Source: Clostridia bacterium
GTDB taxonomy: Bacteria > Bacillota > Clostridia > Oscillospirales > RGIG5554
Direction: 5' to 3'
Assembly: GCA_017507855.1 (NCBI GenBank)
Contig: JAFWAE010000023.1
Location: 1-64,000, forward strand
DNA length: 64,000 nucleotides
Shown: piece by piece, positions 1-64,000 of the stretch
How the letters are laid out: the number at the start of each line of letters is the position of its first letter
How positions within the stretch are numbered: the first letter of the stretch is position 1
Notes under the pieces: model-generated
Told to the model about the DNA's origin: nothing
Seen by the model: only the letters and a program-made list of their open reading frames with translations
The model's database searches: none
Program-made: the position numbers and the translations under genes

Positions 1-2
1 AG

Positions 3-101
3 AAGCCCTGGAGCGAACAGTTCCCTGAAAATGACAGGCTTATCGTAAATGGCACAACCTACGTTCATTGGTACGATTGCATTACAGATCATATTCTCTA
101 A
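3..101 (+). CDS. 3' end of an unidentified gene (cut by window edge)
   Basis: An open frame enters from the left edge and stops at TAA 99-101 after 32 codons, ending in DCITDHIL. The rho-independent hairpin 77 bases downstream fits the end of a plus-strand transcription unit. The tail is hydrophilic and aromatic and has no motif I recognise. The remnant is short enough that chance cannot be excluded. Confidence 0.35.
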   Translation, partial: KPWSEQFPENDRLIVNGTTYVHWYDCITDHIL

Positions 102-177
102 AACATTAACTCTTCTGTTTATTAATGGCGCACTTCTATACAGGGACAATCCCTGCATGTACGCTCTGTGAGACAGA

Positions 178-210
178 CAGCCCGGACACTTGAAAGTCTG
201 GGCTGTTTTT
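178..210 (+). terminator. Rho-independent terminator
   Basis: A 10-bp stem (178-187 with 196-205, one G-U pair) closes an 8-base loop and is followed by five T. It would end the plus-strand gene entering from the left. The rest of 102-349 holds nothing recognisable. Confidence 0.75.
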
Positions 211-349
211 GCGTCACTTCGTTCCGTACAAGGGGCACATTCTTGCGCCGCTATGCACGACTATCCTAAAAGAAAATCCCCGCAGGAGTTAATCATGCGG
301 AGATTTAACTGTTTCACGGACACCGCCCTATGACCCGGCGTTTTCTTTT

Positions 350-1036
350 TTACAAGGGCAAATTCTGCAAAAAGTTTTGTATAATGGCCAACGTTCTTTC
401 CGCCGCCTGACGGCTGAAGGCCTCAAAATCAAAGGCGTCTCCCCCGTCGGAAATGGTACGCAATACGGCGAAGGGCGTTTGATTCATCAGGCAGGTCTGG
501 GCAATACTGCCCCCCTCCATTTCAAAGGCGATGGCTCCGAAATTATCGTGGATGCGTTTAGCTGTAGCCTCGTCTCCCACAAAGCAGTCTCCCGTAGCCA
601 CCGTGCCCACCGTAACAGGCAGATCCAGCGCCTTACAGCTTTGCTTCAAGCGGGACACCATAGCCTCATCTGCCCGCATTTCCACCCTGTCCAGCACGTG
701 AACGTAGCCCAAAGGATCTCCCAGGGCCGTAGTATCCGCATCGTGCTGGACCAACACGTCTGCCACTACCGTATCCAACAACTGCACCGCAGACGGCCAA
801 CCGCCCGCCACGCCCATGTTGATGACTCCATGGGGCTGAAAATGTAACAGCAGGGTTTGCGTGCAAACGGCCGCCGCTACTTTGCCCACGCCGCAGCAGG
901 CCGTGATGACCTCGTGTCCTGCAAAGCGACCGCATACAAAGCGTTGCTTACCCACCGTATGGGTCTGCGCGTCCTCCAAGAGGGCGGCAAGGCCATGGAT
1001 CTCCAGATCCATGGCCCCAATAATGCCGATCCTCAT
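350..1036 (-). CDS. mtnN: 5'-methylthioadenosine/S-adenosylhomocysteine nucleosidase
   Basis: Cleaves adenine from methylthioadenosine and S-adenosylhomocysteine in the cytosol, recycling SAM by-products. The 228-aa length is normal for the family. Visible family motifs: N-terminal GIIGAM followed by Glu, GVAGG near residue 76, ATGDCFV near 147, the EMEG substrate-binding motif near 173, and SDGGD near 197 containing the catalytic Asp. The ATG follows the stop of the upstream GH38 gene with no gap; a GGAGA ribosome site lies inside the end of that gene, so translation is probably coupled. It is the last gene of the minus-strand run. No clear terminator was seen after it. Confidence 0.93.
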   Translation of the reverse strand: MRIGIIGAMDLEIHGLAALLEDAQTHTVGKQRFVCGRFAGHEVITACCGVGKVAAAVCTQTLLLHFQPHGVINMGVAGGWPSAVQLLDTVVADVLVQHDADTTALGDPLGYVHVLDRVEMRADEAMVSRLKQSCKALDLPVTVGTVATGDCFVGDEATAKRIHDNFGAIAFEMEGGSIAQTCLMNQTPFAVLRTISDGGDAFDFEAFSRQAAERTLAIIQNFLQNLPL

Positions 1037-3685
1037 TTATCGGATCTCCAAGGTTACGATCTTCCAAGGAGTAAAGGTCACTTTGGCCGTGCCATTGGCC
1101 TTGGAATAGCGCACCGTGACTTCCTTGCGAGGCTCACCGCGGAAGTCCACCGCACGGACTTTTTTGGCGTTTTCAGGCACTTTCACGTCTGCCACCGTGG
1201 TCTTGCCCTCACACTCGAAGAAGCGGGCCATCAGGCGGCCACCGTCGCGATACACCGCCGTGCAAATGATATTGGGCTTGTTGGTGGCAATCAAGGAAGC
1301 CTGCAGCGGAGCGCTGGAGCCGCCGGCAAAGCCAAACTTGGGCTGGGCATCCACTCCATGGGCGCGCTCCTTATGATAATGCTGAATATCGGCAAATTTG
1401 CCGCTCTTTTCGGGGAAGAAAATGGCCATGTGGTAGCGATTTTTGCCCGTACCGTCCATACTCTCGGGGCATTCACCCACCCAACGGTCCACGCGGTACT
1501 TCAAGGGCATATGGCGGCTCAGGATCAACTGCATGGACTTGTGATCGTCGTCCAGGTTGTAGAAATATCCGCAATCTTTGCTGACGATCGCCACGGGGGT
1601 CCCGTCAGCATTAAAGCTGCACCAGTTGCGGCCGAAGATCTGATGGGGGAAGTCCCACTCGGCGGGAGCTACAGCAATGGGCTCGTTGTTGATGGGATCC
1701 ACACGGATCTCGTCAAAGAACTGGCGTTTTTCCGTACCGAAGGGAATGTCTGCATAGATATCGGCCTTGGGATCGGCTTTCACACCAAAGACCACCATGC
1801 CTTCAATGGCTTCCGCAAAGTCGGTCTCCACCTTCATGTCGATGCCCTTAGAGCCGCTTTCCAGGGTGTAGACGACCTGAACGCGCTGTCCGGCCAAAGT
1901 ACCGTCTACGCGGTACACCCAGCGGACGGGACCGTTAGCCATTACACGCCAAGCCGTAGGCACGAAATCAAAGGTCTCCTGTACGGTGTAGTTGGTGATC
2001 CAGGAACCCTCGGGGGGATAACGGAAAAAGCGCACGTAGCTGAGGGGGAACTGAGCCTCGGCCTTCAGGGTCTTTCCTGCAGGAGTGGTGACCTCCAGCA
2101 GCTGACCGCGGAAGAAGGTTGCCTTCAAAGCGCCGTTGTCAAAGCAGACCTTTTCAGCTGCAATGGCGGGCAAATTGGCGGGCAGGTTGTCGATAAAGGT
2201 AGGATCTACGGCCGTTTCCTTCAGGCTCTTGCCGTTGGGGATCATGCGCAGGGAGGTATAGCCCATGGCAGGGACCTTCACCTTCACCAAAATGACCACA
2301 CCGGCGTATTCGGAACCGGGATAGCCACGGTATTCGGGGAAGAAGTCGATGACCTGATAAGGCAGCTTATTGCCTTCCATATCCACCACATCGAAGCCAT
2401 TAACGCCGCAGTAGTTGGAAACCAGAAGCTGTACGACCTGCTCGGTCTCCCAGTTGAGGGTGTTGACCACCACCGCCTGCATCGCACTTTCCTGCGTTAC
2501 GGCGTTGGTAATAAAGCTCAAAGCCTTTTTCAACATACGCCCTGCCACAGCTTTGGCAGTGGAAGCGATGCTGTACAGATCGTCGTTATCACGGGCCTGG
2601 ATCCAATCAATGGCGTGGCCGGTGATCTCGAAAAGCTGATACCACAGCTGCAGGATCTCCTCTTCGGGATAAGGCAGGCCCATAGACTGAGCGATGATGC
2701 TTACGCGCTCCAGCTTGACCAACAGCTGATCCAGCTCGATGCGGATGCGCCACATGGAATGCTCGCCCTTCACAGGGAAATTATAGGTCAGCTCGGCATG
2801 GTCCAACACACCTTCCCAGGTGGGAAGCTCCCGTTTTTCCAGCTCTGCGAAGTACTCGTTGGGGTTGGAATAGTACATCTTGGTGGGCTCGCGGCGATTC
2901 CACTCGGCCATAAATTCGTTGAATTTAATGGGGCGGTCGTGAATGTCCAGCATGGGACGGCAGTCGTCACAGCCAAGGAACTGGGCCACGATATCCGTGG
3001 GCAGGTTTTCGATCACCTTATCGTACATGGTGGTATCGAATGCCGCCTTCTTGATCTCTTCCCAACGGGTCTCGTAATCCCAGTTGAAGAAATCGTTGTT
3101 ATCCCAAAAACCGCCGTACAGGCCGCGAGTCACCAAAATGGAGGTGCCGTCCAGGCCCTTCCACCAAAACTGAGTGGGCACACCCTTCTTGGTGAGCAGG
3201 TTGTCGGGGCGCTGGAAGCGATAGTATTTATGGCCACCCAGATCAGCTACCTGAGGCAACTGGCTGTGGCCGGAGGCGGTGTCGGCGTTGTACAGCACGG
3301 GACATTCGTCCACGTCAAACTGCTTTTTAAAGAAGCGAAGCCCTTCCACCATATTACGTACGTAGCTTTCCTCGCCCACGCAGGAGGGGCGGGCCAGGCT
3401 GATGCCACCGTTGAGGATGCAGATGCGCCCTTCCTTCACAAAGGCCTTAAATTCTTCTACGCGCTCGGGGCAATATTCCAAAAAGGGGATCCAGCTATGT
3501 ACTACGTTGTCAATGCTCCAGGTATAATCGGGGTTTTCCTTCAAACGGTCCAGCACGTCGCAATAGCATTTAATGTAACGCCATTTGTGCCAGTCTCGGG
3601 GACAGACCCATTCATAGTCATGATGGGAGTAAGGGATGATGGGGATCTGTTTGACTCGTTTTCCGTCAAGCATTTCGATACTCAT
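1037..3685 (-). CDS. GH38-like alpha-mannosidase, divergent, cytoplasmic
   Basis: An 882-aa glycoside hydrolase related to family 38, expected to remove alpha-mannose residues with a Zn2+ centre. The N-terminus carries YSHHDYEW (residues 19-26). The zinc-type His21 and Asp23 are kept, while the His that usually opens the HxHxD motif is Tyr19. The candidate nucleophile is Asp135 in ADTASGHS, one residue longer than the usual DxFGxS. Long beta-rich C-terminal regions follow, as in GH38. There is no signal peptide, so it probably acts on imported oligosaccharides. AAAGGAG precedes the ATG. It lies between apgM (36-nt gap) and mtnN (0-nt gap). The family assignment is good; the exact linkage specificity is unknown. 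Confidence 0.8.
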   Translation of the reverse strand: MSIEMLDGKRVKQIPIIPYSHHDYEWVCPRDWHKWRYIKCYCDVLDRLKENPDYTWSIDNVVHSWIPFLEYCPERVEEFKAFVKEGRICILNGGISLARPSCVGEESYVRNMVEGLRFFKKQFDVDECPVLYNADTASGHSQLPQVADLGGHKYYRFQRPDNLLTKKGVPTQFWWKGLDGTSILVTRGLYGGFWDNNDFFNWDYETRWEEIKKAAFDTTMYDKVIENLPTDIVAQFLGCDDCRPMLDIHDRPIKFNEFMAEWNRREPTKMYYSNPNEYFAELEKRELPTWEGVLDHAELTYNFPVKGEHSMWRIRIELDQLLVKLERVSIIAQSMGLPYPEEEILQLWYQLFEITGHAIDWIQARDNDDLYSIASTAKAVAGRMLKKALSFITNAVTQESAMQAVVVNTLNWETEQVVQLLVSNYCGVNGFDVVDMEGNKLPYQVIDFFPEYRGYPGSEYAGVVILVKVKVPAMGYTSLRMIPNGKSLKETAVDPTFIDNLPANLPAIAAEKVCFDNGALKATFFRGQLLEVTTPAGKTLKAEAQFPLSYVRFFRYPPEGSWITNYTVQETFDFVPTAWRVMANGPVRWVYRVDGTLAGQRVQVVYTLESGSKGIDMKVETDFAEAIEGMVVFGVKADPKADIYADIPFGTEKRQFFDEIRVDPINNEPIAVAPAEWDFPHQIFGRNWCSFNADGTPVAIVSKDCGYFYNLDDDHKSMQLILSRHMPLKYRVDRWVGECPESMDGTGKNRYHMAIFFPEKSGKFADIQHYHKERAHGVDAQPKFGFAGGSSAPLQASLIATNKPNIICTAVYRDGGRLMARFFECEGKTTVADVKVPENAKKVRAVDFRGEPRKEVTVRYSKANGTAKVTFTPWKIVTLEIR

Positions 3686-3721
3686 AATTCTTTTCTCCTT
3701 TATATTGGTTTCTATCTAAAT

Positions 3722-4933
3722 TTAATGAAGCAGAAGCTGCATCAATTCAGGACCGTTGGAAACGAACAAACCGCTTTGCGAAGCAGTTTTTTCATTGAAC
3801 GAGGGGGCGTTTCCCTTTTCGGGAGCGCCGCTTTCGTACAAAGCAAAGGGAACGGGCTGTGCGGAATGGGTGCGGATATCCAAGGGCGTGGGATGGTCCG
3901 GCAACACAAGGATGCGGTAGGCCTCCCCCGTTTGCTCCAGGTAGTTCCAAACAGGCTTTAAGATCTGTTCGTCAATGATCTCGATAGAACGCACCTTGTT
4001 TTGAGCCTCACCGCGGTGGCCGCATTCATCCGGTGCTTCCAGATGAGTAAACACATAGTCGCATCCTTGCTCAAAGCAACGAATCGTCTGCTCGGCCTTG
4101 CCTGCAAAATTGGTATCCAAATAACCGGTGGTTCCTTCTACCGTGGGAGTATCCATCCCGGCTCCGATGCCAATGCCCTTCAGCAGGTCCACCGCCGAAA
4201 TGACGGCGCCCCGCAAGCCGTACAGGGCCGTAAAGGAAGGCAGTGCGGGCTTGGTTCCCTGCCCCCAGAACCAAAGACTGTTAGCAGGCTTTTTTCCCTG
4301 TGCCTTACGCGCCAGATTGACAGGGTGCTCCTTCAGGATCTCATAGCTTTGTTTCATCAAAGCCAGCATTTGGGCTCCGGCTTCCCCGGTGGGCAAGTAT
4401 TCACCGATTACGCGATCGGGAATGTCGTGAGGTTTGGAAAAATGCACGGCGTCTGCACAGCCGTGATGCCAAATCAAGCAATGGCGATAGCTGACACCCG
4501 CATACAGGGTGAAAACCTCGCTTCCCAATTGCTGTGCCAAGGTGTGGATCAACTGAGCCGCCTCTGCCGTGGAAATATCCCCGCCGGAATAATCCACCAT
4601 GGTCTTGGCCTCATAGGGCTCCTCTTCCGAAAGGGTCACCAGGTTGGCGCGGATTGCCACGTCGGTATCGGCCATGTTGACCCCCAAGCTTAAAGCCTCC
4701 AAAGGAGAGCGCCCCGTATAGCACACGGTGGGGTCAAAGCCCATGGCGGCCAAATTAGCCACGTCAGAGCCGGGAGACATCCCCTCCGGCACCGTGCGGC
4801 AAATACCCGAGCGCCCTTCAAAGGCCACCCGGTCCATATAAGGCTTGCAGGCGCATTCCATAGGCGTTTTCCCCTGCAGGACCTCTGCAGGCGTATCTGC
4901 CATACCGTCTGCCAGCAAAACAAAATATTTCAT
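3722..4933 (-). CDS. apgM: Cofactor-independent phosphoglycerate mutase, archaeal (ApgM) type
   Basis: A 403-aa alkaline-phosphatase-superfamily enzyme. ApgM proteins interconvert 2- and 3-phosphoglycerate using two metal ions and a phosphoserine intermediate. LLADGMAD at the N-terminus gives a metal-binding Asp, and PGSDVANL near residue 54 contains the likely nucleophilic Ser. The C-terminal LVLPDHPTP and a DECGH motif supply further metal ligands. Members of this branch have also been proposed to act as homoserine kinases, and no thr genes nearby help to decide. AAAAGGAG lies 9 nt before the ATG. It sits 39 nt after comEC and just before the GH38 gene in one minus-strand run. Confidence 0.85.
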   Translation of the reverse strand: MKYFVLLADGMADTPAEVLQGKTPMECACKPYMDRVAFEGRSGICRTVPEGMSPGSDVANLAAMGFDPTVCYTGRSPLEALSLGVNMADTDVAIRANLVTLSEEEPYEAKTMVDYSGGDISTAEAAQLIHTLAQQLGSEVFTLYAGVSYRHCLIWHHGCADAVHFSKPHDIPDRVIGEYLPTGEAGAQMLALMKQSYEILKEHPVNLARKAQGKKPANSLWFWGQGTKPALPSFTALYGLRGAVISAVDLLKGIGIGAGMDTPTVEGTTGYLDTNFAGKAEQTIRCFEQGCDYVFTHLEAPDECGHRGEAQNKVRSIEIIDEQILKPVWNYLEQTGEAYRILVLPDHPTPLDIRTHSAQPVPFALYESGAPEKGNAPSFNEKTASQSGLFVSNGPELMQLLLH

Positions 4934-4972
4934 TTTTCTTCAACTCCTTTTCAAGGATCGGTCATTTTCCCG

Positions 4973-6441
4973 TTATACAAAAAGCCACAGCACCAAGGAT
5001 ACAGCGCCCCATTGGAGCAATAGCACGGGCATACGTACGTTTTTCTTTCGTATGTGAAACACCGCGTAAAACGTCAGCAAATTGACTGCCAAAAAGATGA
5101 GCGCCACCCAGTTGGCCATTTCAAAATTTCCTCCCAGGGAAGCCAAAACCCCCATGCCTCCGCGAAAAGGCGGGAGATCAGCAAACAGAGCTTCCCCGTT
5201 AACGAGGCCGCCCACGGCCACACAAAGCCTATAATCACGGTCAGTGCCGTACACCAAAACAGGCAGGCAACAGGCACGGTCAGGATCAGGCAAGTCAAAG
5301 GCGCCATCCAGGAATAGCTGCCGAAAAGCCACACACTGAGGGGTTGGGTCAACAGCTGGGCCGCCACTGTCATAGCCAGCAGATTAAAGGGTGCGTTCCA
5401 CCAACGGGTCTTCGGCCCTTCAAAAAGATCCTGCTCAAACTGCAGTGAAGGCAAAAACCACAAGATCCCCGCCATGGCGGCAAAGGACAGCTGTAAACCG
5501 GCCGAAACGATGGATAAAGGGTCTGCCAGACAGATCAGGGTCAGGGCCCAAAGCAGGCTGAGGGAAGCTTTATGTTCCCTGCGCAAGCCCTCGGCCAACA
5601 GCATGATCAGCCACATAACGGCAGCTCTGACGATGGAGGGCGTCAACCCGCAAAGGCAGGCAAACAGCACCACGGCCACCGCCTTCAGACAGGTGGAGCG
5701 TCTTGCTCGAAAAAGGCGCAAAAGCTGAAAGATCACTGCCGCCAAATACGACAGATGCATCCCCGACACAGCAAAGAAATGGGAAGCACCCACCGCGGAG
5801 GAAGCACTTAGAAACTCGGGCTCCATGCCACCGCTCCCACCCAGCAAAAGCACCTGAGGCAGGGGCTCCTCTCCCACGCTTGTGCGCAACACACGGCGAA
5901 TATTGACGCGGAGGGCATCCAACAAGGAAAAGGTCTCCTTCCCCTCTACCTGTACGGCAGAGCAATCAACCAGCCCCTGCAAAGCGCCGGCGCGGTCCTC
6001 CGTCACGTACAGCATCCCCACGCCGCGGACCTGCTGGCCGTGGCGGATCTGCCTGACGCAGTCGCCGCTCAGCCAAAGAGTCACGGGAGAAACCGGGTGG
6101 CCGTTGACGGACGTCACACGGCAACGCACCCCGCGAGAATAAAGATCCCCTTCTGCAGAGGACAGGGCTTCCCCACTGAAGGTCTGCATTCCTTCCGTCA
6201 AGGCGGCGTAAGGGGCGTTTTTATACGCCAGCGCACCTTCAAACCAAAGCGCACCTGCACAGCAAGTCGCAAAACCGATGCACAAAAACAGGGCCGTCTT
6301 TTTCTTCAGGAGAGCCGTCAGCAGGATCCCCGCCAACGCTACGGCGGCCAACGCCGCAGGCAGTTGCCAGGGGGCGGCCGTCAGCCACCCCAACAGAACG
6401 CCCAGGCAGAAACCCAAGCAAGCGCCTATCAGCGCCTTCAT
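4973..6441 (-). CDS. comEC: ComEC/Rec2-family DNA-uptake channel protein, apparent frameshift, no metallo-beta-lactamase domain
   Basis: A polytopic membrane protein. An N-terminal hydrophobic part with several helices is followed by a soluble beta region, then the competence core beginning at FAVSGMHLSYL with the PSIVRAAVM helix. The main frame runs 6441 to 5074 (455 aa). Its last residues, after about AEAWGF, lose ComEC character. The other minus frame then supplies a typical ending (LASLGGNFEMANWVALIF, then basic and hydrophobic residues) stopping at 4973. One extra G in the five-G run at about 5150 would join them into roughly 490 aa. Either the gene is frameshifted or the assembly has an indel. 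The C-terminal metallo-beta-lactamase domain of long ComEC proteins is absent. The start overlaps the preceding gene by 4 nt. Confidence 0.75.
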
Positions 6442-7124
6442 TGACGGCGAAGGATCCCCATGGGTGTCTGCTGGCGCGACTGGCCCAAGGGATTATCTTT
6501 CAGCGAGGCCGCCACCAGCTCCTTATCCACCCCGGCAGAAGCGCCCAGGGTCTTGCCGGTCAGGTCATTAATATCCACAATGGCACAGGCAAAACCGATG
6601 GTATCGGCAATGCGCTGGGCGGTCTCATCCGGCTTCAGGGGGCCGAGGACCACGTAGTTGTTATAGGGAGGGATCGTGTTGGGAGTGGGCCCGTCAATAC
6701 TTTCGGCACGGTAGCCCGCCACCTTATAGAACCAGCCTCGTTTCCCCAGCAGTTTTCCCACCGCCGAGATCCCCGCCGCAAACAAAATGCGCAGCACACC
6801 GCATTCCCGCAGGGCCATTTCCATGGTTTCGGGAATGCCCAAACCGATGCCGTAGGGAGATTTATACACAAAACGGGTCAAAAACTTGGCCAAAGGACGG
6901 GGCTTGATCTCCGCCATGGGAATGGCACGCCCCTGCGAGCAGGCCACAGCCTTTTCGGAGATGAAAAGGATATCTCCCTGCTGTAAAAACGGCAAGGCAA
7001 ACTCCCGCGCCACTTCGGCAATATCATCCTCTTGTGTGATCAGCTTGGTCTTCAGGGGCAAACGCTCAAACGTGCTTTCCCCCGCTTGGATCGTTAATTG
7101 CTTTCCGTCGTTTACCCGGCTCAT
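6438..7124 (-). CDS. CofE-like (F420-0:gamma-glutamyl ligase family) protein
   Basis: A 228-aa protein resembling the CofE/FbiB gamma-glutamyl ligase fold. Visible features are TKLITQEDDI near the N-terminus, a DILFISEKAVA strand, a Gly-rich middle (YGIGLGIPETM), DGPTPNTIPPYNNYVVLGP, and an acidic CAIVDINDLTGK segment. In archaea and actinobacteria CofE adds glutamates to coenzyme F420. No other F420 gene is in this window, so the substrate here is open. It overlaps the HIT gene and comEC by 4 nt each, which indicates translational coupling in one operon. Confidence 0.7.
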   Translation of the reverse strand: MSRVNDGKQLTIQAGESTFERLPLKTKLITQEDDIAEVAREFALPFLQQGDILFISEKAVACSQGRAIPMAEIKPRPLAKFLTRFVYKSPYGIGLGIPETMEMALRECGVLRILFAAGISAVGKLLGKRGWFYKVAGYRAESIDGPTPNTIPPYNNYVVLGPLKPDETAQRIADTIGFACAIVDINDLTGKTLGASAGVDKELVAASLKDNPLGQSRQQTPMGILRRQ

Positions 7125-7477
7125 TCGGCTTCCTCCGTTACACCCAAATTCAAGGGCAGCTTGGCCCCGCCCAGCAAGTGAAAATGCAAATGGTGCACCG
7201 ATTGGCCGCCGTCCTCGCCGTAATTGGTGATGATACGGTATCCGTTGGTCAGGCCCAGCGTTTTGGCGATCTGAGGGATCTGCCGAAAGATCTCGGCCAC
7301 TACAGCGCTGTTTTCCTCAGTGATCTCGTTGGCAGAAGAAATGTGCTGTTTGGGAATGATCAATACGTGCACGGGGGCATTGGGGGCAATGTCGTGAAAA
7401 GCCAGCAAATGCTCGTTTTCAAACACCTTTTTCGAGGGGATCGTCCCCTCGGCAATGCTGCAAAAAAGGCAACTCAT
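7121..7477 (-). CDS. HIT-family nucleotide hydrolase (HINT type)
   Basis: A 118-aa histidine-triad protein. CLFC at the N-terminus is a metal-site-like pair common in HINT proteins. HVLIIPKQH and the signature QSVHHLHFHLLGG near residues 92-104 supply the catalytic histidines. Family members hydrolyse phosphoramidates such as AMP-lysine. The ATG at 7477 is preferred over the TTG two codons upstream because AGAGAGGAAG lies about 7 nt before it. The gene follows alaS by 76 nt and overlaps the next gene by 4 nt. Confidence 0.9.
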   Translation of the reverse strand: MSCLFCSIAEGTIPSKKVFENEHLLAFHDIAPNAPVHVLIIPKQHISSANEITEENSAVVAEIFRQIPQIAKTLGLTNGYRIITNYGEDGGQSVHHLHFHLLGGAKLPLNLGVTEEAE

Positions 7478-7553
7478 CAACAAACTTCCTCTCTGTGAAT
7501 CATCTTATCTAATATGCAGATAAAAAAGCAAGCTTATGCAAAAATGCAAAAGA

Positions 7554-10190
7554 TTATTTGATCATTTCTTTGACAAGCTCGGGAATGGCAGCCATGGCTT
7601 CCGCCAGTTTTTCAGGCTGCTTTCCGCCGGCGTTGGCGTAGTCGGGACGACCGCCGCCGCCACCACCCGTCATACGGGCAGCTTTACCGGCCAGCTCGCC
7701 GGCCTTGACACCGGCCGCCACGGCTTTACGGCCGCACACCGCCACGAAGGAGATCTTCTCTCCATCGGTATTGGCCAGCAAGGCCACCAGATCTTCCCCG
7801 CCGTCCTTTAATTTGTCACCCAACTGACGGAAGGTGTCGGCTTGCATACCGGTGAACTGCACGCAAGCCAGGCGCAGACCCGCCACCTCCACAGCCGCGT
7901 TCAGCACGCGGTCCAGCTCACCGGCGGCCAGTTTGCCGTTGAGCAGTTCGATCTCGTGCTCGGCCTCCTTGAGGGTGTTCATCAGCTGCTCACTGCGGCG
8001 GACCACGTCGTTGACGTGGGGAGCCTTTACCGCGGCAGCGCAATTTTCCAACATCTGCTGACGCTCGTTCAGATAGGCCAGTACGTTCAGGCCCGTCACC
8101 GCCTCGATACGGCGCACACCCGCCGCCACAGAGGACTCGGACACGATCTTCAGCAGGCCCGCCTGAGCCGTGGAGGTCAAGTGGGTACCACCGCAGAATT
8201 CCACGGAAACGTCGCCCATGCTGACCACGCGCACCACGTCGCCGTATTTTTCGCCGAACAGGGCCATAGCTCCCAGCTTTTTGGCTTCTTCAATGGGCAT
8301 TTCGCGGCAAACGACAGGCAGATCCGCCAAGATCTGTTCGTTGACGATGGCCTCGGCCTTCGCCAATTCCTCCTCCGTGACCGCAGAAAAATGAGTAAAG
8401 TCGAAACGCAAGCGCTTGTCATCCACGTAAGAACCGGCCTGCTCCACGTGGTCGCCCAGCACACGGCGCAAAGCCCCTTGCAGCAAATGGGTGGCCGAAT
8501 GGTTGCGGCGTACGGCAGCACGGAAGTCCTCCTCGTACGCGACGCGCACGCTGTCGCCGTTTTTGATCTCGCCGCGGATCACACGGCCGTTATGCAAAAT
8601 CTTGTGGTCGGCCGTTTGGCGGCAATCTTCCACGGCAAATTCAAAGCCTTCGCCGCAGATGACACCCTTGTCGCCCACCTGGCCGCCCTTTTCGGGGTAG
8701 CAGACGGTCTGATCCAGCACCAAAGAGGCTTCATCCCCTTCCGTTGCCACGCCGGAAAGCTCCCGTCCGCGCAGGATGGCCTGTACAGTAGCTTCACAAG
8801 AAGCTTGCTCATAGCCCAAAAATACCGTTTCCTCGATCTGCGACAGCTCGGTCTCAGCCTCGCCGTCCCAGCCGAAATCTCCCAGGGCCGCGCGGGCCTC
8901 ACGGGCGCGCTTGCGTTGCTGATCCATCATTTCGGCAAAGCCGGCCTCGTCCACGTCCATCCCCTTTTCCTGCAGGATCTCCTTGGTCAGGTCCAAAGGA
9001 TAGCCGTAGGTATCGTACAAACGGAAGGCGTCTTCTCCGCTGAGGGTGCCTCCGGCAGGGATCTTTTCGATCATGCCGTTCAGGATGCCCATACCGGTGT
9101 CGATATTTTTCAGGAATTTATCTTCTTCGTTGGCAATGACCTTGCGGATATAGGAGGCCTTTTCCTTCAGTTCGGGATATGCCTCACCCGAGGCCTCGAT
9201 GACCACGTCGCAAAGCTCGCTGAGGAAAGGACGGCACACGTTCAGCAGGCGGCCGTGACGGGCAGCACGACGCAACAGACGGCGAAGCACATAGCCGCGA
9301 CCCTCGTTGGAAGGCAACACGCCGTCGGACACCAAAAACACGGTGCTGCGGATATGGTCGGTGATCACGCGCAAGGAAATGTCCGTCTGACGGCTTTCAC
9401 CGCGCTGTACCCCTGCGATCTCGCAAACGCGGTCGGTAATGGCGCGGATGGTGTCCACCTCAAACAAGGAGGTAACGCCCTGCATGATGCAGGCAATGCG
9501 CTCCAAACCCATACCCGTGTCGATATTGGGATGGGGCAGGCGGGAATAATTGCCCTTACCGTCATTATCAAACTGGGTAAATACCAGGTTCCAAAATTCC
9601 ACGTAACGGTCGCAATCGCAACCCACTGCGCAATCGGGCTTGCCGCAGCCGTATTCCTCGCCGCGGTCAAAATACAGCTCGGAGCAGGGGCCGCAGGGAC
9701 CGGAGCCGATCTCCCAGAAGTTGTCCTCCTTGCCCATCTTCACGATGCGGTCGGGAGAAACGCCCACCTCGTTGACCCAGATATCCCGGGCCTCGTCGTC
9801 CTCCTCATACACAGACACCCAAAGGCGATCCTCCGGGATCTCCAACACCTTGGTGATAAACTCCCAAGCCCAGGCCGTAGCCTCGTGCTTAAAGTAATCC
9901 CCGAAGGAGAAATTGCCCAGCATCTCAAAGAAGGTGCCGTGGCGGGCCGTTTTACCCACACGCTCGATATCCAGGGTGCGGATGCATTTTTGGCAGGTGG
10001 TGACGCGCTTGCTGGGGGGAACCTCCTTGCCTGAAAAATAGGGCTTCAGGGGCGCCATGCCGGCATTGATCAGCAAAAGCGATTTTTCGCTTTGAGGCAC
10101 CAGCGAAAAGCTCTTCATGCGCAAATGCTGCTTACCTTCAAAAAAGTTCAAATACCGTTCTCGGATCTCGTTCAATCCCAATTTTTCCAT
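7554..10190 (-). CDS. alaS: Alanyl-tRNA synthetase
   Basis: An 878-aa full-length enzyme that charges tRNA-Ala. The class II catalytic domain spans roughly residues 1-240 (MKSFSLVPQ, then a GMAPLKPYFSG segment and RHGTFFEMLGNFSFGDYFKHEA-type motif 2). The editing domain has the zinc-type HSATH and FCGGTHL motifs, and a DHHA1-type glycine-rich C-terminus (TGGGGGGRPDYANAGG) ends the protein. Ser in place of Phe/Leu at a few editing positions is not unusual. Expression is controlled by a T-box leader directly upstream, and the -35/-10 pair lies about 280 nt before the start. Confidence 0.97.
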   Translation of the reverse strand: MEKLGLNEIRERYLNFFEGKQHLRMKSFSLVPQSEKSLLLINAGMAPLKPYFSGKEVPPSKRVTTCQKCIRTLDIERVGKTARHGTFFEMLGNFSFGDYFKHEATAWAWEFITKVLEIPEDRLWVSVYEEDDEARDIWVNEVGVSPDRIVKMGKEDNFWEIGSGPCGPCSELYFDRGEEYGCGKPDCAVGCDCDRYVEFWNLVFTQFDNDGKGNYSRLPHPNIDTGMGLERIACIMQGVTSLFEVDTIRAITDRVCEIAGVQRGESRQTDISLRVITDHIRSTVFLVSDGVLPSNEGRGYVLRRLLRRAARHGRLLNVCRPFLSELCDVVIEASGEAYPELKEKASYIRKVIANEEDKFLKNIDTGMGILNGMIEKIPAGGTLSGEDAFRLYDTYGYPLDLTKEILQEKGMDVDEAGFAEMMDQQRKRAREARAALGDFGWDGEAETELSQIEETVFLGYEQASCEATVQAILRGRELSGVATEGDEASLVLDQTVCYPEKGGQVGDKGVICGEGFEFAVEDCRQTADHKILHNGRVIRGEIKNGDSVRVAYEEDFRAAVRRNHSATHLLQGALRRVLGDHVEQAGSYVDDKRLRFDFTHFSAVTEEELAKAEAIVNEQILADLPVVCREMPIEEAKKLGAMALFGEKYGDVVRVVSMGDVSVEFCGGTHLTSTAQAGLLKIVSESSVAAGVRRIEAVTGLNVLAYLNERQQMLENCAAAVKAPHVNDVVRRSEQLMNTLKEAEHEIELLNGKLAAGELDRVLNAAVEVAGLRLACVQFTGMQADTFRQLGDKLKDGGEDLVALLANTDGEKISFVAVCGRKAVAAGVKAGELAGKAARMTGGGGGGRPDYANAGGKQPEKLAEAMAAIPELVKEMIK

Positions 10191-10214
10191 GTTTCATTCT
10201 TCCTTTCCCATGAT

Positions 10215-10460
10215 AAAAGAAAAAAGCCCTCATCCTCCATAGGGACGAAGACTTTGCTTTCGTGGTACCACCCTTGTTCACCTCCGGGCAGAACCCGACG
10301 GCCTCTGACTTGCCCGATAACGCCGGCAAAAGGGCGCCGTGCTTTCACACGGAGGCTCGGAAGCGGCAAACGCTTTCCCTTGACAGCGGCTTCCACCTGC
10401 CCCGCTTCTCTGTGCCCAACGGAAAGCCGTTCTTCTTCGTCACGGCCACGATGTAAACTT
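10215..10460 (-). promoter_or_regulatory. T-box riboswitch leader of alaS
   Basis: On the minus strand the conserved antiterminator sequence AAGGGTGGTACCACG lies at 10261-10275, preceded by GTGAAC. A GGTGGAAG Stem I element lies upstream at about 10387-10395. A 10-bp terminator stem (10243-10252 with 10226-10235) followed by six T is mutually exclusive with the antiterminator. Uncharged tRNA-Ala should favour read-through into alaS. I could not place the specifier codon with confidence. Confidence 0.93.
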
Positions 10461-10466
10461 ATTATT

Positions 10467-10495
10467 ATTTAACCATAAACTGCCTGAAATGTCAA
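10467..10495 (-). promoter_or_regulatory. alaS promoter
   Basis: TTGACA (10490-10495) and TTAAAT (10467-10472) are separated by 17 bp, putting the transcript start near 10460 at the head of the T-box. Confidence 0.7.
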
Positions 10496-10541
10496 GCATT
10501 TATGCGCATTTTTACCTCCTTTTCTTCCCCGAAAAGAAGAC

Positions 10542-10571
10542 AAAAAAGCAGGGAAGCTTTCGCTTCCCCGC
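10542..10571 (-). terminator. Rho-independent terminator of the feo operon
   Basis: A 10-bp stem closed by a GAAA tetraloop and followed by six T lies just after the small Cys-rich gene on the minus strand. Confidence 0.85.
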
Positions 10572-10577
10572 CCCGTT

Positions 10578-10730
10578 TTATTTTTTGTGGCACGTACCGC
10601 TCATGGCACAGTTCTTACAGGAACAGCCGCAAGAGCTCCTGCCCTTTTTTCTGCCGCGGATACTGCCTGTGATTACGGCCAGCACCACCGCCACCAAGGC
10701 CGCCAAAACCAACCAGCTGCGCCATTCCAT
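10578..10730 (-). CDS. FeoB-associated Cys-rich membrane protein
   Basis: A 50-aa ORF. One hydrophobic helix (residues 6-22, WLVLAALVAVVLAVITG) is followed by a basic stretch and a cysteine cluster CGCSCKNC, with a further Cys at 47. This is the pattern of the small FeoB-associated proteins that follow feoB in many Clostridia; they are thought to assist Fe2+ uptake at the membrane. AGAGGTGAT precedes the ATG. The start is 12 nt after the feoB stop and a terminator follows, so it is the last gene of the feo operon. Confidence 0.88.
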   Translation of the reverse strand: MEWRSWLVLAALVAVVLAVITGSIRGRKKGRSSCGCSCKNCAMSGTCHKK

Positions 10731-10742
10731 CACAATCACCTC

Positions 10743-12914
10743 TTATTTGCGCAAAGGCGCTTCGTTATATTTGTTTTTGCGGAAAAGCAGATAGACCAGG
10801 ACTGCCAGCAAAGCAAAGGCAAGCACCGTAAACAGACCGAAGGTCGCCTCTCCCGTAAACAAGCCGCCGATCTGATAGACCATCATGGAAACGGCGTAGG
10901 CAAACACGCACATGTATCCGATGGCAAAGGCCGTCCATTTCCAGTTGTTCATCTCGCGCTTAATGGCACCCATGGCCGCAAAGCAAGGGGCACACAGCAG
11001 GTTGAAGATCATGAAGCTGTAGGCAGTAATGGCCCCGAAATCCCTACCCACCAGGGCCCAGATCTCTTCGCCGCTCTCGCTCAACTCTCCGACCTGCTGA
11101 TACAGCGTGCCGAAGGTCATCACGACCTCCTCTTTGGCGATCAGGCCGGTCACGGTAGCCACCGTGGCCTTCCACGCCATATCGCCCATCCATCCCAGGG
11201 GATAGAACAGCCAAGCAAACAGCTTGCCGATAGCCGCCAGCAGAGAGGTATTATTGTCCTCCACAGCTACCAAGGCCCCGTCCACAATACCGTAGCCCTG
11301 CAAAAACCACAGCACGATGGAGGAAAGCAGGATCACCGTACCGGCGCGCTTGATAAAGTCCCAGCCACGTTCCCAAGACGTCCGCAAAACGTTGCGGGCC
11401 ACGGGAAGATGGTAGGCCGGCAGTTCCATCACAAAGGGAGCGGGCTCACCTGAAAAGGCCTTGAATTTCTTCAGCATAATGCCGGAGATCACCACCGCCC
11501 CCACGCCGATAAAGAAAGCGGACGTAGCCACCAAAGGAGATTGGTTAAACACGGCGCCGGCAAACAGACCGATAATGGGAAGCTTGGCTCCGCAAGGAAT
11601 AAAGCCGGTAGTGATCACAGTCATTTTTCGGTCGCGGTCCTGCTCAATGGTACGGGAGGCCATCACCCCGGGAACCGTACAGCCCGTGGCCACCAGCAAG
11701 GGGATAAAGGATTTTCCGGAAAGGCCGAATTTGCGGAAAATACGGTCCATAATGAAGGCCACGCGGGACATATAGCCACAGTCCTCCAACAAGGAAAGAA
11801 GCACAAACAGCACCATCAACTGAGGCACGAAGCCCAACACGGAGCCAACGCCTCCCACAATGCCGTCTTGGATCAAGCGGTACAGCCAATCCCAAACCAC
11901 GGGCTGACCTTCCCCATTCAGCAAAAAGCTGTCGAACAAGGCAGGGACCCATTCGCCGAACAGCACGTCGTTGGCCCAATCGGTAGCCATGGTGCCGATG
12001 GAGATCTTCCACCCGCCCATAGCGATAGCGTAGATCAAAAACATCACGGCTGCAAAAATAGGCAGGGCCAGGATGCGGTTGGTCACAATGCGGTCGATCT
12101 TGTCGGATACGGACAGCTTTCCGGCATTCTTTTTTCTGTAATATTGCCGCATCATATTTTCAATGTACGTATAGCGCTCGTTGATAATGACCGCTTCCGC
12201 ATCGTCATCCAGTTCCTGTTCCACGTGTGCTATGTCTTTTTCAATATGAGCCAGCACCTCTTCCCGCAAGCCCAGCTGACTGACGACCCTTTCATCCCGT
12301 TCAAAGAGCTTGACGGCATACCAGCGTTGCAGTTCCTCGGGCAGATGGTGGATAGCAGCCTCTTCAATATGGGCGATGGCATGCTCCAAGCGCCCCGAAA
12401 AGACGTTGGAGGGGATCCGACGGCCTTTTTTGGCCTGTTCGATGGCCAACTCTGCCGCTTCCGCAACGCCGTCTCCACGCAGGGCGGAGATCTCCACCAT
12501 CGGACAACCCAGCTCGCGGGAAATGCCTTCAAAATCGATCTTGTCCCCGTTTTTGCGCACCACGTCCATCATGTTCACGGCAATAACCACAGGGATGCCC
12601 AGCTCGATCAGCTGAGTGGTCAAGTACAGGTTTCGCTCCAGATTGGTGCCGTCCACGATGTTCAAAATAGCGTCCGGTTTTTCATCCAGCAGGTAATTGC
12701 GCGCCACCAACTCCTCGGGAGTATAGGGGGAAAGAGAATAAATACCGGGTAGATCCGTCAGGATCACGTCCCCGTATTTTTTCATTTTTCCTTCTTTTTT
12801 CTCCACCGTTACTCCGGGCCAGTTTCCCACGTATTGGTTGGATCCGGTCAAGGCGTTGAACAAAGTGGTCTTTCCGCTGTTGGGATTTCCCGCTAAAGCA
12901 ATGGTCAGTTTCAT
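10743..12914 (-). CDS. feoB: Ferrous iron transport protein B
   Basis: A 723-aa inner-membrane Fe2+ permease with an N-terminal G-protein domain. G1 is GNPNSGKT (residues 9-16), DLPGIYS is the G3 motif, NMMD the G4 and SALRGDG the G5. A helical spacer region reaches about residue 270. The membrane core follows with the paired gate motifs, including GCTVPGVMASRTI and FIPCGAKLPI. The length is typical. It lies 26 nt after feoA and before the small Cys-rich partner protein. The operon is probably iron-repressed through two operator palindromes upstream of feoA. Confidence 0.97.
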   Translation of the reverse strand: MKLTIALAGNPNSGKTTLFNALTGSNQYVGNWPGVTVEKKEGKMKKYGDVILTDLPGIYSLSPYTPEELVARNYLLDEKPDAILNIVDGTNLERNLYLTTQLIELGIPVVIAVNMMDVVRKNGDKIDFEGISRELGCPMVEISALRGDGVAEAAELAIEQAKKGRRIPSNVFSGRLEHAIAHIEEAAIHHLPEELQRWYAVKLFERDERVVSQLGLREEVLAHIEKDIAHVEQELDDDAEAVIINERYTYIENMMRQYYRKKNAGKLSVSDKIDRIVTNRILALPIFAAVMFLIYAIAMGGWKISIGTMATDWANDVLFGEWVPALFDSFLLNGEGQPVVWDWLYRLIQDGIVGGVGSVLGFVPQLMVLFVLLSLLEDCGYMSRVAFIMDRIFRKFGLSGKSFIPLLVATGCTVPGVMASRTIEQDRDRKMTVITTGFIPCGAKLPIIGLFAGAVFNQSPLVATSAFFIGVGAVVISGIMLKKFKAFSGEPAPFVMELPAYHLPVARNVLRTSWERGWDFIKRAGTVILLSSIVLWFLQGYGIVDGALVAVEDNNTSLLAAIGKLFAWLFYPLGWMGDMAWKATVATVTGLIAKEEVVMTFGTLYQQVGELSESGEEIWALVGRDFGAITAYSFMIFNLLCAPCFAAMGAIKREMNNWKWTAFAIGYMCVFAYAVSMMVYQIGGLFTGEATFGLFTVLAFALLAVLVYLLFRKNKYNEAPLRK

Positions 12915-12940
12915 GGGCTTCGCTCTCTCCTTAAGATAGA

Positions 12941-13162
12941 TTACTCCGTTTCGATCATTTCTGCATCTTCCTTACGCAGGGACAACTCATACCCGCGCAG
13001 ATTGATCTCCAAAGGATCCCCCAAAGGGGCTACCTTTCGCACGTGAATCTGCACGCCCTTTGTAATACCCATATCCATAATGCGGCGTCTAAGCGCCCCT
13101 TCACCGTGAACCCTTACCACACGTACCGTGCTTCCCACAGGTGCCTGCTTTAAAGTTTTCAT
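12941..13162 (-). CDS. feoA: Ferrous iron transport protein A
   Basis: A 73-aa SH3-like protein that partners FeoB at the membrane. LKQAPVGSTVRVVRV opens the beta-barrel, and RRRIMDMGITKGVQIHV and GDPLEINLRGYELSLRKEDA are typical of FeoA. It is the first gene of the operon. TTTATGAAA is preceded by GGAGGAAAT. Confidence 0.95.
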   Translation of the reverse strand: MKTLKQAPVGSTVRVVRVHGEGALRRRIMDMGITKGVQIHVRKVAPLGDPLEINLRGYELSLRKEDAEMIETE

Positions 13163-13199
13163 AAATACATTTCCTCCGACAGATGGATCGCTCTATGCA

Positions 13200-13250
13200 G
13201 TTAGCTTAAGCTAACTAATAGGTAAACAATTCGGTTAGCGCTCGCTAACC
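13200..13250 (-). promoter_or_regulatory. Two iron-box-like operators of feoAB
   Basis: Two inverted repeats share the core TTAGC-N4-GCTAA: 13200-13215 (fully palindromic) and 13233-13250 (8+2+8). Their centres are 34 bp apart. The core resembles the DtxR/IdeR half-site pattern TTAGGTTAGSCTAACCTAA. The promoter-proximal copy begins 6 bp after the -10 and so covers the transcript start; the other lies in the leader. A DtxR-family iron repressor is the likely reader, by inference. Confidence 0.7.
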
Positions 13251-13256
13251 ACGAAC

Positions 13257-13285
13257 AGTATATACATCCGACAACATTTTGTCAA
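13257..13285 (-). promoter_or_regulatory. feoA promoter
   Basis: TTGACA (13280-13285) and TATACT (13257-13262) are 17 bp apart, close to the sigma-A consensus. Confidence 0.85.
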
Positions 13286-13388
13286 GTATTTTTTCAAAAA
13301 AAATCAATTTTTGTTATTTTTACGGATTTAGGAAAGGATCCGGCCCTGTTTTTTTGTGCAAATAAAATGATTATTTACGCATCTGCGC

Positions 13389-13417
13389 TTGAAAAAACGC
13401 ACAAGCTATGATATACT
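13389..13417 (+). promoter_or_regulatory. Promoter of the AI-2E family permease gene
   Basis: TTGAAA (13389-13394), a 17-bp spacer and TATACT (13412-13417). This signal overlaps the 5' part of the longer open frame, which argues that translation starts downstream at 13479. Confidence 0.75.
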
Positions 13418-13478
13418 TTTTACGTATCCAAAGGGGGCTTTCCCCTTATTTTACAGCTACAAAAGGACCGATAAACAC

Positions 13479-14621
13479 ATGGTAAAGCACGAATGGAAGC
13501 CCTATCTGCGCATTGGGATCAGCATTTTCATCCTGTACCTTTGCATTCACTACTGGTCTGCCCTTTCCGGCGTTTTCACCCGTTTGCTACAGGCAGCTAC
13601 CCCGTTGCTGATCGGCGCGGTGTTGGCGTACCTGCTCAATCTGCTGATGACGTTTTACGAGCGACACTATTTTCCAAAATCCCAAAAACGATTTTGGAAG
13701 ATCACACGCAAGCCCGTTTGTACAGCCGCTTCGATCCTGACCCTGCTGGCCATCGTTACCCTGGTGGTATGGCTGGTACTTCCCGAGGTCATTTCCTGTA
13801 TCCAACTGATCCTGACCCAGTTGCCCGGTGCCATCCAAAAGCTGATCACCTGGTTGCAGGAGCGCGGTCTGCTTTCCCAGGAGATCGCCTCCACCCTGGC
13901 CTCCATTGACTGGCAATCCAGGATCGGCCAAATTGCCGGACTGATCTCCACGGGAATCACAGGTGTGGTCAACATTCTGATCACCACCGTTTCCTCCCTG
14001 GCCTCCGGGCTGTTTACCGCATTTTTAAGCATCATCTTTGCAGTATACCTGCTTTCCGGTAAAGAACAGCTGAAACGCCAATCCTCCCGCCTGATCACCC
14101 ATTATTTACCCAAAAAGACTTGCGATCATATCACCTACGTGGCCTCCATTGCCAACAATTGCTTCCGCCGCTACATCGTAGGTCAGTGTACGGAAGCCCT
14201 GATTCTGGGCCTGCTTTGCACCCTTGGCATGCTGATCCTTCGCCTGCCCTATGCCGCCATGATCGGCCCGCTGATCGCCTTTACAGCCCTGGTCCCCGTG
14301 GCCGGTGCCTTTGTGGGTGCGGCTTTGGGCGCGTTTTTGATCCTGATGGTATCCCCTGCCAAGGCCCTGGTGTTTTTGATCTTCGTGGTGGTACTCCAGC
14401 AGCTGGAGGGTAACCTGATCTATCCGAAGGTGGTCGGTTCCTCCATCGGCCTGCCCGCCATGTGGGTATTGGCCGCCGTTACTTTGGGCGGCGGGTTGAT
14501 GGGCATTCCCGGCATGCTGTTGGGCGTTCCCATGGCCGCTACCCTGTACCGCATCGTGCGAAACGACATGAACCGCCGCGCCCGCAAGCAAGCTGCCGCC
14601 GAGGAGCCTGCCGAGCAATAA
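13479..14621 (+). CDS. AI-2E family (PerM/UPF0118) membrane transporter
   Basis: A 380-aa polytopic protein of the PerM/AI-2E exporter family. Hydrophobic helices lie at about residues 15-32, 40-65 and 95-120, a soluble amphipathic segment runs from about 120 to 180, and four or more closely spaced C-terminal helices follow. The family signature is GPLIAFTALVPVAGAFVG, with LEGNLIYPKVVGSSIGLPA near the end. Substrates differ between members (autoinducer-2, Na+/H+ and others), so none is claimed. The ATG at 13479 is preferred because AAAGGA precedes it and the promoter lies inside the longer frame. It is a single-gene unit with its own terminator. Confidence 0.88.
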   Translation: MVKHEWKPYLRIGISIFILYLCIHYWSALSGVFTRLLQAATPLLIGAVLAYLLNLLMTFYERHYFPKSQKRFWKITRKPVCTAASILTLLAIVTLVVWLVLPEVISCIQLILTQLPGAIQKLITWLQERGLLSQEIASTLASIDWQSRIGQIAGLISTGITGVVNILITTVSSLASGLFTAFLSIIFAVYLLSGKEQLKRQSSRLITHYLPKKTCDHITYVASIANNCFRRYIVGQCTEALILGLLCTLGMLILRLPYAAMIGPLIAFTALVPVAGAFVGAALGAFLILMVSPAKALVFLIFVVVLQQLEGNLIYPKVVGSSIGLPAMWVLAAVTLGGGLMGIPGMLLGVPMAATLYRIVRNDMNRRARKQAAAEEPAEQ

Positions 14622-14680
14622 GGCCTTTCCTCCTCCCCTGCCGCAACAGAAAGCCTCTATCTTTTTTCAAGTTTCTCCAA

Positions 14681-14717
14681 AAAAGCCCCTGCAGTTTCCG
14701 CTGCAGGGGCTTTTCTC
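14681..14717 (+). terminator. Rho-independent terminator, probably bidirectional
   Basis: A 10-bp GC-rich stem (14685-14694 with 14701-14710) has a 6-base loop, four T after it, and a run of A before it. Confidence 0.85.
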
Positions 14718-14787
14718 ATGCCGTGCCTTCCTCTTTCCGGCCGGTGTCTGCAAACAGGACAGACCGTTGACAGATGGCCCTCTTGTA

Positions 14788-14822
14788 TGCAAAAAGCGGT
14801 GTTTGAAACAAACACCGCTTTT
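14788..14822 (-). terminator. Rho-independent terminator of the glycan locus
   Basis: A 14-bp near-perfect palindromic stem with a 3-base loop, flanked by A and T runs, lies 39 nt after the solute-binding protein stop on the minus strand. Confidence 0.8.
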
Positions 14823-14860
14823 GCACAGAAAAGGAGTTAAAACATAAACAGAAAACTGAC

Positions 14861-16321
14861 TTACTGTTTCAATACCTCGTCCAAGGCGATCTCGGTCAAT
14901 TCGGCAGTCTCCTCGTAAGCCGTGGAGAAGTCGTAACCGTTTACCATGACGTTGGTGACCAGCATAGTACCCGCAGGGAACAAGCCATAGTTGACCTGGT
15001 TGAGCAGGCTCAGCACGCCCTGGAAGCGACCGCTTTCGTTGATCAGCTGCAGCATGGCGGCATTGTCCTCATCGTCACGCAGGTACAGCTCCCTGTACAG
15101 TTGCTTCATCTCGGGCATAACGGTGTGCTGGTTGAAGGCGGCCTGGGCCTCCAGCACGTAACCGGTGTATTCCACGTTGGCGCCGCGCATGACCAGCAGA
15201 CCCTGAGAGTTGTGGCAGTGGTACACGTGGTAGTCTTCCTGCTGTTCGTTCAGCTTGGGAGCGGGAAGGATACCGAAGTCAAAAGTAATATCCTGGTAAG
15301 TGGCAGTTTTCAAAACGTTGGGCATATAGGGCAGGAACATCATACGGCCCGCGGGGAACATATCCCACACGAAATCCACCCAGGAGTGACCGTCGGACAG
15401 GTCATAGGTATAGCTGGCGATCTCGTCGGCATAACCCAAAGCAGCCTGAGACTGCTGGCTGTTGACCACCAGTTTCCACTTGCCGTTTGCATCTTTTTCT
15501 ACCACCTGGCCGCCCATGCCCACATAGAACATGTGGTCCACGTCGCCGCGGGCAGAACCCCAACCGTAGGTATCGTCAAAATTCCACACATTGTCGCCAT
15601 TGTCACGGGTAGCCTTCTTGCAGTATTCCAAGAACTTATCGATGGTCCACGTGTTGTCCTTGACCAACTGCACGGGATCGGTCAATCCCAGATCCGCGAT
15701 CATGCTCTTATTATAGATCAGGACCCAGGGGAATTCGATGTTAGGCAGCATATCGCCGGTGAGCACGTAGGTCTTGCCGTTGATGGTGGAAAGCTCGATG
15801 GAGCTGTCGTACCAGTAATCCTTTTCCATGTCCACGTGGGGAACATCGTCAAAGGGAATGGCGTAGCCGTTTTGCACAAAGTGACCCAATACCCAAATGC
15901 TGTGGCCGATGTAGTCGGCGTACTTGTCGCCGGCCTGCAGTACAGGCTGAGCCTGGGCATACACGTCCGTGCCGGAAACGAAGAAGTTAAACTCGCAGTT
16001 GAGATCTTCTTCCAGGCTACGAAGCATGTAATAGCGGGTGCTGTCCCACTTGGTTCCCGTTTCCTCGATACCGGAAAGCTGGGAAGCCGTACCATCCGCC
16101 ACGTCAAACACATAGCCGTCCATGTCAATGTCGGGCAGTTCTGCCTTGGCAAAGGGATCGTTGGGATCGTACTGGGGCTCAGTACCGGGAACCGTAGCCG
16201 GCGTGGTGGCCGGCGTGGTGGCGGGGGTGGTAGCAGGGGAATTGCCATTACCGCAAGCCGCCATGGCAACCAGCATAAACAGAGCCAACGCCGCAGCCAG
16301 GATCCGTTTCATGGTCTTCAT
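14861..16321 (-). CDS. Extracellular solute-binding lipoprotein (ABC sugar-importer type)
   Basis: A 486-aa binding protein of the bacterial extracellular solute-binding family 1 type. The signal peptide has a hydrophobic core (residues 7-20) and lipobox AMAAC with the lipidated Cys at 23. A low-complexity Thr/Pro/Ala linker with TPAT repeats (residues 27-45) tethers the domain. VLTGDMLP, WVLIYNKSMIADLGL and DNTWTIDKFLEYCKKAT match carbohydrate-binding proteins. No ABC permease or ATPase gene is adjacent, so the transporter partner must lie elsewhere. AGGAGG precedes the ATG. It is the last gene of the minus-strand glycan locus. Confidence 0.82.
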   Translation of the reverse strand: MKTMKRILAAALALFMLVAMAACGNGNSPATTPATTPATTPATVPGTEPQYDPNDPFAKAELPDIDMDGYVFDVADGTASQLSGIEETGTKWDSTRYYMLRSLEEDLNCEFNFFVSGTDVYAQAQPVLQAGDKYADYIGHSIWVLGHFVQNGYAIPFDDVPHVDMEKDYWYDSSIELSTINGKTYVLTGDMLPNIEFPWVLIYNKSMIADLGLTDPVQLVKDNTWTIDKFLEYCKKATRDNGDNVWNFDDTYGWGSARGDVDHMFYVGMGGQVVEKDANGKWKLVVNSQQSQAALGYADEIASYTYDLSDGHSWVDFVWDMFPAGRMMFLPYMPNVLKTATYQDITFDFGILPAPKLNEQQEDYHVYHCHNSQGLLVMRGANVEYTGYVLEAQAAFNQHTVMPEMKQLYRELYLRDDEDNAAMLQLINESGRFQGVLSLLNQVNYGLFPAGTMLVTNVMVNGYDFSTAYEETAELTEIALDEVLKQ

Positions 16322-16356
16322 AGTTTTGTCCTCCTAAAAAGATAGATATATCAAAC

Positions 16357-16390
16357 GCGGAGGGCTGCCTTTTTACAGCCCAGCCCCCGC
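16357..16390 (-). other. Intercistronic stem-loop
   Basis: Ten or eleven GC-rich base pairs with one bulge lie between the GH38 stop and the binding-protein start, without a T run. It could be a processing or stabilising hairpin that raises binding-protein mRNA. This is inference only. Confidence 0.4.
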
Positions 16391-16433
16391 ATTTTGACCG
16401 TTGGAAAGGGACTTTGTGCAAAAAACGAATTTT

Positions 16434-19400
16434 TTACAGGGTAACTTCCAAAGTTTTGATCTCGAAAGCGCGGAAGAAAAGGCGCACGGCGTTGTCTTCC
16501 AAGGCCACGGGGGCGATCTCTTCTTCCAGCAAATTGACCTCGCGCACTCCCTTGACAGGCCGCAGGAAGCGGATCTCTGCCTCACCGGCAGATTTTCCGG
16601 CCTCGTAGAAGCGCAGGATCATGGCCTTGCCGTCCTCGCTCTGCTTCACCGTTTCCAAAATCACGGAATCCTTGCTGACATTCAGCAGGCCGTCAAAAGC
16701 ATCGGTACGGCCGCGCACGGCAGGCAGAGGCATGTTCAGCTCGTAAGCGGGGTGCACCACCGTGGGCACGGAGAAGCCGCCCTCATGAGGCACGAGGCTG
16801 TAGGTAAAGGTATTGATCCCCTCGTCACCGTGAGCATCGGGATGAGTACCGCTCTTAAAGAGAGTCAATGCAAAATTGTTTTCCTTGGCGCTGATGCCGT
16901 ACTTGCAATCGTTGAGGATGGCCACACCGAAGCCGTTGTCCGCCAGATCGCTCCACTTCTGGTTGGGCACCTCGAAACGAGCGCGGTCGGTGGAATAGTT
17001 GGTATGCGTGGGACGGGCGATATGACCGAACTGGGTTTCGTTGAGGATCGTTTCGCTGGCAACGGTGGTGTCGAAGGAGGCCTTCAGCAGCATATGCTTA
17101 TCCTGCCAATCCACCGTGGTCTCAAAGTCAATACGGGGCGTATCGGCGTATACGGCAATGATCTGCGTCAGCGTGGACTTCTTGGCAATGTCATACTTGC
17201 TTTCCAGACGCAGAGTCACAGGGCCGTCGGCCACAACGCGGCGGCTGATCAGACGATTATCCTCATAACGCTTGAGCTGTTGCTCCTCGTTGATGTCCCA
17301 GTTGTCCCAATAGGTGGGTACATCCTCACCCACGATGAAGCTGTTGAAGCTGCCGCCCTGAGCCACGTATTCGCGGCCGGTGTTGCGGTCCTTCAGGCTG
17401 ACGATGGTGCCGTTTTCACCGAAGGTGACCACAGCAAAGGGCGTGGTCAGCACGTTATTTTCATAAGTAAAGGGGGAATCCTTTTCCACAGGCTTATCCG
17501 CCATGGGGATAAAGACACTGCCCGTTGCAGGGATATGCACACCGCCCACCAACAGCACCTCACCGCCGTCACGGTCTTCAAAGCGCTGGGAAGGCAGATC
17601 CTTGGCATACTCACCGGCGTTGGTTCCCGTCATTTTCAGGGGACTGCAATAGTCCCAGCTGAGGGTGTTAACCACGGTAAAGCCATCATCCTCGGCCGCC
17701 TCTGCCTCCAATACTTTACGGGTGATCTGAGAAGCTCCCTCGTACACTTGTGTAAACTCACGCTGGGCGCGGTGGTTGACGGGAGGAATGGAGGTACCGG
17801 GCAAAATATCGTGGAACTGGTTGATCAACAGCATCTTCCACAGCTCATCCAGCTGCTCCTTGGGATATTCTCCGCCCTGCACAGCGGCCAAATATTCAGC
17901 CGTACGCAAAGCGATCTCACACATGCGGTTGCCCTTTTTATTGGGAGATACGGAGGTCAGCGTGCCACGGTGGCATTCCAAATACAGTTCCCCGTTAAAC
18001 ACAGGCAAAACGGCTGTATCGATACTGTTCATAAATTCGCTGACAGTACCGAAATGGGTCTTCACCGCTCCCTCCAGATCCTCCAAACGGGCCGCCTCTT
18101 CAATCATCTCGTTCATGGGGCCGCCACCGCCGTCACCGAAGCCAAAGGGCGCCAAAATACGGTCCTGCACGTCCTTATGCTGAACGATGTGGATCCAGAA
18201 GTTTTCCAGCTGGTCTGCGTTGGGGTGGAAATGCACCTTATGGAAATTGGCCGTCACAGAGCTGCCGTCCAGACCCTTCCAGGTGAAGGTATCGTAGGGG
18301 AAGCGGTTGGTGTCGTTCCAATAGATCTTGGTGGTGCAGAAATGATTGACATTGGCCAAGCGCAACAGCTGAGGCAAGGCCACGGAATAGCCGAAGGTAT
18401 CGGGCAGCCAAAGGGTATCGGACGTATAGCCGAAGAATTCACGTGTGGTTTTCTGTCCGAAGATCAACTGACGGGCAAGGGATTCACCCGAAGTCAGGTT
18501 GCAGTCGGGCTCCACGTACACCGCGCCGTTGGGCTCCCAGCGTCCCTCTGCCACACGTTGGCAGATGCGCTCGAAAATATCGGGATAGTATTTTTTCATC
18601 CACTCGGCGTGCAAGGGAGCCGACTGGACGAAGGTAAACTGAGGATACTGATCCATCAGGTTCAGCACGGAGGAGAAGGTTCTGGCGCATTTGCGGATGG
18701 TCTCATCCAAGGTCCACTGCCAAGCCGTGTCGATGTGAGAGTGACCCATGGTGATGCACACGGGAGCCGTATCTCCGTTATGCTTTTCCAGCATGGGCTT
18801 CATGATCTCGCAGGCCTGTGCCAATTTGGGAAGCCAGCTTTCCTTCCCCGTTTCGTTGGGCAGAGCGTCCACCACGGCAAACACCTGCTCCAGGCATTTG
18901 GCCAGCTGACCCTTGCGCAAATGATGGTCGTTCAAATAGCGCACCTGCTGAAGCAACGTATACAGATCAAAAACAAATTGAGTGACCACAGGCTCTTCGG
19001 TACAAAGCCAAATTCCCTCATACACCTTGCAGTTGACAAAAATGGACTTAGCGCTGTCCACTTCCTGCACCTCATCGGCGTGACAACCGGGTACGCTGTG
19101 GCCGGAATAGGCCTCGAAGCCCAGGGTATACTCTGCCCCGGCCTTAGCGCAGTTTTCCAGCATGACCACGGGATGGTTACGATCGAACACACCCTTATGG
19201 ATGCCGTTGGCTTCAAACAGCGTTTCAGCCAAGGAATTGCAGTAGCGCACAAAAACGCGCTTGCCGTCCAGCTCGGCGGGCATACGGAAGGTGGACTTCA
19301 GCCACATGGTCAGGCCGTCGTCACCCCAAGCCGTACCGGGCTCAATGGGGGTAAAAGGAGCATTGGGCAGGCTGCGGAAATGCTCGCGGGTATCAAAACG

Positions 19401-19496
19401 GCTGCAGGAAAGCTGCAGCTGGTTGGTAAAGCGCAGATTCTCATAGCGTCCGGCAATCAAGCCGAGCTTATCAAAAATTTTGGTAGTAACGATCAT
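16434..19496 (-). CDS. GH38 alpha-mannosidase
   Basis: A 1020-aa enzyme of the usual large GH38 layout: an N-terminal beta domain (residues 1-240), the catalytic barrel, and C-terminal beta domains. GHSHIDTAW carries the zinc ligands His254 and Asp256, and WLPDTFGYS carries the catalytic nucleophile Asp366. FGDGGGGP near residue 475 is also typical. No signal peptide is present, so it should act on imported mannosides. ATG 19496 is preferred over 19535 because GAAAGGA lies 10 nt before it. It has its own strong promoter and is followed by the binding-protein gene, which fits uptake and breakdown of a mannose-containing glycan. Confidence 0.92.
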   Translation of the reverse strand: MIVTTKIFDKLGLIAGRYENLRFTNQLQLSCSRFDTREHFRSLPNAPFTPIEPGTAWGDDGLTMWLKSTFRMPAELDGKRVFVRYCNSLAETLFEANGIHKGVFDRNHPVVMLENCAKAGAEYTLGFEAYSGHSVPGCHADEVQEVDSAKSIFVNCKVYEGIWLCTEEPVVTQFVFDLYTLLQQVRYLNDHHLRKGQLAKCLEQVFAVVDALPNETGKESWLPKLAQACEIMKPMLEKHNGDTAPVCITMGHSHIDTAWQWTLDETIRKCARTFSSVLNLMDQYPQFTFVQSAPLHAEWMKKYYPDIFERICQRVAEGRWEPNGAVYVEPDCNLTSGESLARQLIFGQKTTREFFGYTSDTLWLPDTFGYSVALPQLLRLANVNHFCTTKIYWNDTNRFPYDTFTWKGLDGSSVTANFHKVHFHPNADQLENFWIHIVQHKDVQDRILAPFGFGDGGGGPMNEMIEEAARLEDLEGAVKTHFGTVSEFMNSIDTAVLPVFNGELYLECHRGTLTSVSPNKKGNRMCEIALRTAEYLAAVQGGEYPKEQLDELWKMLLINQFHDILPGTSIPPVNHRAQREFTQVYEGASQITRKVLEAEAAEDDGFTVVNTLSWDYCSPLKMTGTNAGEYAKDLPSQRFEDRDGGEVLLVGGVHIPATGSVFIPMADKPVEKDSPFTYENNVLTTPFAVVTFGENGTIVSLKDRNTGREYVAQGGSFNSFIVGEDVPTYWDNWDINEEQQLKRYEDNRLISRRVVADGPVTLRLESKYDIAKKSTLTQIIAVYADTPRIDFETTVDWQDKHMLLKASFDTTVASETILNETQFGHIARPTHTNYSTDRARFEVPNQKWSDLADNGFGVAILNDCKYGISAKENNFALTLFKSGTHPDAHGDEGINTFTYSLVPHEGGFSVPTVVHPAYELNMPLPAVRGRTDAFDGLLNVSKDSVILETVKQSEDGKAMILRFYEAGKSAGEAEIRFLRPVKGVREVNLLEEEIAPVALEDNAVRLFFRAFEIKTLEVTL

Positions 19497-19570
19497 ACGA
19501 TAAATTCCTTTCGTGATTTTATGGAGAAGAATCACGTTGCAACACGGTGAATCTCCCGGATCACAACTGT

Positions 19571-19599
19571 ATTATAACGCGTTTCTTTTTCCTTTTCAA
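19571..19599 (-). promoter_or_regulatory. Promoter of the GH38 gene
   Basis: TTGAAA (19594-19599), 17 bp, TATAAT (19571-19576), just after the stop of the upstream beta-helix gene. GH38 and the binding protein can thus be transcribed apart from the beta-helix pair. Confidence 0.75.
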
Positions 19600-19609
19600 G
19601 GGTTCTTTG

Positions 19610-20974
19610 CTATCTGTCAAGTTCCGGTTTTTTCAAATGAATCACATTCTTTACACTCAGATCGTCTGCCTGCACAGGAATATCCTTGCCGGGATCCAGA
19701 CGGGTCACCGCGCAATGGTGGCATTGGCTCATTCTGACGGCCGTGCCGCAATTTTGAGAGGTCAGAGCGTTGAGCTGAGCCTCCATCACGTTATCTGCCA
19801 AAAAAGCTCCCGCGGCACAGTTGGTGGCAGTCAACTCATTCATCTGAGGATAAAAATTGTTGTGCATCTCCATGCCGTAGCCGCCCACGTCACTGAAGCA
19901 GGTGTTGGAGAAATACAGGTGGTAGTTTTCCCCCACGGTCTTCAGACCGCTGCCACCCACTTCCCGGGCGGAGCAATCGTCCATCCAGGTGGCGACATTG
20001 CTGACATAGTGGAAGCCGTGCTCGTTTTCGTTGGCCGCCTTGCCCGTACCGAAAATACGGATGCGCTGCAAAATGGCCCCTTCGTTGTCCTCCAACTCAA
20101 AGGCGGGATAATCCCCGTTGGCAACGCCCGTAGCCAAAAGGCCCCGGTTATCCAACAGCAGATCGCGGAAAAAGATAAATCCCCAAAAATTCTTCACCCG
20201 CACGGCTGTGGAACGGCTGTTGTAGCAACGCAGATCCTCCACCACCGTATTGGTAATGTAGACCTTGTCCTCGTTTTTGTTTTTACGGGCATCGCGCACC
20301 GCATGCCAGGCAAAATGAGTCTCGATATCCCGCACCTTGGCGTGGGAGATGGGCTGACCCGGCAGACACTCAAAATAAAAACAAGCACTCTCCCCCGTTT
20401 TTCCCATTTCCAAGCGCAGATGCTCCACCTTCACGTGGGGAGCCTTGACGGTGAACAGATCCTTGCAATCCTCACGGGCTACGATCACGCTGGGCTTTTC
20501 ATCACAGCCGTACAGGTATTTTCGCTCGGTCAGCTCCAAACCGCCGAGAACGTAACCGTCGGCGGTGTAAGGCACGGCGATCTCGCAACCGTTGCGCACG
20601 GCGGCCCGAAAGGCCGCGGTGTCGTCGTGCTTGCCATCGCCTTTGGCGCCGTACCACTGGGGGTAAATACGGCTGTTGTTGAAAAAGCCTTCCACCAGGC
20701 CGGGGCCGTCAAAGATCTGCTCCAGTCCGGCATCGATATGGGCCTCGATACGCAGGCTGACCCCTTCGGCCACGTACAGCACTGCCCCCGGCTCCAGCAC
20801 CAGGTCCATGCTTAAGGGAATGTGCACGTCCTCGCCGATCAAATAGGTGCCCGAAGAAAAATACAGCGTCTCCACAGGATCCTCCCGGATCAGACGAGCC
20901 AACAATTGCTTTAAAACGGGGGCCGCGTCGGCCGTTTTATCGGCCGCAATGCCCATTTGTTTTACGTCGATCAT
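19610..20974 (-). CDS. Right-handed beta-helix protein (pectate-lyase-superfamily type)
   Basis: A 454-aa predicted parallel beta-helix protein. An N-terminal strand-rich lead precedes YGAKGDGKHDDTAAFRAAV near residue 108, the signature of pectate-lyase-like/GH28-related folds. About ten short beta rungs rich in Asn, Asp and His follow. There is no signal peptide or transmembrane helix, so it is predicted cytoplasmic despite a fold common in secreted glycan lyases. It overlaps the preceding beta-helix gene by 4 nt (ATGA). Polysaccharide lyase, hydrolase or epimerase activity is possible; the sequence does not decide. Confidence 0.75.
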   Translation of the reverse strand: MIDVKQMGIAADKTADAAPVLKQLLARLIREDPVETLYFSSGTYLIGEDVHIPLSMDLVLEPGAVLYVAEGVSLRIEAHIDAGLEQIFDGPGLVEGFFNNSRIYPQWYGAKGDGKHDDTAAFRAAVRNGCEIAVPYTADGYVLGGLELTERKYLYGCDEKPSVIVAREDCKDLFTVKAPHVKVEHLRLEMGKTGESACFYFECLPGQPISHAKVRDIETHFAWHAVRDARKNKNEDKVYITNTVVEDLRCYNSRSTAVRVKNFWGFIFFRDLLLDNRGLLATGVANGDYPAFELEDNEGAILQRIRIFGTGKAANENEHGFHYVSNVATWMDDCSAREVGGSGLKTVGENYHLYFSNTCFSDVGGYGMEMHNNFYPQMNELTATNCAAGAFLADNVMEAQLNALTSQNCGTAVRMSQCHHCAVTRLDPGKDIPVQADDLSVKNVIHLKKPELDR

Positions 20975-22458
20975 ACTTCTGCCTCCCCTTTCTGTCCTGC
21001 CATAGCAAAGGGACTTTCCAGCATTTCATACTCGCTGTCGTCGTTGAGCACGGCACCGTGCACACGGGTGTTCTGCCCCTGCAGAGAAACGCCTCCCAAT
21101 CGGTTACGGTGGCAAACGAGCCCCTCAAAGCAGTTGTCGGCACAATCGGCCGTTTCGGTGAGAGCCTCGCCGCGGTTTTCGCTGATCATCAGGTTTTCAA
21201 AGCGGTTATGGCGGCAATCCTCCAGCAACAGGGCGCTGCCCATGTTGCACTGAATGATCAAATCGCGCAGTACCAGCCCGCTACAGCGGCGCATCACCAC
21301 AGACACGGCGGGATCGGGATCCTCGTAATAGCCGTTGTGGCCGTTGGATTTGAGCACCTCCAGCACGGAATCGGTGAAATCCTCAAACAGGAAGCCCTCA
21401 CGCTTGAGCAGGGAGACCACAAAATTGGAAAAATGGAAGTTATGACAATGTTGCACAAGCAGCTGCACGTCGTTGACAAAATCCACCATCAGGCGGTAGC
21501 AGCGCACGTTCTCGCAATGGCGGAACACCATGCCGTAACCGCCGGTGAGGCCTTGTTTCAAAAAGCCGCCCAAAACGTCCACGTTTTCCAAAAACATATC
21601 CTTCACGTTTTCAAACACGTACCCCACAGATGCCACGGGATGGCCGAAGCAACTGACACACACGTCCTTCAGCTGGATGCGCTCCGTAAAATCGTGGAAA
21701 CGCACGCCCGTGTGGCGCGCCTCGCTGAAATACACGTCGGTCAGGGAAACATCGCTGACCGTATGTACCCCGCTGCGGGCGTCGGCAATGCCGCAGGGGG
21801 GATTTTTCACGTGAATGTTATGCAGACGGATGTGATGCAGGCTTTGTGCGGACGTGTCCACCAGAAAGGTGACGGCGTCGCTTTCCTCATCCTCTGCATA
21901 AATAAACTCCAGGCTTTCCAAAACGACATCGCTGCTGCGCAAGGTCACAGCGGGATCGGGCATGTCGTGCACGTGGATCTTGACCCTGTCAGCCCCCACG
22001 CCACGCCACGTCAACGGGCGGTTTATGCGCAAATCAGCCAAGCGGTAAGGCGTTTCGTAATTGGGCAAAAGCACCGTTTCCAGCAGATCCAAAGCCTGCT
22101 GCATGGCGGCCGTTTGCGCCTTTTCATCCAAATCGGTATGCAGACCGAACCACTGGGGGTAGCCGGCCGAGGAAATATGCCCTTTTACACCTTGCAGAGA
22201 TCCTGCAAAAATGGGATCGGCACCTGCCTCTATCCCGCAATTCAGCAAAAGCTCTGCTTCGGGCTCCAGCACCAGTACGGCACCCTTTTCAAATTTCAAC
22301 GTTACGTTTTCGCCCACTTCAAAGCGTTGGGACAAAACGTGGTTTCCCCGCGGGATGATCCATTTGACGGGATGCCCCGCTTTGGTTTGGCCAAGCAACC
22401 CGGCAAAGGCCGCGTCTGCTTTTTCACCGGACAGGACCGGCATTTTGATGCAAGTCAT
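20971..22458 (-). CDS. Right-handed beta-helix protein, second copy
   Basis: A 495-aa predicted beta-helix protein related in layout to its downstream neighbour. The N-terminal part has VGENVTLKFEKGAVLVLEPEAELL, paralleling the neighbour's VLEPGAVLYVAEG segment, and both share YPQW before the helix. Repeated rungs with inward aliphatic and surface His/Asn residues follow to the end. It has no signal peptide. The ATG at 22458 is chosen over longer starts because GAAGGGAAGA lies about 4 nt before it and the promoter lies inside the longer frame. It opens the minus-strand operon. Function is unknown beyond a probable carbohydrate-related role. Confidence 0.7.
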   Translation of the reverse strand: MTCIKMPVLSGEKADAAFAGLLGQTKAGHPVKWIIPRGNHVLSQRFEVGENVTLKFEKGAVLVLEPEAELLLNCGIEAGADPIFAGSLQGVKGHISSAGYPQWFGLHTDLDEKAQTAAMQQALDLLETVLLPNYETPYRLADLRINRPLTWRGVGADRVKIHVHDMPDPAVTLRSSDVVLESLEFIYAEDEESDAVTFLVDTSAQSLHHIRLHNIHVKNPPCGIADARSGVHTVSDVSLTDVYFSEARHTGVRFHDFTERIQLKDVCVSCFGHPVASVGYVFENVKDMFLENVDVLGGFLKQGLTGGYGMVFRHCENVRCYRLMVDFVNDVQLLVQHCHNFHFSNFVVSLLKREGFLFEDFTDSVLEVLKSNGHNGYYEDPDPAVSVVMRRCSGLVLRDLIIQCNMGSALLLEDCRHNRFENLMISENRGEALTETADCADNCFEGLVCHRNRLGGVSLQGQNTRVHGAVLNDDSEYEMLESPFAMAGQKGEAEV

Positions 22459-22525
22459 ACTCTTCCCTTCATTCCTGTTTCGTTTTGTTTCGGAAAGGTT
22501 TCTCCCTAAGGAGGACCCTGTTGCC

Positions 22526-22554
22526 ACTATACCATAAAAACAAAGGAAAATCAA
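22526..22554 (-). promoter_or_regulatory. Promoter of the beta-helix operon
   Basis: TTGATT (22549-22554), 17 bp, TATAGT (22526-22531). Confidence 0.7.
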
Positions 22555-22593
22555 TTACAAAATCAATCAAAATCTGCTTATTTTTCGCAAAAT

Positions 22594-22631
22594 AAAACCT
22601 TCCCTTTTCACGAGTGAAAAGGGAAGGTTTT
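22594..22631 (-). terminator. Rho-independent terminator, bidirectional shape
   Basis: A 16-bp stem with a short loop, AAAA on one side and TTTTA on the other, lies directly after the PPIase lipoprotein gene. Confidence 0.8.
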
Positions 22632-22648
22632 AAAAGCAAAGGATGGGG

Positions 22649-23692
22649 TTATTCCACGGGTACTTCCACAGCCAGGTCCACCACGTAAGCCAAGGTCTTG
22701 TCCCACAGCAGGCTTTCCTCGATCAGTTCACGGCCGTAAGCCTCTTCGAAGGCCGCCGCATCCTCGTACTCGTCGTACTCAGCCAGGTAGCCCTTCACAC
22801 CCTCGTCGTATTCCTGCTTGCTTAAGGTAATGTTTTCGGCTTTGATGATGGCCAACAGCACCAGCTCCTGCTTGGTCATCTGCTCGGTGTATTCCACCGC
22901 CTCTTTTTCCACGTCCTGCAGGGTCATGCCGAAGTTGCTCAGCAGATCCTCCATGCTCATGCCGTAATAGGAGGCGTACTGCTCGTAGTAGTCGGTCACT
23001 TCCTGCTTGTACTCATTATACATATCCTTGGGGAATTCCTTGATGACGGTGGCGTTGTCCAGCACCTTTTGCCAAACGGAGGCATATTTGTTGCTTTTGG
23101 CCAATTCCAACGTTTCCGCCTCCAAGGAGGTACGCAGGGCCGCCTTATAATCGTCAACGCTTTCGTAGTCCGTGTTTTCCTGCACGAATTCCAAGGTCAG
23201 CTCGGGCACGACCACCTCGTATACCCCGTTGACCGTCACCTCAAACACCGCAGGCTTGCCTGCAAAATCGGGGTTGTTGGGATAGGGATCGGGGAAAGAG
23301 ATGTTCAGATCTCTCTGCTCACCCTTTACAGCCCCCACCAAACCGGACTCAAACCCACCGATAAAGGTGTTGCTGCCCAGTGTCAGATCAAAACCGCTGT
23401 CGGTTCCGCCTTCAAAGGCCACGCCGTCCATTTTGCCCACGTAGTCGATATTCACCACGTCACCCAAAGCGGCGGCGCGATCCACCTCTACGTTTTCGGC
23501 ATGAGCGGACAGAGCCTCGGTCAGGGCCGCTTCAAACTCCGCGTCAGTGACGGTGGTGTCCATCTCCACGGAGATGCCCTTGTATTCTCCCAAGATCACG
23601 TAATCGTTGGGATCGATCTTCTTTTTCCCGCAGGAGACCAGCACCGTCGCCAGCAATGCGGCCGCGCAGATCAAAGCCAAAACTTTCTTCAA
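22649..23692 (-). CDS. Trigger-factor-like peptidyl-prolyl isomerase lipoprotein
   Basis: A 347-aa lipoprotein. Signal peptide residues 2-20 lead to Cys21 in LVSC, followed by GKKK. An FKBP-type domain follows (DVVNIDYVGKMDGVAFEGGT, FIGGFESGLVGAVKGEQRDL), then a trigger-factor-C-like helical domain (QMTKQELVLLAIIKAENI). It probably folds secreted proteins outside the membrane. The start is taken as TTG 23692, with GGAAAGG 10 nt upstream. The ATG at 23773 would place a TATAAT box inside the coding sequence and would put 27 non-signal residues before the signal peptide. The gene stands alone with its own terminator. Confidence 0.82.
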   Translation of the reverse strand: MKKVLALICAAALLATVLVSCGKKKIDPNDYVILGEYKGISVEMDTTVTDAEFEAALTEALSAHAENVEVDRAAALGDVVNIDYVGKMDGVAFEGGTDSGFDLTLGSNTFIGGFESGLVGAVKGEQRDLNISFPDPYPNNPDFAGKPAVFEVTVNGVYEVVVPELTLEFVQENTDYESVDDYKAALRTSLEAETLELAKSNKYASVWQKVLDNATVIKEFPKDMYNEYKQEVTDYYEQYASYYGMSMEDLLSNFGMTLQDVEKEAVEYTEQMTKQELVLLAIIKAENITLSKQEYDEGVKGYLAEYDEYEDAAAFEEAYGRELIEESLLWDKTLAYVVDLAVEVPVE

Positions 23693-23731
23693 TGTTATCA
23701 AAACCTTTCCGCCGTTTTCAGTTTGTTTTTC

Positions 23732-23737
23732 ATTATA
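23732..23737 (-). promoter_or_regulatory. -10 element of the PPIase lipoprotein gene
   Basis: TATAAT on the minus strand, about 40 nt before the TTG start. No good -35 is visible at 16-18 bp. Confidence 0.5.
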
Positions 23738-23799
23738 ACACACTTGCGGCAAAAAAGAAAGCATTTTTTTCATTTCTGAAAAAAATCTGAAATTTCACG

Positions 23800-25641
23800 T
23801 CAAGCCAAACTGTCCCCAACGATCTCCGGAAAGCACATTTCCGCTTTAAAAAGATCCCCGTCCACCGTCAGTTCCAAACGGCTTTTTTGCAGTTCCAACA
23901 ACCCCTTGGCAATGTTCAAGCCCAAGCCGCTCCCCTCAGTGCTTCGGGATCGGTCTCCCCGTACGAAGCGCTCTGTCAATTCGTCAGCCGAAACGTTCAG
24001 CGCCTCGCGGGACATATTTTTCACGGAGATACAAACACCCTCTGCCGAGCACTTGGCGCCCACATACACCCGGGTGTTGGGCATGGCGTATTTACACACG
24101 TTATTCAGCAAATTGTCCAGCACGCGCCACATCAGCCTACCGTCGGCGGGAATATACACCTCTTGCTGAGGAAGGCTGACAAGCACCTCCAGCCCGCATT
24201 CCTTCAGCTTTTCGCCGTATTCCCCCACCGCTTGGCTCAGCAGTTCGCCGATCCTGACAGGCTCAATGTGAACGCTCAGGTTTCCCGTGGTAGCCTTGGA
24301 TGCCTCTACCAGGTCCTCGGTTAGCTTTTTTAAGCGCTGAGCCTGCTTGGACAGTACGCTTAGATACTGCTCCTTTTCCTTTTCGTCAGCGGTCTTGGAA
24401 AGCAGATCGGCGTAATTGATAATGGAAGTCAACGGCGTTTTAATATCATGGGAAACGTTAGCGATCAGTTGGGCCTTCATCCGCTCGCTTTTCAGCTGTT
24501 TTTCCAGCGCCGTGTTCATCCCGTCGGCTAAACGTCCCAGATCCTGCGCACAGGCCTGAAAGGGCTTGGAAAGACGACCTGTGTCCAGGCGGGCCTCCAG
24601 TTCCCCGTCAGCCAGACGTGTCATATCTTTTCTCAGGCGTACAAAATCTCCCGCACAGCGCACCACCCAGGCAAAGATCAGCCCCACGAAGCCAACCAGC
24701 GGTAGCGTCATGACAGGAATGTCCTGGCTTCCCCACGCCAACCAGCCGATCAGTAAAAGACTTGCCCCCAAAAAGATTCCCGTCCTCCAGGCGTAGGAAA
24801 GGCTTTCCAAAAATCGGCGCACGATCTTCACCAAGCGTGCCGTCAGCGTATTGGTCAGTAAATCGTTTCCTTTCAGACGGGCTTTAAAAGCACGCAAAAG
24901 TTCCAGCAGCAACACGTAGGCTCCCAGCAGCACCCCGTTGAGTTCCAAAAAGCCCACCCAGGTATGAGGGGGATCCAACCAGCCGTCGGTCACGGGCAAC
25001 CACACAAAAAAGACTCCGGCCAAAGCCCAAATAGCCGCGTATATCTCCAAAGGGAGCCGATCCACCCGTAAAAGGCGCACCTCTCCGCCTGCTTTTCCGG
25101 CCCCCGCCAGCCACAGGGTCAACAAGGCCAGCCAAAGAAGCATTGCCAGCCCCGCCGCCAACAAAAGAGTGTAGCGAAGAGGATACAGAAAATCAAATAC
25201 TCGAGCTGAAGCGGCATACCGGTCCTCTGCCTCCAGCTCGGCGTTCAAATAGCATGCCACGTTGTAGGAATCGATCGGAATATCCGCAACGTATTGCACG
25301 CTTAAAGGCAGAGGTGACTGAAAAAGGATCCGTCCCTCCCCCGCCGTCTCCTGCAGGCAAAAGGCAAAATTGGTGTTCTCAGGCGAAAAATACCGAGTCC
25401 AGCTACCGTCATCTTCCCCTTGCAAAGTTGAGGAAAACAGCTCTGCCGCCAAATACGCATCGTCCCACACCAATTCGTAGCAGCGCGGGCTTTCAAAAAA
25501 GGATCCCGTATCTTCATAGCACCCCTGCCCGTACAGATAACTAACACCTGTTGCAGCCAAAAAAATAAACTCCGCTGCCAAAACCAGCGCCAACCAAAGA
25601 GATACGCGTCCAAACGTCCTCGTGAAGCGGCGTTTTTCCAC
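23800..25641 (-). CDS. Membrane sensor histidine kinase
   Basis: A 613-aa kinase. One N-terminal helix (about residues 12-33) and an extracellular part (about 34-155) lead to several more helices up to about 325. A HAMP-like linker follows, then the H-box NVSHDIKTPLTSI with phospho-accepting His398. The ATPase domain has the N-box DNLLNNVCKYA and G-box GSGLGLNIAKG. It starts 3 nt after the response-regulator stop, so the two are one operon. The multi-helix sensor differs from the plain two-helix type. The ligand is unknown; cell-envelope stress is a guess from such pairs in Firmicutes. Confidence 0.9.
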   Translation of the reverse strand: MEKRRFTRTFGRVSLWLALVLAAEFIFLAATGVSYLYGQGCYEDTGSFFESPRCYELVWDDAYLAAELFSSTLQGEDDGSWTRYFSPENTNFAFCLQETAGEGRILFQSPLPLSVQYVADIPIDSYNVACYLNAELEAEDRYAASARVFDFLYPLRYTLLLAAGLAMLLWLALLTLWLAGAGKAGGEVRLLRVDRLPLEIYAAIWALAGVFFVWLPVTDGWLDPPHTWVGFLELNGVLLGAYVLLLELLRAFKARLKGNDLLTNTLTARLVKIVRRFLESLSYAWRTGIFLGASLLLIGWLAWGSQDIPVMTLPLVGFVGLIFAWVVRCAGDFVRLRKDMTRLADGELEARLDTGRLSKPFQACAQDLGRLADGMNTALEKQLKSERMKAQLIANVSHDIKTPLTSIINYADLLSKTADEKEKEQYLSVLSKQAQRLKKLTEDLVEASKATTGNLSVHIEPVRIGELLSQAVGEYGEKLKECGLEVLVSLPQQEVYIPADGRLMWRVLDNLLNNVCKYAMPNTRVYVGAKCSAEGVCISVKNMSREALNVSADELTERFVRGDRSRSTEGSGLGLNIAKGLLELQKSRLELTVDGDLFKAEMCFPEIVGDSLA

Positions 25642-25644
25642 AAC

Positions 25645-26346
25645 CTATTCCCCCTTTGCAAATTTATAACCCAATCCCCATACGACCTTGATATACCGTG
25701 GCTCGGAAGGATCGATCTCGATCTTTTCACGCAGGTGGCGGATATGCACGGCCACAGCCCCATCGTTGCCCAACGGCTCCTCATTCCACACCTTCCGGTA
25801 CAGTTGAGAGGAAGAATACACGCGATTTGGATTTTGGATCAGCAATTTCAGGATCTTATATTCAATGGGAGTCAGCGCCACAGCCTCTCCGTCCACGGTA
25901 ACGGTTTTAGACACGTCGTCCAGGCACACACCGTCAATGCGGAAAATCTCCTTTTCCTCCCGTCGAATACCGCCCAGACCCGTATACCGCCGAAGTTGAG
26001 ATTTCACCCTGGCTAAAAGCTCCACGGGACTGAAAGGCTTTGTCACGTAGTCATCCGCCCCTACGTTCAGTCCAAGCACCTTATCGCTGTCTTCACTGCG
26101 GGCAGTCAATAAAATGACGGGAATATTGCTCTTCTCACGCAAGCGGGTCATTGTCTCGATGCCGTCCAGTTTCGGCATCATCACATCCATAATCAGTAAC
26201 TGCACGTTCCCCTGCAATACCAATTCCAGGGCCTCCATCCCGTTGGAAGCTGTCAGCACCTCATATCCCTCCGCTGTTAAATAGATCTTTAACGCCCGGA
26301 CGATATCTTCGTCATCATCGCATACCGCGATCCGATAGGTCTTCAC
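25645..26346 (-). CDS. OmpR-family response regulator
   Basis: A 233-aa regulator. The receiver domain has the acidic cluster DDDED (residues 10-14), phospho-acceptor Asp54 in LLIMDVMMP, and the Lys of TKPFSP near 105. The C-terminal winged helix runs from about 135 (LTPIEYKILKLLIQNPNRVYSS) to the end (VWGLGYKFAKG). It is cotranscribed with the histidine kinase that follows after 3 nt. Binding sites were not identified. Confidence 0.95.
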   Translation of the reverse strand: MKTYRIAVCDDDEDIVRALKIYLTAEGYEVLTASNGMEALELVLQGNVQLLIMDVMMPKLDGIETMTRLREKSNIPVILLTARSEDSDKVLGLNVGADDYVTKPFSPVELLARVKSQLRRYTGLGGIRREEKEIFRIDGVCLDDVSKTVTVDGEAVALTPIEYKILKLLIQNPNRVYSSSQLYRKVWNEEPLGNDGAVAVHIRHLREKIEIDPSEPRYIKVVWGLGYKFAKGE

Positions 26347-26372
26347 CCCACGGCACCTCTCTTTCGTGTTTC

Positions 26373-26402
26373 ATTGTATCACGAAAAGTCAATGCGATTC
26401 AA
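26373..26402 (-). promoter_or_regulatory. Promoter of the two-component operon
   Basis: TTGAAT (26397-26402), 18 bp, TACAAT (26373-26378). The spacing is one base longer than usual. Confidence 0.5.
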
Positions 26403-26553
26403 GCCGTTTTCCCGTTTGCCCTCATTTTTAAACAAAACTTAAGCATTTCCGACGATGTTCTAAATTTTTTTCACGTATAATGGGCAGGCCTCTCCCGTCC
26501 AAAGCTTTCCCAGGGAGAAGATCGCACAAGTCGTATCGGAAGGAGATTGCCCT

Positions 26554-27792
26554 ATGCCCTGGCTGTATATTACATGGATCCCTGGTCTGCTGATCAGTTT
26601 GTTTCTGAGTTGGTTTGCCCTGCTGGCTCTGTTTGCCGTAAAAAGAAGGCCCCCTTATTTTCCTGCTCCTCCTCAAACGCGATTTGCCGTAGTCATTGCC
26701 GCGCGCAATGAGGAACAGGTGATCGGAAATCTGGTCGCTTCCCTGCTGAAACAGGACTATCCCCACGAGCTTTTCGACGTATTCGTGGTTCCCAATAACT
26801 GTACCGATCGTACGGCTCAAGCCGCCTTGGAAGCGGGGGCATATATTTTGCCTCCCACCGCCCCCGTTCTCTCTAAGGGAGATGCGTTAGGACAGGTCCT
26901 TCCCTCCCTTTGCCAAAAACCGTATCATTACGATGCCTTCTGTTTTTTTGACGCCGATAATGTGGTGGACTCCCACTTTCTCGCCGAAATGAACCGAGCC
27001 TTCTGCGCAGGCGCCAGAGTCGCCAAGGGCCGTAACGAGGCCAAAAACCCCTATGATTCCTGGGTAAGCGGCTGTTACGCTACTTATTTTGGGCTGATAA
27101 ACCTATTTTATAACCGCGCCAGGGCCAACGTAGGTCTTTCTGCCAAATTAGTGGGAACGGGCATGGCCGTCAGCCGCCAATGCTTAGAGGACCTGGGTGG
27201 GTGGAACACGCAAACCATTACCGAGGATGCTGACCTGGCCGCCCAATGCGCCGCCGCGGGAGAGCAGGTCTTTTGGGTCCCCAATGCCGTAACCTATGAC
27301 GAGGAGCCAAATTCCTTCCGTCTTTCGCTGACCCAGCGTTGTCGCTGGACCAGCGGGATCATGCAGGTGGCGGGTATCCGTCTTGCGAGCCTGTTAAAAG
27401 GTAAAAAAGAGCATTTTTGGCTTCGTTTTGACGCCGTTATGAATTTGTTAGCTCCCTTTTTGCAGGCCCTTTCTCCCCTACTGTCAGTCTTTTCCTTGCT
27501 TCTCCACGCCTGCCTTATCCCCACCCTGCTCCCTTCTGCCGTATTGGCGGGACTTACGGGTCTTGCCCTTTCCTACCTCGGGGGAATGGTGGGAGCGCTG
27601 ACGGTAACTTGCCTTTGCGGACGAAAAGTAAGACGCATGTGGAAGGGGATTATAGGCTTTCCCATCTTTCTGGCTTCCTGGATGGGGATCAACGTCTATT
27701 CTCTGTTTCGTAAGACCACCGTATGGAAAGAAATTCACCATTGCCGCAATTTGTCAGCCGAGGAGCTTCCCTGCTTAAGAAATACCGGCTGA
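26554..27792 (+). CDS. Membrane glycosyltransferase, GT2 family
   Basis: A 412-aa processive-type glycosyltransferase resembling poly-GlcNAc, hyaluronan and cellulose synthases. One N-terminal helix (residues 7-30) precedes the GT-A domain: VVIAARNEE near 47, the metal-binding DAD (133-135) in FFDADNV, a TEDADL acid motif near 225, and QRCRW near 260. Three or four C-terminal helices follow. It would assemble or attach a sugar on the inner membrane face using a nucleotide-sugar donor. GAAGGAGA precedes the ATG, and a TATAAT lies at 26476-26481. It is a single-gene unit ended by its own terminator. The product sugar is unknown. Confidence 0.85.
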   Translation: MPWLYITWIPGLLISLFLSWFALLALFAVKRRPPYFPAPPQTRFAVVIAARNEEQVIGNLVASLLKQDYPHELFDVFVVPNNCTDRTAQAALEAGAYILPPTAPVLSKGDALGQVLPSLCQKPYHYDAFCFFDADNVVDSHFLAEMNRAFCAGARVAKGRNEAKNPYDSWVSGCYATYFGLINLFYNRARANVGLSAKLVGTGMAVSRQCLEDLGGWNTQTITEDADLAAQCAAAGEQVFWVPNAVTYDEEPNSFRLSLTQRCRWTSGIMQVAGIRLASLLKGKKEHFWLRFDAVMNLLAPFLQALSPLLSVFSLLLHACLIPTLLPSAVLAGLTGLALSYLGGMVGALTVTCLCGRKVRRMWKGIIGFPIFLASWMGINVYSLFRKTTVWKEIHHCRNLSAEELPCLRNTG

Positions 27793-27825
27793 GGCAGGCA
27801 TTCAAACTCACCGGCCTCAAAAAAA

Positions 27826-27858
27826 GAGCGGAGACCCCGGAGTCTCCGCCCTTTTTTT
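27826..27858 (+). terminator. Rho-independent terminator
   Basis: An 8-bp core stem (27828-27835 with 27842-27849) is followed by seven T. Confidence 0.85.
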
Positions 27859-27901
27859 GTTCAGATAAAATACCCTCTGCAGCTTTCTCCGCAAAGCTTT
27901 T

Positions 27902-28393
27902 TCAAAGTGCCTCTTGGGTGGCAAGATCCGCAAATTGAAAGCGCACGGCCTTGGGCAATTCGCTCACGGGAACTTCCACCTGGTAGCCGATCTTTCCCGC
28001 GCTGAAAAAGATGTGAGAAAGCTGTTGGGCCGAGGCATGGATAAAGGTGGCAAACTGCTTTTTCATCCCAATGGGAGAACAGCCGCCGTGAACGTATCCG
28101 GTCAAGGGCAGCAGTTCCTTGGCGGGGATCATGGAGACGCTCTTTTCTCCCGCCGCTTTAGCGGCCTTTTTCAGATCCAGCTCCAAATGAACGGGCACTA
28201 AAAACACGTAATACTTTTTGGAGGCGGCTTGGGTGACCAGAGTCTTGAACACACAATTGGGATCCTGCCCCAGCACGGCGGCCACTTCCGTGCCGCTGAC
28301 GGCCTCCGTATCTGCATAAAGGTGCTTCTGATAAGGGATCTTTTTGCTGTCCAACACCCTCATCACGTTGGTTTTTTCTTCAGCGGGTCGCAA
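27902..28393 (-). CDS. ybaK: YbaK/EbsC-family aminoacyl-tRNA deacylase
   Basis: A 163-aa trans-editing protein that in characterised homologues hydrolyses Cys-tRNA(Pro). The catalytic Lys50 lies in CVFKTLV, and the loop GYVHGGCSPIGMKK is diagnostic. The length is normal and it acts in the cytosol. It has its own consensus promoter and so is probably independent of the dipeptidase gene upstream. Confidence 0.93.
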   Translation of the reverse strand: MRPAEEKTNVMRVLDSKKIPYQKHLYADTEAVSGTEVAAVLGQDPNCVFKTLVTQAASKKYYVFLVPVHLELDLKKAAKAAGEKSVSMIPAKELLPLTGYVHGGCSPIGMKKQFATFIHASAQQLSHIFFSAGKIGYQVEVPVSELPKAVRFQFADLATQEAL

Positions 28394-28428
28394 CGGTCTC
28401 TTCCTTTCTTTTCCACGTTGTCCCTCTT

Positions 28429-28457
28429 ATTGTACAAATTGGAGCGCCAAATGTCAA
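28429..28457 (-). promoter_or_regulatory. ybaK promoter
   Basis: TTGACA (28452-28457), 17 bp, TACAAT (28429-28434). Confidence 0.78.
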
Positions 28458-28473
28458 TGCGCCCAAAGAAAAA

Positions 28474-29391
28474 TCACCCCTGCCGTTGGGCGGACAAGCC
28501 AAAAAAGCGGGCAGCATTTTCAAAAAAGATCTTTTCCGTCTGCACAGGGCCGATTCCCCTGCGTGCCATTTCGCGGCGAAGAAGGGGGAGGCTTTGGCGC
28601 CCGATCAAAGGAGTGGGCAAAAGCTCCACCCCGTCAAAATCCGTCCCCAAGGCCAGACAATCCTCGCCTCCCAGTTCCAGTACGGCGGCCATATGATCCA
28701 CCACGTCCTCCACAGAGGCCTGCCCCTCCCCGTGCAAATGGGGCGGGTACAGGCAAATTCCCAGTAAAGCTTTTCTCTTTACAAGCTCGCGGATCTGCTC
28801 ATCTGTCAAATTTCGCGGATGATCGCAAAGGCGTCGCACGTTACTGTGGCTGACCAGCACCTGTGTGCCGCGGCGGTCAGCCTCGCGGCAAGCTTGCCAA
28901 AAGGTGTTTTCACTGCTGTGAGCCAGATCCACGGCCATATTCAGCGCCGTCATTTGACGGATACACTCTTTTCCAAAGAAGGTCAACCCTCCGTGACAAT
29001 CCTCCAGCGCCCCATCCCCCAGCCCGTTGGAATAATTCCATGTAAGGCCAATTAACTTTACACCGTTTTCGGCAAGAATTTCCAGCCTTTCCTCCCTCCC
29101 ATCGAGAAGATTGGCATCTTCCACCGCCCAAATAAGCCGCCCGCGCCCTCCGTCCATCCCGTTTTCCTCCCCCTGCTCCCGTTGCCAGCCCAGCAAAGCA
29201 TCTGCTGTCTGTTTCCACACTTGCCAAGCCCGTTCTCCGTCGCGGCAATGGCCGGGAAAGATTGCCGCCACCTGCACCAGTCTTTCCCCTTTTTGGCAAA
29301 CAAAAGGAGCGTGCAGACAGGCATCCGTAAACGGGACGCCCTTTTGCAACGCTCTTGTACAAGTATCCGTATGCAGATCAAATAAACGCAT
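28474..29391 (-). CDS. Membrane-dipeptidase (renal dipeptidase) family metallohydrolase
   Basis: A 305-aa zinc dipeptidase of peptidase family M19. The metal ligands are visible in order: DLHTDT at the N-terminus, the bridging Glu in WAVEDANLL, HSS in VDLAHSSENT, and VSHSNVRRLCDHPRN; GTDFDG lies further on. There is no signal peptide or GPI-type tail, so it is cytoplasmic and probably cleaves dipeptides, possibly with a D-residue at the C-terminus. The ATG at 29391 is preferred over the GTG three codons upstream because AAGGGTGG sits 5 nt before it. It lies 25 nt after yraN. Confidence 0.9.
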   Translation of the reverse strand: MRLFDLHTDTCTRALQKGVPFTDACLHAPFVCQKGERLVQVAAIFPGHCRDGERAWQVWKQTADALLGWQREQGEENGMDGGRGRLIWAVEDANLLDGREERLEILAENGVKLIGLTWNYSNGLGDGALEDCHGGLTFFGKECIRQMTALNMAVDLAHSSENTFWQACREADRRGTQVLVSHSNVRRLCDHPRNLTDEQIRELVKRKALLGICLYPPHLHGEGQASVEDVVDHMAAVLELGGEDCLALGTDFDGVELLPTPLIGRQSLPLLRREMARRGIGPVQTEKIFFENAARFFGLSAQRQG

Positions 29392-29416
29392 AGGTTCCAC
29401 CCTTCAAAAGGAAAAC

Positions 29417-29776
29417 TTAAAAGGCGTTTTCCAAATGTTTTATGGCTACCATATGCTTTTTGTCGTTCAAATAGACTTCTATAACGTCAAATCGGGGCTG
29501 TCGATCCTCCAAGCCGTAGTGCAACAAAAAATGCTGAGCCGCCTTCAGGACACGCTGCTGTTTTTTGGGAGTGACGAATTCCCGCGGGCAACCGTGCGTT
29601 TCTGCCGAGCGGGCCTTCACCTCTACAAATACCACAAATTCATCCTTGGCCGCCACAATATCCAGCTCTCCCAAGCGGCAAGCGTAATTGCGGGCCAAAA
29701 TGCGGTATTTTTTCTTCTTCAGCAAGGCACAGGCCTTTTCCTCGCCGTAATTACCGATCAGTTGTGTGATACCCAT
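29417..29776 (-). CDS. YraN/UPF0102-family nuclease-like protein
   Basis: A 119-aa protein of the UPF0102 family with an endonuclease-like core: GEEKACALLKKKKYRILARNY, GELDIVAAKDEFVVFVEVKARS with the E-x-K pair, and RFDVIEV. It is often found beside rnhB, as here. Its coding region overlaps the end of rnhB by 26 nt. The cellular role is not established. Confidence 0.93.
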   Translation of the reverse strand: MGITQLIGNYGEEKACALLKKKKYRILARNYACRLGELDIVAAKDEFVVFVEVKARSAETHGCPREFVTPKKQQRVLKAAQHFLLHYGLEDRQPRFDVIEVYLNDKKHMVAIKHLENAF

Positions 29777-30374
29777 GCTTTTCTTCCAAATTCTTTAAAA
29801 ACGTTCTGCGGTGCTCCGGGCAAAGGCCGTATTCCCCGATGGCCTGATAATGGGCCTTGGAGCCGTAGCCCTTGTGGGCGGCAAAGCCGTATTGGGGATA
29901 TTGCTCGTGCAGGCGAAGCATATAGCGGTCTCGGGTCACCTTGGCCACCACGGAGGCGGCCGCAATGCTGGGGCTTTTTGCATCGCCCCCCACCACGGTC
30001 TGCAGAGGAACGTCCCAGGCAAAGGCACGGTTTCCGTCTACCAAAACGGCATCAGCACGCACGGAAAGCTCTGCCAAGGCCTGTTTCATGGCCAAAAAGG
30101 TGGCTTGCAGAATGTTCACCTCATCCACCTTTTGGGCAGGCACCAAAGCCACAGCCCATGCCAACGCACATTCCAGCACCTGCTCGTACACGGTGTCGCG
30201 CTTGGCGGGCGTTAGTTTTTTGGAGTCGTTCAGCCCTTGGATCTCCACATAAGGAGGTAAGATCACGGCGGCGGCGGCCACAGGCCCTGCCAAGGGACCA
30301 CGCCCCGCCTCGTCCACACCGGCCACGGCAGTGAAGCCCCGTTGATAAAAGGCCTCTTCCAGATTCCATTCCAT
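29751..30374 (-). CDS. rnhB: Ribonuclease HII
   Basis: A 207-aa enzyme that cuts RNA in RNA-DNA hybrids and removes misincorporated ribonucleotides. AGVDEAGRGPLAGPV supplies catalytic Asp21 and Glu22, and VLVDGNRAF supplies another Asp. ASVVAKVTRDRYM and HKGYGSKAHYQAI are standard. It overlaps rbgA upstream by one base and yraN downstream. Confidence 0.96.
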   Translation of the reverse strand: MEWNLEEAFYQRGFTAVAGVDEAGRGPLAGPVAAAAVILPPYVEIQGLNDSKKLTPAKRDTVYEQVLECALAWAVALVPAQKVDEVNILQATFLAMKQALAELSVRADAVLVDGNRAFAWDVPLQTVVGGDAKSPSIAAASVVAKVTRDRYMLRLHEQYPQYGFAAHKGYGSKAHYQAIGEYGLCPEHRRTFLKNLEEKHGYHTTDR

Positions 30375-31249
30375 TATTTTGCTTCCTCCGCAGGTTGCTC
30401 CAAAGAGATGCGCCCGATCTTTCCGCCTCGGAATTCATCCAGCAGAATACGGGCACAGCGGTCCTCGTCGATCACGCCGCCCGCCATTAAAAAGCCGCGT
30501 TTTTTGGCCACAGCCTCAAACAGCGCGGGTGGCTCCAAGCCCTCAACGTTTTCCAAGCGATAGCGGGCACAGAAGGGTTGCGGAGCTACGCGAGCCAGCT
30601 CGCCGCAAAGGGCCATGGCCACACCCACCACATCCATCACCTCATCGCGGATGGCACCGGTATAGGCCAAATGAAGGGCAGTCTCCTCCTGCTCGAACTT
30701 GGGCCAAAGAACACCGGGCGTATCCAGCAGGCGCAGTTCCCGCGAGACCTCGATCCATTGCTTATCCCGCGTGACACCGGGGCGATCCTCGGCCTTCGCC
30801 TTGGAGCCGGAGGACAGGCGGTTGATCAAGGAAGATTTCCCCACGTTGGGAATTCCCAGCACCATGCCGGAGACCTGATAATGCTCCATCCCGCGGGCCT
30901 TCAAACGTTGCAGTTTTTCGGAAGCAGCCTGCAAAGCCAAGGCCGTCAGGCGCTTGCCGCCACCGTTTTTTCCCGCGTCAAAAAGCTGGGCCGTCAGCCC
31001 CTGTTTTTCGTAATAGCGAAGCCAACGCTCCGACACGGCGGGGTCCGCCAGGTCCTGCTTATTCAACAAAACGATACGGGGCTTATTGCCCAGCAATTCG
31101 CGCAGAATGGGGTTGGAGCTGCTTTGAGGGATGCGGGCATCCAGCAGCTCAAATACTACGTCCACCCGGTTGATCTGCTCGGCAATCATGCGGCGGGTTT
31201 TGGCCATATGGCCGGGGAACCATTGAATTTGAGGCAGTTGAAATTGCAT
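30374..31249 (-). CDS. rbgA: Ribosome biogenesis GTPase A (YlqF)
   Basis: A 291-aa circularly permuted GTPase needed for late 50S subunit assembly. The motif order is G4 LLNKQDL, then G1 GIPNVGKSSLINRL, then G3 DTPGVLWP, with the N-terminal WFPGHMAK typical of YlqF. The ATG at 31249 is preferred because GGTGGAG lies 9 nt upstream. An alternative ATG at 31264 would overlap lepB by 11 nt. It sits in the conserved rplS-lepB-rbgA-rnhB order. Confidence 0.95.
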   Translation of the reverse strand: MQFQLPQIQWFPGHMAKTRRMIAEQINRVDVVFELLDARIPQSSSNPILRELLGNKPRIVLLNKQDLADPAVSERWLRYYEKQGLTAQLFDAGKNGGGKRLTALALQAASEKLQRLKARGMEHYQVSGMVLGIPNVGKSSLINRLSSGSKAKAEDRPGVTRDKQWIEVSRELRLLDTPGVLWPKFEQEETALHLAYTGAIRDEVMDVVGVAMALCGELARVAPQPFCARYRLENVEGLEPPALFEAVAKKRGFLMAGGVIDEDRCARILLDEFRGGKIGRISLEQPAEEAK

Positions 31250-31253
31250 AATC

Positions 31254-31823
31254 TTATTCTCCACCTGAATCGATCAGGCCGATCTTATCAAAGGGAAACA
31301 AACGAAACACCACGCGCCCCATGACGTTTTTGGCATCCACTTGCCCGAAATCACGGCTGTCGGTGGAAGCGTTGCGGTTATCTCCCATGACGAAAACATT
31401 CCCCTCTTCAATATACATGGGGAAGCTTTTGCGACCGGAGGTATAGGTCTTTTCTTTGATATAGGGCTCCTCCAAGGCTTTTCCGTCCACATATACCGTA
31501 CCGGTGGCAAAGTCAATGTCCACGGTTTGCCCACCCACGGCGATAATGCGCTTGATGATGGGCTCGCTGAAATACTGGGGCAAAGCCAGCACCACCACGT
31601 CCCCTTGGGAAGGGGTATACCCTATGTCAGAGATCACGACCCGATCCTGATCGTGAAAGCTGTTATCCATAGAGCCACCCTTGACGTTGACCAGCCTAAA
31701 AAGGAAAGTAAACACGATCATGACCACGCTTAAAGCAATGACCAGGGTCTCCACCCAATCAAAAAGCTCTTTTTTCCATTTGTCCGCCTGCTCGTTGGCC
31801 ACGGCCACAGCCTCGTTTTCCAT
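31254..31823 (-). CDS. lepB: Signal peptidase I
   Basis: A 189-aa membrane protease that removes Sec/Tat signal peptides. A single transmembrane helix (about residues 24-44) leaves the catalytic domain outside. The Ser/Lys dyad is Ser51 in GGSMDNSF and Lys91 in IIKRIIAVGG. MGDNRNASTDSRDFG is the box E motif. The N-terminal tail is charged and cytosolic. It is 78 nt after rplS, with a hairpin between. Confidence 0.95.
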   Translation of the reverse strand: MENEAVAVANEQADKWKKELFDWVETLVIALSVVMIVFTFLFRLVNVKGGSMDNSFHDQDRVVISDIGYTPSQGDVVVLALPQYFSEPIIKRIIAVGGQTVDIDFATGTVYVDGKALEEPYIKEKTYTSGRKSFPMYIEEGNVFVMGDNRNASTDSRDFGQVDAKNVMGRVVFRLFPFDKIGLIDSGGE

Positions 31824-31861
31824 GGGAAGCGCTCCTTTCGAAAAAAACTTTTTGAAGACAT

Positions 31862-31888
31862 AAAGGGGGACGGATGCCGTCCCCCTTT
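31862..31888 (-). terminator. Hairpin after rplS (partial terminator)
   Basis: A GC-rich 11-12-bp stem flanked by AAA and TTT lies between rplS and lepB. The T run is short, so some transcripts probably read into lepB. Confidence 0.6.
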
Positions 31889-31901
31889 TACGCGGTGATC
31901 G

Positions 31902-32243
31902 TTAGATCTTTTCTTTGACCTTAGCGGCCTTACCTACGCGATCGCGCAGATAGTACAGCTTGGCGCGGCGAACTTTACCGGTACGGGAAAGCTCGATCTT
32001 TTCAATTTTGGGAGAATGCAGGGGGAAAGTTTTTTCCACACCTACGCCGTAGGAAACACGGCGAACGGTGAAGGTTTCGGAAATGCCACCGTTTTTCTTA
32101 GCGATGACGGTGCCTTCGAACACCTGAATTCTTTCGCGGCTGCCTTCACTGACCTTGCAGTGCACCTTAACGTTGTCACCAATGTTGAATGCGGGGATGT
32201 TGTCCTTCAGCTGGGCGTTGGTAAAAGCCTGAAGCTTGTCCAT
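31902..32243 (-). CDS. rplS: 50S ribosomal protein L19
   Basis: A 113-aa protein at the 30S-50S interface. [33 protein letters not shown] and [21 protein letters not shown] are typical L19. The start is ATG 32243 with AAGGAGG 8 nt upstream. The open frame continues upstream but contains the promoter. Confidence 0.97.
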
Positions 32244-32317
32244 GAGAGTAACCTCCTTCAAATAATACGTTTGGGCGGTGTTCATACGCACAGCCAGAGG
32301 ACCACCGATAACCATAC
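32244..32317 (-). promoter_or_regulatory. Possible structured rplS leader
   Basis: The leader can fold an ACCGA/TCGGT stem and a six-pair GGTGGT/ACCGCC stem before the ribosome site. A leader RNA family upstream of L19 genes exists in Firmicutes. I could not confirm a match to it. Confidence 0.35.
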
Positions 32318-32323
32318 TCGGTA

Positions 32324-32352
32324 AGTATAACACATCTCTTTTCAAATTGCAA
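32324..32352 (-). promoter_or_regulatory. rplS promoter
   Basis: TTGCAA (32347-32352), 17 bp, TATACT (32324-32329). Confidence 0.75.
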
Positions 32353-32445
32353 GTTCTTTTTTGGATTTTTTCTTCTTTTTTATGCTTTTTTGCATATTTT
32401 TTCTTTCTCGCTCATACAATGGCTCCAAAAAAGGAGGTATTGCCC

Positions 32446-32775
32446 GTGTATCGGATCGATGAATTGCAAAACAAGGAAGTGATCGACGCCTGCCGTGCCA
32501 TACGCCTGGGCTACGTGGCAGACGTGGAATTTTCGGAGGAGAGCGGTGCAATCTGCGCCCTGATCGTACCCGGAAGGGGGCGCAGTTGGTTTACCCGCGG
32601 GGAGGATCTGCATATTCCCTGGCACAGCATTGAACGCATCGGCGAGGAGCTGATCATCGTGCGCTTGCACGGGCAAGTCGAGATCCCGCCCGCCCAGGAA
32701 GAGCCCGCCGCCATTATTCCCCTGCCCTCCCCCCCTGCTTCGCGGAAAAAGAAGGGGCTTTTCGGCGATTTTTAA
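32446..32775 (+). CDS. YlmC/YmxH-family PRC-barrel sporulation protein
   Basis: A 109-aa protein starting at GTG 32446, with AAGGAGG 8 nt before it. YRIDELQNKEVIDACRAI, GYVADVEF and LIVPGRGRSWFTRGEDLHIPW form the PRC-barrel typical of YlmC/YmxH, small proteins of sporulating Firmicutes. A Pro-rich and basic tail (residues 83-109) extends beyond the usual 80-85 aa. The longer upstream frame has no ribosome site that fits. The function in spore formation is not known. It is a single-gene unit with a terminator. Confidence 0.82.
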   Translation: MYRIDELQNKEVIDACRAIRLGYVADVEFSEESGAICALIVPGRGRSWFTRGEDLHIPWHSIERIGEELIIVRLHGQVEIPPAQEEPAAIIPLPSPPASRKKKGLFGDF

Positions 32776-32788
32776 CGAACAAAGGAAC

Positions 32789-32820
32789 GGCCCGCACCTG
32801 CTGAAGATGCGGGCTGTTTT
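32789..32820 (+). terminator. Rho-independent terminator
   Basis: A 7-bp GCCCGCA/TGCGGGC stem is followed by TGTTTT, ending the YlmC/YmxH unit. Confidence 0.75.
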
Positions 32821-32833
32821 GTATTACAGAAAG

Positions 32834-34519
32834 CTATTGGTCAATGCGCTCTACGGTAATGTCTTGAAAATAATAGTCCATGATCTGGCGGTAGGTCATG
32901 CCCTGCTTGGCCATGGTGATGGCCCCATCCTGGGACATGCCGACCCCGTGCCCCCAGCCGTAGCCGTGAAGCACGAAGCTGTATCCGCTTTCCTCGGCGG
33001 GCTTGACTGCCCCGTCGGCGGTAAGCACCGTCAGCTCCCCCGGACGGGCCGAAACGGCCGAGACCGTCCCCTTGCCGTCCACCACAGACAGCGTGTTGAG
33101 CTGCACGTCCTGCTCTTGCCCGCCGTTGATGGCAATGCGATGGTACAGAATGCCGATGGTGTAATTGGAGCTTCTTAAATTAAACAGAGAGCGCACCCTG
33201 TCGCATCGCTGGACCGACACGGCCACACGGCCGGTGGAATCGGTCACGCTGACGGCATAGGCATGGTCCCCGTCGGGCGTGCGTTGGGTGACCACCGCAT
33301 CCACCACAGGGCCCACCACATCATACTCCCTTTCCCGAAGCAGATCCCCCAATTGTTGGGGCGTATAGGTCAATTCCCACTCCGTATAGGAGATATCCGG
33401 ATCCTCGTAACCGGAATATACGCTTCGCAAATGGGGATAGGCATAGCCCCCCCATACGTTTTCGATGGCTTCGGTATTTTTTCCGCCGGCTGAAGCGTAG
33501 TAAAAAGCGGGCACATGGGCGCCGTTGTACTTGACCACCTCGCCGTAGGTCTCGTCCACGGCGGCAATAATGTTGGCATTTTGCTTTTCCACCCCTGCAT
33601 AGATCTGGCAGTTGCTGGTGGTACAGATGTCATAGCCGGATTTTTCGTGGCGCCCGTCCCAGTAAAAGGCTAACGAGCGGGACACAATGGTTTGGGCCTT
33701 CAACGCCTCCATGGGGGCGTTGGGGCCGATCTCCATGGCCAGTACTCCTTTCAAATAGTCCTGCATCTGTACCACGTTGATGGGGGTGACCTTCCCGCCA
33801 TCCAAACGCAGGCATTCCCAATAACCCGGCAAGCGGTAACTGCCCCAGCCGATATAGGCCTGCGGTTGCCCCGGAGTTTGAAGGGGAGCCAAAGCCAAAG
33901 TGGTGGGGCTGTCATAAGCAAAAACGGGCACGTTGCCGCGATTCAGGTCAAACACCGTCACGCAGGTGGGCGACCCACCCACCGCAGAAGCGTTGACCCC
34001 ACAAGAGGCAGACAGGGCCTGAGCCGCGGCCGCAGCCGCCTCATAGCTGGCGTATGCTCCCTGGCGCACGTAAAACACCCCGTTTACCCAAGCCGGATAC
34101 AGCTGGGAGGCAGTCAGCATATTCATAAAAGCACGGGCGTCCTGTTGGGTGGAAAACTGGCGCACGAATTGCACGTGGAAGCCATACAGAGGTTGGCCGT
34201 TGCCCGTGTCGTTCACCTTCCCGTCACTGCCAAAGTACACCGTTTCGTCCATGGCGGCGGCTACGTACGTGGCCGACGGAAGGCTCAGGATCTCTGTGAA
34301 TTCAAAGGAATCCGTCAGATAGCCGTAGGCAAAGCCGTACTCTGCCGAAAGCACGGAGGCGGGACGGGGTCCACTGTTATGTAACATACCGATGCGCAAC
34401 CAGGGATTGGCCGGGCGCACGGCAGCTTGAATGCTCAACGCGGGCGAAAGGGACAGCACCAGCCCCACGGCGGCCACAAGGGCCAAAGCGCGGCGTAAAT
34501 ACTTTTTCAAACGGGTCAT
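32834..34519 (-). CDS. SpoIID/LytB-family secreted protein
   Basis: A 561-aa secreted protein with a signal peptide (residues 1-32, ending SIQA). The region around residues 110-185 (QFSTQQDARAFMNML, then AYASYEAAAAAAQAL) resembles a SPOR domain. The SpoIID domain begins near 240 (INVVQMQDYLKGVLAMEIGP, with the catalytic-type Glu) and ends with HGYGWGHGVGMSQDGA near 530. SpoIID proteins are lytic transglycosylases that trim stem-less glycan strands during engulfment. SPOR-SpoIID fusions also act in vegetative cells, so this may be a LytB-like paralogue rather than the main SpoIID. It lies 3 nt after the preceding gene. Confidence 0.88.
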   Translation of the reverse strand: MTRLKKYLRRALALVAAVGLVLSLSPALSIQAAVRPANPWLRIGMLHNSGPRPASVLSAEYGFAYGYLTDSFEFTEILSLPSATYVAAAMDETVYFGSDGKVNDTGNGQPLYGFHVQFVRQFSTQQDARAFMNMLTASQLYPAWVNGVFYVRQGAYASYEAAAAAAQALSASCGVNASAVGGSPTCVTVFDLNRGNVPVFAYDSPTTLALAPLQTPGQPQAYIGWGSYRLPGYWECLRLDGGKVTPINVVQMQDYLKGVLAMEIGPNAPMEALKAQTIVSRSLAFYWDGRHEKSGYDICTTSNCQIYAGVEKQNANIIAAVDETYGEVVKYNGAHVPAFYYASAGGKNTEAIENVWGGYAYPHLRSVYSGYEDPDISYTEWELTYTPQQLGDLLREREYDVVGPVVDAVVTQRTPDGDHAYAVSVTDSTGRVAVSVQRCDRVRSLFNLRSSNYTIGILYHRIAINGGQEQDVQLNTLSVVDGKGTVSAVSARPGELTVLTADGAVKPAEESGYSFVLHGYGWGHGVGMSQDGAITMAKQGMTYRQIMDYYFQDITVERIDQ

Positions 34520-34522
34520 AGC

Positions 34523-35080
34523 TTACTCCGAGGCCTCTGCCTGAGAAAGGGTATAATCCCCGCGCACCATCAGGTACGCCTCACCGGAAAGCACTTCCAG
34601 CCCGCGGCCGTCCTGACGGGGAATATTGTAAAAATGGTTGCGCGCCAATTCTTCGCCGTGGAACACCTCGGCACCGGCGGTCATATCTGCCAACCCCTGG
34701 TCGTCGTAGGTGGAAATAGCCATAGCACGGCCGGAGCGCCAAATGATCTCGCAGCCCTCGCCGCCCAGCAGGACCTGTCCCTTTTCCAGGCGAAGGACCT
34801 TAAAGTTGACCTCTGCCTGCACGGGCTCCACGGTTTGGGCCGGTGGCTCGTAAGCGGCCAAAGCCTCCTCCACCGCCGCATCGATCAGCGCCTGTATCTC
34901 GTCGGTGATTTGGGCAGATACGTCTTTACCGATCTCATCCTTGACCTGGGGCAGGAAAATCTCCTTCAGATAACTTAAGGTGATCAGGGGATCGTCCCCG
35001 GAGCCTGCCACCGCCGCAGCCCCCACAGCCAAAATAAAGGCCAAGGCTACAGCCAGCCAAATTGCTGCTTTTCGTTTCAT
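34523..35080 (-). CDS. Predicted exported protein of unknown function
   Basis: A 185-aa protein with an N-terminal signal or anchor (residues 5-25). GDDPLITLSYLKEIFLP follows, then an acidic coiled region, and a beta-rich C-terminal part containing VLLGGEGCEIIWRSGRAMAIS. Proteins with a DDPLITLSYL lead occur beside SpoIID-like genes in Clostridia. I do not recognise a domain with a known activity. The ATG at 35080 has GGAAAGGA upstream; the longer frame lacks a ribosome site. It is first in an operon with the SpoIID gene. Confidence 0.72.
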   Translation of the reverse strand: MKRKAAIWLAVALAFILAVGAAAVAGSGDDPLITLSYLKEIFLPQVKDEIGKDVSAQITDEIQALIDAAVEEALAAYEPPAQTVEPVQAEVNFKVLRLEKGQVLLGGEGCEIIWRSGRAMAISTYDDQGLADMTAGAEVFHGEELARNHFYNIPRQDGRGLEVLSGEAYLMVRGDYTLSQAEASE

Positions 35081-35172
35081 AACGTTCCTTTCCGCCGGTC
35101 TTTTTCCGGCTTCGCCGCAGGAGAATGCCCCTGCTTGATCCAACGTAAAAAATGGTGAAAAAACTTTCTTTC

Positions 35173-35201
35173 ATTATACCATATTTACGGTCTTTATACA
35201 A
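35173..35201 (-). promoter_or_regulatory. Promoter of the exported protein-SpoIID operon
   Basis: TTGTAT (35196-35201), 17 bp, TATAAT (35173-35178). Confidence 0.75.
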
Positions 35202-35216
35202 GAGATTTGTCGAAAA

Positions 35217-35248
35217 AAGTCCCGTCTGCTTTGACTGCAGACGGGACT
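35217..35248 (-). terminator. Rho-independent terminator
   Basis: A 12-13-bp stem is followed by TTTT, directly after the small membrane protein at 35255. Confidence 0.85.
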
Positions 35249-35254
35249 TTCCCA

Positions 35255-35662
35255 TTATTCTTTTTCCCCCGTCAGCCACTGCTCCAGCTGTTGGTCCGCA
35301 GAGGCCGAAATCCAAAAGCGCAAGCCGTTGGAGACCGCCGCCATACGCCCTTGGACAGGCAAGGCCACGGTAAGGTCCACACTGGCGCCGTAAAAGCGCA
35401 AGATCAGGCGGGTCTCTTCCCATTTCGGCAGGCCTTCACCCAGCAAAAAGCCCGTGCTTCCCTGCAGGAGGTCGACCAGTTCTTTCACCTGCTCGGGTTC
35501 CTCCACGCAGTAGGTTTGGCTGCCTGTATCCACGTACACCAGCTCCGCATCCCGCAGATCCAGCGTTTCCACCCGCAGTAGCAGGGCCACCACCGGGATG
35601 GCCAAAACGCCGCAAAGCAACACCACTGCCCAAGCGGGGATCTTTTTTCCTTTTATTTTCAT
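35255..35662 (-). CDS. Small membrane-anchored protein of unknown function
   Basis: A 135-aa protein with one N-terminal helix (residues 9-29) and a soluble alpha/beta domain outside. The domain contains DAELVYVDTGSQTYCVEEPEQVKELVDLL and a C-terminal FWISASADQQLEQWL. No domain family was recognised. It overlaps the end of the WG-repeat gene by 4 nt, so the two are cotranscribed and may act together at the cell surface. Confidence 0.7.
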   Translation of the reverse strand: MKIKGKKIPAWAVVLLCGVLAIPVVALLLRVETLDLRDAELVYVDTGSQTYCVEEPEQVKELVDLLQGSTGFLLGEGLPKWEETRLILRFYGASVDLTVALPVQGRMAAVSNGLRFWISASADQQLEQWLTGEKE

Positions 35663-36759
35663 TTCTGTACTCTCCGCACGATGCCCAGCCCCTCGCTGAA
35701 ATTATAGGCCTCTTCAAACTGCGGGGCGATCACCCAACTGCCGTTTTGATCGATATAGCCCCAAAGGCCGTTGGCATCCCGCACGGGGGCCAACCCCTCG
35801 GTAAAGGAGCCGCAATCCGTAAACAGGAAGTCGATGACCTGCTCTCCTTTGGCATTGATAAATCCCCACATCATTTTGTCGTTCATGACGGCGGCCAAGC
35901 CCTCGCTGAAGTTCAGGCAATTGGCCCATTTGGCCACCAAGGCCACCTTGCCCTGGGTGTTCAAGAAGCCCTTCAGCTGGCTGTTTGCATCCAGATAAGC
36001 CATCAGTCCTTCGGAAAAATAGCCGATGGTCTGGCGGTCGGTGCGAAACACGGTCTCGCCCTTTTTGTTGATATAAAAGCTTTCCGTGGTGTAGCCGCTT
36101 CCGTCCTCGGTATCGGCATCCACGTAATTGATGACCTGGCAGATCCCGTCGCTGAAAAAGAAGCAATCGTCCCACTGAGGCTCAATGGCCCAGTTGCCGT
36201 AGGAATCGATAAAGCCCCATTTTTCCGTGTGGGAATCAAAGGCCGCGGCCACCCCCTCGCTGAAGAAGGAGGCCATGTAAAACGAAGGCTCGATGACTAC
36301 CTCAAAATCCTCGTTCATGTAGCCGAAATATTCGTCCTGCCCCGCAAAGGCCACCAAGCCCTCGCTGAAAAAGGAGATGTAGGGGTATTGCGGCTCCAAA
36401 GCCAACACCCCGTTGACGTCGATCATGCCCCACAGTTTTTGGTCGTTCATCACAGGGGCGTAGCCGCTGTTAAAATCGCCTACCGTGGCCCAGCGCTCCC
36501 CGATCACCACTTCCCCGTCGGTATTGATATAGCAATACTGCACGGTCTCCTCCGCAGGATCCTTTTCGCTGATTCCCAGCACGTCGCGGGCCCATTCCCA
36601 CACAGTGCCCTTACTGCCGGAAAAAATGCTGTATGCGCTGAATGCCAACCCCGCGGCCACGGTAAAAACCGCAAAGCCCACCAAAATGCCCATCCAAAAC
36701 GACTTTTTGGTACCCTGCTTTTCCGTTTGTGCCGCCTGTGCGGTCTGCTTCTTTCCCAT
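35659..36759 (-). CDS. WG-repeat surface protein
   Basis: A 366-aa protein with a cytosolic Lys-rich tail and one membrane helix (about residues 22-44). At least seven WG-type repeats of about 40 aa follow, each with an aromatic-Gly-[FMY]-[IML]-[DN] strand and an F-[FS]-[ES]-[EG]-G-[LI] turn, for example KLWGMIDVNG, MMWGFINAKG and LWGYIDQNG. These repeats form beta-rich folds; ligands are unknown. AAGAAGG precedes the ATG. The downstream membrane protein overlaps it by 4 nt. Confidence 0.85.
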   Translation of the reverse strand: MGKKQTAQAAQTEKQGTKKSFWMGILVGFAVFTVAAGLAFSAYSIFSGSKGTVWEWARDVLGISEKDPAEETVQYCYINTDGEVVIGERWATVGDFNSGYAPVMNDQKLWGMIDVNGVLALEPQYPYISFFSEGLVAFAGQDEYFGYMNEDFEVVIEPSFYMASFFSEGVAAAFDSHTEKWGFIDSYGNWAIEPQWDDCFFFSDGICQVINYVDADTEDGSGYTTESFYINKKGETVFRTDRQTIGYFSEGLMAYLDANSQLKGFLNTQGKVALVAKWANCLNFSEGLAAVMNDKMMWGFINAKGEQVIDFLFTDCGSFTEGLAPVRDANGLWGYIDQNGSWVIAPQFEEAYNFSEGLGIVRRVQK

Positions 36760-36860
36760 GGCTTTTCCGCCCTTCTTTCAAATTCCTTTTTGTATTGTAC
36801 CACAGCTTTTCCCCGAAGAAAAGACGCGGCGGTAAAAATTCACGCTTTGTTTACAAAAAA

Positions 36861-38372
36861 TCAGAACAGCATCCGTTCCATATACGCCTCGTTAAAGGCG
36901 GGCAGGCAGGAAAGCTCGATATACTGCATTTGCGCCGCCAAGTGCACCGCATCCTCGCGGGCGCGGCCGGATTTCAGGCAATCACAGGCACCCAGCCCCG
37001 CCGCGTTGCCGACAGCCGTGATCTTATGGGTACCCACCGAAGGAAGCAGACCGATGCGGCAAGCGCTTTCGGGATTCAGATAGGTGCCGAAGCCCCCGGC
37101 CAACAGCAAGCGGGAAAGCCCACTTTCCGCCAAGTCGGCTTGCTTGAGCAATACGTCGATCCCGGCGGCCACAGCCCCCTTGGCCAGTTGCAGCTCGCGC
37201 ACGTCCCGTTGAGTAAAGGAAAGCTGTGCCTGCCGATCCAGCCACATAAGGCCCTCATCGCTTTCCAGGGCCCCGCTTTCATCCATCTGTTCCGTTTCCA
37301 GCAAAGCCGCGGCCAAATCCAAAATGCCGGAGCCGCAAAGACCCTTGGGCTCTCCCTTTCCGATAACGGAATAGGCCAACCGTCCCTCTTGGACCCACAC
37401 GCGATCCACCGCCCCTGCCGAGCCGCTCATCCCACAGGAGATATGAGCTCCCTCAAAGGCGGGGCCTGCGGCCGTAGCGCAAGTGTACAGACGGCCGCGA
37501 TGGGCCAGCACCAGCTCGCCGTTGGTGCCCACGTCCGCAAACAGCAGGCTTTCCTGCCCTCGGGGATCCACGCAGGCGTTAAACCCAACCGTCACGTCGC
37601 CTCCCACGTATCCTGCCACACAGGGAGCCATCCAAACCGAACACGGAAGGCCGGGTAAGATACGGTATTCCCCAAAAAGGGACTTGGGCGTATACGGGGC
37701 CACGGCAATGGAAGCGGGGTCCTCCCCCGCAGCCAAGTGCTCCATGACGGTATTACCCGCCAGCGCCCCCCTTTTTAATGCGGCAAAGGCCACCCCGTGC
37801 TCCTCGCAAAGCTCCCTTACCAAAGAAGCCAACTGATCCAACAGCGTTTGTTGCAAAAGAGCCAAGCCGTTTTCCCGCGAAGCGTAATCACAGCGGGAAA
37901 TGACGTCTGCCCCGAAGGCACGCTGGGCGTTGGGTGCACTGCGCACCCCCAACACTTCGCCGCTTTGCAGATCCATTAAAAAGACTGCTACCGTGGTGGT
38001 GCCCACGTCTGCCGCAAAACCAAAGCCCCCTTCTCCATCCGTTTCATAACGGCTTTGGAGGGAAGCGGTCTGCACCTGCATGGTTTCTCCGCCGAGGGCA
38101 TACACCTGCGCATTTCCCCGAGCACGGGCACAGCAAAGCAAACGGATCCCCTGCAGTTGCTCTTGCTCAGTAAGCAGTTCAAGCTCCTCTGCAGACAGCT
38201 CCGACAGCTCGCCTCTGCAAAGGGCCTTGCAACGGCCGCAGGTATGATGTCCTCCACAAACGGCAGTGGCGGGCCCTTTTCCCGCCCGAAGCAAAGCCTC
38301 CAGCAAGGTTTCCCCTGCATCGGCCCTGATCTCGGTTGAAAGTCCTGCCTCAAATAACGTGACCGTTGCCAC
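36861..38372 (-). CDS. RACo-like corrinoid-activating [2Fe-2S]/ASKHA ATPase
   Basis: A 503-aa protein with an N-terminal plant-type [2Fe-2S] ferredoxin domain (Cys39, Cys45, Cys48 and Cys80 or 81), a linker, and a DUF4445-type ASKHA domain starting near FAADVGTTTVAVF (residues 118-130). GTNGELVLAHRG and LLLAGGFGTYLNPESA fit that domain. In RACo/RamA proteins this domain uses ATP to reduce Co(II) corrinoid partners for methyl transfer. No corrinoid protein or methyltransferase is nearby, so the partner is unknown. It has its own promoter and is flanked by unrelated genes. Confidence 0.85.
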   Translation of the reverse strand: MATVTLFEAGLSTEIRADAGETLLEALLRAGKGPATAVCGGHHTCGRCKALCRGELSELSAEELELLTEQEQLQGIRLLCCARARGNAQVYALGGETMQVQTASLQSRYETDGEGGFGFAADVGTTTVAVFLMDLQSGEVLGVRSAPNAQRAFGADVISRCDYASRENGLALLQQTLLDQLASLVRELCEEHGVAFAALKRGALAGNTVMEHLAAGEDPASIAVAPYTPKSLFGEYRILPGLPCSVWMAPCVAGYVGGDVTVGFNACVDPRGQESLLFADVGTNGELVLAHRGRLYTCATAAGPAFEGAHISCGMSGSAGAVDRVWVQEGRLAYSVIGKGEPKGLCGSGILDLAAALLETEQMDESGALESDEGLMWLDRQAQLSFTQRDVRELQLAKGAVAAGIDVLLKQADLAESGLSRLLLAGGFGTYLNPESACRIGLLPSVGTHKITAVGNAAGLGACDCLKSGRAREDAVHLAAQMQYIELSCLPAFNEAYMERMLF

Positions 38373-38407
38373 GGCACATCCCGCCCTTCCCGTTTTACAA
38401 TGGTATC

Positions 38408-38436
38408 ATTTTACCACAAAACGGAGCTGTTCGCAA
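38408..38436 (-). promoter_or_regulatory. Promoter of the RACo-like gene
   Basis: TTGCGA (38431-38436), 17 bp, TAAAAT (38408-38413). Confidence 0.6.
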
Positions 38437-38447
38437 GCCCATAGCCT

Positions 38448-39947
38448 TTATTTTATCAATTTGCGCAAATAAGCCGGGGCATCCGTGCCCAGCAGACGCA
38501 AAGCCACGGAAAACCCCAACGCTCCCACCGTCAGGGGCAACCAAAAGCTTTCCTCCGGCACGCGAGCGACCCATACGGTCAGCCAAGCCGCCCCAGCCCC
38601 CGCCAGGGAGGCCAGGATCGGGCGGCCGAACCAGTTGAACCATTGCATCCGCACCCCCGTATAGCGCACCGTCCAGACCATGTTCAAAATCATGCCCACA
38701 GCGTTGCTGATCAGCTCGCTGACCACGTAGCCCGCCACGCCCCATTTCAGTTTTCCGCCCAGGATCAGAGTCCCTGCCAGCAACAGCCCCCCTTCCGTGC
38801 AAACACTCACCGAGGCACGTTTTTCGCGGCCGATACCGTTGAGAATCCCACCTGTGGCAGAATGATAAAAGGCCATGAGGATGGCCGGGCAAAGCAGGGC
38901 GATCCAATCCCCCGCCAAGGGACTGCGGTACAAAGCTTGGGACAGCGGACGGCCAAACAGAGCCAACAGCGTCATGGAGGGGATCATGACCAGGGAGGTC
39001 AAATGGATCACCTTTCCCGTTTTGCGGCGGATGTCCCCCTCGTTTTGTGCCTGTTTGTCCTCGCTGAGCTTGGGAGTGACCACCGACAGCACGGGCATCA
39101 GCACACAGCCCGGCAAAAAAAGCATGGGAATGGTCATCCCCGTCAGGGCCCCGAAGGTACTCATGGCCGCCTGCTGAGTCAACCCCGCCGCCATAAAAGC
39201 CCTGGGCATCAGCACGGTGTTGGCGCTGGCCAAGGCGCGGGTCAGCAATCCGCTGGCGCTGACGGGAAGGGCCGACGCGGCAAAGGTGCCAAAACGGTCG
39301 CGGCAGGGAGCTCCCCGTTTTCTTCGCATAAAGCAGGTCGAAAGGAAGGTCACGCTGATTACCTCAGCCAGGATCATCCCCAGCACGATGAGCATAGCCC
39401 GTTCCCCCGGACGGGAGGGCGCCACCACCACCAAAAGGGAGCAAACGGCCAACGCCCGCGCAACGATCTCCGTATTTTCGCTGACAATGGGGGCTTTCAG
39501 GTTCCTGACCCCGTGAAAATACGCCTTCAATATGTTTTCCACCCCGGTCAGGGCAATGCAGGGCACCATCAGCAGGGCCGCCCCGTATACACGGCCGTCT
39601 CCCAAAAGCCGTTGGGAAATGGGGCGCCCCAGCAGGATCACCGTGCCGCCGCCTAAAATCAGCAGGCATAAAAACAGGCGGATGCCAAAGCCCACGACCT
39701 GCCCGCCGTCCTCCCCGCGGGCTCGGGCGCGGGCGGTGAAATTGGACACCGTCAGGGTAATGCCTCCGATACAAAGGGCGCTGAGCATCAAATACACCTG
39801 CATGGAAAGCTGATAAAGGGCCATCCCCTCTTCCCCCGCCAAGCGTGCCAGCACCACGCGGTAGGCAAAGCTGATGACCTGCAGGGAAATGCCCGAAAGG
39901 GCCAGCACCCCCGCGCCGTAAGCAATGGAATTTTTCCCGATCCTCAC
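38448..39947 (-). CDS. spoVB: Stage V sporulation protein B (MOP-superfamily flippase)
   Basis: A 499-aa polytopic protein with about 14 helices, in the polysaccharide-transport/MATE-like family. The N-terminal SIAYGAGVLALSGISLQVI and YQLSMQVYLMLSALCIGGIT are typical of SpoVB, a lipid-II-type flippase needed for spore cortex. Its start overlaps the spoIIP stop by 4 nt, so the two are coupled. Confidence 0.9.
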   Translation of the reverse strand: MRIGKNSIAYGAGVLALSGISLQVISFAYRVVLARLAGEEGMALYQLSMQVYLMLSALCIGGITLTVSNFTARARARGEDGGQVVGFGIRLFLCLLILGGGTVILLGRPISQRLLGDGRVYGAALLMVPCIALTGVENILKAYFHGVRNLKAPIVSENTEIVARALAVCSLLVVVAPSRPGERAMLIVLGMILAEVISVTFLSTCFMRRKRGAPCRDRFGTFAASALPVSASGLLTRALASANTVLMPRAFMAAGLTQQAAMSTFGALTGMTIPMLFLPGCVLMPVLSVVTPKLSEDKQAQNEGDIRRKTGKVIHLTSLVMIPSMTLLALFGRPLSQALYRSPLAGDWIALLCPAILMAFYHSATGGILNGIGREKRASVSVCTEGGLLLAGTLILGGKLKWGVAGYVVSELISNAVGMILNMVWTVRYTGVRMQWFNWFGRPILASLAGAGAAWLTVWVARVPEESFWLPLTVGALGFSVALRLLGTDAPAYLRKLIK

Positions 39948-40906
39948 GGCTGTGTTCCCTCCTGTGCAAGCAATTGCACCAACCCCTGTGCGGCCAAACG
40001 TGCGGCGTTGACGGCTTGGCTTTGAGTATTGGCCTCCGTGCCTACCTCCACGATCAGTGCCCCCGCACGCACGTGCTGATTATAACGGTTTTTGCTCACG
40101 TGAATGGGGCGGCACAGGGTGGGGTATTCCTCCCCCAGCTTTTCCTGCCAGGCGTAGGCAAAGCCCAGGTTCAACGTCCATTGGGGATGCTCCTTGCCAT
40201 AGCCGTCCGTGCCCACCACGAACATGATCTGCGCCGCCTCCTGCGTCCCCATCAGGGCCGCCTGCTGTCCTTGGGCATCCTCCACACTGTCGCGGTGGAT
40301 ATCCAATACCACGCGGATGGAAGGGTATTTTTCCAAAAAATATTCCACCGTTTCCAGGCTGGCCTCGTAAGCGTGGCGGTAATCAGCATCGTGGATGCGG
40401 TGGCTGTGCACCACCCCAATGCCCGCGCGGGTCAGCACCTGCTCAAACACGTCCCCCACGGCCACCATGTTTTGCTCGCCCTTTTGGCTGAAGGCCGCCG
40501 CGGCCAGAAAACGGCTTCCGTCGTTGGCGTAGCTTTCCGTGGTGTGCGTGTGCACGATCAGCACCTGAGGGCCTTGCCCTATAACGGGGGGCACGTAAGA
40601 CGGCACGCGGGTATTTACCTGCGCGTGATCGTTGACCTTGACCTGCCCTTGGGAAAAGCCTGCCAAGGTAAATACGGACACGGGGAAATCTTCTGTAACA
40701 AAGGGCTTTTCCTCGGCTGTATCCGCCTTTCCGAAGAGCCATTGTCCCCCATCTGCCCCTAAAAAAAGAGGGCCACGTTCCAAAGGCTGCGGCCGCCAAA
40801 AAAGAAGGCCCGCCCCCAATAGGAGCAAGGCCGTCACCGCCGCTCCTCGGCCCCTTCGTTTTTTTCTGCTGTAAAAGCTTTTTCGTCGTTCCCACAGCAA
40901 GCGCAT
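39944..40906 (-). CDS. spoIIP: Stage II sporulation protein P (amidase/endopeptidase)
   Basis: A 320-aa membrane-anchored peptidoglycan hydrolase that acts with SpoIID and SpoIIM in engulfment. It has an Arg/Lys-rich tail and one helix (about residues 22-36). The catalytic domain has VLIVHTHTTESY, VVLDIHRDS and a final EVGTEANT motif, giving His and Glu zinc ligands. The ATG at 40906 is preferred because GGAGAT precedes it. It is coupled to spoVB and divergent from spoIIGA. Confidence 0.93.
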   Translation of the reverse strand: MRLLWERRKSFYSRKKRRGRGAAVTALLLLGAGLLFWRPQPLERGPLFLGADGGQWLFGKADTAEEKPFVTEDFPVSVFTLAGFSQGQVKVNDHAQVNTRVPSYVPPVIGQGPQVLIVHTHTTESYANDGSRFLAAAAFSQKGEQNMVAVGDVFEQVLTRAGIGVVHSHRIHDADYRHAYEASLETVEYFLEKYPSIRVVLDIHRDSVEDAQGQQAALMGTQEAAQIMFVVGTDGYGKEHPQWTLNLGFAYAWQEKLGEEYPTLCRPIHVSKNRYNQHVRAGALIVEVGTEANTQSQAVNAARLAAQGLVQLLAQEGTQP

Positions 40907-41086
40907 CACGGCCCCATCTCCTTTCCTGTCAGCCAAGTATATGCACCCGTTGCGGCGGCTATGTGCGCATTTTCTTCCCCGACGAAGAACAAAAAGTTTT
41001 TTCTCTCCTTTTTCGCGTTTTTTTGCCTCGGGGGAAGAGTAGAATTTTTTTAACGGGGATTTAACCCGTAAAAGGAGGCGAATGGC

Positions 41087-41818
41087 TTGACCGTTTATGC
41101 AGATATAGCCTTCATTTTCAATTTTGCCATGGACCTGCTGGCCCTAAAGCTGGCCGCCAAGCTGATGAAATGGCATCCCCCCTCCAAACGGCTTTGGTTG
41201 GCCGCCACCCTGGCCGCTTTGTATGCAACGGGGATCTATTGGTTGCCCGCTTTCCTGTTTTCCCTGCCTGCCAAAGCCTGCTTCGGCCTGTTGGTGGCTT
41301 GCCTTGCCTTTACCCCTGTGGGCAAGGGCGCCCTGCTTCGCGCCTGGGGCTTTACTTTGCTGGCCAATATTTTGCTAAGCGGGCTGGCGGAGCTGGCCTT
41401 TGCTTTGGGCGGAGGGGTGGCCCCCACGGTGCCCTTTTGGCTGGTGTGGGGCACAGCCGTGGCGGCCCTTCCCGCCTACAGCCTTTGGGTGCGCCTTCGT
41501 CCCCCGCGCAGCCACGTGCCCTTGGTGGTCACCTTTGCCGAAGGGACCTGCCGCTTCGACGCGTTCGTGGACAGCGGCTGCTTGCTGACCCATCCCGACA
41601 CGGGCCTACCTGCGGTCATCATTTCCCAAGACCGCCTTCCCTTTACCCCCCAAACACCCCTGCGCGTTCCCTACACCACCGTTGAGGGAGGGGGCGAGCT
41701 GCCCGCCCTGCTTCCCCTATACGCCTGCGTGGGGGGCAGGCAGGTACATATTTGTGTGGCCCTCTGCCAAGGAAACACCCCCACCGTCGTCCCCGCACGG
41801 ATCGTTGCGGAAATTTAA
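41087..41818 (+). CDS. spoIIGA: Sporulation sigma-E factor-processing peptidase
   Basis: A 243-aa membrane aspartic protease that activates pro-sigma-E. Five hydrophobic helices fill residues 5-135, and the protease domain contains the catalytic Asp162 in FVDSGCLL. It is shorter than the 309-aa B. subtilis protein. It starts at TTG 41087, 8 nt after AAAAGGAGG; the nearby ATG runs straight into a stop. It is followed by sigE after 19 nt. Confidence 0.9.
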
Positions 41819-41837
41819 AAAAAGAGGTTTGAGCTTC

Positions 41838-42524
41838 ATGTGGAAACGCTTGCTTCGGTTCTTGTTGCACCCGCTGTACGAAAAACAGCCCGTTTTGTAC
41901 ATCAACGGCCCCGACACCCTGCCACCACCCCTTTCCCCCGCCGAGGAGGAAAAGGCCATTGCCGCCCTGCCACAGCGTTGGGCGCGGGATCAGTTGGTAG
42001 AGCATAACCTGCGCCTGACCGTTTTCATCGCCAAGCGCTTTGAAAACACAGGTATCAACATTGAGGATCTGATCTCTATCGGCACCATCGGGCTGATGAA
42101 GGCCGTGGGATCCTTTGACGCGGCCAAGCGCATCAAGCTGGCCACCTACGCCTCCCGTTGCATTGAAAACGAGATCTTGATGTACATCCGCAAAAACAAC
42201 GCCCGCCGCGGAGAGGTATCTATCGATGAGCCCCTGCACGTGGATTGGGACGGCAATAAGCTGTTGTTGGGGGACGTATTGGGCACCGATGCGGACATGC
42301 TCTGCCGCCGTTTGGAGGATGCGGAGGAGCGCAAGCTGATGCGCAAGGCCGTAGAGGGCCTGTCCCCCCGCGAGCGCACCATCATTGACCTCCGCTTCGG
42401 CCTGGAGGGAGAAAAGGAATTGACTCAAAAGGAGGTGGCCGACCTGTTGGGCATCTCCCAGTCCTACATCTCCCGCCTGGAAAAAAAGATCATCCTGCGC
42501 CTGAAGAAGGAACTTGTCAACTAA
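41838..42524 (+). CDS. sigE: RNA polymerase sigma-E factor (early mother cell)
   Basis: A 228-aa sigma factor. The N-terminal extension (about residues 1-25, [20 protein letters not shown]) resembles the pro-sequence removed by SpoIIGA. Region 2 has [20 protein letters not shown] and [18 protein letters not shown], and region 4 has the helix-turn-helix [25 protein letters not shown] 41838 has AAAGAGG 10 nt upstream. It lies between spoIIGA and sigG as in B. subtilis. Confidence 0.97.
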
Positions 42525-42580
42525 TGGCGAAGCTCGGCAAAAAAAGCCCTCTTTTCCCGCTGAAAAAAGACTTTCCCGCA

Positions 42581-42610
42581 GCATAAGCCTCCCCGCGGAC
42601 GGACATACTG
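42581..42610 (+). promoter_or_regulatory. Candidate sigma-F/sigma-G promoter of sigG
   Basis: GCATA (42581-42585), 18 bp, CATACTG (42604-42610) matches the sigma-G-type pattern GNATR-N18-CATNNTA apart from the last base. It lies 33 bp before the sigG start, between sigE and sigG, where a forespore promoter is expected. Confidence 0.5.
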
Positions 42611-42642
42611 AATACATCCGTTTGGGAGGTGTATACAAGCTG

Positions 42643-43416
42643 ATGTATTTCGGAAAAGTGGAGATCTGCGGGGTCAACACCGCCAAGCTTCCCGTTTTAT
42701 CCGAGGAGAAAAAGGACGCCCTGCTGCAGCGCATCAAGCAAGGGGATGCAGAGGCGCGCACCGAATTTATCAACGGCAACCTGAAGCTGGTGCTCAGCGT
42801 TATCCAGCGCTTTGCCTCCAGGGGAGAAAATCCGGATGACCTGTTTCAGGTGGGGTGTATCGGGCTGATCAAGGCCATCGACAATTTTGACACGTCCCAC
42901 GGGGTCAGGTTTTCCACCTACGCCGTGCCCATGATCATTGGAGAGATCCGCCGCTACCTGCGGGACAACAACGCCATCCGCGTGTCCAGATCCGTAAAAG
43001 ACACGGCCTACCGCGCCCTGCAGGCCAACGAATTGCTGACCCGCAAGCTGGGGCGCGACCCCACAGTCAAAGAATTGGCCGCCGAGCTGGACCTGCCCGC
43101 CGAAGAGATCGCCGAGGCTTTGGATGCCATGGCCACCCCCATTTCCCTCTTCGAGCCCGTTTTTTGCGACGGCAACGACACCGTTTGTGTCATGGACCAG
43201 ATCCGCGACCACAAAAGCAGCGACGAAAACTGGCTGGAGGAAATCGCCCTGCGCCAGGCCATTGACAGCTTAAGCGAGCGGGAAAGGCGGATCCTGGCCC
43301 TGCGCTACTACCGCGGCAAGACCCAGATGGAGGTAGCCGAGGAAACGGGCATCAGCCAGGCCCAGGTCAGTCGTTTGGAAAAGGGCGCGTTGGAGCGCAT
43401 GCGCAAGCAACTGTAA
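42643..43416 (+). CDS. sigG: RNA polymerase sigma-G factor (late forespore)
   Basis: A 257-aa sigma factor. The N-terminal MYFGKVEICGVNTAKLPVL is the diagnostic sigma-G lead. Region 2 has NLKLVLSVIQRFASRGENPDDLFQ, region 3 RVSRSVKDTAYRAL, and region 4 TQMEVAEETGISQAQVSRLEK. The open frame runs further upstream, but ATG 42643 is the conserved start, with GGGAGGTG about 12 nt before it. Confidence 0.97.
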   Translation: MYFGKVEICGVNTAKLPVLSEEKKDALLQRIKQGDAEARTEFINGNLKLVLSVIQRFASRGENPDDLFQVGCIGLIKAIDNFDTSHGVRFSTYAVPMIIGEIRRYLRDNNAIRVSRSVKDTAYRALQANELLTRKLGRDPTVKELAAELDLPAEEIAEALDAMATPISLFEPVFCDGNDTVCVMDQIRDHKSSDENWLEEIALRQAIDSLSERERRILALRYYRGKTQMEVAEETGISQAQVSRLEKGALERMRKQL

Positions 43417-43423
43417 AAAACGA

Positions 43424-43462
43424 AAAAAGCTTTTCCAAGAACGTCTCGGAAAAGCTTTTTTT
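43424..43462 (+). terminator. Rho-independent terminator of the spoIIG-sigG locus
   Basis: A 12-bp stem (43425-43436 with 43448-43459) ends in a T-rich run. The mirrored sequence could also serve mnmE on the minus strand. Confidence 0.8.
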
Positions 43463-43501
43463 GATTTGTATATTCGTCTGATTTCCAAACAAAGTGCGTT
43501 T

Positions 43502-44854
43502 TTATTTTCCTACGCAGAAATTGGCAAAGATCTCGCCCACCACCCGTTCGGACACACCCGTGCCTCCCAGGCCCGTCAACGCGCGCAGGCCATCCTCCAG
43601 CTCCACGGAGACCATGTCCGCCTCCATCCCCGCTTCCAGCAGGTTGCAGGCCCGTTGAACGCAGGCCAAAGCGTTGGTCACAGCCGTATACTGGCGCACG
43701 TTGGTCAGCACACCGCTATCGGCGCGGCCCGCGGGAACGTAGTTTTCCTCCATCATGGCCAGCAGGGCTTCCATCCCCTCGCCCTGTTGGGCGCAAAGGG
43801 GGCATACTTGGCAAAAGGAGGTCTTCAGCTCCTCCAAAGCCACCGTGCCCAGATCCGTTTTGTTGGCCACGGCAATGCAGGGACGCCCTTTCACAGCGCG
43901 AATCACGCGGCGGTCCTCCTCCGTTAAGGGGACAGAGGCATCAAACACCGCCAAGATCAGCTCGGCCTCCCCGATCTTTTCCAAGGAGCGGTCCACCCCC
44001 AGGCTTTCCACCTCGTCCCGGGTCTGGCGAATGCCCGCCGTGTCCCAAAGCTGCAAAAGCATCCGTCCCGCCCGCACCGTTTCGTGCAAGGCGTCGCGGG
44101 TAGTGCCTGCATGGGCGGTCACAATGGCAGCCTCGTGGCGGCAAAGCCGATTGAACAGGGAGCTTTTCCCCACGTTGGGACGGCCGCAAAGCACGGTCTT
44201 GACCCCTTCCAGCGTGGCTCGCCCGTATTGAAAACCATCGGCCAAGGCCGCCAGCTCTCCCTCCAGCTTACGCAGGGAGGACAGCATCTCCCCCCGATCA
44301 AAGGTGCTTTCCCCTTCCTCCGGAAAGTCGATATCCACCATAATGGCGGCAATGGCGCGGGTCAGTACTTCACTCAGCCTGTCCGTACGGCGGCGCAGGG
44401 CTCCGCGCAGATTGGAAGCAGCCAGGGTGGCCCCTTCCTCCGTCTGTGCTCCCAGCAGATCTCCCACGGCCTCTGCCTCGTCCAGGGTGAGCTTGCCGTG
44501 CAAAAACGCACGGCGGGTAAATTCCCCCGCCTCGGCTCCCCGGGCACCGGCCTCCAGCAGAGCGGTCAGCACCGCCTCCGTCACCGCCGCGCCTCCGTGG
44601 CAGTAGATCTCCACCATATCCTCCCCCGTATAGCTGCGCGGAGAGGCAAACAAAACGGCCATGGCATCGTCCACCACCCGCTCCTTTCGGCGCACAGCAC
44701 AGCGGAACAAACGGCCGGCTCCATATTCCTTCAAGGGCTTGGAAGCGCCAAGCACCCGTTCAGCCACGGCATGGGCCTCTTCCCCGCTTACGCGGACCAC
44801 GGCAATGGCCCCCACCCCGCGAGGAGTGGAAACGGCCGCGATGGTATCAAACAT
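43502..44854 (-). CDS. mnmE: tRNA modification GTPase MnmE
   Basis: A 450-aa protein that with MnmG places the (c)mnm5 group on U34 of tRNAs. The N-terminal tetrahydrofolate-binding domain starts DTIAAVSTPRGVGAIAVVR. The G domain has GRPNVGKSSLFNRL, DTAGIRQT and ANKTDL. The C-terminal FCVGK supplies the conserved Cys. ATG 44854 is chosen, 9 nt after GGGGGA; the TTG two codons earlier is an alternative. Confidence 0.97.
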   Translation of the reverse strand: MFDTIAAVSTPRGVGAIAVVRVSGEEAHAVAERVLGASKPLKEYGAGRLFRCAVRRKERVVDDAMAVLFASPRSYTGEDMVEIYCHGGAAVTEAVLTALLEAGARGAEAGEFTRRAFLHGKLTLDEAEAVGDLLGAQTEEGATLAASNLRGALRRRTDRLSEVLTRAIAAIMVDIDFPEEGESTFDRGEMLSSLRKLEGELAALADGFQYGRATLEGVKTVLCGRPNVGKSSLFNRLCRHEAAIVTAHAGTTRDALHETVRAGRMLLQLWDTAGIRQTRDEVESLGVDRSLEKIGEAELILAVFDASVPLTEEDRRVIRAVKGRPCIAVANKTDLGTVALEELKTSFCQVCPLCAQQGEGMEALLAMMEENYVPAGRADSGVLTNVRQYTAVTNALACVQRACNLLEAGMEADMVSVELEDGLRALTGLGGTGVSERVVGEIFANFCVGK

Positions 44855-44889
44855 AAACAAGCGTCCCCCGTTTTTTTGCGTTTTTCTTA

Positions 44890-44918
44890 ATCATACCACA
44901 AACCACCTTCCCTTGCAA
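44890..44918 (-). promoter_or_regulatory. mnmE promoter
   Basis: TTGCAA (44913-44918), 17 bp, TATGAT (44890-44895). Confidence 0.65.
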
Positions 44919-44969
44919 GGCGTTAAAAATGAAAAACAGCCCCGCCTTGCAAAAAACTTTTTCCATCTC

Positions 44970-44998
44970 TTGACATTGTCTTCAAATCGTAGTATAAT
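44970..44998 (+). promoter_or_regulatory. Promoter of the P-type ATPase riboswitch transcript
   Basis: A perfect TTGACA-17 bp-TATAAT (44970-44975 and 44993-44998) puts the transcript start near 45005, at the first bases of the riboswitch. Confidence 0.88.
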
Positions 44999-45004
44999 AC
45001 CCTC

Positions 45005-45152
45005 GTCCATAAGGGAGTAGTTTCGTATCTCTGCAAGCAAGGGATGCGCACAGAAGTCAACATCTTGGCTGTTTTTGGGCAGTCTGGCTTTTGCAAAACA
45101 AAAAAACGAGACTTATGTACGCCCGCAGGGGCTGTACATAGGTCTTTTTTTT
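45005..45152 (+). promoter_or_regulatory. Candidate yybP-ykoY (Mn2+) riboswitch with terminator
   Basis: The leader opens with CCATAAGGGAGTAG, the conserved GGAGTAG loop of the yybP-ykoY class. CATAAG (45008-45013) can pair perfectly with CTTATG (45112-45117) to form the closing P1 helix after a GAGA run. CTTATG also belongs to the left arm of a 12-bp terminator stem (45109-45120 with 45134-45145) followed by eight T. The two folds exclude each other, so ligand binding should block termination and switch on the ATPase gene. Known members sense Mn2+ and precede P-type ATPases and Mn exporters. Confidence 0.8.
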
Positions 45153-45205
45153 ATAAACGGCATATAATAATTGCGATCATCTTGAACAAAGAAAGGATGC
45201 CTTGT

Positions 45206-47860
45206 ATGAAACATTATCTCCAGCCGGCCGATGCGGTGCTGGAAGCCGTGGGTAGCCGCGTCGAGGGGCTTACCTCCTCCCAGGCGCAAACGCGTCTGGA
45301 AACCAACGGTCCCAACAAATTGGCCGAGGGAAAAAAGGTCACCTGGCTGCAACGCTTTGCAGATCAGCTGAAAAACCCCATGATCATCGTGCTTATCGCG
45401 GCGGCGATCGTCTCGGCCGGCACGGCCATTGCCGCCAAGGAATCTTTTGCGGACGTGTTCATCATCCTGTTTGTGGTGGTGCTCAACGCCGTGTTGGGCG
45501 TACTGCAGGAAAGCAAAGCGGAAAAGGCCATTGAGGCGTTGAAGGAAATGGCCGCCGCCACCTCCAAGGTCCTGCGTGACGGCAAACAAATCGTGGTCCA
45601 CAGCGAAGATCTGGTAGTGGGCGACGTGATCATACTGGAGGCAGGCGATGCCGTCCCCGCCGACGCCCGTTTGCTGGAATGTATCAATATTAAAGCGGAA
45701 GAGGCCGCCTTGACAGGCGAGTCCGTTCCCGTCAACAAGACCGACAGGGTGCTGGAGGCCAAGGACGGGCAAGACGTTCCCCTGGGCGACCGCAAGAACA
45801 TGCTCTACATGGGCAGCACCATCGTATACGGCCGCGGCACGGCTGTGGTGGTGGGCACGGGCATGGATACGGAAATGGGTAAAATCGCCACCGCCATTTC
45901 CCAGGCTCAGGAGGGGCAAACTCCCCTGCAAAAAAAGCTGGCTGAGCTGAGCAAGGTTTTGACCTGGGCCGTATTGGGCATCTGCGTGTTTATCTTTGCC
46001 TTCCGCCTATTGGCCGCCAGGGCCTTCTCCACAGACGTGATGCTGGATTCCTTCATGCTGGCCGTCAGCCTGGCTGTGGCCGCCATTCCCGAAGGATTGG
46101 CCGCCGTAGTGACCATCGTTCTTTCCATCGGCGTGACCAAAATGAGTAAGCGAAACGCCATCATCCGCCGCTTGACTGCGGTGGAGACCCTGGGTTGCAC
46201 CCAAATCATTTGTTCCGATAAAACCGGTACGCTGACCCAAAACAAAATGACGGTGGTGGACCACGCCGCAGACGACGAGACCCTGCTGGCCACGGCCATG
46301 TCCCTTTGCAGTGACGCCGAACCGGACGAAAACGGCGACGCCGTAGGCGAGCCCACCGAATGCGCCCTGGTCAACTACGCCACCTCCCTTTCTTTGGACA
46401 AGCCCACGCTGAAGCAAAAGGCTCCCCGGGTGGGTGAGGCCCCCTTTGACTCTCAACGCAAGATGATGAGCACGGTGCACCAACTCTCGGACGGGCGCAT
46501 CGTTCAATACACCAAGGGTGCCCCCGACGAAATGCTGAAGGTCTGCACCCACATTTTACAGCAGGGCCGTGCAGTCCCCTTGACGGAGGAGCTTCGTGCC
46601 CAAGTGCTGGAGCAGAACCGCGCTTTTGCGGACCGCGCCCTGCGCGTGTTGGGTGCCGCCTTTAAGCTGTACTCCAAGCTGCCCGAGGATTTCTCCCCCG
46701 AGGCCATTGAAAGCAACCTGGTCTTCATCGGACTGGTGGGCATGATCGATCCCGTGCGCCCCGAAGTGACCGAGGCCATTGCCCAATGCCGCAGTGCGGG
46801 CATCCGACCCGTTATGATCACGGGGGACCATCTGAACACGGCGGTGGCCATCGCCATGCAGCTGGGCATCATCACCGATGCCTCCCAGGCTATCACCGGT
46901 GCCATGCTGGATCAGATCAGCGACGAAGAATTCAACGAGCGCGTGACTCAATATTCCGTCTACGCCCGCGTACAGCCCGAGCATAAGGTGCGTATCGTCA
47001 ACGCCTGGCGCACACGGGGCGCAGTCACGGCCATGACGGGAGACGGTGTCAACGACGCCCCCTCCATCAAAAGCGCCGACATTGGCATCGGCATGGGCAT
47101 TACCGGCACGGACGTAACCAAAAACGTGGCCGACATGGTACTGGCAGACGATAACTTTGCCACCATCGTCAAGGCCGTGGAGGAAGGCCGCCGCATTTAC
47201 GACAACATCCGTAAATCCATCCACTTCCTGCTGGCCTCCAACCTCAGTGAGGTGGTGGGCATTTTCCTGGCTACCCTGCTGGGCTTCACCCTGCTGGAAC
47301 CCGTGCATCTGCTGTGGATCAACCTCATCACCGACACCTTCCCCGCCCTGGCTTTGGGCATGGAAAAGGGGGAGCGCGACCTAATGCAACGTCCTCCCCG
47401 CAATTCCAAGAGCGGCATTTTTTCCGACGGTGTGGGCTTTTCCGTGGTGTACCAGGGCATTTTGGTGGCCGTGCTGACCCTGGCCGCCTACTTCATCGGC
47501 CATTACATGGAAGCCGGCGTATGGGAATGGACCAACAGCCCCGACGGCACCACTATGGCCTTTTTGACCCTCTCTTTGGCCGAGATCTTCCACTCCTACA
47601 ACATGCGCTCCCAACACGGCTCCCTGTTTGGGATCAAAACCCACAATAAATACCTTTTCGGAGCCATGCTTGCCTCTTTCCTGCTGACCACCGCCGTCAT
47701 CTACGTGCCCTTCCTGAAGAGCATTTTCGGCTTCGAGTCCATCTCTTTGGCAGAGTACGCCGTGGCTGTGCTGTTGGCCGCCTCGGTCATTCCCGTCGTA
47801 GAGACCGTTAAATTCTTTGCGCGCAAGGCTCGCCAAAAGAAAGCCGATCGATCTCTGTAA
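45206..47860 (+). CDS. P-type cation-transporting ATPase (Ca2+/Mn2+ type)
   Basis: An 884-aa P2-type ATPase. Cation ATPase N domain (residues 1-60), TGES actuator motif near 180, PEGLAAVVTIVLS in helix M4, phosphorylation site DKTGTLTQNK near 345, MTGDGVNDAPSIKSADIG hinge near 610, then four to six C-terminal helices. The family pumps Ca2+ out of the cell, and close relatives export Mn2+. The Mn2+-type riboswitch upstream makes Mn2+ efflux likely here. ATG 45206 has GAAAGGA 8 nt before it; the frame upstream of that lies inside the leader. A terminator follows. Confidence 0.93.
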   Translation: MKHYLQPADAVLEAVGSRVEGLTSSQAQTRLETNGPNKLAEGKKVTWLQRFADQLKNPMIIVLIAAAIVSAGTAIAAKESFADVFIILFVVVLNAVLGVLQESKAEKAIEALKEMAAATSKVLRDGKQIVVHSEDLVVGDVIILEAGDAVPADARLLECINIKAEEAALTGESVPVNKTDRVLEAKDGQDVPLGDRKNMLYMGSTIVYGRGTAVVVGTGMDTEMGKIATAISQAQEGQTPLQKKLAELSKVLTWAVLGICVFIFAFRLLAARAFSTDVMLDSFMLAVSLAVAAIPEGLAAVVTIVLSIGVTKMSKRNAIIRRLTAVETLGCTQIICSDKTGTLTQNKMTVVDHAADDETLLATAMSLCSDAEPDENGDAVGEPTECALVNYATSLSLDKPTLKQKAPRVGEAPFDSQRKMMSTVHQLSDGRIVQYTKGAPDEMLKVCTHILQQGRAVPLTEELRAQVLEQNRAFADRALRVLGAAFKLYSKLPEDFSPEAIESNLVFIGLVGMIDPVRPEVTEAIAQCRSAGIRPVMITGDHLNTAVAIAMQLGIITDASQAITGAMLDQISDEEFNERVTQYSVYARVQPEHKVRIVNAWRTRGAVTAMTGDGVNDAPSIKSADIGIGMGITGTDVTKNVADMVLADDNFATIVKAVEEGRRIYDNIRKSIHFLLASNLSEVVGIFLATLLGFTLLEPVHLLWINLITDTFPALALGMEKGERDLMQRPPRNSKSGIFSDGVGFSVVYQGILVAVLTLAAYFIGHYMEAGVWEWTNSPDGTTMAFLTLSLAEIFHSYNMRSQHGSLFGIKTHNKYLFGAMLASFLLTTAVIYVPFLKSIFGFESISLAEYAVAVLLAASVIPVVETVKFFARKARQKKADRSL

Positions 47861-47874
47861 CCCGTTGCAAAAAA

Positions 47875-47912
47875 AAGAGCGAAGGATCACGATCCTTCGC
47901 TCTTCTTTTTTT
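47875..47912 (+). terminator. Rho-independent terminator
   Basis: A perfect 14-bp stem with a 2-base centre (effective loop larger) and a seven-T run after it. Confidence 0.88.
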
Positions 47913-47962
47913 GCGGATATACGCCCCGTTCCGTTTCATAGGCAAGGATGCCTCGGCGGCTT

Positions 47963-48208
47963 TCAGCCGAGCCCGTTTAAGCGGCGTTGGGAAAACTGCG
48001 CGTGCAAAGCTTGCAGGCAGGCCTCCTTGGCCTCGGCCTTGGCAGTATTCTCGTAAGCCACCGTGCCGCCGGCATTTTTGACCGCCACGCTCTCCACCGT
48101 TTCCACCAGCTCCCGTTCCTGCCCCGGAGTAAGGGGGCACGTATGCTGTACCGCTTCACTTTGGGATCGTTTTTTTAGAGCCTGTCGGCCAAGCATCGGG
48201 TGATGCAA
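47963..48208 (-). CDS. Small protein of unknown function, second ORF of a pair
   Basis: An 81-aa ORF whose 5' end overlaps the preceding ORF by 34 nt in another frame. It is hydrophilic, with CPLTPGQERELVETVESVAV and a helical C-terminus KAEAKEACLQALHAQFSQRR. No ribosome site is visible before either possible ATG (48208 or 48196). It could be translated by coupling, or it could be the continuation of the upstream ORF broken by a frameshift near a run of seven A. Not recognised. Confidence 0.45.
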   Translation of the reverse strand: MHHPMLGRQALKKRSQSEAVQHTCPLTPGQERELVETVESVAVKNAGGTVAYENTAKAEAKEACLQALHAQFSQRRLNGLG

Positions 48209-48507
48209 TGGCGCATCCGTCGGCTCAGGCAGTGGATAAAGGGCTCCCCTTCCTGCAAAAAATCAAAGGCTTCCACCGCCTTTTCCAACTCGTCCAAGCA
48301 CTGAAAAAGGGTGTTCATGGTTTGGACCTGCTTGGGTGCTTGTTCGACCTTCCCTGCCACAAAGGGTAAAAAGCCTTGTATCAAGGCCTCCTTAGCCGCC
48401 GCATCTCCTGCAGCCTTGCGGAGACCCAAAGCCTTTTCTTCCTCACGGCTCAGGCGGGGTAGTTTTTTGGCCTTGCTCAAAAAATCGTCCAGTGTAACAA
48501 AAACCAT
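48175..48507 (-). CDS. Small sigma-region-like protein
   Basis: A 110-aa protein. LPRLSREEEKALGLRKAAGDAAAKEALIQGFLPFVAGKV resembles the region 1.2/2.1 start of sigma-70 factors (two-residue EE cluster, GD, then the LI-x-LPFV helix), but the core and region 4 are absent. GTAGGAGG lies 7 nt before the ATG and a good promoter precedes it. It may be a truncated sigma factor or a small regulator. It overlaps the following ORF. Confidence 0.55.
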   Translation of the reverse strand: MVFVTLDDFLSKAKKLPRLSREEEKALGLRKAAGDAAAKEALIQGFLPFVAGKVEQAPKQVQTMNTLFQCLDELEKAVEAFDFLQEGEPFIHCLSRRMRHCITRCLADRL

Positions 48508-48558
48508 GGCGTGCCTCCTACTTTTTTTGGGGGAAGATCGGCCTTTTCCCTTATATTA

Positions 48559-48587
48559 TATATACCACATTTGGCCAAAAAAATCAA
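48559..48587 (-). promoter_or_regulatory. Promoter of the sigma-like ORF pair
   Basis: TTGATT (48582-48587), 17 bp, TATATA (48559-48564). Confidence 0.65.
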
Positions 48588-48620
48588 GTGAGACGGGCAT
48601 GGAGAAACCGCCCAAAAACC

Positions 48621-48650
48621 AAAAGCGGAGTGCTTGCCACCCCGCTTTTA
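48621..48650 (-). terminator. Rho-independent terminator of the PHP gene
   Basis: A 12-bp stem with a 5-base loop is followed by GGTTTTT on the minus strand. Confidence 0.7.
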
Positions 48651-48669
48651 TGACTGTAAGACCGTTTTT

Positions 48670-49458
48670 TTAGACCCGAGCCGGCTGCCACAGATCCTCC
48701 CAACGGATGCCCGCGCGTTGGGCCGCCCGCTCCAGCAGGGCGTGCTTACCTATAAAGGTTTCCGGCGCATGGGCGTCGGAGCCGAAATGGAAACGGCAGC
48801 CGCATTCCTTGGCAATGGAAAGCATGCGTATATAGCTGGGCGACAAGCCTTCCTCGTCCAGCGTGACGGTGTTTCGGTACAAGCAGGCGTGGATCTCGAT
48901 GCTTTTTTCATGCCGCGCAGCCAGGGTATAGCATTCTCCCAGCATTTGGTCGTCCATCCCATCCAGGATCTCCTGCTGATCGGGAGCACAAATAGGATAC
49001 AAGGGGTGGCAGATAGCGGTGGGAACGCCCAGATCCAAATAACAGGCCTGCTTAAAATTTTCTATCGTCAGATGGCGGACCTTTTCGGGTGTGGAAAGAT
49101 CAAAATCCCGATAGTGGTGGATCTGGTTGAAAATATGGCTGGGCGCCACCAGTACGTAATCAAAGGCGCTTGCACTCTGCCTGTCCAGCATGGGCGGACG
49201 CCCGTAATGCAGTTCCATCTCACAACCGAACAAAAGCTGTACCGACGTGCGGTTTTGCAAGGCACGGATCTGCTCACAGGACTGCAGGGTATACTCCAAA
49301 CCCAAATGAAGGTACAGATGATTGGAAATGCCGATCCTCTTTATCCCCTCCTGCTCGCAATAAGGCAGGTAAGACTCCGCCGTGGTGGTGGAAGGGGCGC
49401 AAAGGGAAAGGTTGGTGTGCAAGTGCAGATCGGCAACGCATAATGCTTCAAGACGCAT
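48670..49458 (-). CDS. PHP-domain metal-dependent phosphoesterase
   Basis: A 262-aa PHP-domain protein. VADLHLHTNLSLCAPS at the N-terminus, ISNHLYL, FGCEMELHYG, AICHPLYP, IEIHACLY and FGSDAHAPE supply the metal-binding His, Glu and Asp residues in the usual order. Relatives include histidinol phosphatases and 3',5'-nucleotidases; the substrate here is unknown. ATG 49458 is preferred to 49464 because the GGGGGG ribosome site would touch the latter. Its own terminator follows. Confidence 0.87.
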   Translation of the reverse strand: MRLEALCVADLHLHTNLSLCAPSTTTAESYLPYCEQEGIKRIGISNHLYLHLGLEYTLQSCEQIRALQNRTSVQLLFGCEMELHYGRPPMLDRQSASAFDYVLVAPSHIFNQIHHYRDFDLSTPEKVRHLTIENFKQACYLDLGVPTAICHPLYPICAPDQQEILDGMDDQMLGECYTLAARHEKSIEIHACLYRNTVTLDEEGLSPSYIRMLSIAKECGCRFHFGSDAHAPETFIGKHALLERAAQRAGIRWEDLWQPARV

Positions 49459-49535
49459 AAACATCCCCCCTTTTTCGGATTTCTGCCATCATTGTATCAC
49501 AAGCCCGGAAAAAAGTAAATCCTCTGTGCAAAACA

Positions 49536-49571
49536 AAGCAGCACAAGGATCCGAGAACCCTTGTGCTGCTT
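49536..49571 (-). terminator. Rho-independent terminator of glnA
   Basis: A 13-bp stem with a 10-base loop is followed by TGTTTTG, just after the glnA stop. Confidence 0.85.
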
Positions 49572-49578
49572 GACAAAA

Positions 49579-51000
49579 TTACAGGTTGTAGTACTTGTCG
49601 AATTCGGCGGGATGAGGAATGGCAGCCAGCTGTCTGCATTCGGCGCGCTTGGATTTGATAAAGTTGCGGATCAGCTCCTCGGGGAACACACCGCCCTCGG
49701 TCAGGTAGGCAAAATCCTTCTCCAGGCAATCCAGCGCCTCCTCCAAAGACACGGGCAATCCCTGCAACTTGGCCTTTTCCTCCTCGGGGAGGTTGTACAG
49801 GTTCATATCGTAGGGGCCCCAGCCGTTGGCGTGGGGATCGATCTTGTTCTTCACACCGTCCAGGCCTGCCATCAGGATGGCCGCATAGCAGAAATAGGGA
49901 TTACAGGTGGCGTCGGGATTGCGCAGCTCAAAGCGGCGCTTGTCGGGGCTTTTGGCGTAAGCGGGAATGCGGATAACGGCACTGCGGTTGGAGGTGGCGT
50001 AACCCACGGTAACGGGCGCCTCAAAACCGGGCACCAAGCGCTTGAAGGAGTTGGTGCTGGGGTTGGTGATGGCGCACAGGGAGCCGATATGCTTCAGCAA
50101 ACCGCCGATAAAGTAGTGGGCCGTTTCACTGAGGTGAGAATAGCCGTTGTCATCGGAAAATACGGGCTGGCCGTCCTTAAACAGCAGCATATGCACGTGC
50201 ATACCGCTGCCTGCCTCGCCGTAAATGGGCTTGGGCATAAAAGTGGCGCTCTTGCCATATTTGAGGGCCGTGTTATGGATGATGTATTTGATCATCATCG
50301 TAGCGTCGGCCATGTGCACCACTTCACCCAGCTGGGGCTCGATCTCGAACTGACCGGAGGCCGCTACCTCGGGGTGGTGATAGTTGATCTCAATGCCCGC
50401 GTCCTTCATGAGCATGCACATTTCGCTGCGGCATTCGTAAGAAACGTCAAAGGGCTTGGCAATGTGATAGTTCTTCTGCTTGGCGACCACCACGCCGTGA
50501 CCCTCGCTGTCGGAATTCCAGTAGGACTGCTTGGCGTCCACGGTAGCGCCGATATAGCGGCCGTCCACGTTCCACGTCACGTCGTCAAACAGGTAAAATT
50601 CGAACTCGGGCAGGATCTTCATTTCATCGGCAACGCCGCTTTTTTTCATGTGCTCCACGGCCGCCTTGATAATGTTGCGGGGATACTGAGCCAGGGGGCG
50701 GTTTTCAGGCGTATCGATGATCATGGCGTTACCCGTCATAGACAGGGTGGGAATGTCGCAGAAGGGATCGATCAAAGCCGTATCGGGATCGGGAATAAAC
50801 ACCATATCGCTCTTCTCCACCACGGCGTAACCGTAGTTGGAGGCATCAAAGCCGATGCCGCTTTTCATGGTGTCCTCGGAAAAGTTTTCGGCGGGGATGG
50901 TCACGTGGCGGTACTGGCCGTTGATGTCCACCATTTTGAAGTCCACCATCTTAATGTTATTTTCCTTGATCAAATTCAGGATGTCATTGACTGTTTTCAT
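49579..51000 (-). CDS. glnA: Glutamine synthetase (type I)
   Basis: A 473-aa enzyme that makes glutamine from glutamate, ammonia and ATP. EFEFYLFDD near residue 131 holds metal-binding Glu residues. AGSGMHVHMLLFKDGQP holds the active-site His. NPSTNSFKRLVPGFEAPV is the ATP-binding region, and NRSAVIRIPAY precedes the RRFELRNPDATCNPY Arg motif. There is no obvious adenylylation-type NLYDLP motif, only NLYNLPEEE without the Tyr. The start has GGGAGA 7 nt upstream, and expression is probably under a GlnR-type box. It is a single-gene unit. Confidence 0.96.
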   Translation of the reverse strand: MKTVNDILNLIKENNIKMVDFKMVDINGQYRHVTIPAENFSEDTMKSGIGFDASNYGYAVVEKSDMVFIPDPDTALIDPFCDIPTLSMTGNAMIIDTPENRPLAQYPRNIIKAAVEHMKKSGVADEMKILPEFEFYLFDDVTWNVDGRYIGATVDAKQSYWNSDSEGHGVVVAKQKNYHIAKPFDVSYECRSEMCMLMKDAGIEINYHHPEVAASGQFEIEPQLGEVVHMADATMMIKYIIHNTALKYGKSATFMPKPIYGEAGSGMHVHMLLFKDGQPVFSDDNGYSHLSETAHYFIGGLLKHIGSLCAITNPSTNSFKRLVPGFEAPVTVGYATSNRSAVIRIPAYAKSPDKRRFELRNPDATCNPYFCYAAILMAGLDGVKNKIDPHANGWGPYDMNLYNLPEEEKAKLQGLPVSLEEALDCLEKDFAYLTEGGVFPEELIRNFIKSKRAECRQLAAIPHPAEFDKYYNL

Positions 51001-51013
51001 AACTTTTCTCCCT

Positions 51014-51030
51014 TGTAAAATAATTTTACA
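51014..51030. promoter_or_regulatory. GlnR/TnrA-type operator in the glnA leader
   Basis: TGTAA-N7-TTACA, an exact match to TGTNAN7TNACA and part of a 19-bp inverted repeat. It overlaps the predicted transcript start and leader of glnA, a position suited to repression by GlnR under nitrogen excess. No glnR gene is in this window. Confidence 0.7.
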
Positions 51031-51035
51031 ACTAT

Positions 51036-51063
51036 ATTATACCTCTTTTGGAAATAATGTCAA
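51036..51063 (-). promoter_or_regulatory. glnA promoter
   Basis: TTGACA (51058-51063), 16 bp, TATAAT (51036-51041). Confidence 0.8.
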
Positions 51064-51129
51064 GAAATTTCGTCAGTAATTCTCAAAATACCCCGCTCCC
51101 GCCCAAAAAATCTTCCTTTTCTTTGGAGG

Positions 51130-51158
51130 TTGACAGAAACCAAACGACATGTTATATT
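51130..51158 (+). promoter_or_regulatory. Promoter of the glycyl radical enzyme gene
   Basis: TTGACA (51130-51135), 17 bp, TATATT (51153-51158). The leader of about 110 nt holds no other clear element. Confidence 0.78.
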
Positions 51159-51275
51159 GATGGTAACACAACAAAGGCCGCAAAAGTTCCGCCCGCACGC
51201 CCAGACCATGTTGCCCGGCAGGTCATCCATACCGTTTCATCATTGGCAGATGAAAATAATGAAGGAAAATGATTT

Positions 51276-53441
51276 ATGACTGTTTTGGAAAAAGCCCGCA
51301 GATCCATCGACGAAGCCAGCCGCGCCCTAAGGGAAAAAGCCGTGGAAAGCACCTTGGTAGAGCGGTATTTTTTGCTGTACGAAGCCCAAAATGCAGTCAA
51401 GGATCTGCCTCAACCGCTGCAAATGGGCAAGGGCTTGTCTTACGTTCTGAATAACGCCTCCTTACCCATAGCGCCGCACGATCTATTGCTTGGAAGATTT
51501 GACGACCACGTTCCGACCCGAGAGGAACAAGTGCGGTTGGACAAGATCTGGGCTGCCCAGCCAAATGAAAACCCCATTGTCAAATTCAATTCCGGACACG
51601 TAACCGTGGACAGCCAAACCCTGGTAAAAGATGGGATCACAGGGTATATCGTCAAAGCGGAACAAAAAATAGCCCAAACCAAGGACGAAGGCGATAAAAA
51701 AGGGATCTTGAATTATTTAGAGGGGATCAAGTACACCTTTGAGGCCATACGGGATTACGTGGAACGCTACGGCGCGGCGGCGGAAAAAGCCGAACGAAAA
51801 GACTGCGCCGAGGTGTGCTTTTCTTTAGTAAAAGGGGCTCCCCAAACCTTCCGCGAGGCCATGCAGCTGATCTTATTCGTCTATAACGTATATCTGATCT
51901 ATGCCGGAACGGCGGTGGCCTGTCTCAACGTGGGAAGATTGGACGATATTCTTCTGCCGTTTTATTTGCGGGATCTGCAAAGCGGAATTTTAACGGAAGA
52001 AGAGGCCGGATGCTTGATCGATGATTTTTCGGCCAAAATGAGTCTGCATCTGGGGCGCGGGGAGCATCAAATGGCCTATTTGACTCAGGATTATGCCCAC
52101 ACAGGATGGCTTCGCAACCCGGTTTATGAATCGCCCGGATACATCACACTTGGCGGATACAGCAACCGTACGGACCATAAAACCAACCCCCTTTCCCTGT
52201 TGTTTGCCAAGCATATTCATCCCAAGCTTAAAAATCCCATATATATTTGTCGCTGCACAAAGGATTGCCCTGAAGAACTGCTGGATATTTTAAGCGGCAA
52301 GGTGAAAGAAAACGCCTCGCTGATCCTATACAACGACGAGACCGTGATCCCCGCTCATCTGCATATTGGGGTGGAAAAGGAAAACGCGGTCAATTATTCC
52401 GTGCACCCGTGCAATTGGGCAGATATTGACGGCGGCTCGGTGATCGTGGGAACGTGCGGCAAGCCGCTTCCCATAATCTTGGATGACGTGCTGCACTCTA
52501 ACCGCGTTTTTCAAAGCATGGACGATCTATACCTGGCTACGGAAGAAGCCTACGCCGAGCTGATCAAAGGAACGTTTTCTGCCTATCGGGAAAAATACAG
52601 AGGGGACATGCCCTCCTCCTACGACACGTTATCCCTGACGGAATGCTTGAGCGTAGATTGCATAAAAAATGCCGGAAACCTTGAAAAAGACAGGGTCAAA
52701 TATCCTGCGGTATACGTGCTGTTGCGGAACATTGCAACGGCAGCAGATATGCTCAGTGCGATAGACCGACTTGTTTTCCGGGAAAAAAAGTGCTCCTTAA
52801 ACGAGTTGGTCGAAGCGGCGGACAAGGATTTTGAAAACCGCTTGGATCTTTTGAACTGCTGTAAAAAAGCCCCGAAATTCGGAAGCGACGATCCTGTTGC
52901 CAATGCACACGCCGTTCGCTTAATGACCGCACTTTTGGACGTGATCGACAGAGAAGCCACCAACGAAAACGGCGTACGTGACGTGTACACCCTGAACGTG
53001 ACCATCAACGACTCCAACCATTTGCACGAAGGGGCTGCCATGAATGCAACTGTGGACGGCAGAAGAAAAGGGGCTCCCCTCAGCGAGAACCTTTCCCCCA
53101 CCGCAGGGTTTCCTCACAGTGTGACGGAAGTATTGAATTCGGTTTCCAAATTGCCGTTTGACCGGATCCATTCCGGTGCTTTGAATATCAGGTTAAGTAC
53201 GGGCGTTGCCAAGGGGCCCCGTGGGGAAAAAAACATCAAAGCGCTGATCAAAGCCTATTTTTTGCAAGGGGGCATGCAGCTCCAGTTCAGCGTAGCCGAT
53301 ACCGAGGAGTTAAGAAATGCCCAAAAGCATCCGCAGCAGTACAAAGATCTTATGGTACGTATCACCGGATACAGCGCCATTTTTGTGGATATGTCAGAGG
53401 GTGCCCAAAACGAGCTCATACGTCGAGAAGAGCTCAAATGA
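51276..53441 (+). CDS. Glycyl radical enzyme, pyruvate-formate-lyase superfamily, atypical active-site context
   Basis: A 721-aa glycyl radical enzyme, shorter than PFL (about 760) and choline or glycerol dehydratases (about 790-850). The C-terminal glycyl radical motif is VRITGYSAIF with Gly698. The thiyl-radical Cys is most likely Cys379 in NYSVHPCNW. The positions after it are Asn-Trp, where dehydratases and C-N lyases carry x-Glu and PFL a second Cys. The substrate is therefore not a standard PFL, CutC or glycerol dehydratase type. No radical-SAM activating enzyme is adjacent. GAAGGA lies before the ATG, with the promoter 118 nt upstream. A sugar dehydrogenase and an isomerase follow 151 nt downstream. 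Confidence 0.87.
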   Translation: MTVLEKARRSIDEASRALREKAVESTLVERYFLLYEAQNAVKDLPQPLQMGKGLSYVLNNASLPIAPHDLLLGRFDDHVPTREEQVRLDKIWAAQPNENPIVKFNSGHVTVDSQTLVKDGITGYIVKAEQKIAQTKDEGDKKGILNYLEGIKYTFEAIRDYVERYGAAAEKAERKDCAEVCFSLVKGAPQTFREAMQLILFVYNVYLIYAGTAVACLNVGRLDDILLPFYLRDLQSGILTEEEAGCLIDDFSAKMSLHLGRGEHQMAYLTQDYAHTGWLRNPVYESPGYITLGGYSNRTDHKTNPLSLLFAKHIHPKLKNPIYICRCTKDCPEELLDILSGKVKENASLILYNDETVIPAHLHIGVEKENAVNYSVHPCNWADIDGGSVIVGTCGKPLPIILDDVLHSNRVFQSMDDLYLATEEAYAELIKGTFSAYREKYRGDMPSSYDTLSLTECLSVDCIKNAGNLEKDRVKYPAVYVLLRNIATAADMLSAIDRLVFREKKCSLNELVEAADKDFENRLDLLNCCKKAPKFGSDDPVANAHAVRLMTALLDVIDREATNENGVRDVYTLNVTINDSNHLHEGAAMNATVDGRRKGAPLSENLSPTAGFPHSVTEVLNSVSKLPFDRIHSGALNIRLSTGVAKGPRGEKNIKALIKAYFLQGGMQLQFSVADTEELRNAQKHPQQYKDLMVRITGYSAIFVDMSEGAQNELIRREELK

Positions 53442-53527
53442 CGGTTTTCGGTCCGGCGCAAGCGTCCCTTTCGTTTCAAAAGCGAATTTTCGCAAAACAA
53501 ATTTTCTTTTGTTTTTACGGTAATTTC

Positions 53528-53556
53528 TTGATTTTTTTCGTATCATTTGATACAAT
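53528..53556 (+). promoter_or_regulatory. Promoter with overlapping palindrome before the Gfo/Idh gene
   Basis: TTGATT (53528-53533), 17 bp, TACAAT (53551-53556). GTATCA-TT-TGATAC (53540-53553) is a perfect 6+2+6 inverted repeat running into the -10, a candidate operator for a sugar-responsive repressor. No regulator gene is adjacent. Confidence 0.65.
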
Positions 53557-53592
53557 GCACGTATCGCAATATTTTTGTGGAGGTAATCAACT

Positions 53593-54756
53593 ATGGCAGG
53601 AACAACCACCAGCCTGGATGCTTTTAAGGAAAATCACGAATCGGTTTCCGTGGATGCATCCCGCAAACTCCGTGTCGGCATCATCGGAACCGGATGGATC
53701 GCCGGCGCCCACATGCGCGCTTACAAAAACCAACCCGACGTGGAGATCGTTGCAGGTGCCGACCTTGTCCCCGGAAAGGCCGAGGCCTTCTTCAAGGCCT
53801 GGGAGCTTGAGAACGTCAAGTGCTATCCCTCCCACAAGGAGATGCTGGACGACGAAAGCCTCGCCCTGGATGCCGTTTCGGTGTGCACCTACAACCGTCA
53901 GCATGCGGAACCGACCGTCTACGCCCTGAAAAAAGGCGTTAACGTCCTTCTCGAAAAGCCTATGTGCGTTACCACCGAGGAGGCCGTGGAGATCGTTCGC
54001 GCCGAGAAGGAGAGCGGCAAAGTCCTTTCCATCGGCTTCCAGCCCCGCATGGACGAAAACATGAAGATGATCAAAAAGATCTGCCAATCGGGCACTCTCG
54101 GCAAGATCTACTATATTCAAACCGGAGGCGGCAGACGCCGCGGCATTCCCACCCCCTTCGGCACCACCTTTATCGAGGATGAAACGGCAGGTATCGGCGC
54201 TTTGGGCGATATCGGCTGCTATTCGCTTGACATGGTGCTCAACGCCATCGGCTATCCCAAGCCTTTGACGGTCAGCGGCTACAAATCTGCCTATTTCGGC
54301 ACTCGTCCCGGCTACTATCCCGACCACCCCGAGTACGCCGATAAATTTGGCGTAGATGATTTTGCCGCGGCCTTTATACGCCTGGAGGGCGATATCGTCC
54401 TCGACTTCCGCATTGCCTGGGCCATGAATCTCGACACTCCCGGTGACACCATCATTTTGGGAACCGAGGGCGGCCTTCGCATCCCCTCTACCGAGTGCTG
54501 GAACGGCACGGTCGGCGGCGAGATGACCCTGTATCATGAGGTGGCAGGCCTTCAGACCGAAACCAAGATCCCCATCGTAAAGACTCCCGGCGATCTCTTT
54601 GATCTGAAGATCCGCACCTTCCTCGACGCTTGCAAGTTTGGCACAGCCGCTCCCGTTTCGTCTGCCGAGATCCTGTACAACCAAGCCATTATCGACGGGA
54701 TCGCCAAATCCTCGGCTTTGGGCCGCGAGATCACCATCGAGATTCCGGAGGTATAA
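53593..54756 (+). CDS. Gfo/Idh/MocA-family NAD(P)-dependent oxidoreductase
   Basis: A 387-aa dehydrogenase. The N-terminal Rossmann fold has VGIIGTGWIAGAHMRAY (near residue 28) and the conserved LLEKPMC near 115. The C-terminal GFO/IDH/MocA domain follows, with DIGCYSLDMVLNAIG near 205. The first 25 residues are an extra polar lead. Such enzymes oxidise a sugar or inositol hydroxyl to a ketone. GGAGGT lies 8 nt before the ATG. It is cotranscribed with the isomerase 3 nt downstream. Confidence 0.93.
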   Translation: MAGTTTSLDAFKENHESVSVDASRKLRVGIIGTGWIAGAHMRAYKNQPDVEIVAGADLVPGKAEAFFKAWELENVKCYPSHKEMLDDESLALDAVSVCTYNRQHAEPTVYALKKGVNVLLEKPMCVTTEEAVEIVRAEKESGKVLSIGFQPRMDENMKMIKKICQSGTLGKIYYIQTGGGRRRGIPTPFGTTFIEDETAGIGALGDIGCYSLDMVLNAIGYPKPLTVSGYKSAYFGTRPGYYPDHPEYADKFGVDDFAAAFIRLEGDIVLDFRIAWAMNLDTPGDTIILGTEGGLRIPSTECWNGTVGGEMTLYHEVAGLQTETKIPIVKTPGDLFDLKIRTFLDACKFGTAAPVSSAEILYNQAIIDGIAKSSALGREITIEIPEV

Positions 54757-54759
54757 GTT

Positions 54760-55596
54760 ATGAAGCCGTTTCATGTTGGTATCCAACTTTACAGCGTAAG
54801 AGACAACCTTGCCGCCGATTTCGAGGGCACCCTGCGTGCCGTGAAGAACATGGGCTACGACTATGTGGAATTTGCCGGCTATTACGGTGGCAAAAGCGGT
54901 CAAGAGCTAAAATCCCTGCTTGACGAGATCGGGCTGAAATCGGTCTCCGTTCACCAAGGCATCGATACGTTCTTAAACGAGGGCCAAGCCGCCTACGATT
55001 TCTTCAAGGCCTACGGTGTCAAGTACATCGTCATTCCGTGGTTCGACAAAAACAAGCTGGCCGGCACCCCCGCATGGGAAGAGACCAAGGCTGCCTTCCG
55101 CAAGGTCGCCGAAGGGGCCCGTGCCAATGGTATGCAGGTCCTCTATCACAACCATGATTTCGAGTTTGAAAAGGTCGGCGACCGCTACGTCTACGATATT
55201 ATGTTTGAGGAGCTGAAGGGGGTCGTTGATCCCCAGCCCGACACCTGCTGGCTCAATTACGGCGGCGTCGATCCCGCAAAGTATATCCGCAAATACGGCG
55301 ATCGCATCAACGTGATCCACCTCAAGGACTTCGTGTGCACCAAGCTGGCCGCAGGCCCCGTCTACGCTTTGATCGATGAGAACGGCAACGCCATCGACAA
55401 GGGCTCCCAGGAGGATACCGGCTTCCGTTTGGTTCCCCTGGGCCAAGGTCGCAACGACTTTGCCGCCATCCTTGAAGCCTGCGACGACATCGATGCCGAT
55501 CTGGTCATTGTGGAACAGGACAACTTTACCGGCATGACCCCCATGGAGGGCATGCAGACAAGCAGAAACTACCTGAAGGATACTTTCCATCTTTAA
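54760..55596 (+). CDS. Sugar phosphate isomerase/epimerase (TIM-barrel, IolE-like)
   Basis: A 278-aa xylose-isomerase-like TIM-barrel protein: VGIQLYSVRDNL at the N-terminus, VEFAGYYGG, LYHNHDFEFEK near 125, DTCWLNYGG, INVIHLKDF and IVEQDNF near 250, the last two holding metal-binding His and Glu. Ketone-forming dehydrogenases of the Gfo/Idh/MocA type are often paired with this family, as in inositol and keto-sugar catabolism. The 3-nt spacing with GGAGG inside the dehydrogenase end shows coupling. The substrate is unknown. Confidence 0.9.
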   Translation: MKPFHVGIQLYSVRDNLAADFEGTLRAVKNMGYDYVEFAGYYGGKSGQELKSLLDEIGLKSVSVHQGIDTFLNEGQAAYDFFKAYGVKYIVIPWFDKNKLAGTPAWEETKAAFRKVAEGARANGMQVLYHNHDFEFEKVGDRYVYDIMFEELKGVVDPQPDTCWLNYGGVDPAKYIRKYGDRINVIHLKDFVCTKLAAGPVYALIDENGNAIDKGSQEDTGFRLVPLGQGRNDFAAILEACDDIDADLVIVEQDNFTGMTPMEGMQTSRNYLKDTFHL

Positions 55597-55703
55597 GGCG
55601 TTCACCACAAGTTGCACAGCGGCTTGCCCAAGTAAGCCTGTCGGATACAACAAAAAGCGGAGTGAAAAAAGCTGGTTCTCATAAGGATGTTTAAACTTGA
55701 CTT

Positions 55704-55729
55704 GTAGGGACCGGCGTCCTCGACGATCC
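55704..55729 (+). repeat. Diverged partial copy of the GTAGGGG repeat family
   Basis: A 26-bp GTAGGGA...GACGATCC segment matches the opening arm type of the palindromic repeats further downstream, but with changes in the middle. 55597-55760 otherwise holds nothing I can assign. Confidence 0.4.
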
Positions 55730-55760
55730 AAAAAGGCATAATTGCTCCGCAGAAAACAAA

Positions 55761-55803
55761 TAATTAACCCCGACAGATTTTCAAAGTCTGTCGGGGTTAA
55801 TTA
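55761..55803. terminator. Bidirectional terminator
   Basis: A near-perfect 16-17-bp stem (55761-55777 with 55787-55803) with A and T tails serves the isomerase unit on the plus strand and the small minus-strand ORF. Confidence 0.8.
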
Positions 55804-56058
55804 TTAATTCAACGAAATGCCCTCTGCATTGATTCGAATTGAGTAAAACAAATTAAAAACTTTCTCTTTAGGATTTAACGTGCGATACATATTTATCAAT
55901 CTTCTTTTTCCAACTCTTCGATCAAGTATGGCGAAAATACGAATGATCATGTTTTCACTGTTCATGCTTTCCTCAATGCTTTGATTGTCAAATTCTTCAA
56001 AAGCTTGATAAAAGGCATGCGGACTGAATATGCCTAATTTTAGTGCTGTATCGTCCAT
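55804..56058 (-). CDS. Small protein of unknown function
   Basis: An 84-aa ORF. MDDTALKLGIFSPHAFYQAF, an acidic middle, MIIRIFAILDRRVGKRRLI, then NLFYSIRINAEGISLN. From memory, similar short proteins are scattered in gut Firmicutes, but I know no function. Its start lies 4 bases from the point where homology to the glycyl radical enzyme begins on the other strand, so this is a rearrangement joint. No good ribosome site is seen, so it may itself be a fragment. Confidence 0.5.
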   Translation of the reverse strand: MDDTALKLGIFSPHAFYQAFEEFDNQSIEESMNSENMIIRIFAILDRRVGKRRLINMYRTLNPKEKVFNLFYSIRINAEGISLN

Positions 56059-56061
56059 ATA

Positions 56062-56409
56062 TCTCCAACGGTTGGCTACTCAAAGAGTGTTACCGATGTA
56101 TTGAATTCGGTCTCCAAATTGCCTTTTAAACGAATACATTCCGGTGCTTTAAATGTAAGGCTAAGTAAAGGTATTCTAAAAGGTGTAAAGGGTGAAAAAA
56201 CAATAAAGGCTCTTATTAAATCGTATTTTAAGCAAGGGGGGATGCAACTTCAATTCAGTATAACCGATACAGAAGAATTACGCAAAGCGCAGGCAAAGCC
56301 GGATGAGTATCGTGATTTAATGGTGAGAATAACCGGATACAGCGCAATTTTTGTTGATATGTCAAAGGGCGCGCAGGAAGAGTTTATCCGTCGCGAAGAA
56401 TTGAAATAA
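56062..56409 (+). pseudogene. Beheaded copy of the glycyl radical enzyme C-terminus
   Basis: Residues SPTVGYSKSVTDVL align with SPTAGFPHSVTEVL of the full-length enzyme at 51276-53441. From the TTG at 56101 the two C-termini agree over about 100 residues at about 80% identity, including the intact glycyl motif VRITGYSAIF. Homology stops upstream of 56062, and a TAG lies in frame at 56041. The copy is more AT-rich than the intact gene. It could be a dead remnant, or a stand-alone glycyl radical domain like the YfiD/GrcA spare part. No promoter or ribosome site is visible. Confidence 0.8.
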
Positions 56410-56428
56410 CAAATTATACGTGTATAAC

Positions 56429-56524
56429 TCCCTTCAATCACAAATACCAACATCACGATTTGAAAATTCATGTAGGGGCGATTCACGAATCGCCCGCGGG
56501 TCATTCGTGAATGACCCCTACAAA
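56429..56524 (+). repeat. GTAGGGG palindromic repeat, copy A
   Basis: A 96-bp element identical base for base to 60596-60691. It has a unique 44-bp lead and then the inverted arms GTAGGGGCGATTCACGAATC and GATTC-type return, ending GACCCCTAC. It has no coding capacity of its own; short open frames through it are by-products. 56525-56620 shows nothing else. Confidence 0.9.
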
Positions 56525-56620
56525 CGTAACAAGGACAAAAATCGACAAAGCCCGCACAAATACTATGCCTTTTTCCGGTTTTTGACGGTTTGGATTTGCA
56601 GGAAAGCAGGACACGGAATT

Positions 56621-56657
56621 ATAAAAAGAAGGGAGCAGACTAAAGTCTGCTCCCTTC
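56621..56657 (-). terminator. Rho-independent terminator of melA
   Basis: A 13-bp perfect stem with a 4-base loop and a TTTTTATAA tail, six bases after the melA stop. Confidence 0.88.
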
Positions 56658-56662
56658 CTTAC

Positions 56663-57982
56663 TTAATGATATTTTGGTAAATAGCTGCCGTGTGCTTCAA
56701 TCAAATCGTCAACCATCTTCTTGATCGTATCAATATCCAATTCACTGCCTGTATGAGGATCCAACATAGCGGCCTGATAAATATGCTCCTTCTTTTTGGT
56801 CACTGCGGCTTCAATGGTTAAAAGCTGCACGTTGACGTTGGTCATATTCATCGCAGCACACTGTACAGGCAACGCTCCGACAAAGCAGGGGTGAACACCG
56901 CTTCCGTTTACCAGGCACGGCACCTCAACGCATGCCTCTTCCGGAAGGTTCGAGATCAAGAATCCCTTATTCAGTACGTTGCCTCCTATCTGGTAGGGAT
57001 GGTTGATCACAATCGCTTCCATAATTCGAGAGGCGTATTCGTTACTTCTAATGTGTTCCTTTACCCCGCTTTGAAGAATTTCTTCATATTCTTTTTGCCA
57101 GGTTTCAATATGATACACGCATCTGCAAAGGTATTCATCAATGGGAATATTATATTTTTTGATCAATTCGGGGTATTTACTCTTGATATAGAACATATTG
57201 TATTCCGCATTGTGTTCACTGGATTCGGTGCAGTAATAGCCGAAATGTTTAATATACTCCATTCGCACCTTGTTTTTAACCTCGGGATTGGCAAGATATT
57301 CGTCCACTCTTGACTTAATCTCAGGATACAGGTCTACCCCGTTTTTATCTTTGATTTCCAGAAGCCACGCCATATGATTGATGCCTGCAATAAGATCTTT
57401 TCGGCCTTCCAGTTTATCTCCCATATTCAAATCGTTCAAAAGACTTTCCGAGCAGGTCTGAACGCTGTGACAAAGCCCAACCGTCTTGATGGGGGTGTAT
57501 CTCTGCATAAATCCCGACAGCATAGCCATCGGATTGGTATAATTCAAAAACAAAGCATCGGGGCAAACCTCTTCCATATCCTTAGCAAAATCTTGCATCA
57601 CAGGGATGGTACGAAGCGCGCGCATAATGCCTCCGATACCCAAAGTATCGCCGATGGTCTGCTGCAAACCGTACTTTTTCGGAATTTCAAAGTCGGTGAT
57701 GGTGCAGGGATCATATCCTCCGACCTGGATGGCGTTGACAACAAAGTCCGCACCTCTCAGTGCTTCTTTGCGATTTTCCACTCCGCAATAACACTCAATA
57801 CGGCCATAGCCACCGGTATTTTTACGGATCGCTTCCAAAATCGTTCTGCTTTCCTCAAGACGTTTCGGATCGATATCGTACAGGGCAAACACACTGTCGC
57901 GCAAAGCCTCCGTACACATACAGTCTCCGATTACATTCCTTGCAAAAACGGTGCTTCCTGCGCCAAGGAAAGTTAGTTTCAT
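56663..57982 (-). CDS. melA: GH4 alpha-galactosidase
   Basis: A 439-aa family-4 glycosidase that needs NAD+ and Mn2+ and cleaves by an oxidation-elimination route. FLGAGSTVFARN opens the NAD domain. TIGDTLGIGGIMRALRTIP, NYTNPMAM and GLCHSVQ (Cys and His metal ligands) fit MelA, as does GINHMAWLLEI. ATG 57982 is used because GGAGGTTATC precedes it; the longer frame starts 5 codons earlier. It lies divergent from an araC-type regulator and is probably controlled by it. Other GH4 specificities (alpha-glucosidase, galacturonidase) are less likely. Confidence 0.88.
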   Translation of the reverse strand: MKLTFLGAGSTVFARNVIGDCMCTEALRDSVFALYDIDPKRLEESRTILEAIRKNTGGYGRIECYCGVENRKEALRGADFVVNAIQVGGYDPCTITDFEIPKKYGLQQTIGDTLGIGGIMRALRTIPVMQDFAKDMEEVCPDALFLNYTNPMAMLSGFMQRYTPIKTVGLCHSVQTCSESLLNDLNMGDKLEGRKDLIAGINHMAWLLEIKDKNGVDLYPEIKSRVDEYLANPEVKNKVRMEYIKHFGYYCTESSEHNAEYNMFYIKSKYPELIKKYNIPIDEYLCRCVYHIETWQKEYEEILQSGVKEHIRSNEYASRIMEAIVINHPYQIGGNVLNKGFLISNLPEEACVEVPCLVNGSGVHPCFVGALPVQCAAMNMTNVNVQLLTIEAAVTKKKEHIYQAAMLDPHTGSELDIDTIKKMVDDLIEAHGSYLPKYH

Positions 57983-58011
57983 CTTGATAACCTCCATAAA
58001 TCATTTTTTTC

Positions 58012-58049
58012 ATTATAACTTGACATGAGTTAAAAAGAAATGTTATTAT
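58012..58049. promoter_or_regulatory. Overlapping divergent promoters of melA and the AraC regulator
   Basis: Plus strand: TTGACA (58020-58025), 17 or 18 bp, then TTATTA/TATTAT (58043-58049). Minus strand: TATAAT at 58012-58017 with a weak -35. Regulator binding in this 108-bp space would affect both genes. Confidence 0.6.
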
Positions 58050-58090
58050 GAGATACACAATTTGTCATTTTGTTGTTTTAGGAGATTGGT

Positions 58091-58858
58091 ATGTATTCCG
58101 AAGTGATTATTAATAAAAATTATGAAGGAGTAAATCCCGTTCAGTTTGGCTTTGAATCTTGCCAAAAATCTCATGGATTCGGTCCTGCAATGCGCACATA
58201 TTGGCTTTTTCATTTTGTTGTTTCCGGAAAGGGTATTTTTCAAATCAACGATAAACGGTATGAGCTTTCAAGCGGCATGATGTTTGTCATTCCACCCTTT
58301 ACAGAAACATATTACGAAGCGGATTCCGAAGACCCTTGGGAATATATTTGGGTAGCTTTCATCGGGACTCCGCCACTACAACTGAATGATTTCTACGACA
58401 TTCCGGGAGCTTTGCGTATTTTCCAGCATATGAAAGCTTCCCATAATCTTCATAACGGAAAGACAGAATTTATACTTGCCCAGCTCTGGGAATTGTTTTC
58501 TTTTCTGATGGAAGAAGACAGAACCAAGGAGGATCCTGTTAACACAGCGCTGAACTTGATCCATTCCCAATATATGACACCGTTAACAGTTCAACAAATG
58601 GCAGAAAGCGTTCATTTGGAAAGAACATATTTTTCTAAAATATTCTCGATGAAAATGGGTGTTTCTCCACAACAATATTTAATAGAACACCGCATGAAAC
58701 AAGCGAAAGCATTTCTTTCTCTTGGGTACAGTGTTACCACCACAGCGATTTCAGTTGGATACTCCGACATCTATATTTTTTCGAAAATCTTCAAGCAGCG
58801 CTTTGGGGAATCGCCTTCTCGTTATCAGAGAAATTTTAAAAGCCACAAAAAGGATTAA
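58091..58858 (+). CDS. AraC-family transcriptional regulator
   Basis: A 255-aa regulator. The N-terminal cupin-like ligand domain (FHFVVSGKGIFQI, MMFVIPPFTETYYEAD) precedes two C-terminal helix-turn-helix units (LTVQQMAESVHLERTYFSKIF and TTAISVGYSDIYIFSKIFK, ending FGESPSRYQRN). It likely senses an alpha-galactoside and activates melA, its divergent neighbour. GGAGATT precedes the ATG. No terminator is obvious. Confidence 0.92.
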   Translation: MYSEVIINKNYEGVNPVQFGFESCQKSHGFGPAMRTYWLFHFVVSGKGIFQINDKRYELSSGMMFVIPPFTETYYEADSEDPWEYIWVAFIGTPPLQLNDFYDIPGALRIFQHMKASHNLHNGKTEFILAQLWELFSFLMEEDRTKEDPVNTALNLIHSQYMTPLTVQQMAESVHLERTYFSKIFSMKMGVSPQQYLIEHRMKQAKAFLSLGYSVTTTAISVGYSDIYIFSKIFKQRFGESPSRYQRNFKSHKKD

Positions 58859-58890
58859 AATCTGCTTAGTCTAAAAAGAAAATCAACCAG

Positions 58891-58968
58891 TATAAATCTT
58901 CCCCTTTTACAAATACCAACATCACGATTTGAAAATTCATGTAGGGGCGATTCACCGGTCGCCCCTAC
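58891..58968 (+). repeat. GTAGGGG palindromic repeat, copy B (short form)
   Basis: The lead segment ACAAATACCAACATCACG matches copies A and C. The palindrome is shortened to one arm pair, GTAGGGGCGATTC and GTCGCCCCTAC, with CCG at the centre. Confidence 0.85.
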
Positions 58969-59016
58969 GGAATGTGATAACGCCATCGAGAAACAGCTCG
59001 AAACCGAGCCATTTCA

Positions 59017-59045
59017 TTGACTTAGGGGAGATTCAATGATATAAT
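59017..59045 (+). promoter_or_regulatory. Promoter of the leucine-rich-repeat lipoprotein gene
   Basis: TTGACT (59017-59022), 17 bp, TATAAT (59040-59045). Confidence 0.78.
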
Positions 59046-59084
59046 ATAACAAAATTCAGATTTTTTAAGGGGTAGGCACAGAAA

Positions 59085-60485
59085 ATGAAAAAGTTCTTGG
59101 CAGTGATGCTTCTTTCGCTTTTGATCGTAACCTTGTTGAGTGCATGCAATGACAGTCAAACACGCGAGGAGGATGTTATTTCTGTAGAAAACGGTTACTT
59201 GGTTGTCAACGGTGTGAAAACCGAGTACCAGGTATACACCGATCCTGTGATATCCGTAATCGACGGATATATAGCGGTAAACGGAATCAAGACCGAGTAT
59301 GAGGCCGAACCGGCCTGTGACCATGAGTGGCAGACAGTTACGACAGAGCCTTCCTGCTCCGATGGAGGGTATGATATCATGACCTGCTCGGTGTGTAATA
59401 AAACCGTGAAAACGAATCAGACCGAGGCGAAGGGTCACAGCTTTTCTTCTACATATGTGACCGATGATGAATATCACTGGCTTGCTTGTACAGTTTGTGG
59501 AGACAGCAAAGACAAGGCAACGCACAATGTCGCCGAAGACGGTATATGCGCCGACTGTCAACGCCCCCTTTCCTCCACCCCCGGAATCATTTATGACATT
59601 TCTGCCGACGGCACCTACGCCGAGGTAATCGGCTATACCGGAACTGCAGCATTCGTCAAGATCGCAGATGAGTATAACGGTCTGCCGGTCCAAAAAATTT
59701 ATATGGGTGCTTTCGAAAGAAACTACCTTATAACCAACGTTCTGATTCCCGATACTGTTACGTTCATTGGTTATAGGGCATTCGGTGCCTGTGACAATCT
59801 TGAATCTATTGTTATTGGAGATAGCATTACAATTATTGAAGAAAATGCATTTTCGGCTTGCAACTCTCTCAGGTCTGTTGTAATCGGAAACGGTGTAACC
59901 TGTATTAGTGCAGCCACTTTTAGCGATTGCTCGAATCTTGAATCGGTTTCTCTGGGGAATAGCGTAACGACGATTGAAAGTTATGCTTTCTATGGTTGTC
60001 CAAAACTTGCGTCTGTCACTTTGCCCGACACGGCGATAAATATTGAAGCGGATGCTTTCTCAGGTTGCAACGCTGCACTCTTTACTAAATATGATTCGTG
60101 CAAATATTTGCGCCGCGGAAACAACCCCTACGCTGTGTTGCTATCAAAGACTGACGCAGTGTTGAGTGATTATACGGTACATGAGGACACCGAAGTAATC
60201 GCTTACGGGGCTTTCAATTCTTGCACAAGGCTTACTTCGATCATAATCCCCGACGGCGTGAAAGCCATCAATGAACGCGCATTCTCATATTGCCCCAACC
60301 TTACGACGGTGGTAATTCCGAAGACGGTCACGAGCATTGGCTCTCACGCATTCGATAGTTGTAAAAGCATTACCGACGTGTATTATGGCGGAGGCGAATC
60401 CGATTGGGAAAAGATCGTGATCGAAATGTCGAATGATTGCCTGACCGATGCTGCGATTCACTATAACCATATTCCTGTACAGTGA
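59085..60485 (+). CDS. BspA-type leucine-rich-repeat lipoprotein
   Basis: A 466-aa surface lipoprotein. Signal peptide residues 1-20 lead to the lipobox LLSAC with Cys21. A tandem pair near residues 38-72 (VENGYLVVNGVKTEY, then IDGYIAVNGIKTEY) precedes a Cys-rich region with three CxxC pairs (residues 102-155) that may bind metal. From residue 205 six or seven BspA-type repeats follow (I-x-x-x-A-F-x-x-C-x-x-L). Such proteins are exposed on gut bacteria and may bind host or other cells. The Cys-rich region between lipid anchor and repeats is not usual for BspA. It has its own promoter and terminator. Confidence 0.88.
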   Translation: MKKFLAVMLLSLLIVTLLSACNDSQTREEDVISVENGYLVVNGVKTEYQVYTDPVISVIDGYIAVNGIKTEYEAEPACDHEWQTVTTEPSCSDGGYDIMTCSVCNKTVKTNQTEAKGHSFSSTYVTDDEYHWLACTVCGDSKDKATHNVAEDGICADCQRPLSSTPGIIYDISADGTYAEVIGYTGTAAFVKIADEYNGLPVQKIYMGAFERNYLITNVLIPDTVTFIGYRAFGACDNLESIVIGDSITIIEENAFSACNSLRSVVIGNGVTCISAATFSDCSNLESVSLGNSVTTIESYAFYGCPKLASVTLPDTAINIEADAFSGCNAALFTKYDSCKYLRRGNNPYAVLLSKTDAVLSDYTVHEDTEVIAYGAFNSCTRLTSIIIPDGVKAINERAFSYCPNLTTVVIPKTVTSIGSHAFDSCKSITDVYYGGGESDWEKIVIEMSNDCLTDAAIHYNHIPVQ

Positions 60486-60532
60486 TGATCAAAGCCACGT
60501 GTGAAACACATGGCCAAAGAAGATTTTTAAAA

Positions 60533-60580
60533 AAAACGAACCTGCTTTTCGTAAAAGAAAACAGCAGGTTCGTTTTTATT
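60533..60580 (+). terminator. Rho-independent terminator
   Basis: A 14-bp stem (AAAACGAACCTGCT with AGCAGGTTCGTTTT) and a T-rich tail. Confidence 0.85.
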
Positions 60581-60595
60581 TTGTTCAGTATAAAT

Positions 60596-60691
60596 TCCCT
60601 TCAATCACAAATACCAACATCACGATTTGAAAATTCATGTAGGGGCGATTCACGAATCGCCCGCGGGTCATTCGTGAATGACCCCTACAAA
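60596..60691 (+). repeat. GTAGGGG palindromic repeat, copy C
   Basis: 96 bp identical to copy A at 56429-56524, about 4.2 kb apart. It lies after a terminator and ends 15 bases from the ribokinase stop. Confidence 0.9.
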
Positions 60692-60706
60692 TGTGTTAAA
60701 GGAGAT

Positions 60707-61627
60707 TTATGTAGGAAAGCAACCGTTATCGCCTCTTATTTCTTTGGCAAAAGGAATGGATTTGGCTGCCCCCTCGCGCGTGACAGTGATCGCCGCCGCT
60801 TTGGTAGCAACCGTTATCGCCTCAGAAACAGACTTGTTTTGAGAAAGCGCTGTTACAAACGCCCCGATAAAGCAATCTCCGGCGGAGGTGGTATCTACCG
60901 CTTTTACCTTTTTAGCGGCGTGGAATAAAATTTCATCCCCTCTGCTATAAATCGAACCTCTTCCGCCAAGTGTAATAATAACATTCTTTGCGCCCAAAGC
61001 CTTGATTTTTTGTACCGCTTCTACAGCAGAATCATCATCTCTAATGAAAACTCCCGTTAGGGCTTCAGCTTCATATTCGTTAGGAACCAGATAATCCACC
61101 AGCCCATACACCTCATTGGGCAATTTTTTAAAGGGGGCGGGATTCAGCACTACCTTTGTGCCGTTTTCTTTTGCAATTTTGCAAATCTCCAAAACCGTTT
61201 CGGTGGGGATTTCAAGCTGTAAAACACAAAAATCGCTTTGGGCAATAAGCTGACTTTTTTTGCGGACAACCTTGGGGGTTAGGGTGTTATTTGCCCCTGC
61301 ATCCAGCAAAATAAAGTTATCACCGCCAACCACGGTAATCATTGCAGTCCCTGTAGGTGCGGATTCTGAAATAAATCCCTCAAACACTACACCATATTCC
61401 TTTAAGGTGTTTAGTAAAAATCTGCCGTTAGAGTCATTTCCAACCGCACCCAAAAAGGAAACCTTGCCGCCTAATTTCGCTATTGCAACGGCTTGATTAA
61501 GCCCTTTGCCGCCTGCATTGATTTGAAAATTACTGCCGACCAAGGTTTCGCCGAGTTTGGGCATTACGTCGGAATGGATGGTAAGGTCGGTATTAGCACT
61601 TCCTATGACAATAATTTTATTTTCCAT
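60707..61627 (-). CDS. rbsK: Ribokinase (PfkB family)
   Basis: A 306-aa sugar kinase. NAGGKGLNQAVAIAKLGG near residues 38-55 is the first PfkB signature, and DTTSAGDCFIGAF near 247 is the second, with the catalytic Asp of AGD. VLNPAP and LVPNEYEAEALTG are standard. It probably phosphorylates ribose in the cytosol. Its ATG overlaps the end of the XRE-glycohydrolase gene by 11 nt. The C-terminal tail (EIRGDNGCFPT) is unlike most RbsK ends. Confidence 0.9.
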   Translation of the reverse strand: MENKIIVIGSANTDLTIHSDVMPKLGETLVGSNFQINAGGKGLNQAVAIAKLGGKVSFLGAVGNDSNGRFLLNTLKEYGVVFEGFISESAPTGTAMITVVGGDNFILLDAGANNTLTPKVVRKKSQLIAQSDFCVLQLEIPTETVLEICKIAKENGTKVVLNPAPFKKLPNEVYGLVDYLVPNEYEAEALTGVFIRDDDSAVEAVQKIKALGAKNVIITLGGRGSIYSRGDEILFHAAKKVKAVDTTSAGDCFIGAFVTALSQNKSVSEAITVATKAAAITVTREGAAKSIPFAKEIRGDNGCFPT

Positions 61628-63194
61628 TGATATGCTCCATTGTCAGTTTTGCTCTATCACTTATTTTAACTGTGTTAATGCCGAAAATAGATGTGTGCAA
61701 CGTGTCATTGATTGGTTTTGTCCAATATTCGGGGATAGACTCTATTCCGTTTGCCATTCCCAAAATTGAGCCAACAGTAGCACCGTTACAGTCTGTATCG
61801 AAACCGGCTTCTACTGACATACAGATCGACTTCCCATAATCGCCTCCGCCGTAGAGTAAAGACGCCACAACGATCATGGCGTTAGAAATGGTATGGCACC
61901 AATGATGCACGTTACGTTCGTTATAGGCTTTGGCAATGTTTTCGAAGCAAGCGGCTTTGCTGACACCGTTTTTGAAGCCGTCCACCACTTCCGTCACCTT
62001 TTCGTACAAACGGGACGTAGTGGGGATCTGAGCCAAGCCCCCGCGCACGATGTCTTCCATATTATTCGTTTGTGCGGCTACAGCCAGCATAGCCGCTACG
62101 AGCATCTCGCCGTAAATGCCATTCTTCATGTGGGATACGGACGCATCCCGCCATGCCATTTCTGCCGCCTTCTCGGGATCGCCGGGATTGATGTAGCCAA
62201 AATAATCGCCGCGAATCTGGGCGCCGATCCATTCACGGTAAGGATTTTTATACATGGCGGAGAAAGGAGGTTCAAAGCCCTTTACGAAATTGCAAAAGGC
62301 TACCCGTTCCGCCGTGCAGTAGGCAGATTTACCGATCATATCCATCCAGGCTCGGGACACATCAAAGGGCGTAAAATCAAAGCCGTACTTTGCCACGATC
62401 TCCTGATACATGACCGTGTAGTTGGTGTCGTCATCAGCGGGCATGCATTGCACCCGGTCCACGAAGGAACGGGAAGCAAAAGGAAAACTGTAGCGCTTGC
62501 TCAGCTCCTCGTTGACGTCCGTGGATAAAATATACCGATGCATGGGGTAATTGCCCGTTTCCTTCAAAAACGAGGTCAGCTCCTCAACCGTCACACCCTC
62601 CACGTTGGCCCCCAGTTTGCATCCGCAAACGCGGCCCATCCACGCGCCGTGCACCCTGCTTTCCAAAGATGCGCCTTCTTTTTTTGCATATTTGTAAGGC
62701 TTACGTAAAACACGGATACCCTCCAGATCGGAAGGCTCTGTGTAAGGATACTCCTTGCGCATAGTGGCGTTGGTCACCACCTCAAACAGGACGTCTCCAA
62801 TCTTTTTCTTCGTCTCCCCCTTGGGCAAGCGGGATACGGTGTTAAACACGTCCTTATACAGCTCCAAGTCCAGTCCCTCGTCCGTAGACTGCTCGTACTC
62901 TATCATCAAATTGGAAGAATAAAACTCCCAATCGTGAATATTGGCGTATTGAGGCTTGATCTGACAAGTATTGCGAAATCCTTCTACCATGCGGTTATTA
63001 TTTCCCAAAATCAACGCATCAAGAGAAACGTCGAAATGCTTGGAAATTTTTATGATTTTGCCGAGTTCCGGAACAGAATCACCGTTTTCCCATTTTTGAA
63101 CCGATTGCTGGGAAACACCGAAAATGGTGGCAAACTGCTCTTGGGACAAATTGGCATCACTTCTCAATTTATTGATGGCTTTCCCTATAGTCAT
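61617..63194 (-). CDS. XRE helix-turn-helix domain fused to an ADP-ribosylglycohydrolase-family domain
   Basis: A 525-aa protein. The N-terminal XRE helix-turn-helix (residues 5-60: LSQEQFATIFGVSQQSVQKWENG) is followed by a linker of about 110 aa. An ADP-ribosylglycohydrolase-type domain follows from about residue 180 (RVHGAWMGRVCGCKLGA), with metal-site motifs ADDDTN (253-258) and DTDCN (466-470). The binuclear-metal residues are therefore present. The start has GGAGGT upstream. The overlap with rbsK suggests a released ribose, ribose-5-phosphate or ADP-ribose-type product. The fused DNA-binding domain suggests self-regulation by substrate. Confidence 0.88.
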   Translation of the reverse strand: MTIGKAINKLRSDANLSQEQFATIFGVSQQSVQKWENGDSVPELGKIIKISKHFDVSLDALILGNNNRMVEGFRNTCQIKPQYANIHDWEFYSSNLMIEYEQSTDEGLDLELYKDVFNTVSRLPKGETKKKIGDVLFEVVTNATMRKEYPYTEPSDLEGIRVLRKPYKYAKKEGASLESRVHGAWMGRVCGCKLGANVEGVTVEELTSFLKETGNYPMHRYILSTDVNEELSKRYSFPFASRSFVDRVQCMPADDDTNYTVMYQEIVAKYGFDFTPFDVSRAWMDMIGKSAYCTAERVAFCNFVKGFEPPFSAMYKNPYREWIGAQIRGDYFGYINPGDPEKAAEMAWRDASVSHMKNGIYGEMLVAAMLAVAAQTNNMEDIVRGGLAQIPTTSRLYEKVTEVVDGFKNGVSKAACFENIAKAYNERNVHHWCHTISNAMIVVASLLYGGGDYGKSICMSVEAGFDTDCNGATVGSILGMANGIESIPEYWTKPINDTLHTSIFGINTVKISDRAKLTMEHINGK

Positions 63195-63310
63195 AACATG
63201 ACCTCCTATCTGTTTGTATTTTACAGCTAAATTCGTTAGAAATCAACAAACTGCAAATAGTAATTTATACAATCACCGGTTGTGGACGCAAAATGATCTG
63301 CTTTTACAGC

Positions 63311-63430
63311 ATAAATTTCCCCAACACACAAACAATAACAACACAATTTGAAAATATACGTAGGGGGCATTCACGAATGACCCGCAAGTGCTCACGAAAC
63401 CCAAACGGGCGATTCGTGAATCGCCCCTAC
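63311..63430 (+). repeat. GTAGGGG palindromic repeat, copy D (long form)
   Basis: A diverged 120-bp copy. The lead segment is changed (AACAACACAATTTGAAAAT). The outer arms are GTAGGGGGCATTCACGAATG and GGGCGATTCGTGAATCGCCCCTAC, so the two arm types are exchanged relative to copies A and C, with a longer centre. Confidence 0.8.
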
Positions 63431-63457
63431 AAAGATAGCGAGGAGATTGATTTATAT

Positions 63458-63532
63458 ATGAAAGCAACAGGTATTGTACGCCGAATCGAGGCTCGTGTTA
63501 TAATAAAACAAAAGTGCGATAAACCCTTATAA
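63458..63532 (+). pseudogene. Fragment of a SpoVT/AbrB-type gene start
   Basis: GAGGAGATT and then a 24-codon frame beginning MKATGIVRRI. This matches the usual opening of SpoVT/AbrB transition-state regulators (MKATGIVRRIDDLGRVVIPKE), but about nine bases of that region are missing and RVVIPKE has become RVIIKQK before a stop. It is probably a broken remnant; 63533-63604 holds nothing else. Confidence 0.55.
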
Positions 63533-63604
63533 ACACTGGGTTTTCGGGCAATTTTTAAAGAAAAATTTTTGACGAAAAACAGCATATTTTGACCAATACA
63601 TAGC

Positions 63605-63632
63605 AAAAGCGAGGTAAATTCACCTCGCTTTT
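63605..63632. terminator. Bidirectional terminator
   Basis: An 11-bp stem AAAAGCGAGGT/ACCTCGCTTTT with a 6-base loop. It ends the minus-strand gene at 63645. Confidence 0.82.
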
Positions 63633-63644
63633 GTTTTTAATGTT

Positions 63645-64000
63645 TTAGTTGATGGAATTTTTATAACCTTTAATAACATTTTCAAGAGTGGAACCAGATT
63701 TCACGTTGTGATATGCTTGTGAAGAACGCCAACGGTCAGTGTTAATGGATTGGTCAAAACCGTTGAAAATGTTAGAGTCATAGTCGTTACATTGGGAGGT
63801 GCCATGATAAAGTTCACCAAGCTGTTCCCATGTTATAGTTCCGTCGGCGTTAGTAAGCTGAGTAAATACACCAACGTAGACATTTTTAATTGTAGACAAA
63901 ATTCCGGCGCTTGATAAATCATCGGGAGTCATATAAATTGTCATTTCAGACTTCCCGTCACCATCTAAATCTTTTTCCTTAATCATACAGGTTAGATTTG
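63645..64000 (-). CDS. C-terminal part of an unidentified gene (cut by window edge)
   Basis: The frame is open to the right edge. An ATG lies at 63986, but no ribosome site is visible and the frame continues past it, so the gene probably begins outside. DLDGDGKSEMTIYM resembles a calcium-binding dockerin or EF-hand-like loop. A polar, Asn/Asp-rich tail follows (NDYDSNIFNGFDQSINTDRW). It may be an extracellular protein. Not recognised further. Confidence 0.6.
   Translation of the reverse strand, partial: NLTCMIKEKDLDGDGKSEMTIYMTPDDLSSAGILSTIKNVYVGVFTQLTNADGTITWEQLGELYHGTSQCNDYDSNIFNGFDQSINTDRWRSSQAYHNVKSGSTLENVIKGYKNSIN

Follow-up and report, generated by a model that had tools for sequence, protein, structure and literature searches.

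The question raised by this locus is what kind of glycyl radical enzyme (GRE) carries Cys-Asn-Trp at the place where dehydratases of this group carry Cys-x-Glu, and on what it acts. The gene lies in a 64,000-nucleotide stretch of a contig from a Clostridia bacterium (the window, meaning the whole stretch that was analysed), and is an intact open reading frame whose 721-aa product, P0001, is a GRE, that is, a member of a group of oxygen-sensitive radical enzymes. P0001 matched the Pfam PFL-like and Gly_radical domains at 204 and 78.8 bits. As the original prediction had it, the glycyl motif is standard: Gly698 stands within RITGYSA, which fits the C-terminal GRE pattern RV/I-x-G-Y/F, and a Gly is found there in 83 of 83 family members. 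An AlphaFold2 model computed from 82 family sequences (mean pLDDT 94.6, pTM 0.94) had the predicted alpha/beta barrel of GREs. All 50 Foldseek matches listed for this model were GREs (2f3o, glycerol dehydratase, CutC, HypD, YbiW and others), with query-normalised TM scores of about 0.75-0.82 and 17-23% identity for glycerol dehydratase (GDH), CutC, HypD and YbiW. Features of the locus are collected in Table 1.

Table 1. Features of the GRE locus, in coordinates of the window.
Feature	Position	Strand	Basis or remark
Promoter-like site TTGACA-17-TATATT, 5' of the GRE gene	51130..51158	+	Consensus scan, 11/12; putative function
C-N-W family GRE, P0001	51276..53441	+	721 aa; Pfam PFL-like and Gly_radical, AlphaFold2, Foldseek
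His108 codon	51597..51599	+	Aligned with GDH His164 / HypD His160; kept in 82/83 family members
G260-R-G-E-H-Q265 codons, loop inserted relative to glycerol dehydratase and choline lyase	52053..52070	+	Alignment
Cys379-Asn380-Trp381 codons, predicted thiyl Cys and replaced +2 Glu	52410..52418	+	Alignment to CutC C489 and GDH C433
Gly698 codon, predicted glycyl radical site (RITGYS)	53367..53369	+	Gly_radical domain; Gly in 83/83 members
Decayed second C-N-W GRE, reduced to its glycyl radical domain	56056..56409	+	tblastn; 117 aa, 76% identical to P0001 605-721

In pairwise and profile alignments alike, Cys379, in the sequence HPCNW, coincided with the catalytic Cys of choline lyase (C489) and of GDH (C433), and Trp381 fell on the Glu of their C-x-E motif. 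This Glu, two positions after the Cys, was present in all 13 other GREs compared from the order, and also in E. coli YbiW and PflD; PflB has C-C-V-S there, which aligns with the P-C-N-W of P0001. Cys379 had been put forward as an active-site Cys deprived both of the +2 Glu of the eliminases and of the second Cys of pyruvate formate-lyase (PFL), and both statements proved correct. Other Cys residues of P0001 were considered for the thiyl role and rejected, as none of them aligns with that position. Judged from these alignments, Cys379 is very probably the thiyl residue.

A total of 84,980 species genomes were then scanned with patterns made of the GRGEHQ loop and the glycyl motif, CNW being left out. 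This pattern scan found 132 relatives, and 79 loci were kept. Cys379 and Asn380 were conserved in 83 of 83 family members and Trp381 in 82, the exception (L099) having His. As 83 homologues recruited without the motif share C-N, and all but one of them C-N-W, it is not the product of drift; chance or a sequencing error was also rejected, since the 83 sequences come from many genomes. Equally invariant were Pro287, Tyr289 and, in the loop G-R/V-G-E-H-Q, residues Gly260, Gly262, Glu263, His264 and Gln265, with Arg261 kept in 81 of 83. The loop was missing from the other GREs compared. Hosts of the kept loci were Clostridia, mostly as metagenome-assembled genomes from herbivore guts, together with Planctomycetota, Lentisphaerae/Victivallales, Latescibacterota, Poribacteria, Armatimonadetes, SAR202 and Verrucomicrobia. 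The family belongs to uncultured, mostly herbivore-gut anaerobes.

Searches closer to the window gave a similar picture of a discrete group. Among 295 genomes of the same order, relatives with the same motif were found at 69, 61, 49, 43 and 32% identity, after which matches dropped to other GREs; in a phylum-wide profile search of 398 genomes the window scored 1175 bits and every other genome 339 or less. The plasmids searched gave distant GRE matches only, below 31% identity among those listed. In the tree the C-N-W sequences formed a single clade (SH-aLRT 100) on a stem of 1.48 changes per column, with the caveat that a long branch carrying C-x-E (L054) attaches next to it. At three loci (L083 4714-9117, L106 8083-12506 and L137 9986-14407) the C-N-W GRE gene is duplicated in tandem, which suggests substrate diversification or heterodimers.

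We next compared P0001 with the GRE classes already named. None of the NCBIfam GRE equivalogs (HypD, CutC, HpfG/HpsG, HPDL, IAD, PFL) reached its cut-off. The best scores were 237.8 bits with the PFL2-3 subfamily model (cut-off 678.2) and 217.4 with HpfG (cut-off 1000), and the PFL model gave 71.9 against 994.2; assignment to a named NCBIfam subclass was rejected, all scores being below the cut-offs. C-x-E is the motif of GRE eliminases, namely diol dehydratases, CutC, HypD and IslA (PMC8473560, PMC7077986); the family has C-N-W in 82 of 83 members and C-N-H in one. It has no adjacent Cys-Cys pair of the PFL type, and it stands on a tree branch separate from YbiW (C-I-E) and PflD (C-V-E). Among PDB entries GDH was the best profile match, at 310.8 bits; BSS scored 174.6 and PflB 111. 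For the X-succinate synthases (BSS, MASS), the profile score (BSS) is weak, and genes for their accessory small subunits were not noticed in any neighbourhood listed. The idea that P0001 is shorter than the known classes held for PflB (760 aa), PflD (765 aa) and YbiW (810 aa), but not for C-x-E GREs of 665-719 aa in the same order. Short GREs that form a second clade (665-767 aa, GCIENF) recur in this order, in the window's own genome at C50:107828-109963 (-) and at L035-L037, L039, L048 and L056; the one member scanned scored below the NCBIfam cut-offs.

Being monophyletic and discrete, with diagnostic residues of its own and no NCBIfam cut-off reached, the C-N-W group is almost certainly a distinct GRE family. 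The new subclass suggested in the original prediction thus lies within no characterised one, and the observation of an unusual C-N-W GRE is right, and stronger than first stated. The family is apparently undescribed so far: no description was found in the literature searched, which did not include the main GRE network surveys, so that an earlier unnamed cluster may exist. Its gene linkage, described below, points to an anaerobic route for carbon or as an electron sink, seen by the family models searched merely as generic PFL-like.

How could such an enzyme work without the Glu? C-x-E is conserved among GRE eliminases, its Glu being usually the base, and the variants HypD E436Q and IslA E470Q are inactive (PMC7077986, PMC8473560). 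In the alignments, the position at which eliminases pack an aromatic side chain near the Gly/Cys pair (HypD Phe340, IslA Trp374) is taken by the invariant Pro287. Asp447 of GDH and Asp278 of HypD are lost in the family, and GDH His164 / HypD His160 is retained as His108. The GRGEHQ insertion enters the stretch that holds HypD Ser334 and Asp339, in the substrate-binding loop, before the same strand. Because the Glu has become Trp381 and the aromatic residue Pro287, and because a new loop has appeared, we propose a swap, in which Trp381 would fill the aromatic position near the Gly/Cys pair, and Glu263/His264, with the retained His108, would take over the acid-base work. Since the Glu is essential in the eliminases tested, its loss could also mean another reaction altogether. 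In either case, a family spread over several phyla, with this Glu replaced throughout and a new invariant loop, amounts to an experiment by nature on the requirements of GRE chemistry.

The gene neighbourhoods of the relatives bear on the substrate. A radical-SAM activase gene was found near the GRE gene in 37 of their loci, and an aldo-keto reductase gene in 38. Linkage to the reductase concerns two sister clades, sometimes with an EamA-like transporter in addition. The HpfG-HpfD-HpfE-HpfH operon, which combines a GRE dehydratase, a reductase, an exporter and an activase, serves as an NADH sink (PMC11489063), and by analogy the GRE/aldo-keto reductase/activase operons of the relatives resemble it. 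The subfamily of the window has another module, with genes for an IclR regulator, a Zn-alcohol dehydrogenase, an FGGY kinase, an SMP-30-like protein and DeoC. The full module stands with activase and GRE at L077 and L086. It is complete but for the IclR gene at L076 and but for the kinase at L083, and partial modules accompany the GRE at L058, L068, L087, L093 and L112. In genome G223, which also has a C-N-W GRE, the five module genes are together on another contig.

DeoC is linked at no more than 6 loci of the window's subfamily, which speaks against the dehydratase reading given below. The DeoC of the GRE operon scored 236 bits (cut-off 117) with its catalytic Lys/Lys/Asp conserved, and a second DeoC is encoded elsewhere in 5 of the 6 genomes that have an operon DeoC. 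The operon FGGY kinase barely exceeded the cut-off of the XylB model (385 vs 380) in a genome whose canonical XylB reached 562 bits, and is therefore best seen as a specialised paralogue, probably with another substrate. At L078 and L080 a PfkB kinase takes the place of the FGGY kinase. Two family members lie directly 5' of a GH95-type gene (one confirmed by Pfam), and others near GH29, GH43 and alpha-galactosidase genes. Together these neighbours suggest that oxygen is stripped from a sugar or a sugar alcohol. A sugar or polyol substrate, as first proposed, is thus likely; support for it comes from the DeoC, FGGY kinase, Zn-alcohol dehydrogenase, SMP-30, aldo-keto reductase and glycosidase genes next to the relatives, and not from the dehydrogenase and isomerase genes that follow the GRE in the window (see below). 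With DeoC, a sugar kinase and reductases as linked genes, the candidate substrates of this orphan family from herbivore-gut bacteria narrow to a few that can be put to the test.

The following scheme can be proposed. By the relay usual for GREs, a radical-SAM activase would form the radical on Gly698, which would take a hydrogen from Cys379, and the resulting thiyl would take one from the substrate. Cleavage of a C-O bond, that is, dehydration of a sugar or polyol or of its phosphate, would then leave a deoxy carbonyl compound. In the two sister clades the neighbouring aldo-keto reductase would reduce this product. For the window's subfamily the most economical scheme would turn a pentitol or pentose into a 2-deoxypentose(-5-phosphate), the FGGY (or PfkB) kinase phosphorylating before or after dehydration; DeoC would split the product into glyceraldehyde 3-phosphate and acetaldehyde, and the Zn-alcohol dehydrogenase would reduce the latter. 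A phosphorylated substrate for a GRE has a precedent in YbiW and PflD, which cleave C-O bonds in sugar-derived phosphates (PMC12441222).

Parts of this scheme are not equally firm. Dehydration is slightly favoured as the reaction, and the family, which belongs neither to the eliminases nor to PFL nor to YbiW/PflD, probably works like a dehydratase all the same. The 2-deoxypentose/DeoC route is tentative; it uses every enzyme of the module except the SMP-30 lactonase-like protein, which counts against dehydration because it finds no place in the proposed route. More speculative still is the combined idea that the inserted Glu-His-Gln loop has taken over the catalytic acid-base function from the Cys loop, where C-x-E became C-N-W, and that 2-deoxypentoses are made from pentitols or their phosphates. 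In that case, uncultured gut bacteria would use deoxyribose-phosphate aldolase to ferment sugar alcohols anaerobically. Taken as a whole, our best explanation, for which we would give even chances, is a sugar/polyol dehydratase of the radical type; its product would be reduced or, in the window's subfamily, split by DeoC. No paper in the literature searched, which lacked the main GRE surveys, connects GREs in this sense with anhydroglucitol, pentitols or DeoC.

The alternative that survives best is that no water is eliminated: without the C-x-E base, the enzyme would cleave or form a C-C bond, as do PFL and the X-succinate synthases, or epimerise a sugar by thiyl hydrogen abstraction, the reductase or aldolase acting next. 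The loss of the other acid residues of GDH and HypD and the idle SMP-30 lactonase-like gene speak for it. We nevertheless consider it a minority possibility, since profile scores and fold comparison both place P0001 nearest to GREs that are for the most part dehydratases or other eliminases (GDH well ahead of BSS and PflB in profile score), the GRE-reductase-activase operons match known GRE dehydratase operons, and neither a PFL-type Cys pair nor, in the neighbourhoods listed, accessory subunit genes were seen. It is improbable, too, that the family is a diverged branch of the ring-opening GREs YbiW and PflD (1,5-anhydrohexitol-6-phosphate lyases) doing the same chemistry. Sugar-linked operons, the presence of the YbiW and PflD structures among the fold matches, and the position of E. 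coli ybiW near the aldolase gene fsaA agree with such an origin, but both enzymes keep C-x-E and group with C-x-E GREs in the tree, and the operons contain an FGGY kinase and DeoC, not a PTS and a transaldolase-type aldolase.

Whether P0001 is active in its own host is a separate matter. In the window no activase, DeoC, FGGY kinase or SMP-30 gene adjoins the GRE gene. The full genome (86% complete), where an activase was to be sought according to the original prediction, has one PflC-type activase only; it is on contig C50 beside a different GRE, and is 37-43% identical to many activases of the C-N-W family. DeoC and FGGY genes of this genome are on contigs other than the window's, and SMP-30 gave no match there with a short query run without a positive control. 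The only DeoC found (C42:72721-73479, L178) is followed by an MtlD-like polyol-phosphate dehydrogenase gene, a hint of a further polyol-DeoC link. At L068 a C-N-W GRE and a second short GRE stand before one activase, which makes activation of P0001 in trans by the C50 activase plausible.

The possibility that P0001 is a non-functional relic, its pathway lost and the open reading frame left behind, has to be weighed against this. Besides the missing neighbours, it draws on a decayed second GRE copy 2.6 kb downstream of P0001: a 121-aa open frame with no ATG at its start, whose upstream part is lost. We think that a relic is unlikely, as the P0001 frame is intact, with the diagnostic residues of the family and a good promoter-like site upstream; as its 69% relative at L067 is also intact, behind an aldose-1-epimerase gene and again with no activase nearby; and as the C50 activase and the shared activase of L068 offer a way around the missing gene. 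The downstream piece itself was also considered as a functional spare part, which is less likely than a remnant given the absent start codon. It abuts an 84-aa ORF at 55805-56059 (-), which may be a gene fragment, the two forming a small gene graveyard. Just outside the window, at C8:65776-68142 (L007 15777-18143) of the same genome, a pyruvate formate-lyase is split before its glycyl radical domain. One part has 702 aa (PFL model 1092 bits, above the cut-off); the other, a GrcA3-type protein of 80 aa, has a separate ATG preceded by a AAAGGAGA ribosome-binding site. Of 98 genomes sampled from the order, 5 besides this one have stand-alone short ORFs 87-94% identical to the GrcA3-type part, and most others have it fused.

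The genes 3' of the GRE encode a Gfo/Idh dehydrogenase and then an IolE-like TIM barrel, after a gap of 151 bp (53442-53592) and a promoter-like site, and had been taken as a clue to the substrate. This clue did not stand. Of the 196 other genomes of the order, 53 have an orthologue of the Gfo/Idh gene at 57-78% identity; at the dehydrogenase loci examined no GRE was beside it, the TIM gene being there in several. In G015 and G020, the genomes of the two closest GREs, which have both genes, GRE and Gfo/Idh are on different contigs. The pair was accordingly rejected as pathway partners. In several genomes of the order the two genes (53593-55596, +) are again found as a pair, apparently a functional unit separate from the GRE. 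That P0001 acts on inositol or a sugar acid together with them is therefore very improbable, despite their adjacency in the window and a Gfo/Idh gene beside the GRE at L077 and L083, the former being only 34% identical to the window's.

Among characterised systems, the B12-independent glycerol dehydratase of C. butyricum (PDB 1r8w/1r9d), the best PDB profile match, shares with P0001 the fold, the thiyl Cys and glycyl positions and the His at 108; it differs by an identity of about 22%, by its Glu435 at the place of Trp381, by the Asp447 that P0001 has lost and by the absence of the GRGEHQ loop. HypD (trans-4-hydroxy-L-proline dehydratase) and CutC (choline lyase) have the same barrel with its Cys and Gly loops, and HypD the same His, but the C-x-E motif and HypD Asp278, Asp339 and Phe340 are missing from P0001. 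The uncharacterised short C-x-E GREs of the same order (665-719 aa, GCIENF) are of similar length, and some adjoin a C-N-W GRE and an activase (L068, L073); they keep C-x-E, are without GRGEHQ and form their own clade. E. coli YbiW and PflD, on a distinct branch with C-x-E retained, are alike in using sugar-derived substrates in gut bacteria and in feeding further sugar metabolism. Finally, HpfG-type profiles match P0001 far below their cut-off (217 vs 1000 bits), but the HpfG-HpfD-HpfE-HpfH operon for dihydroxypropanesulfonate dehydration, with its GRE, carbonyl reductase, transporter and activase, has its counterpart in the GRE, aldo-keto reductase, EamA-like transporter and activase of the sister clade.
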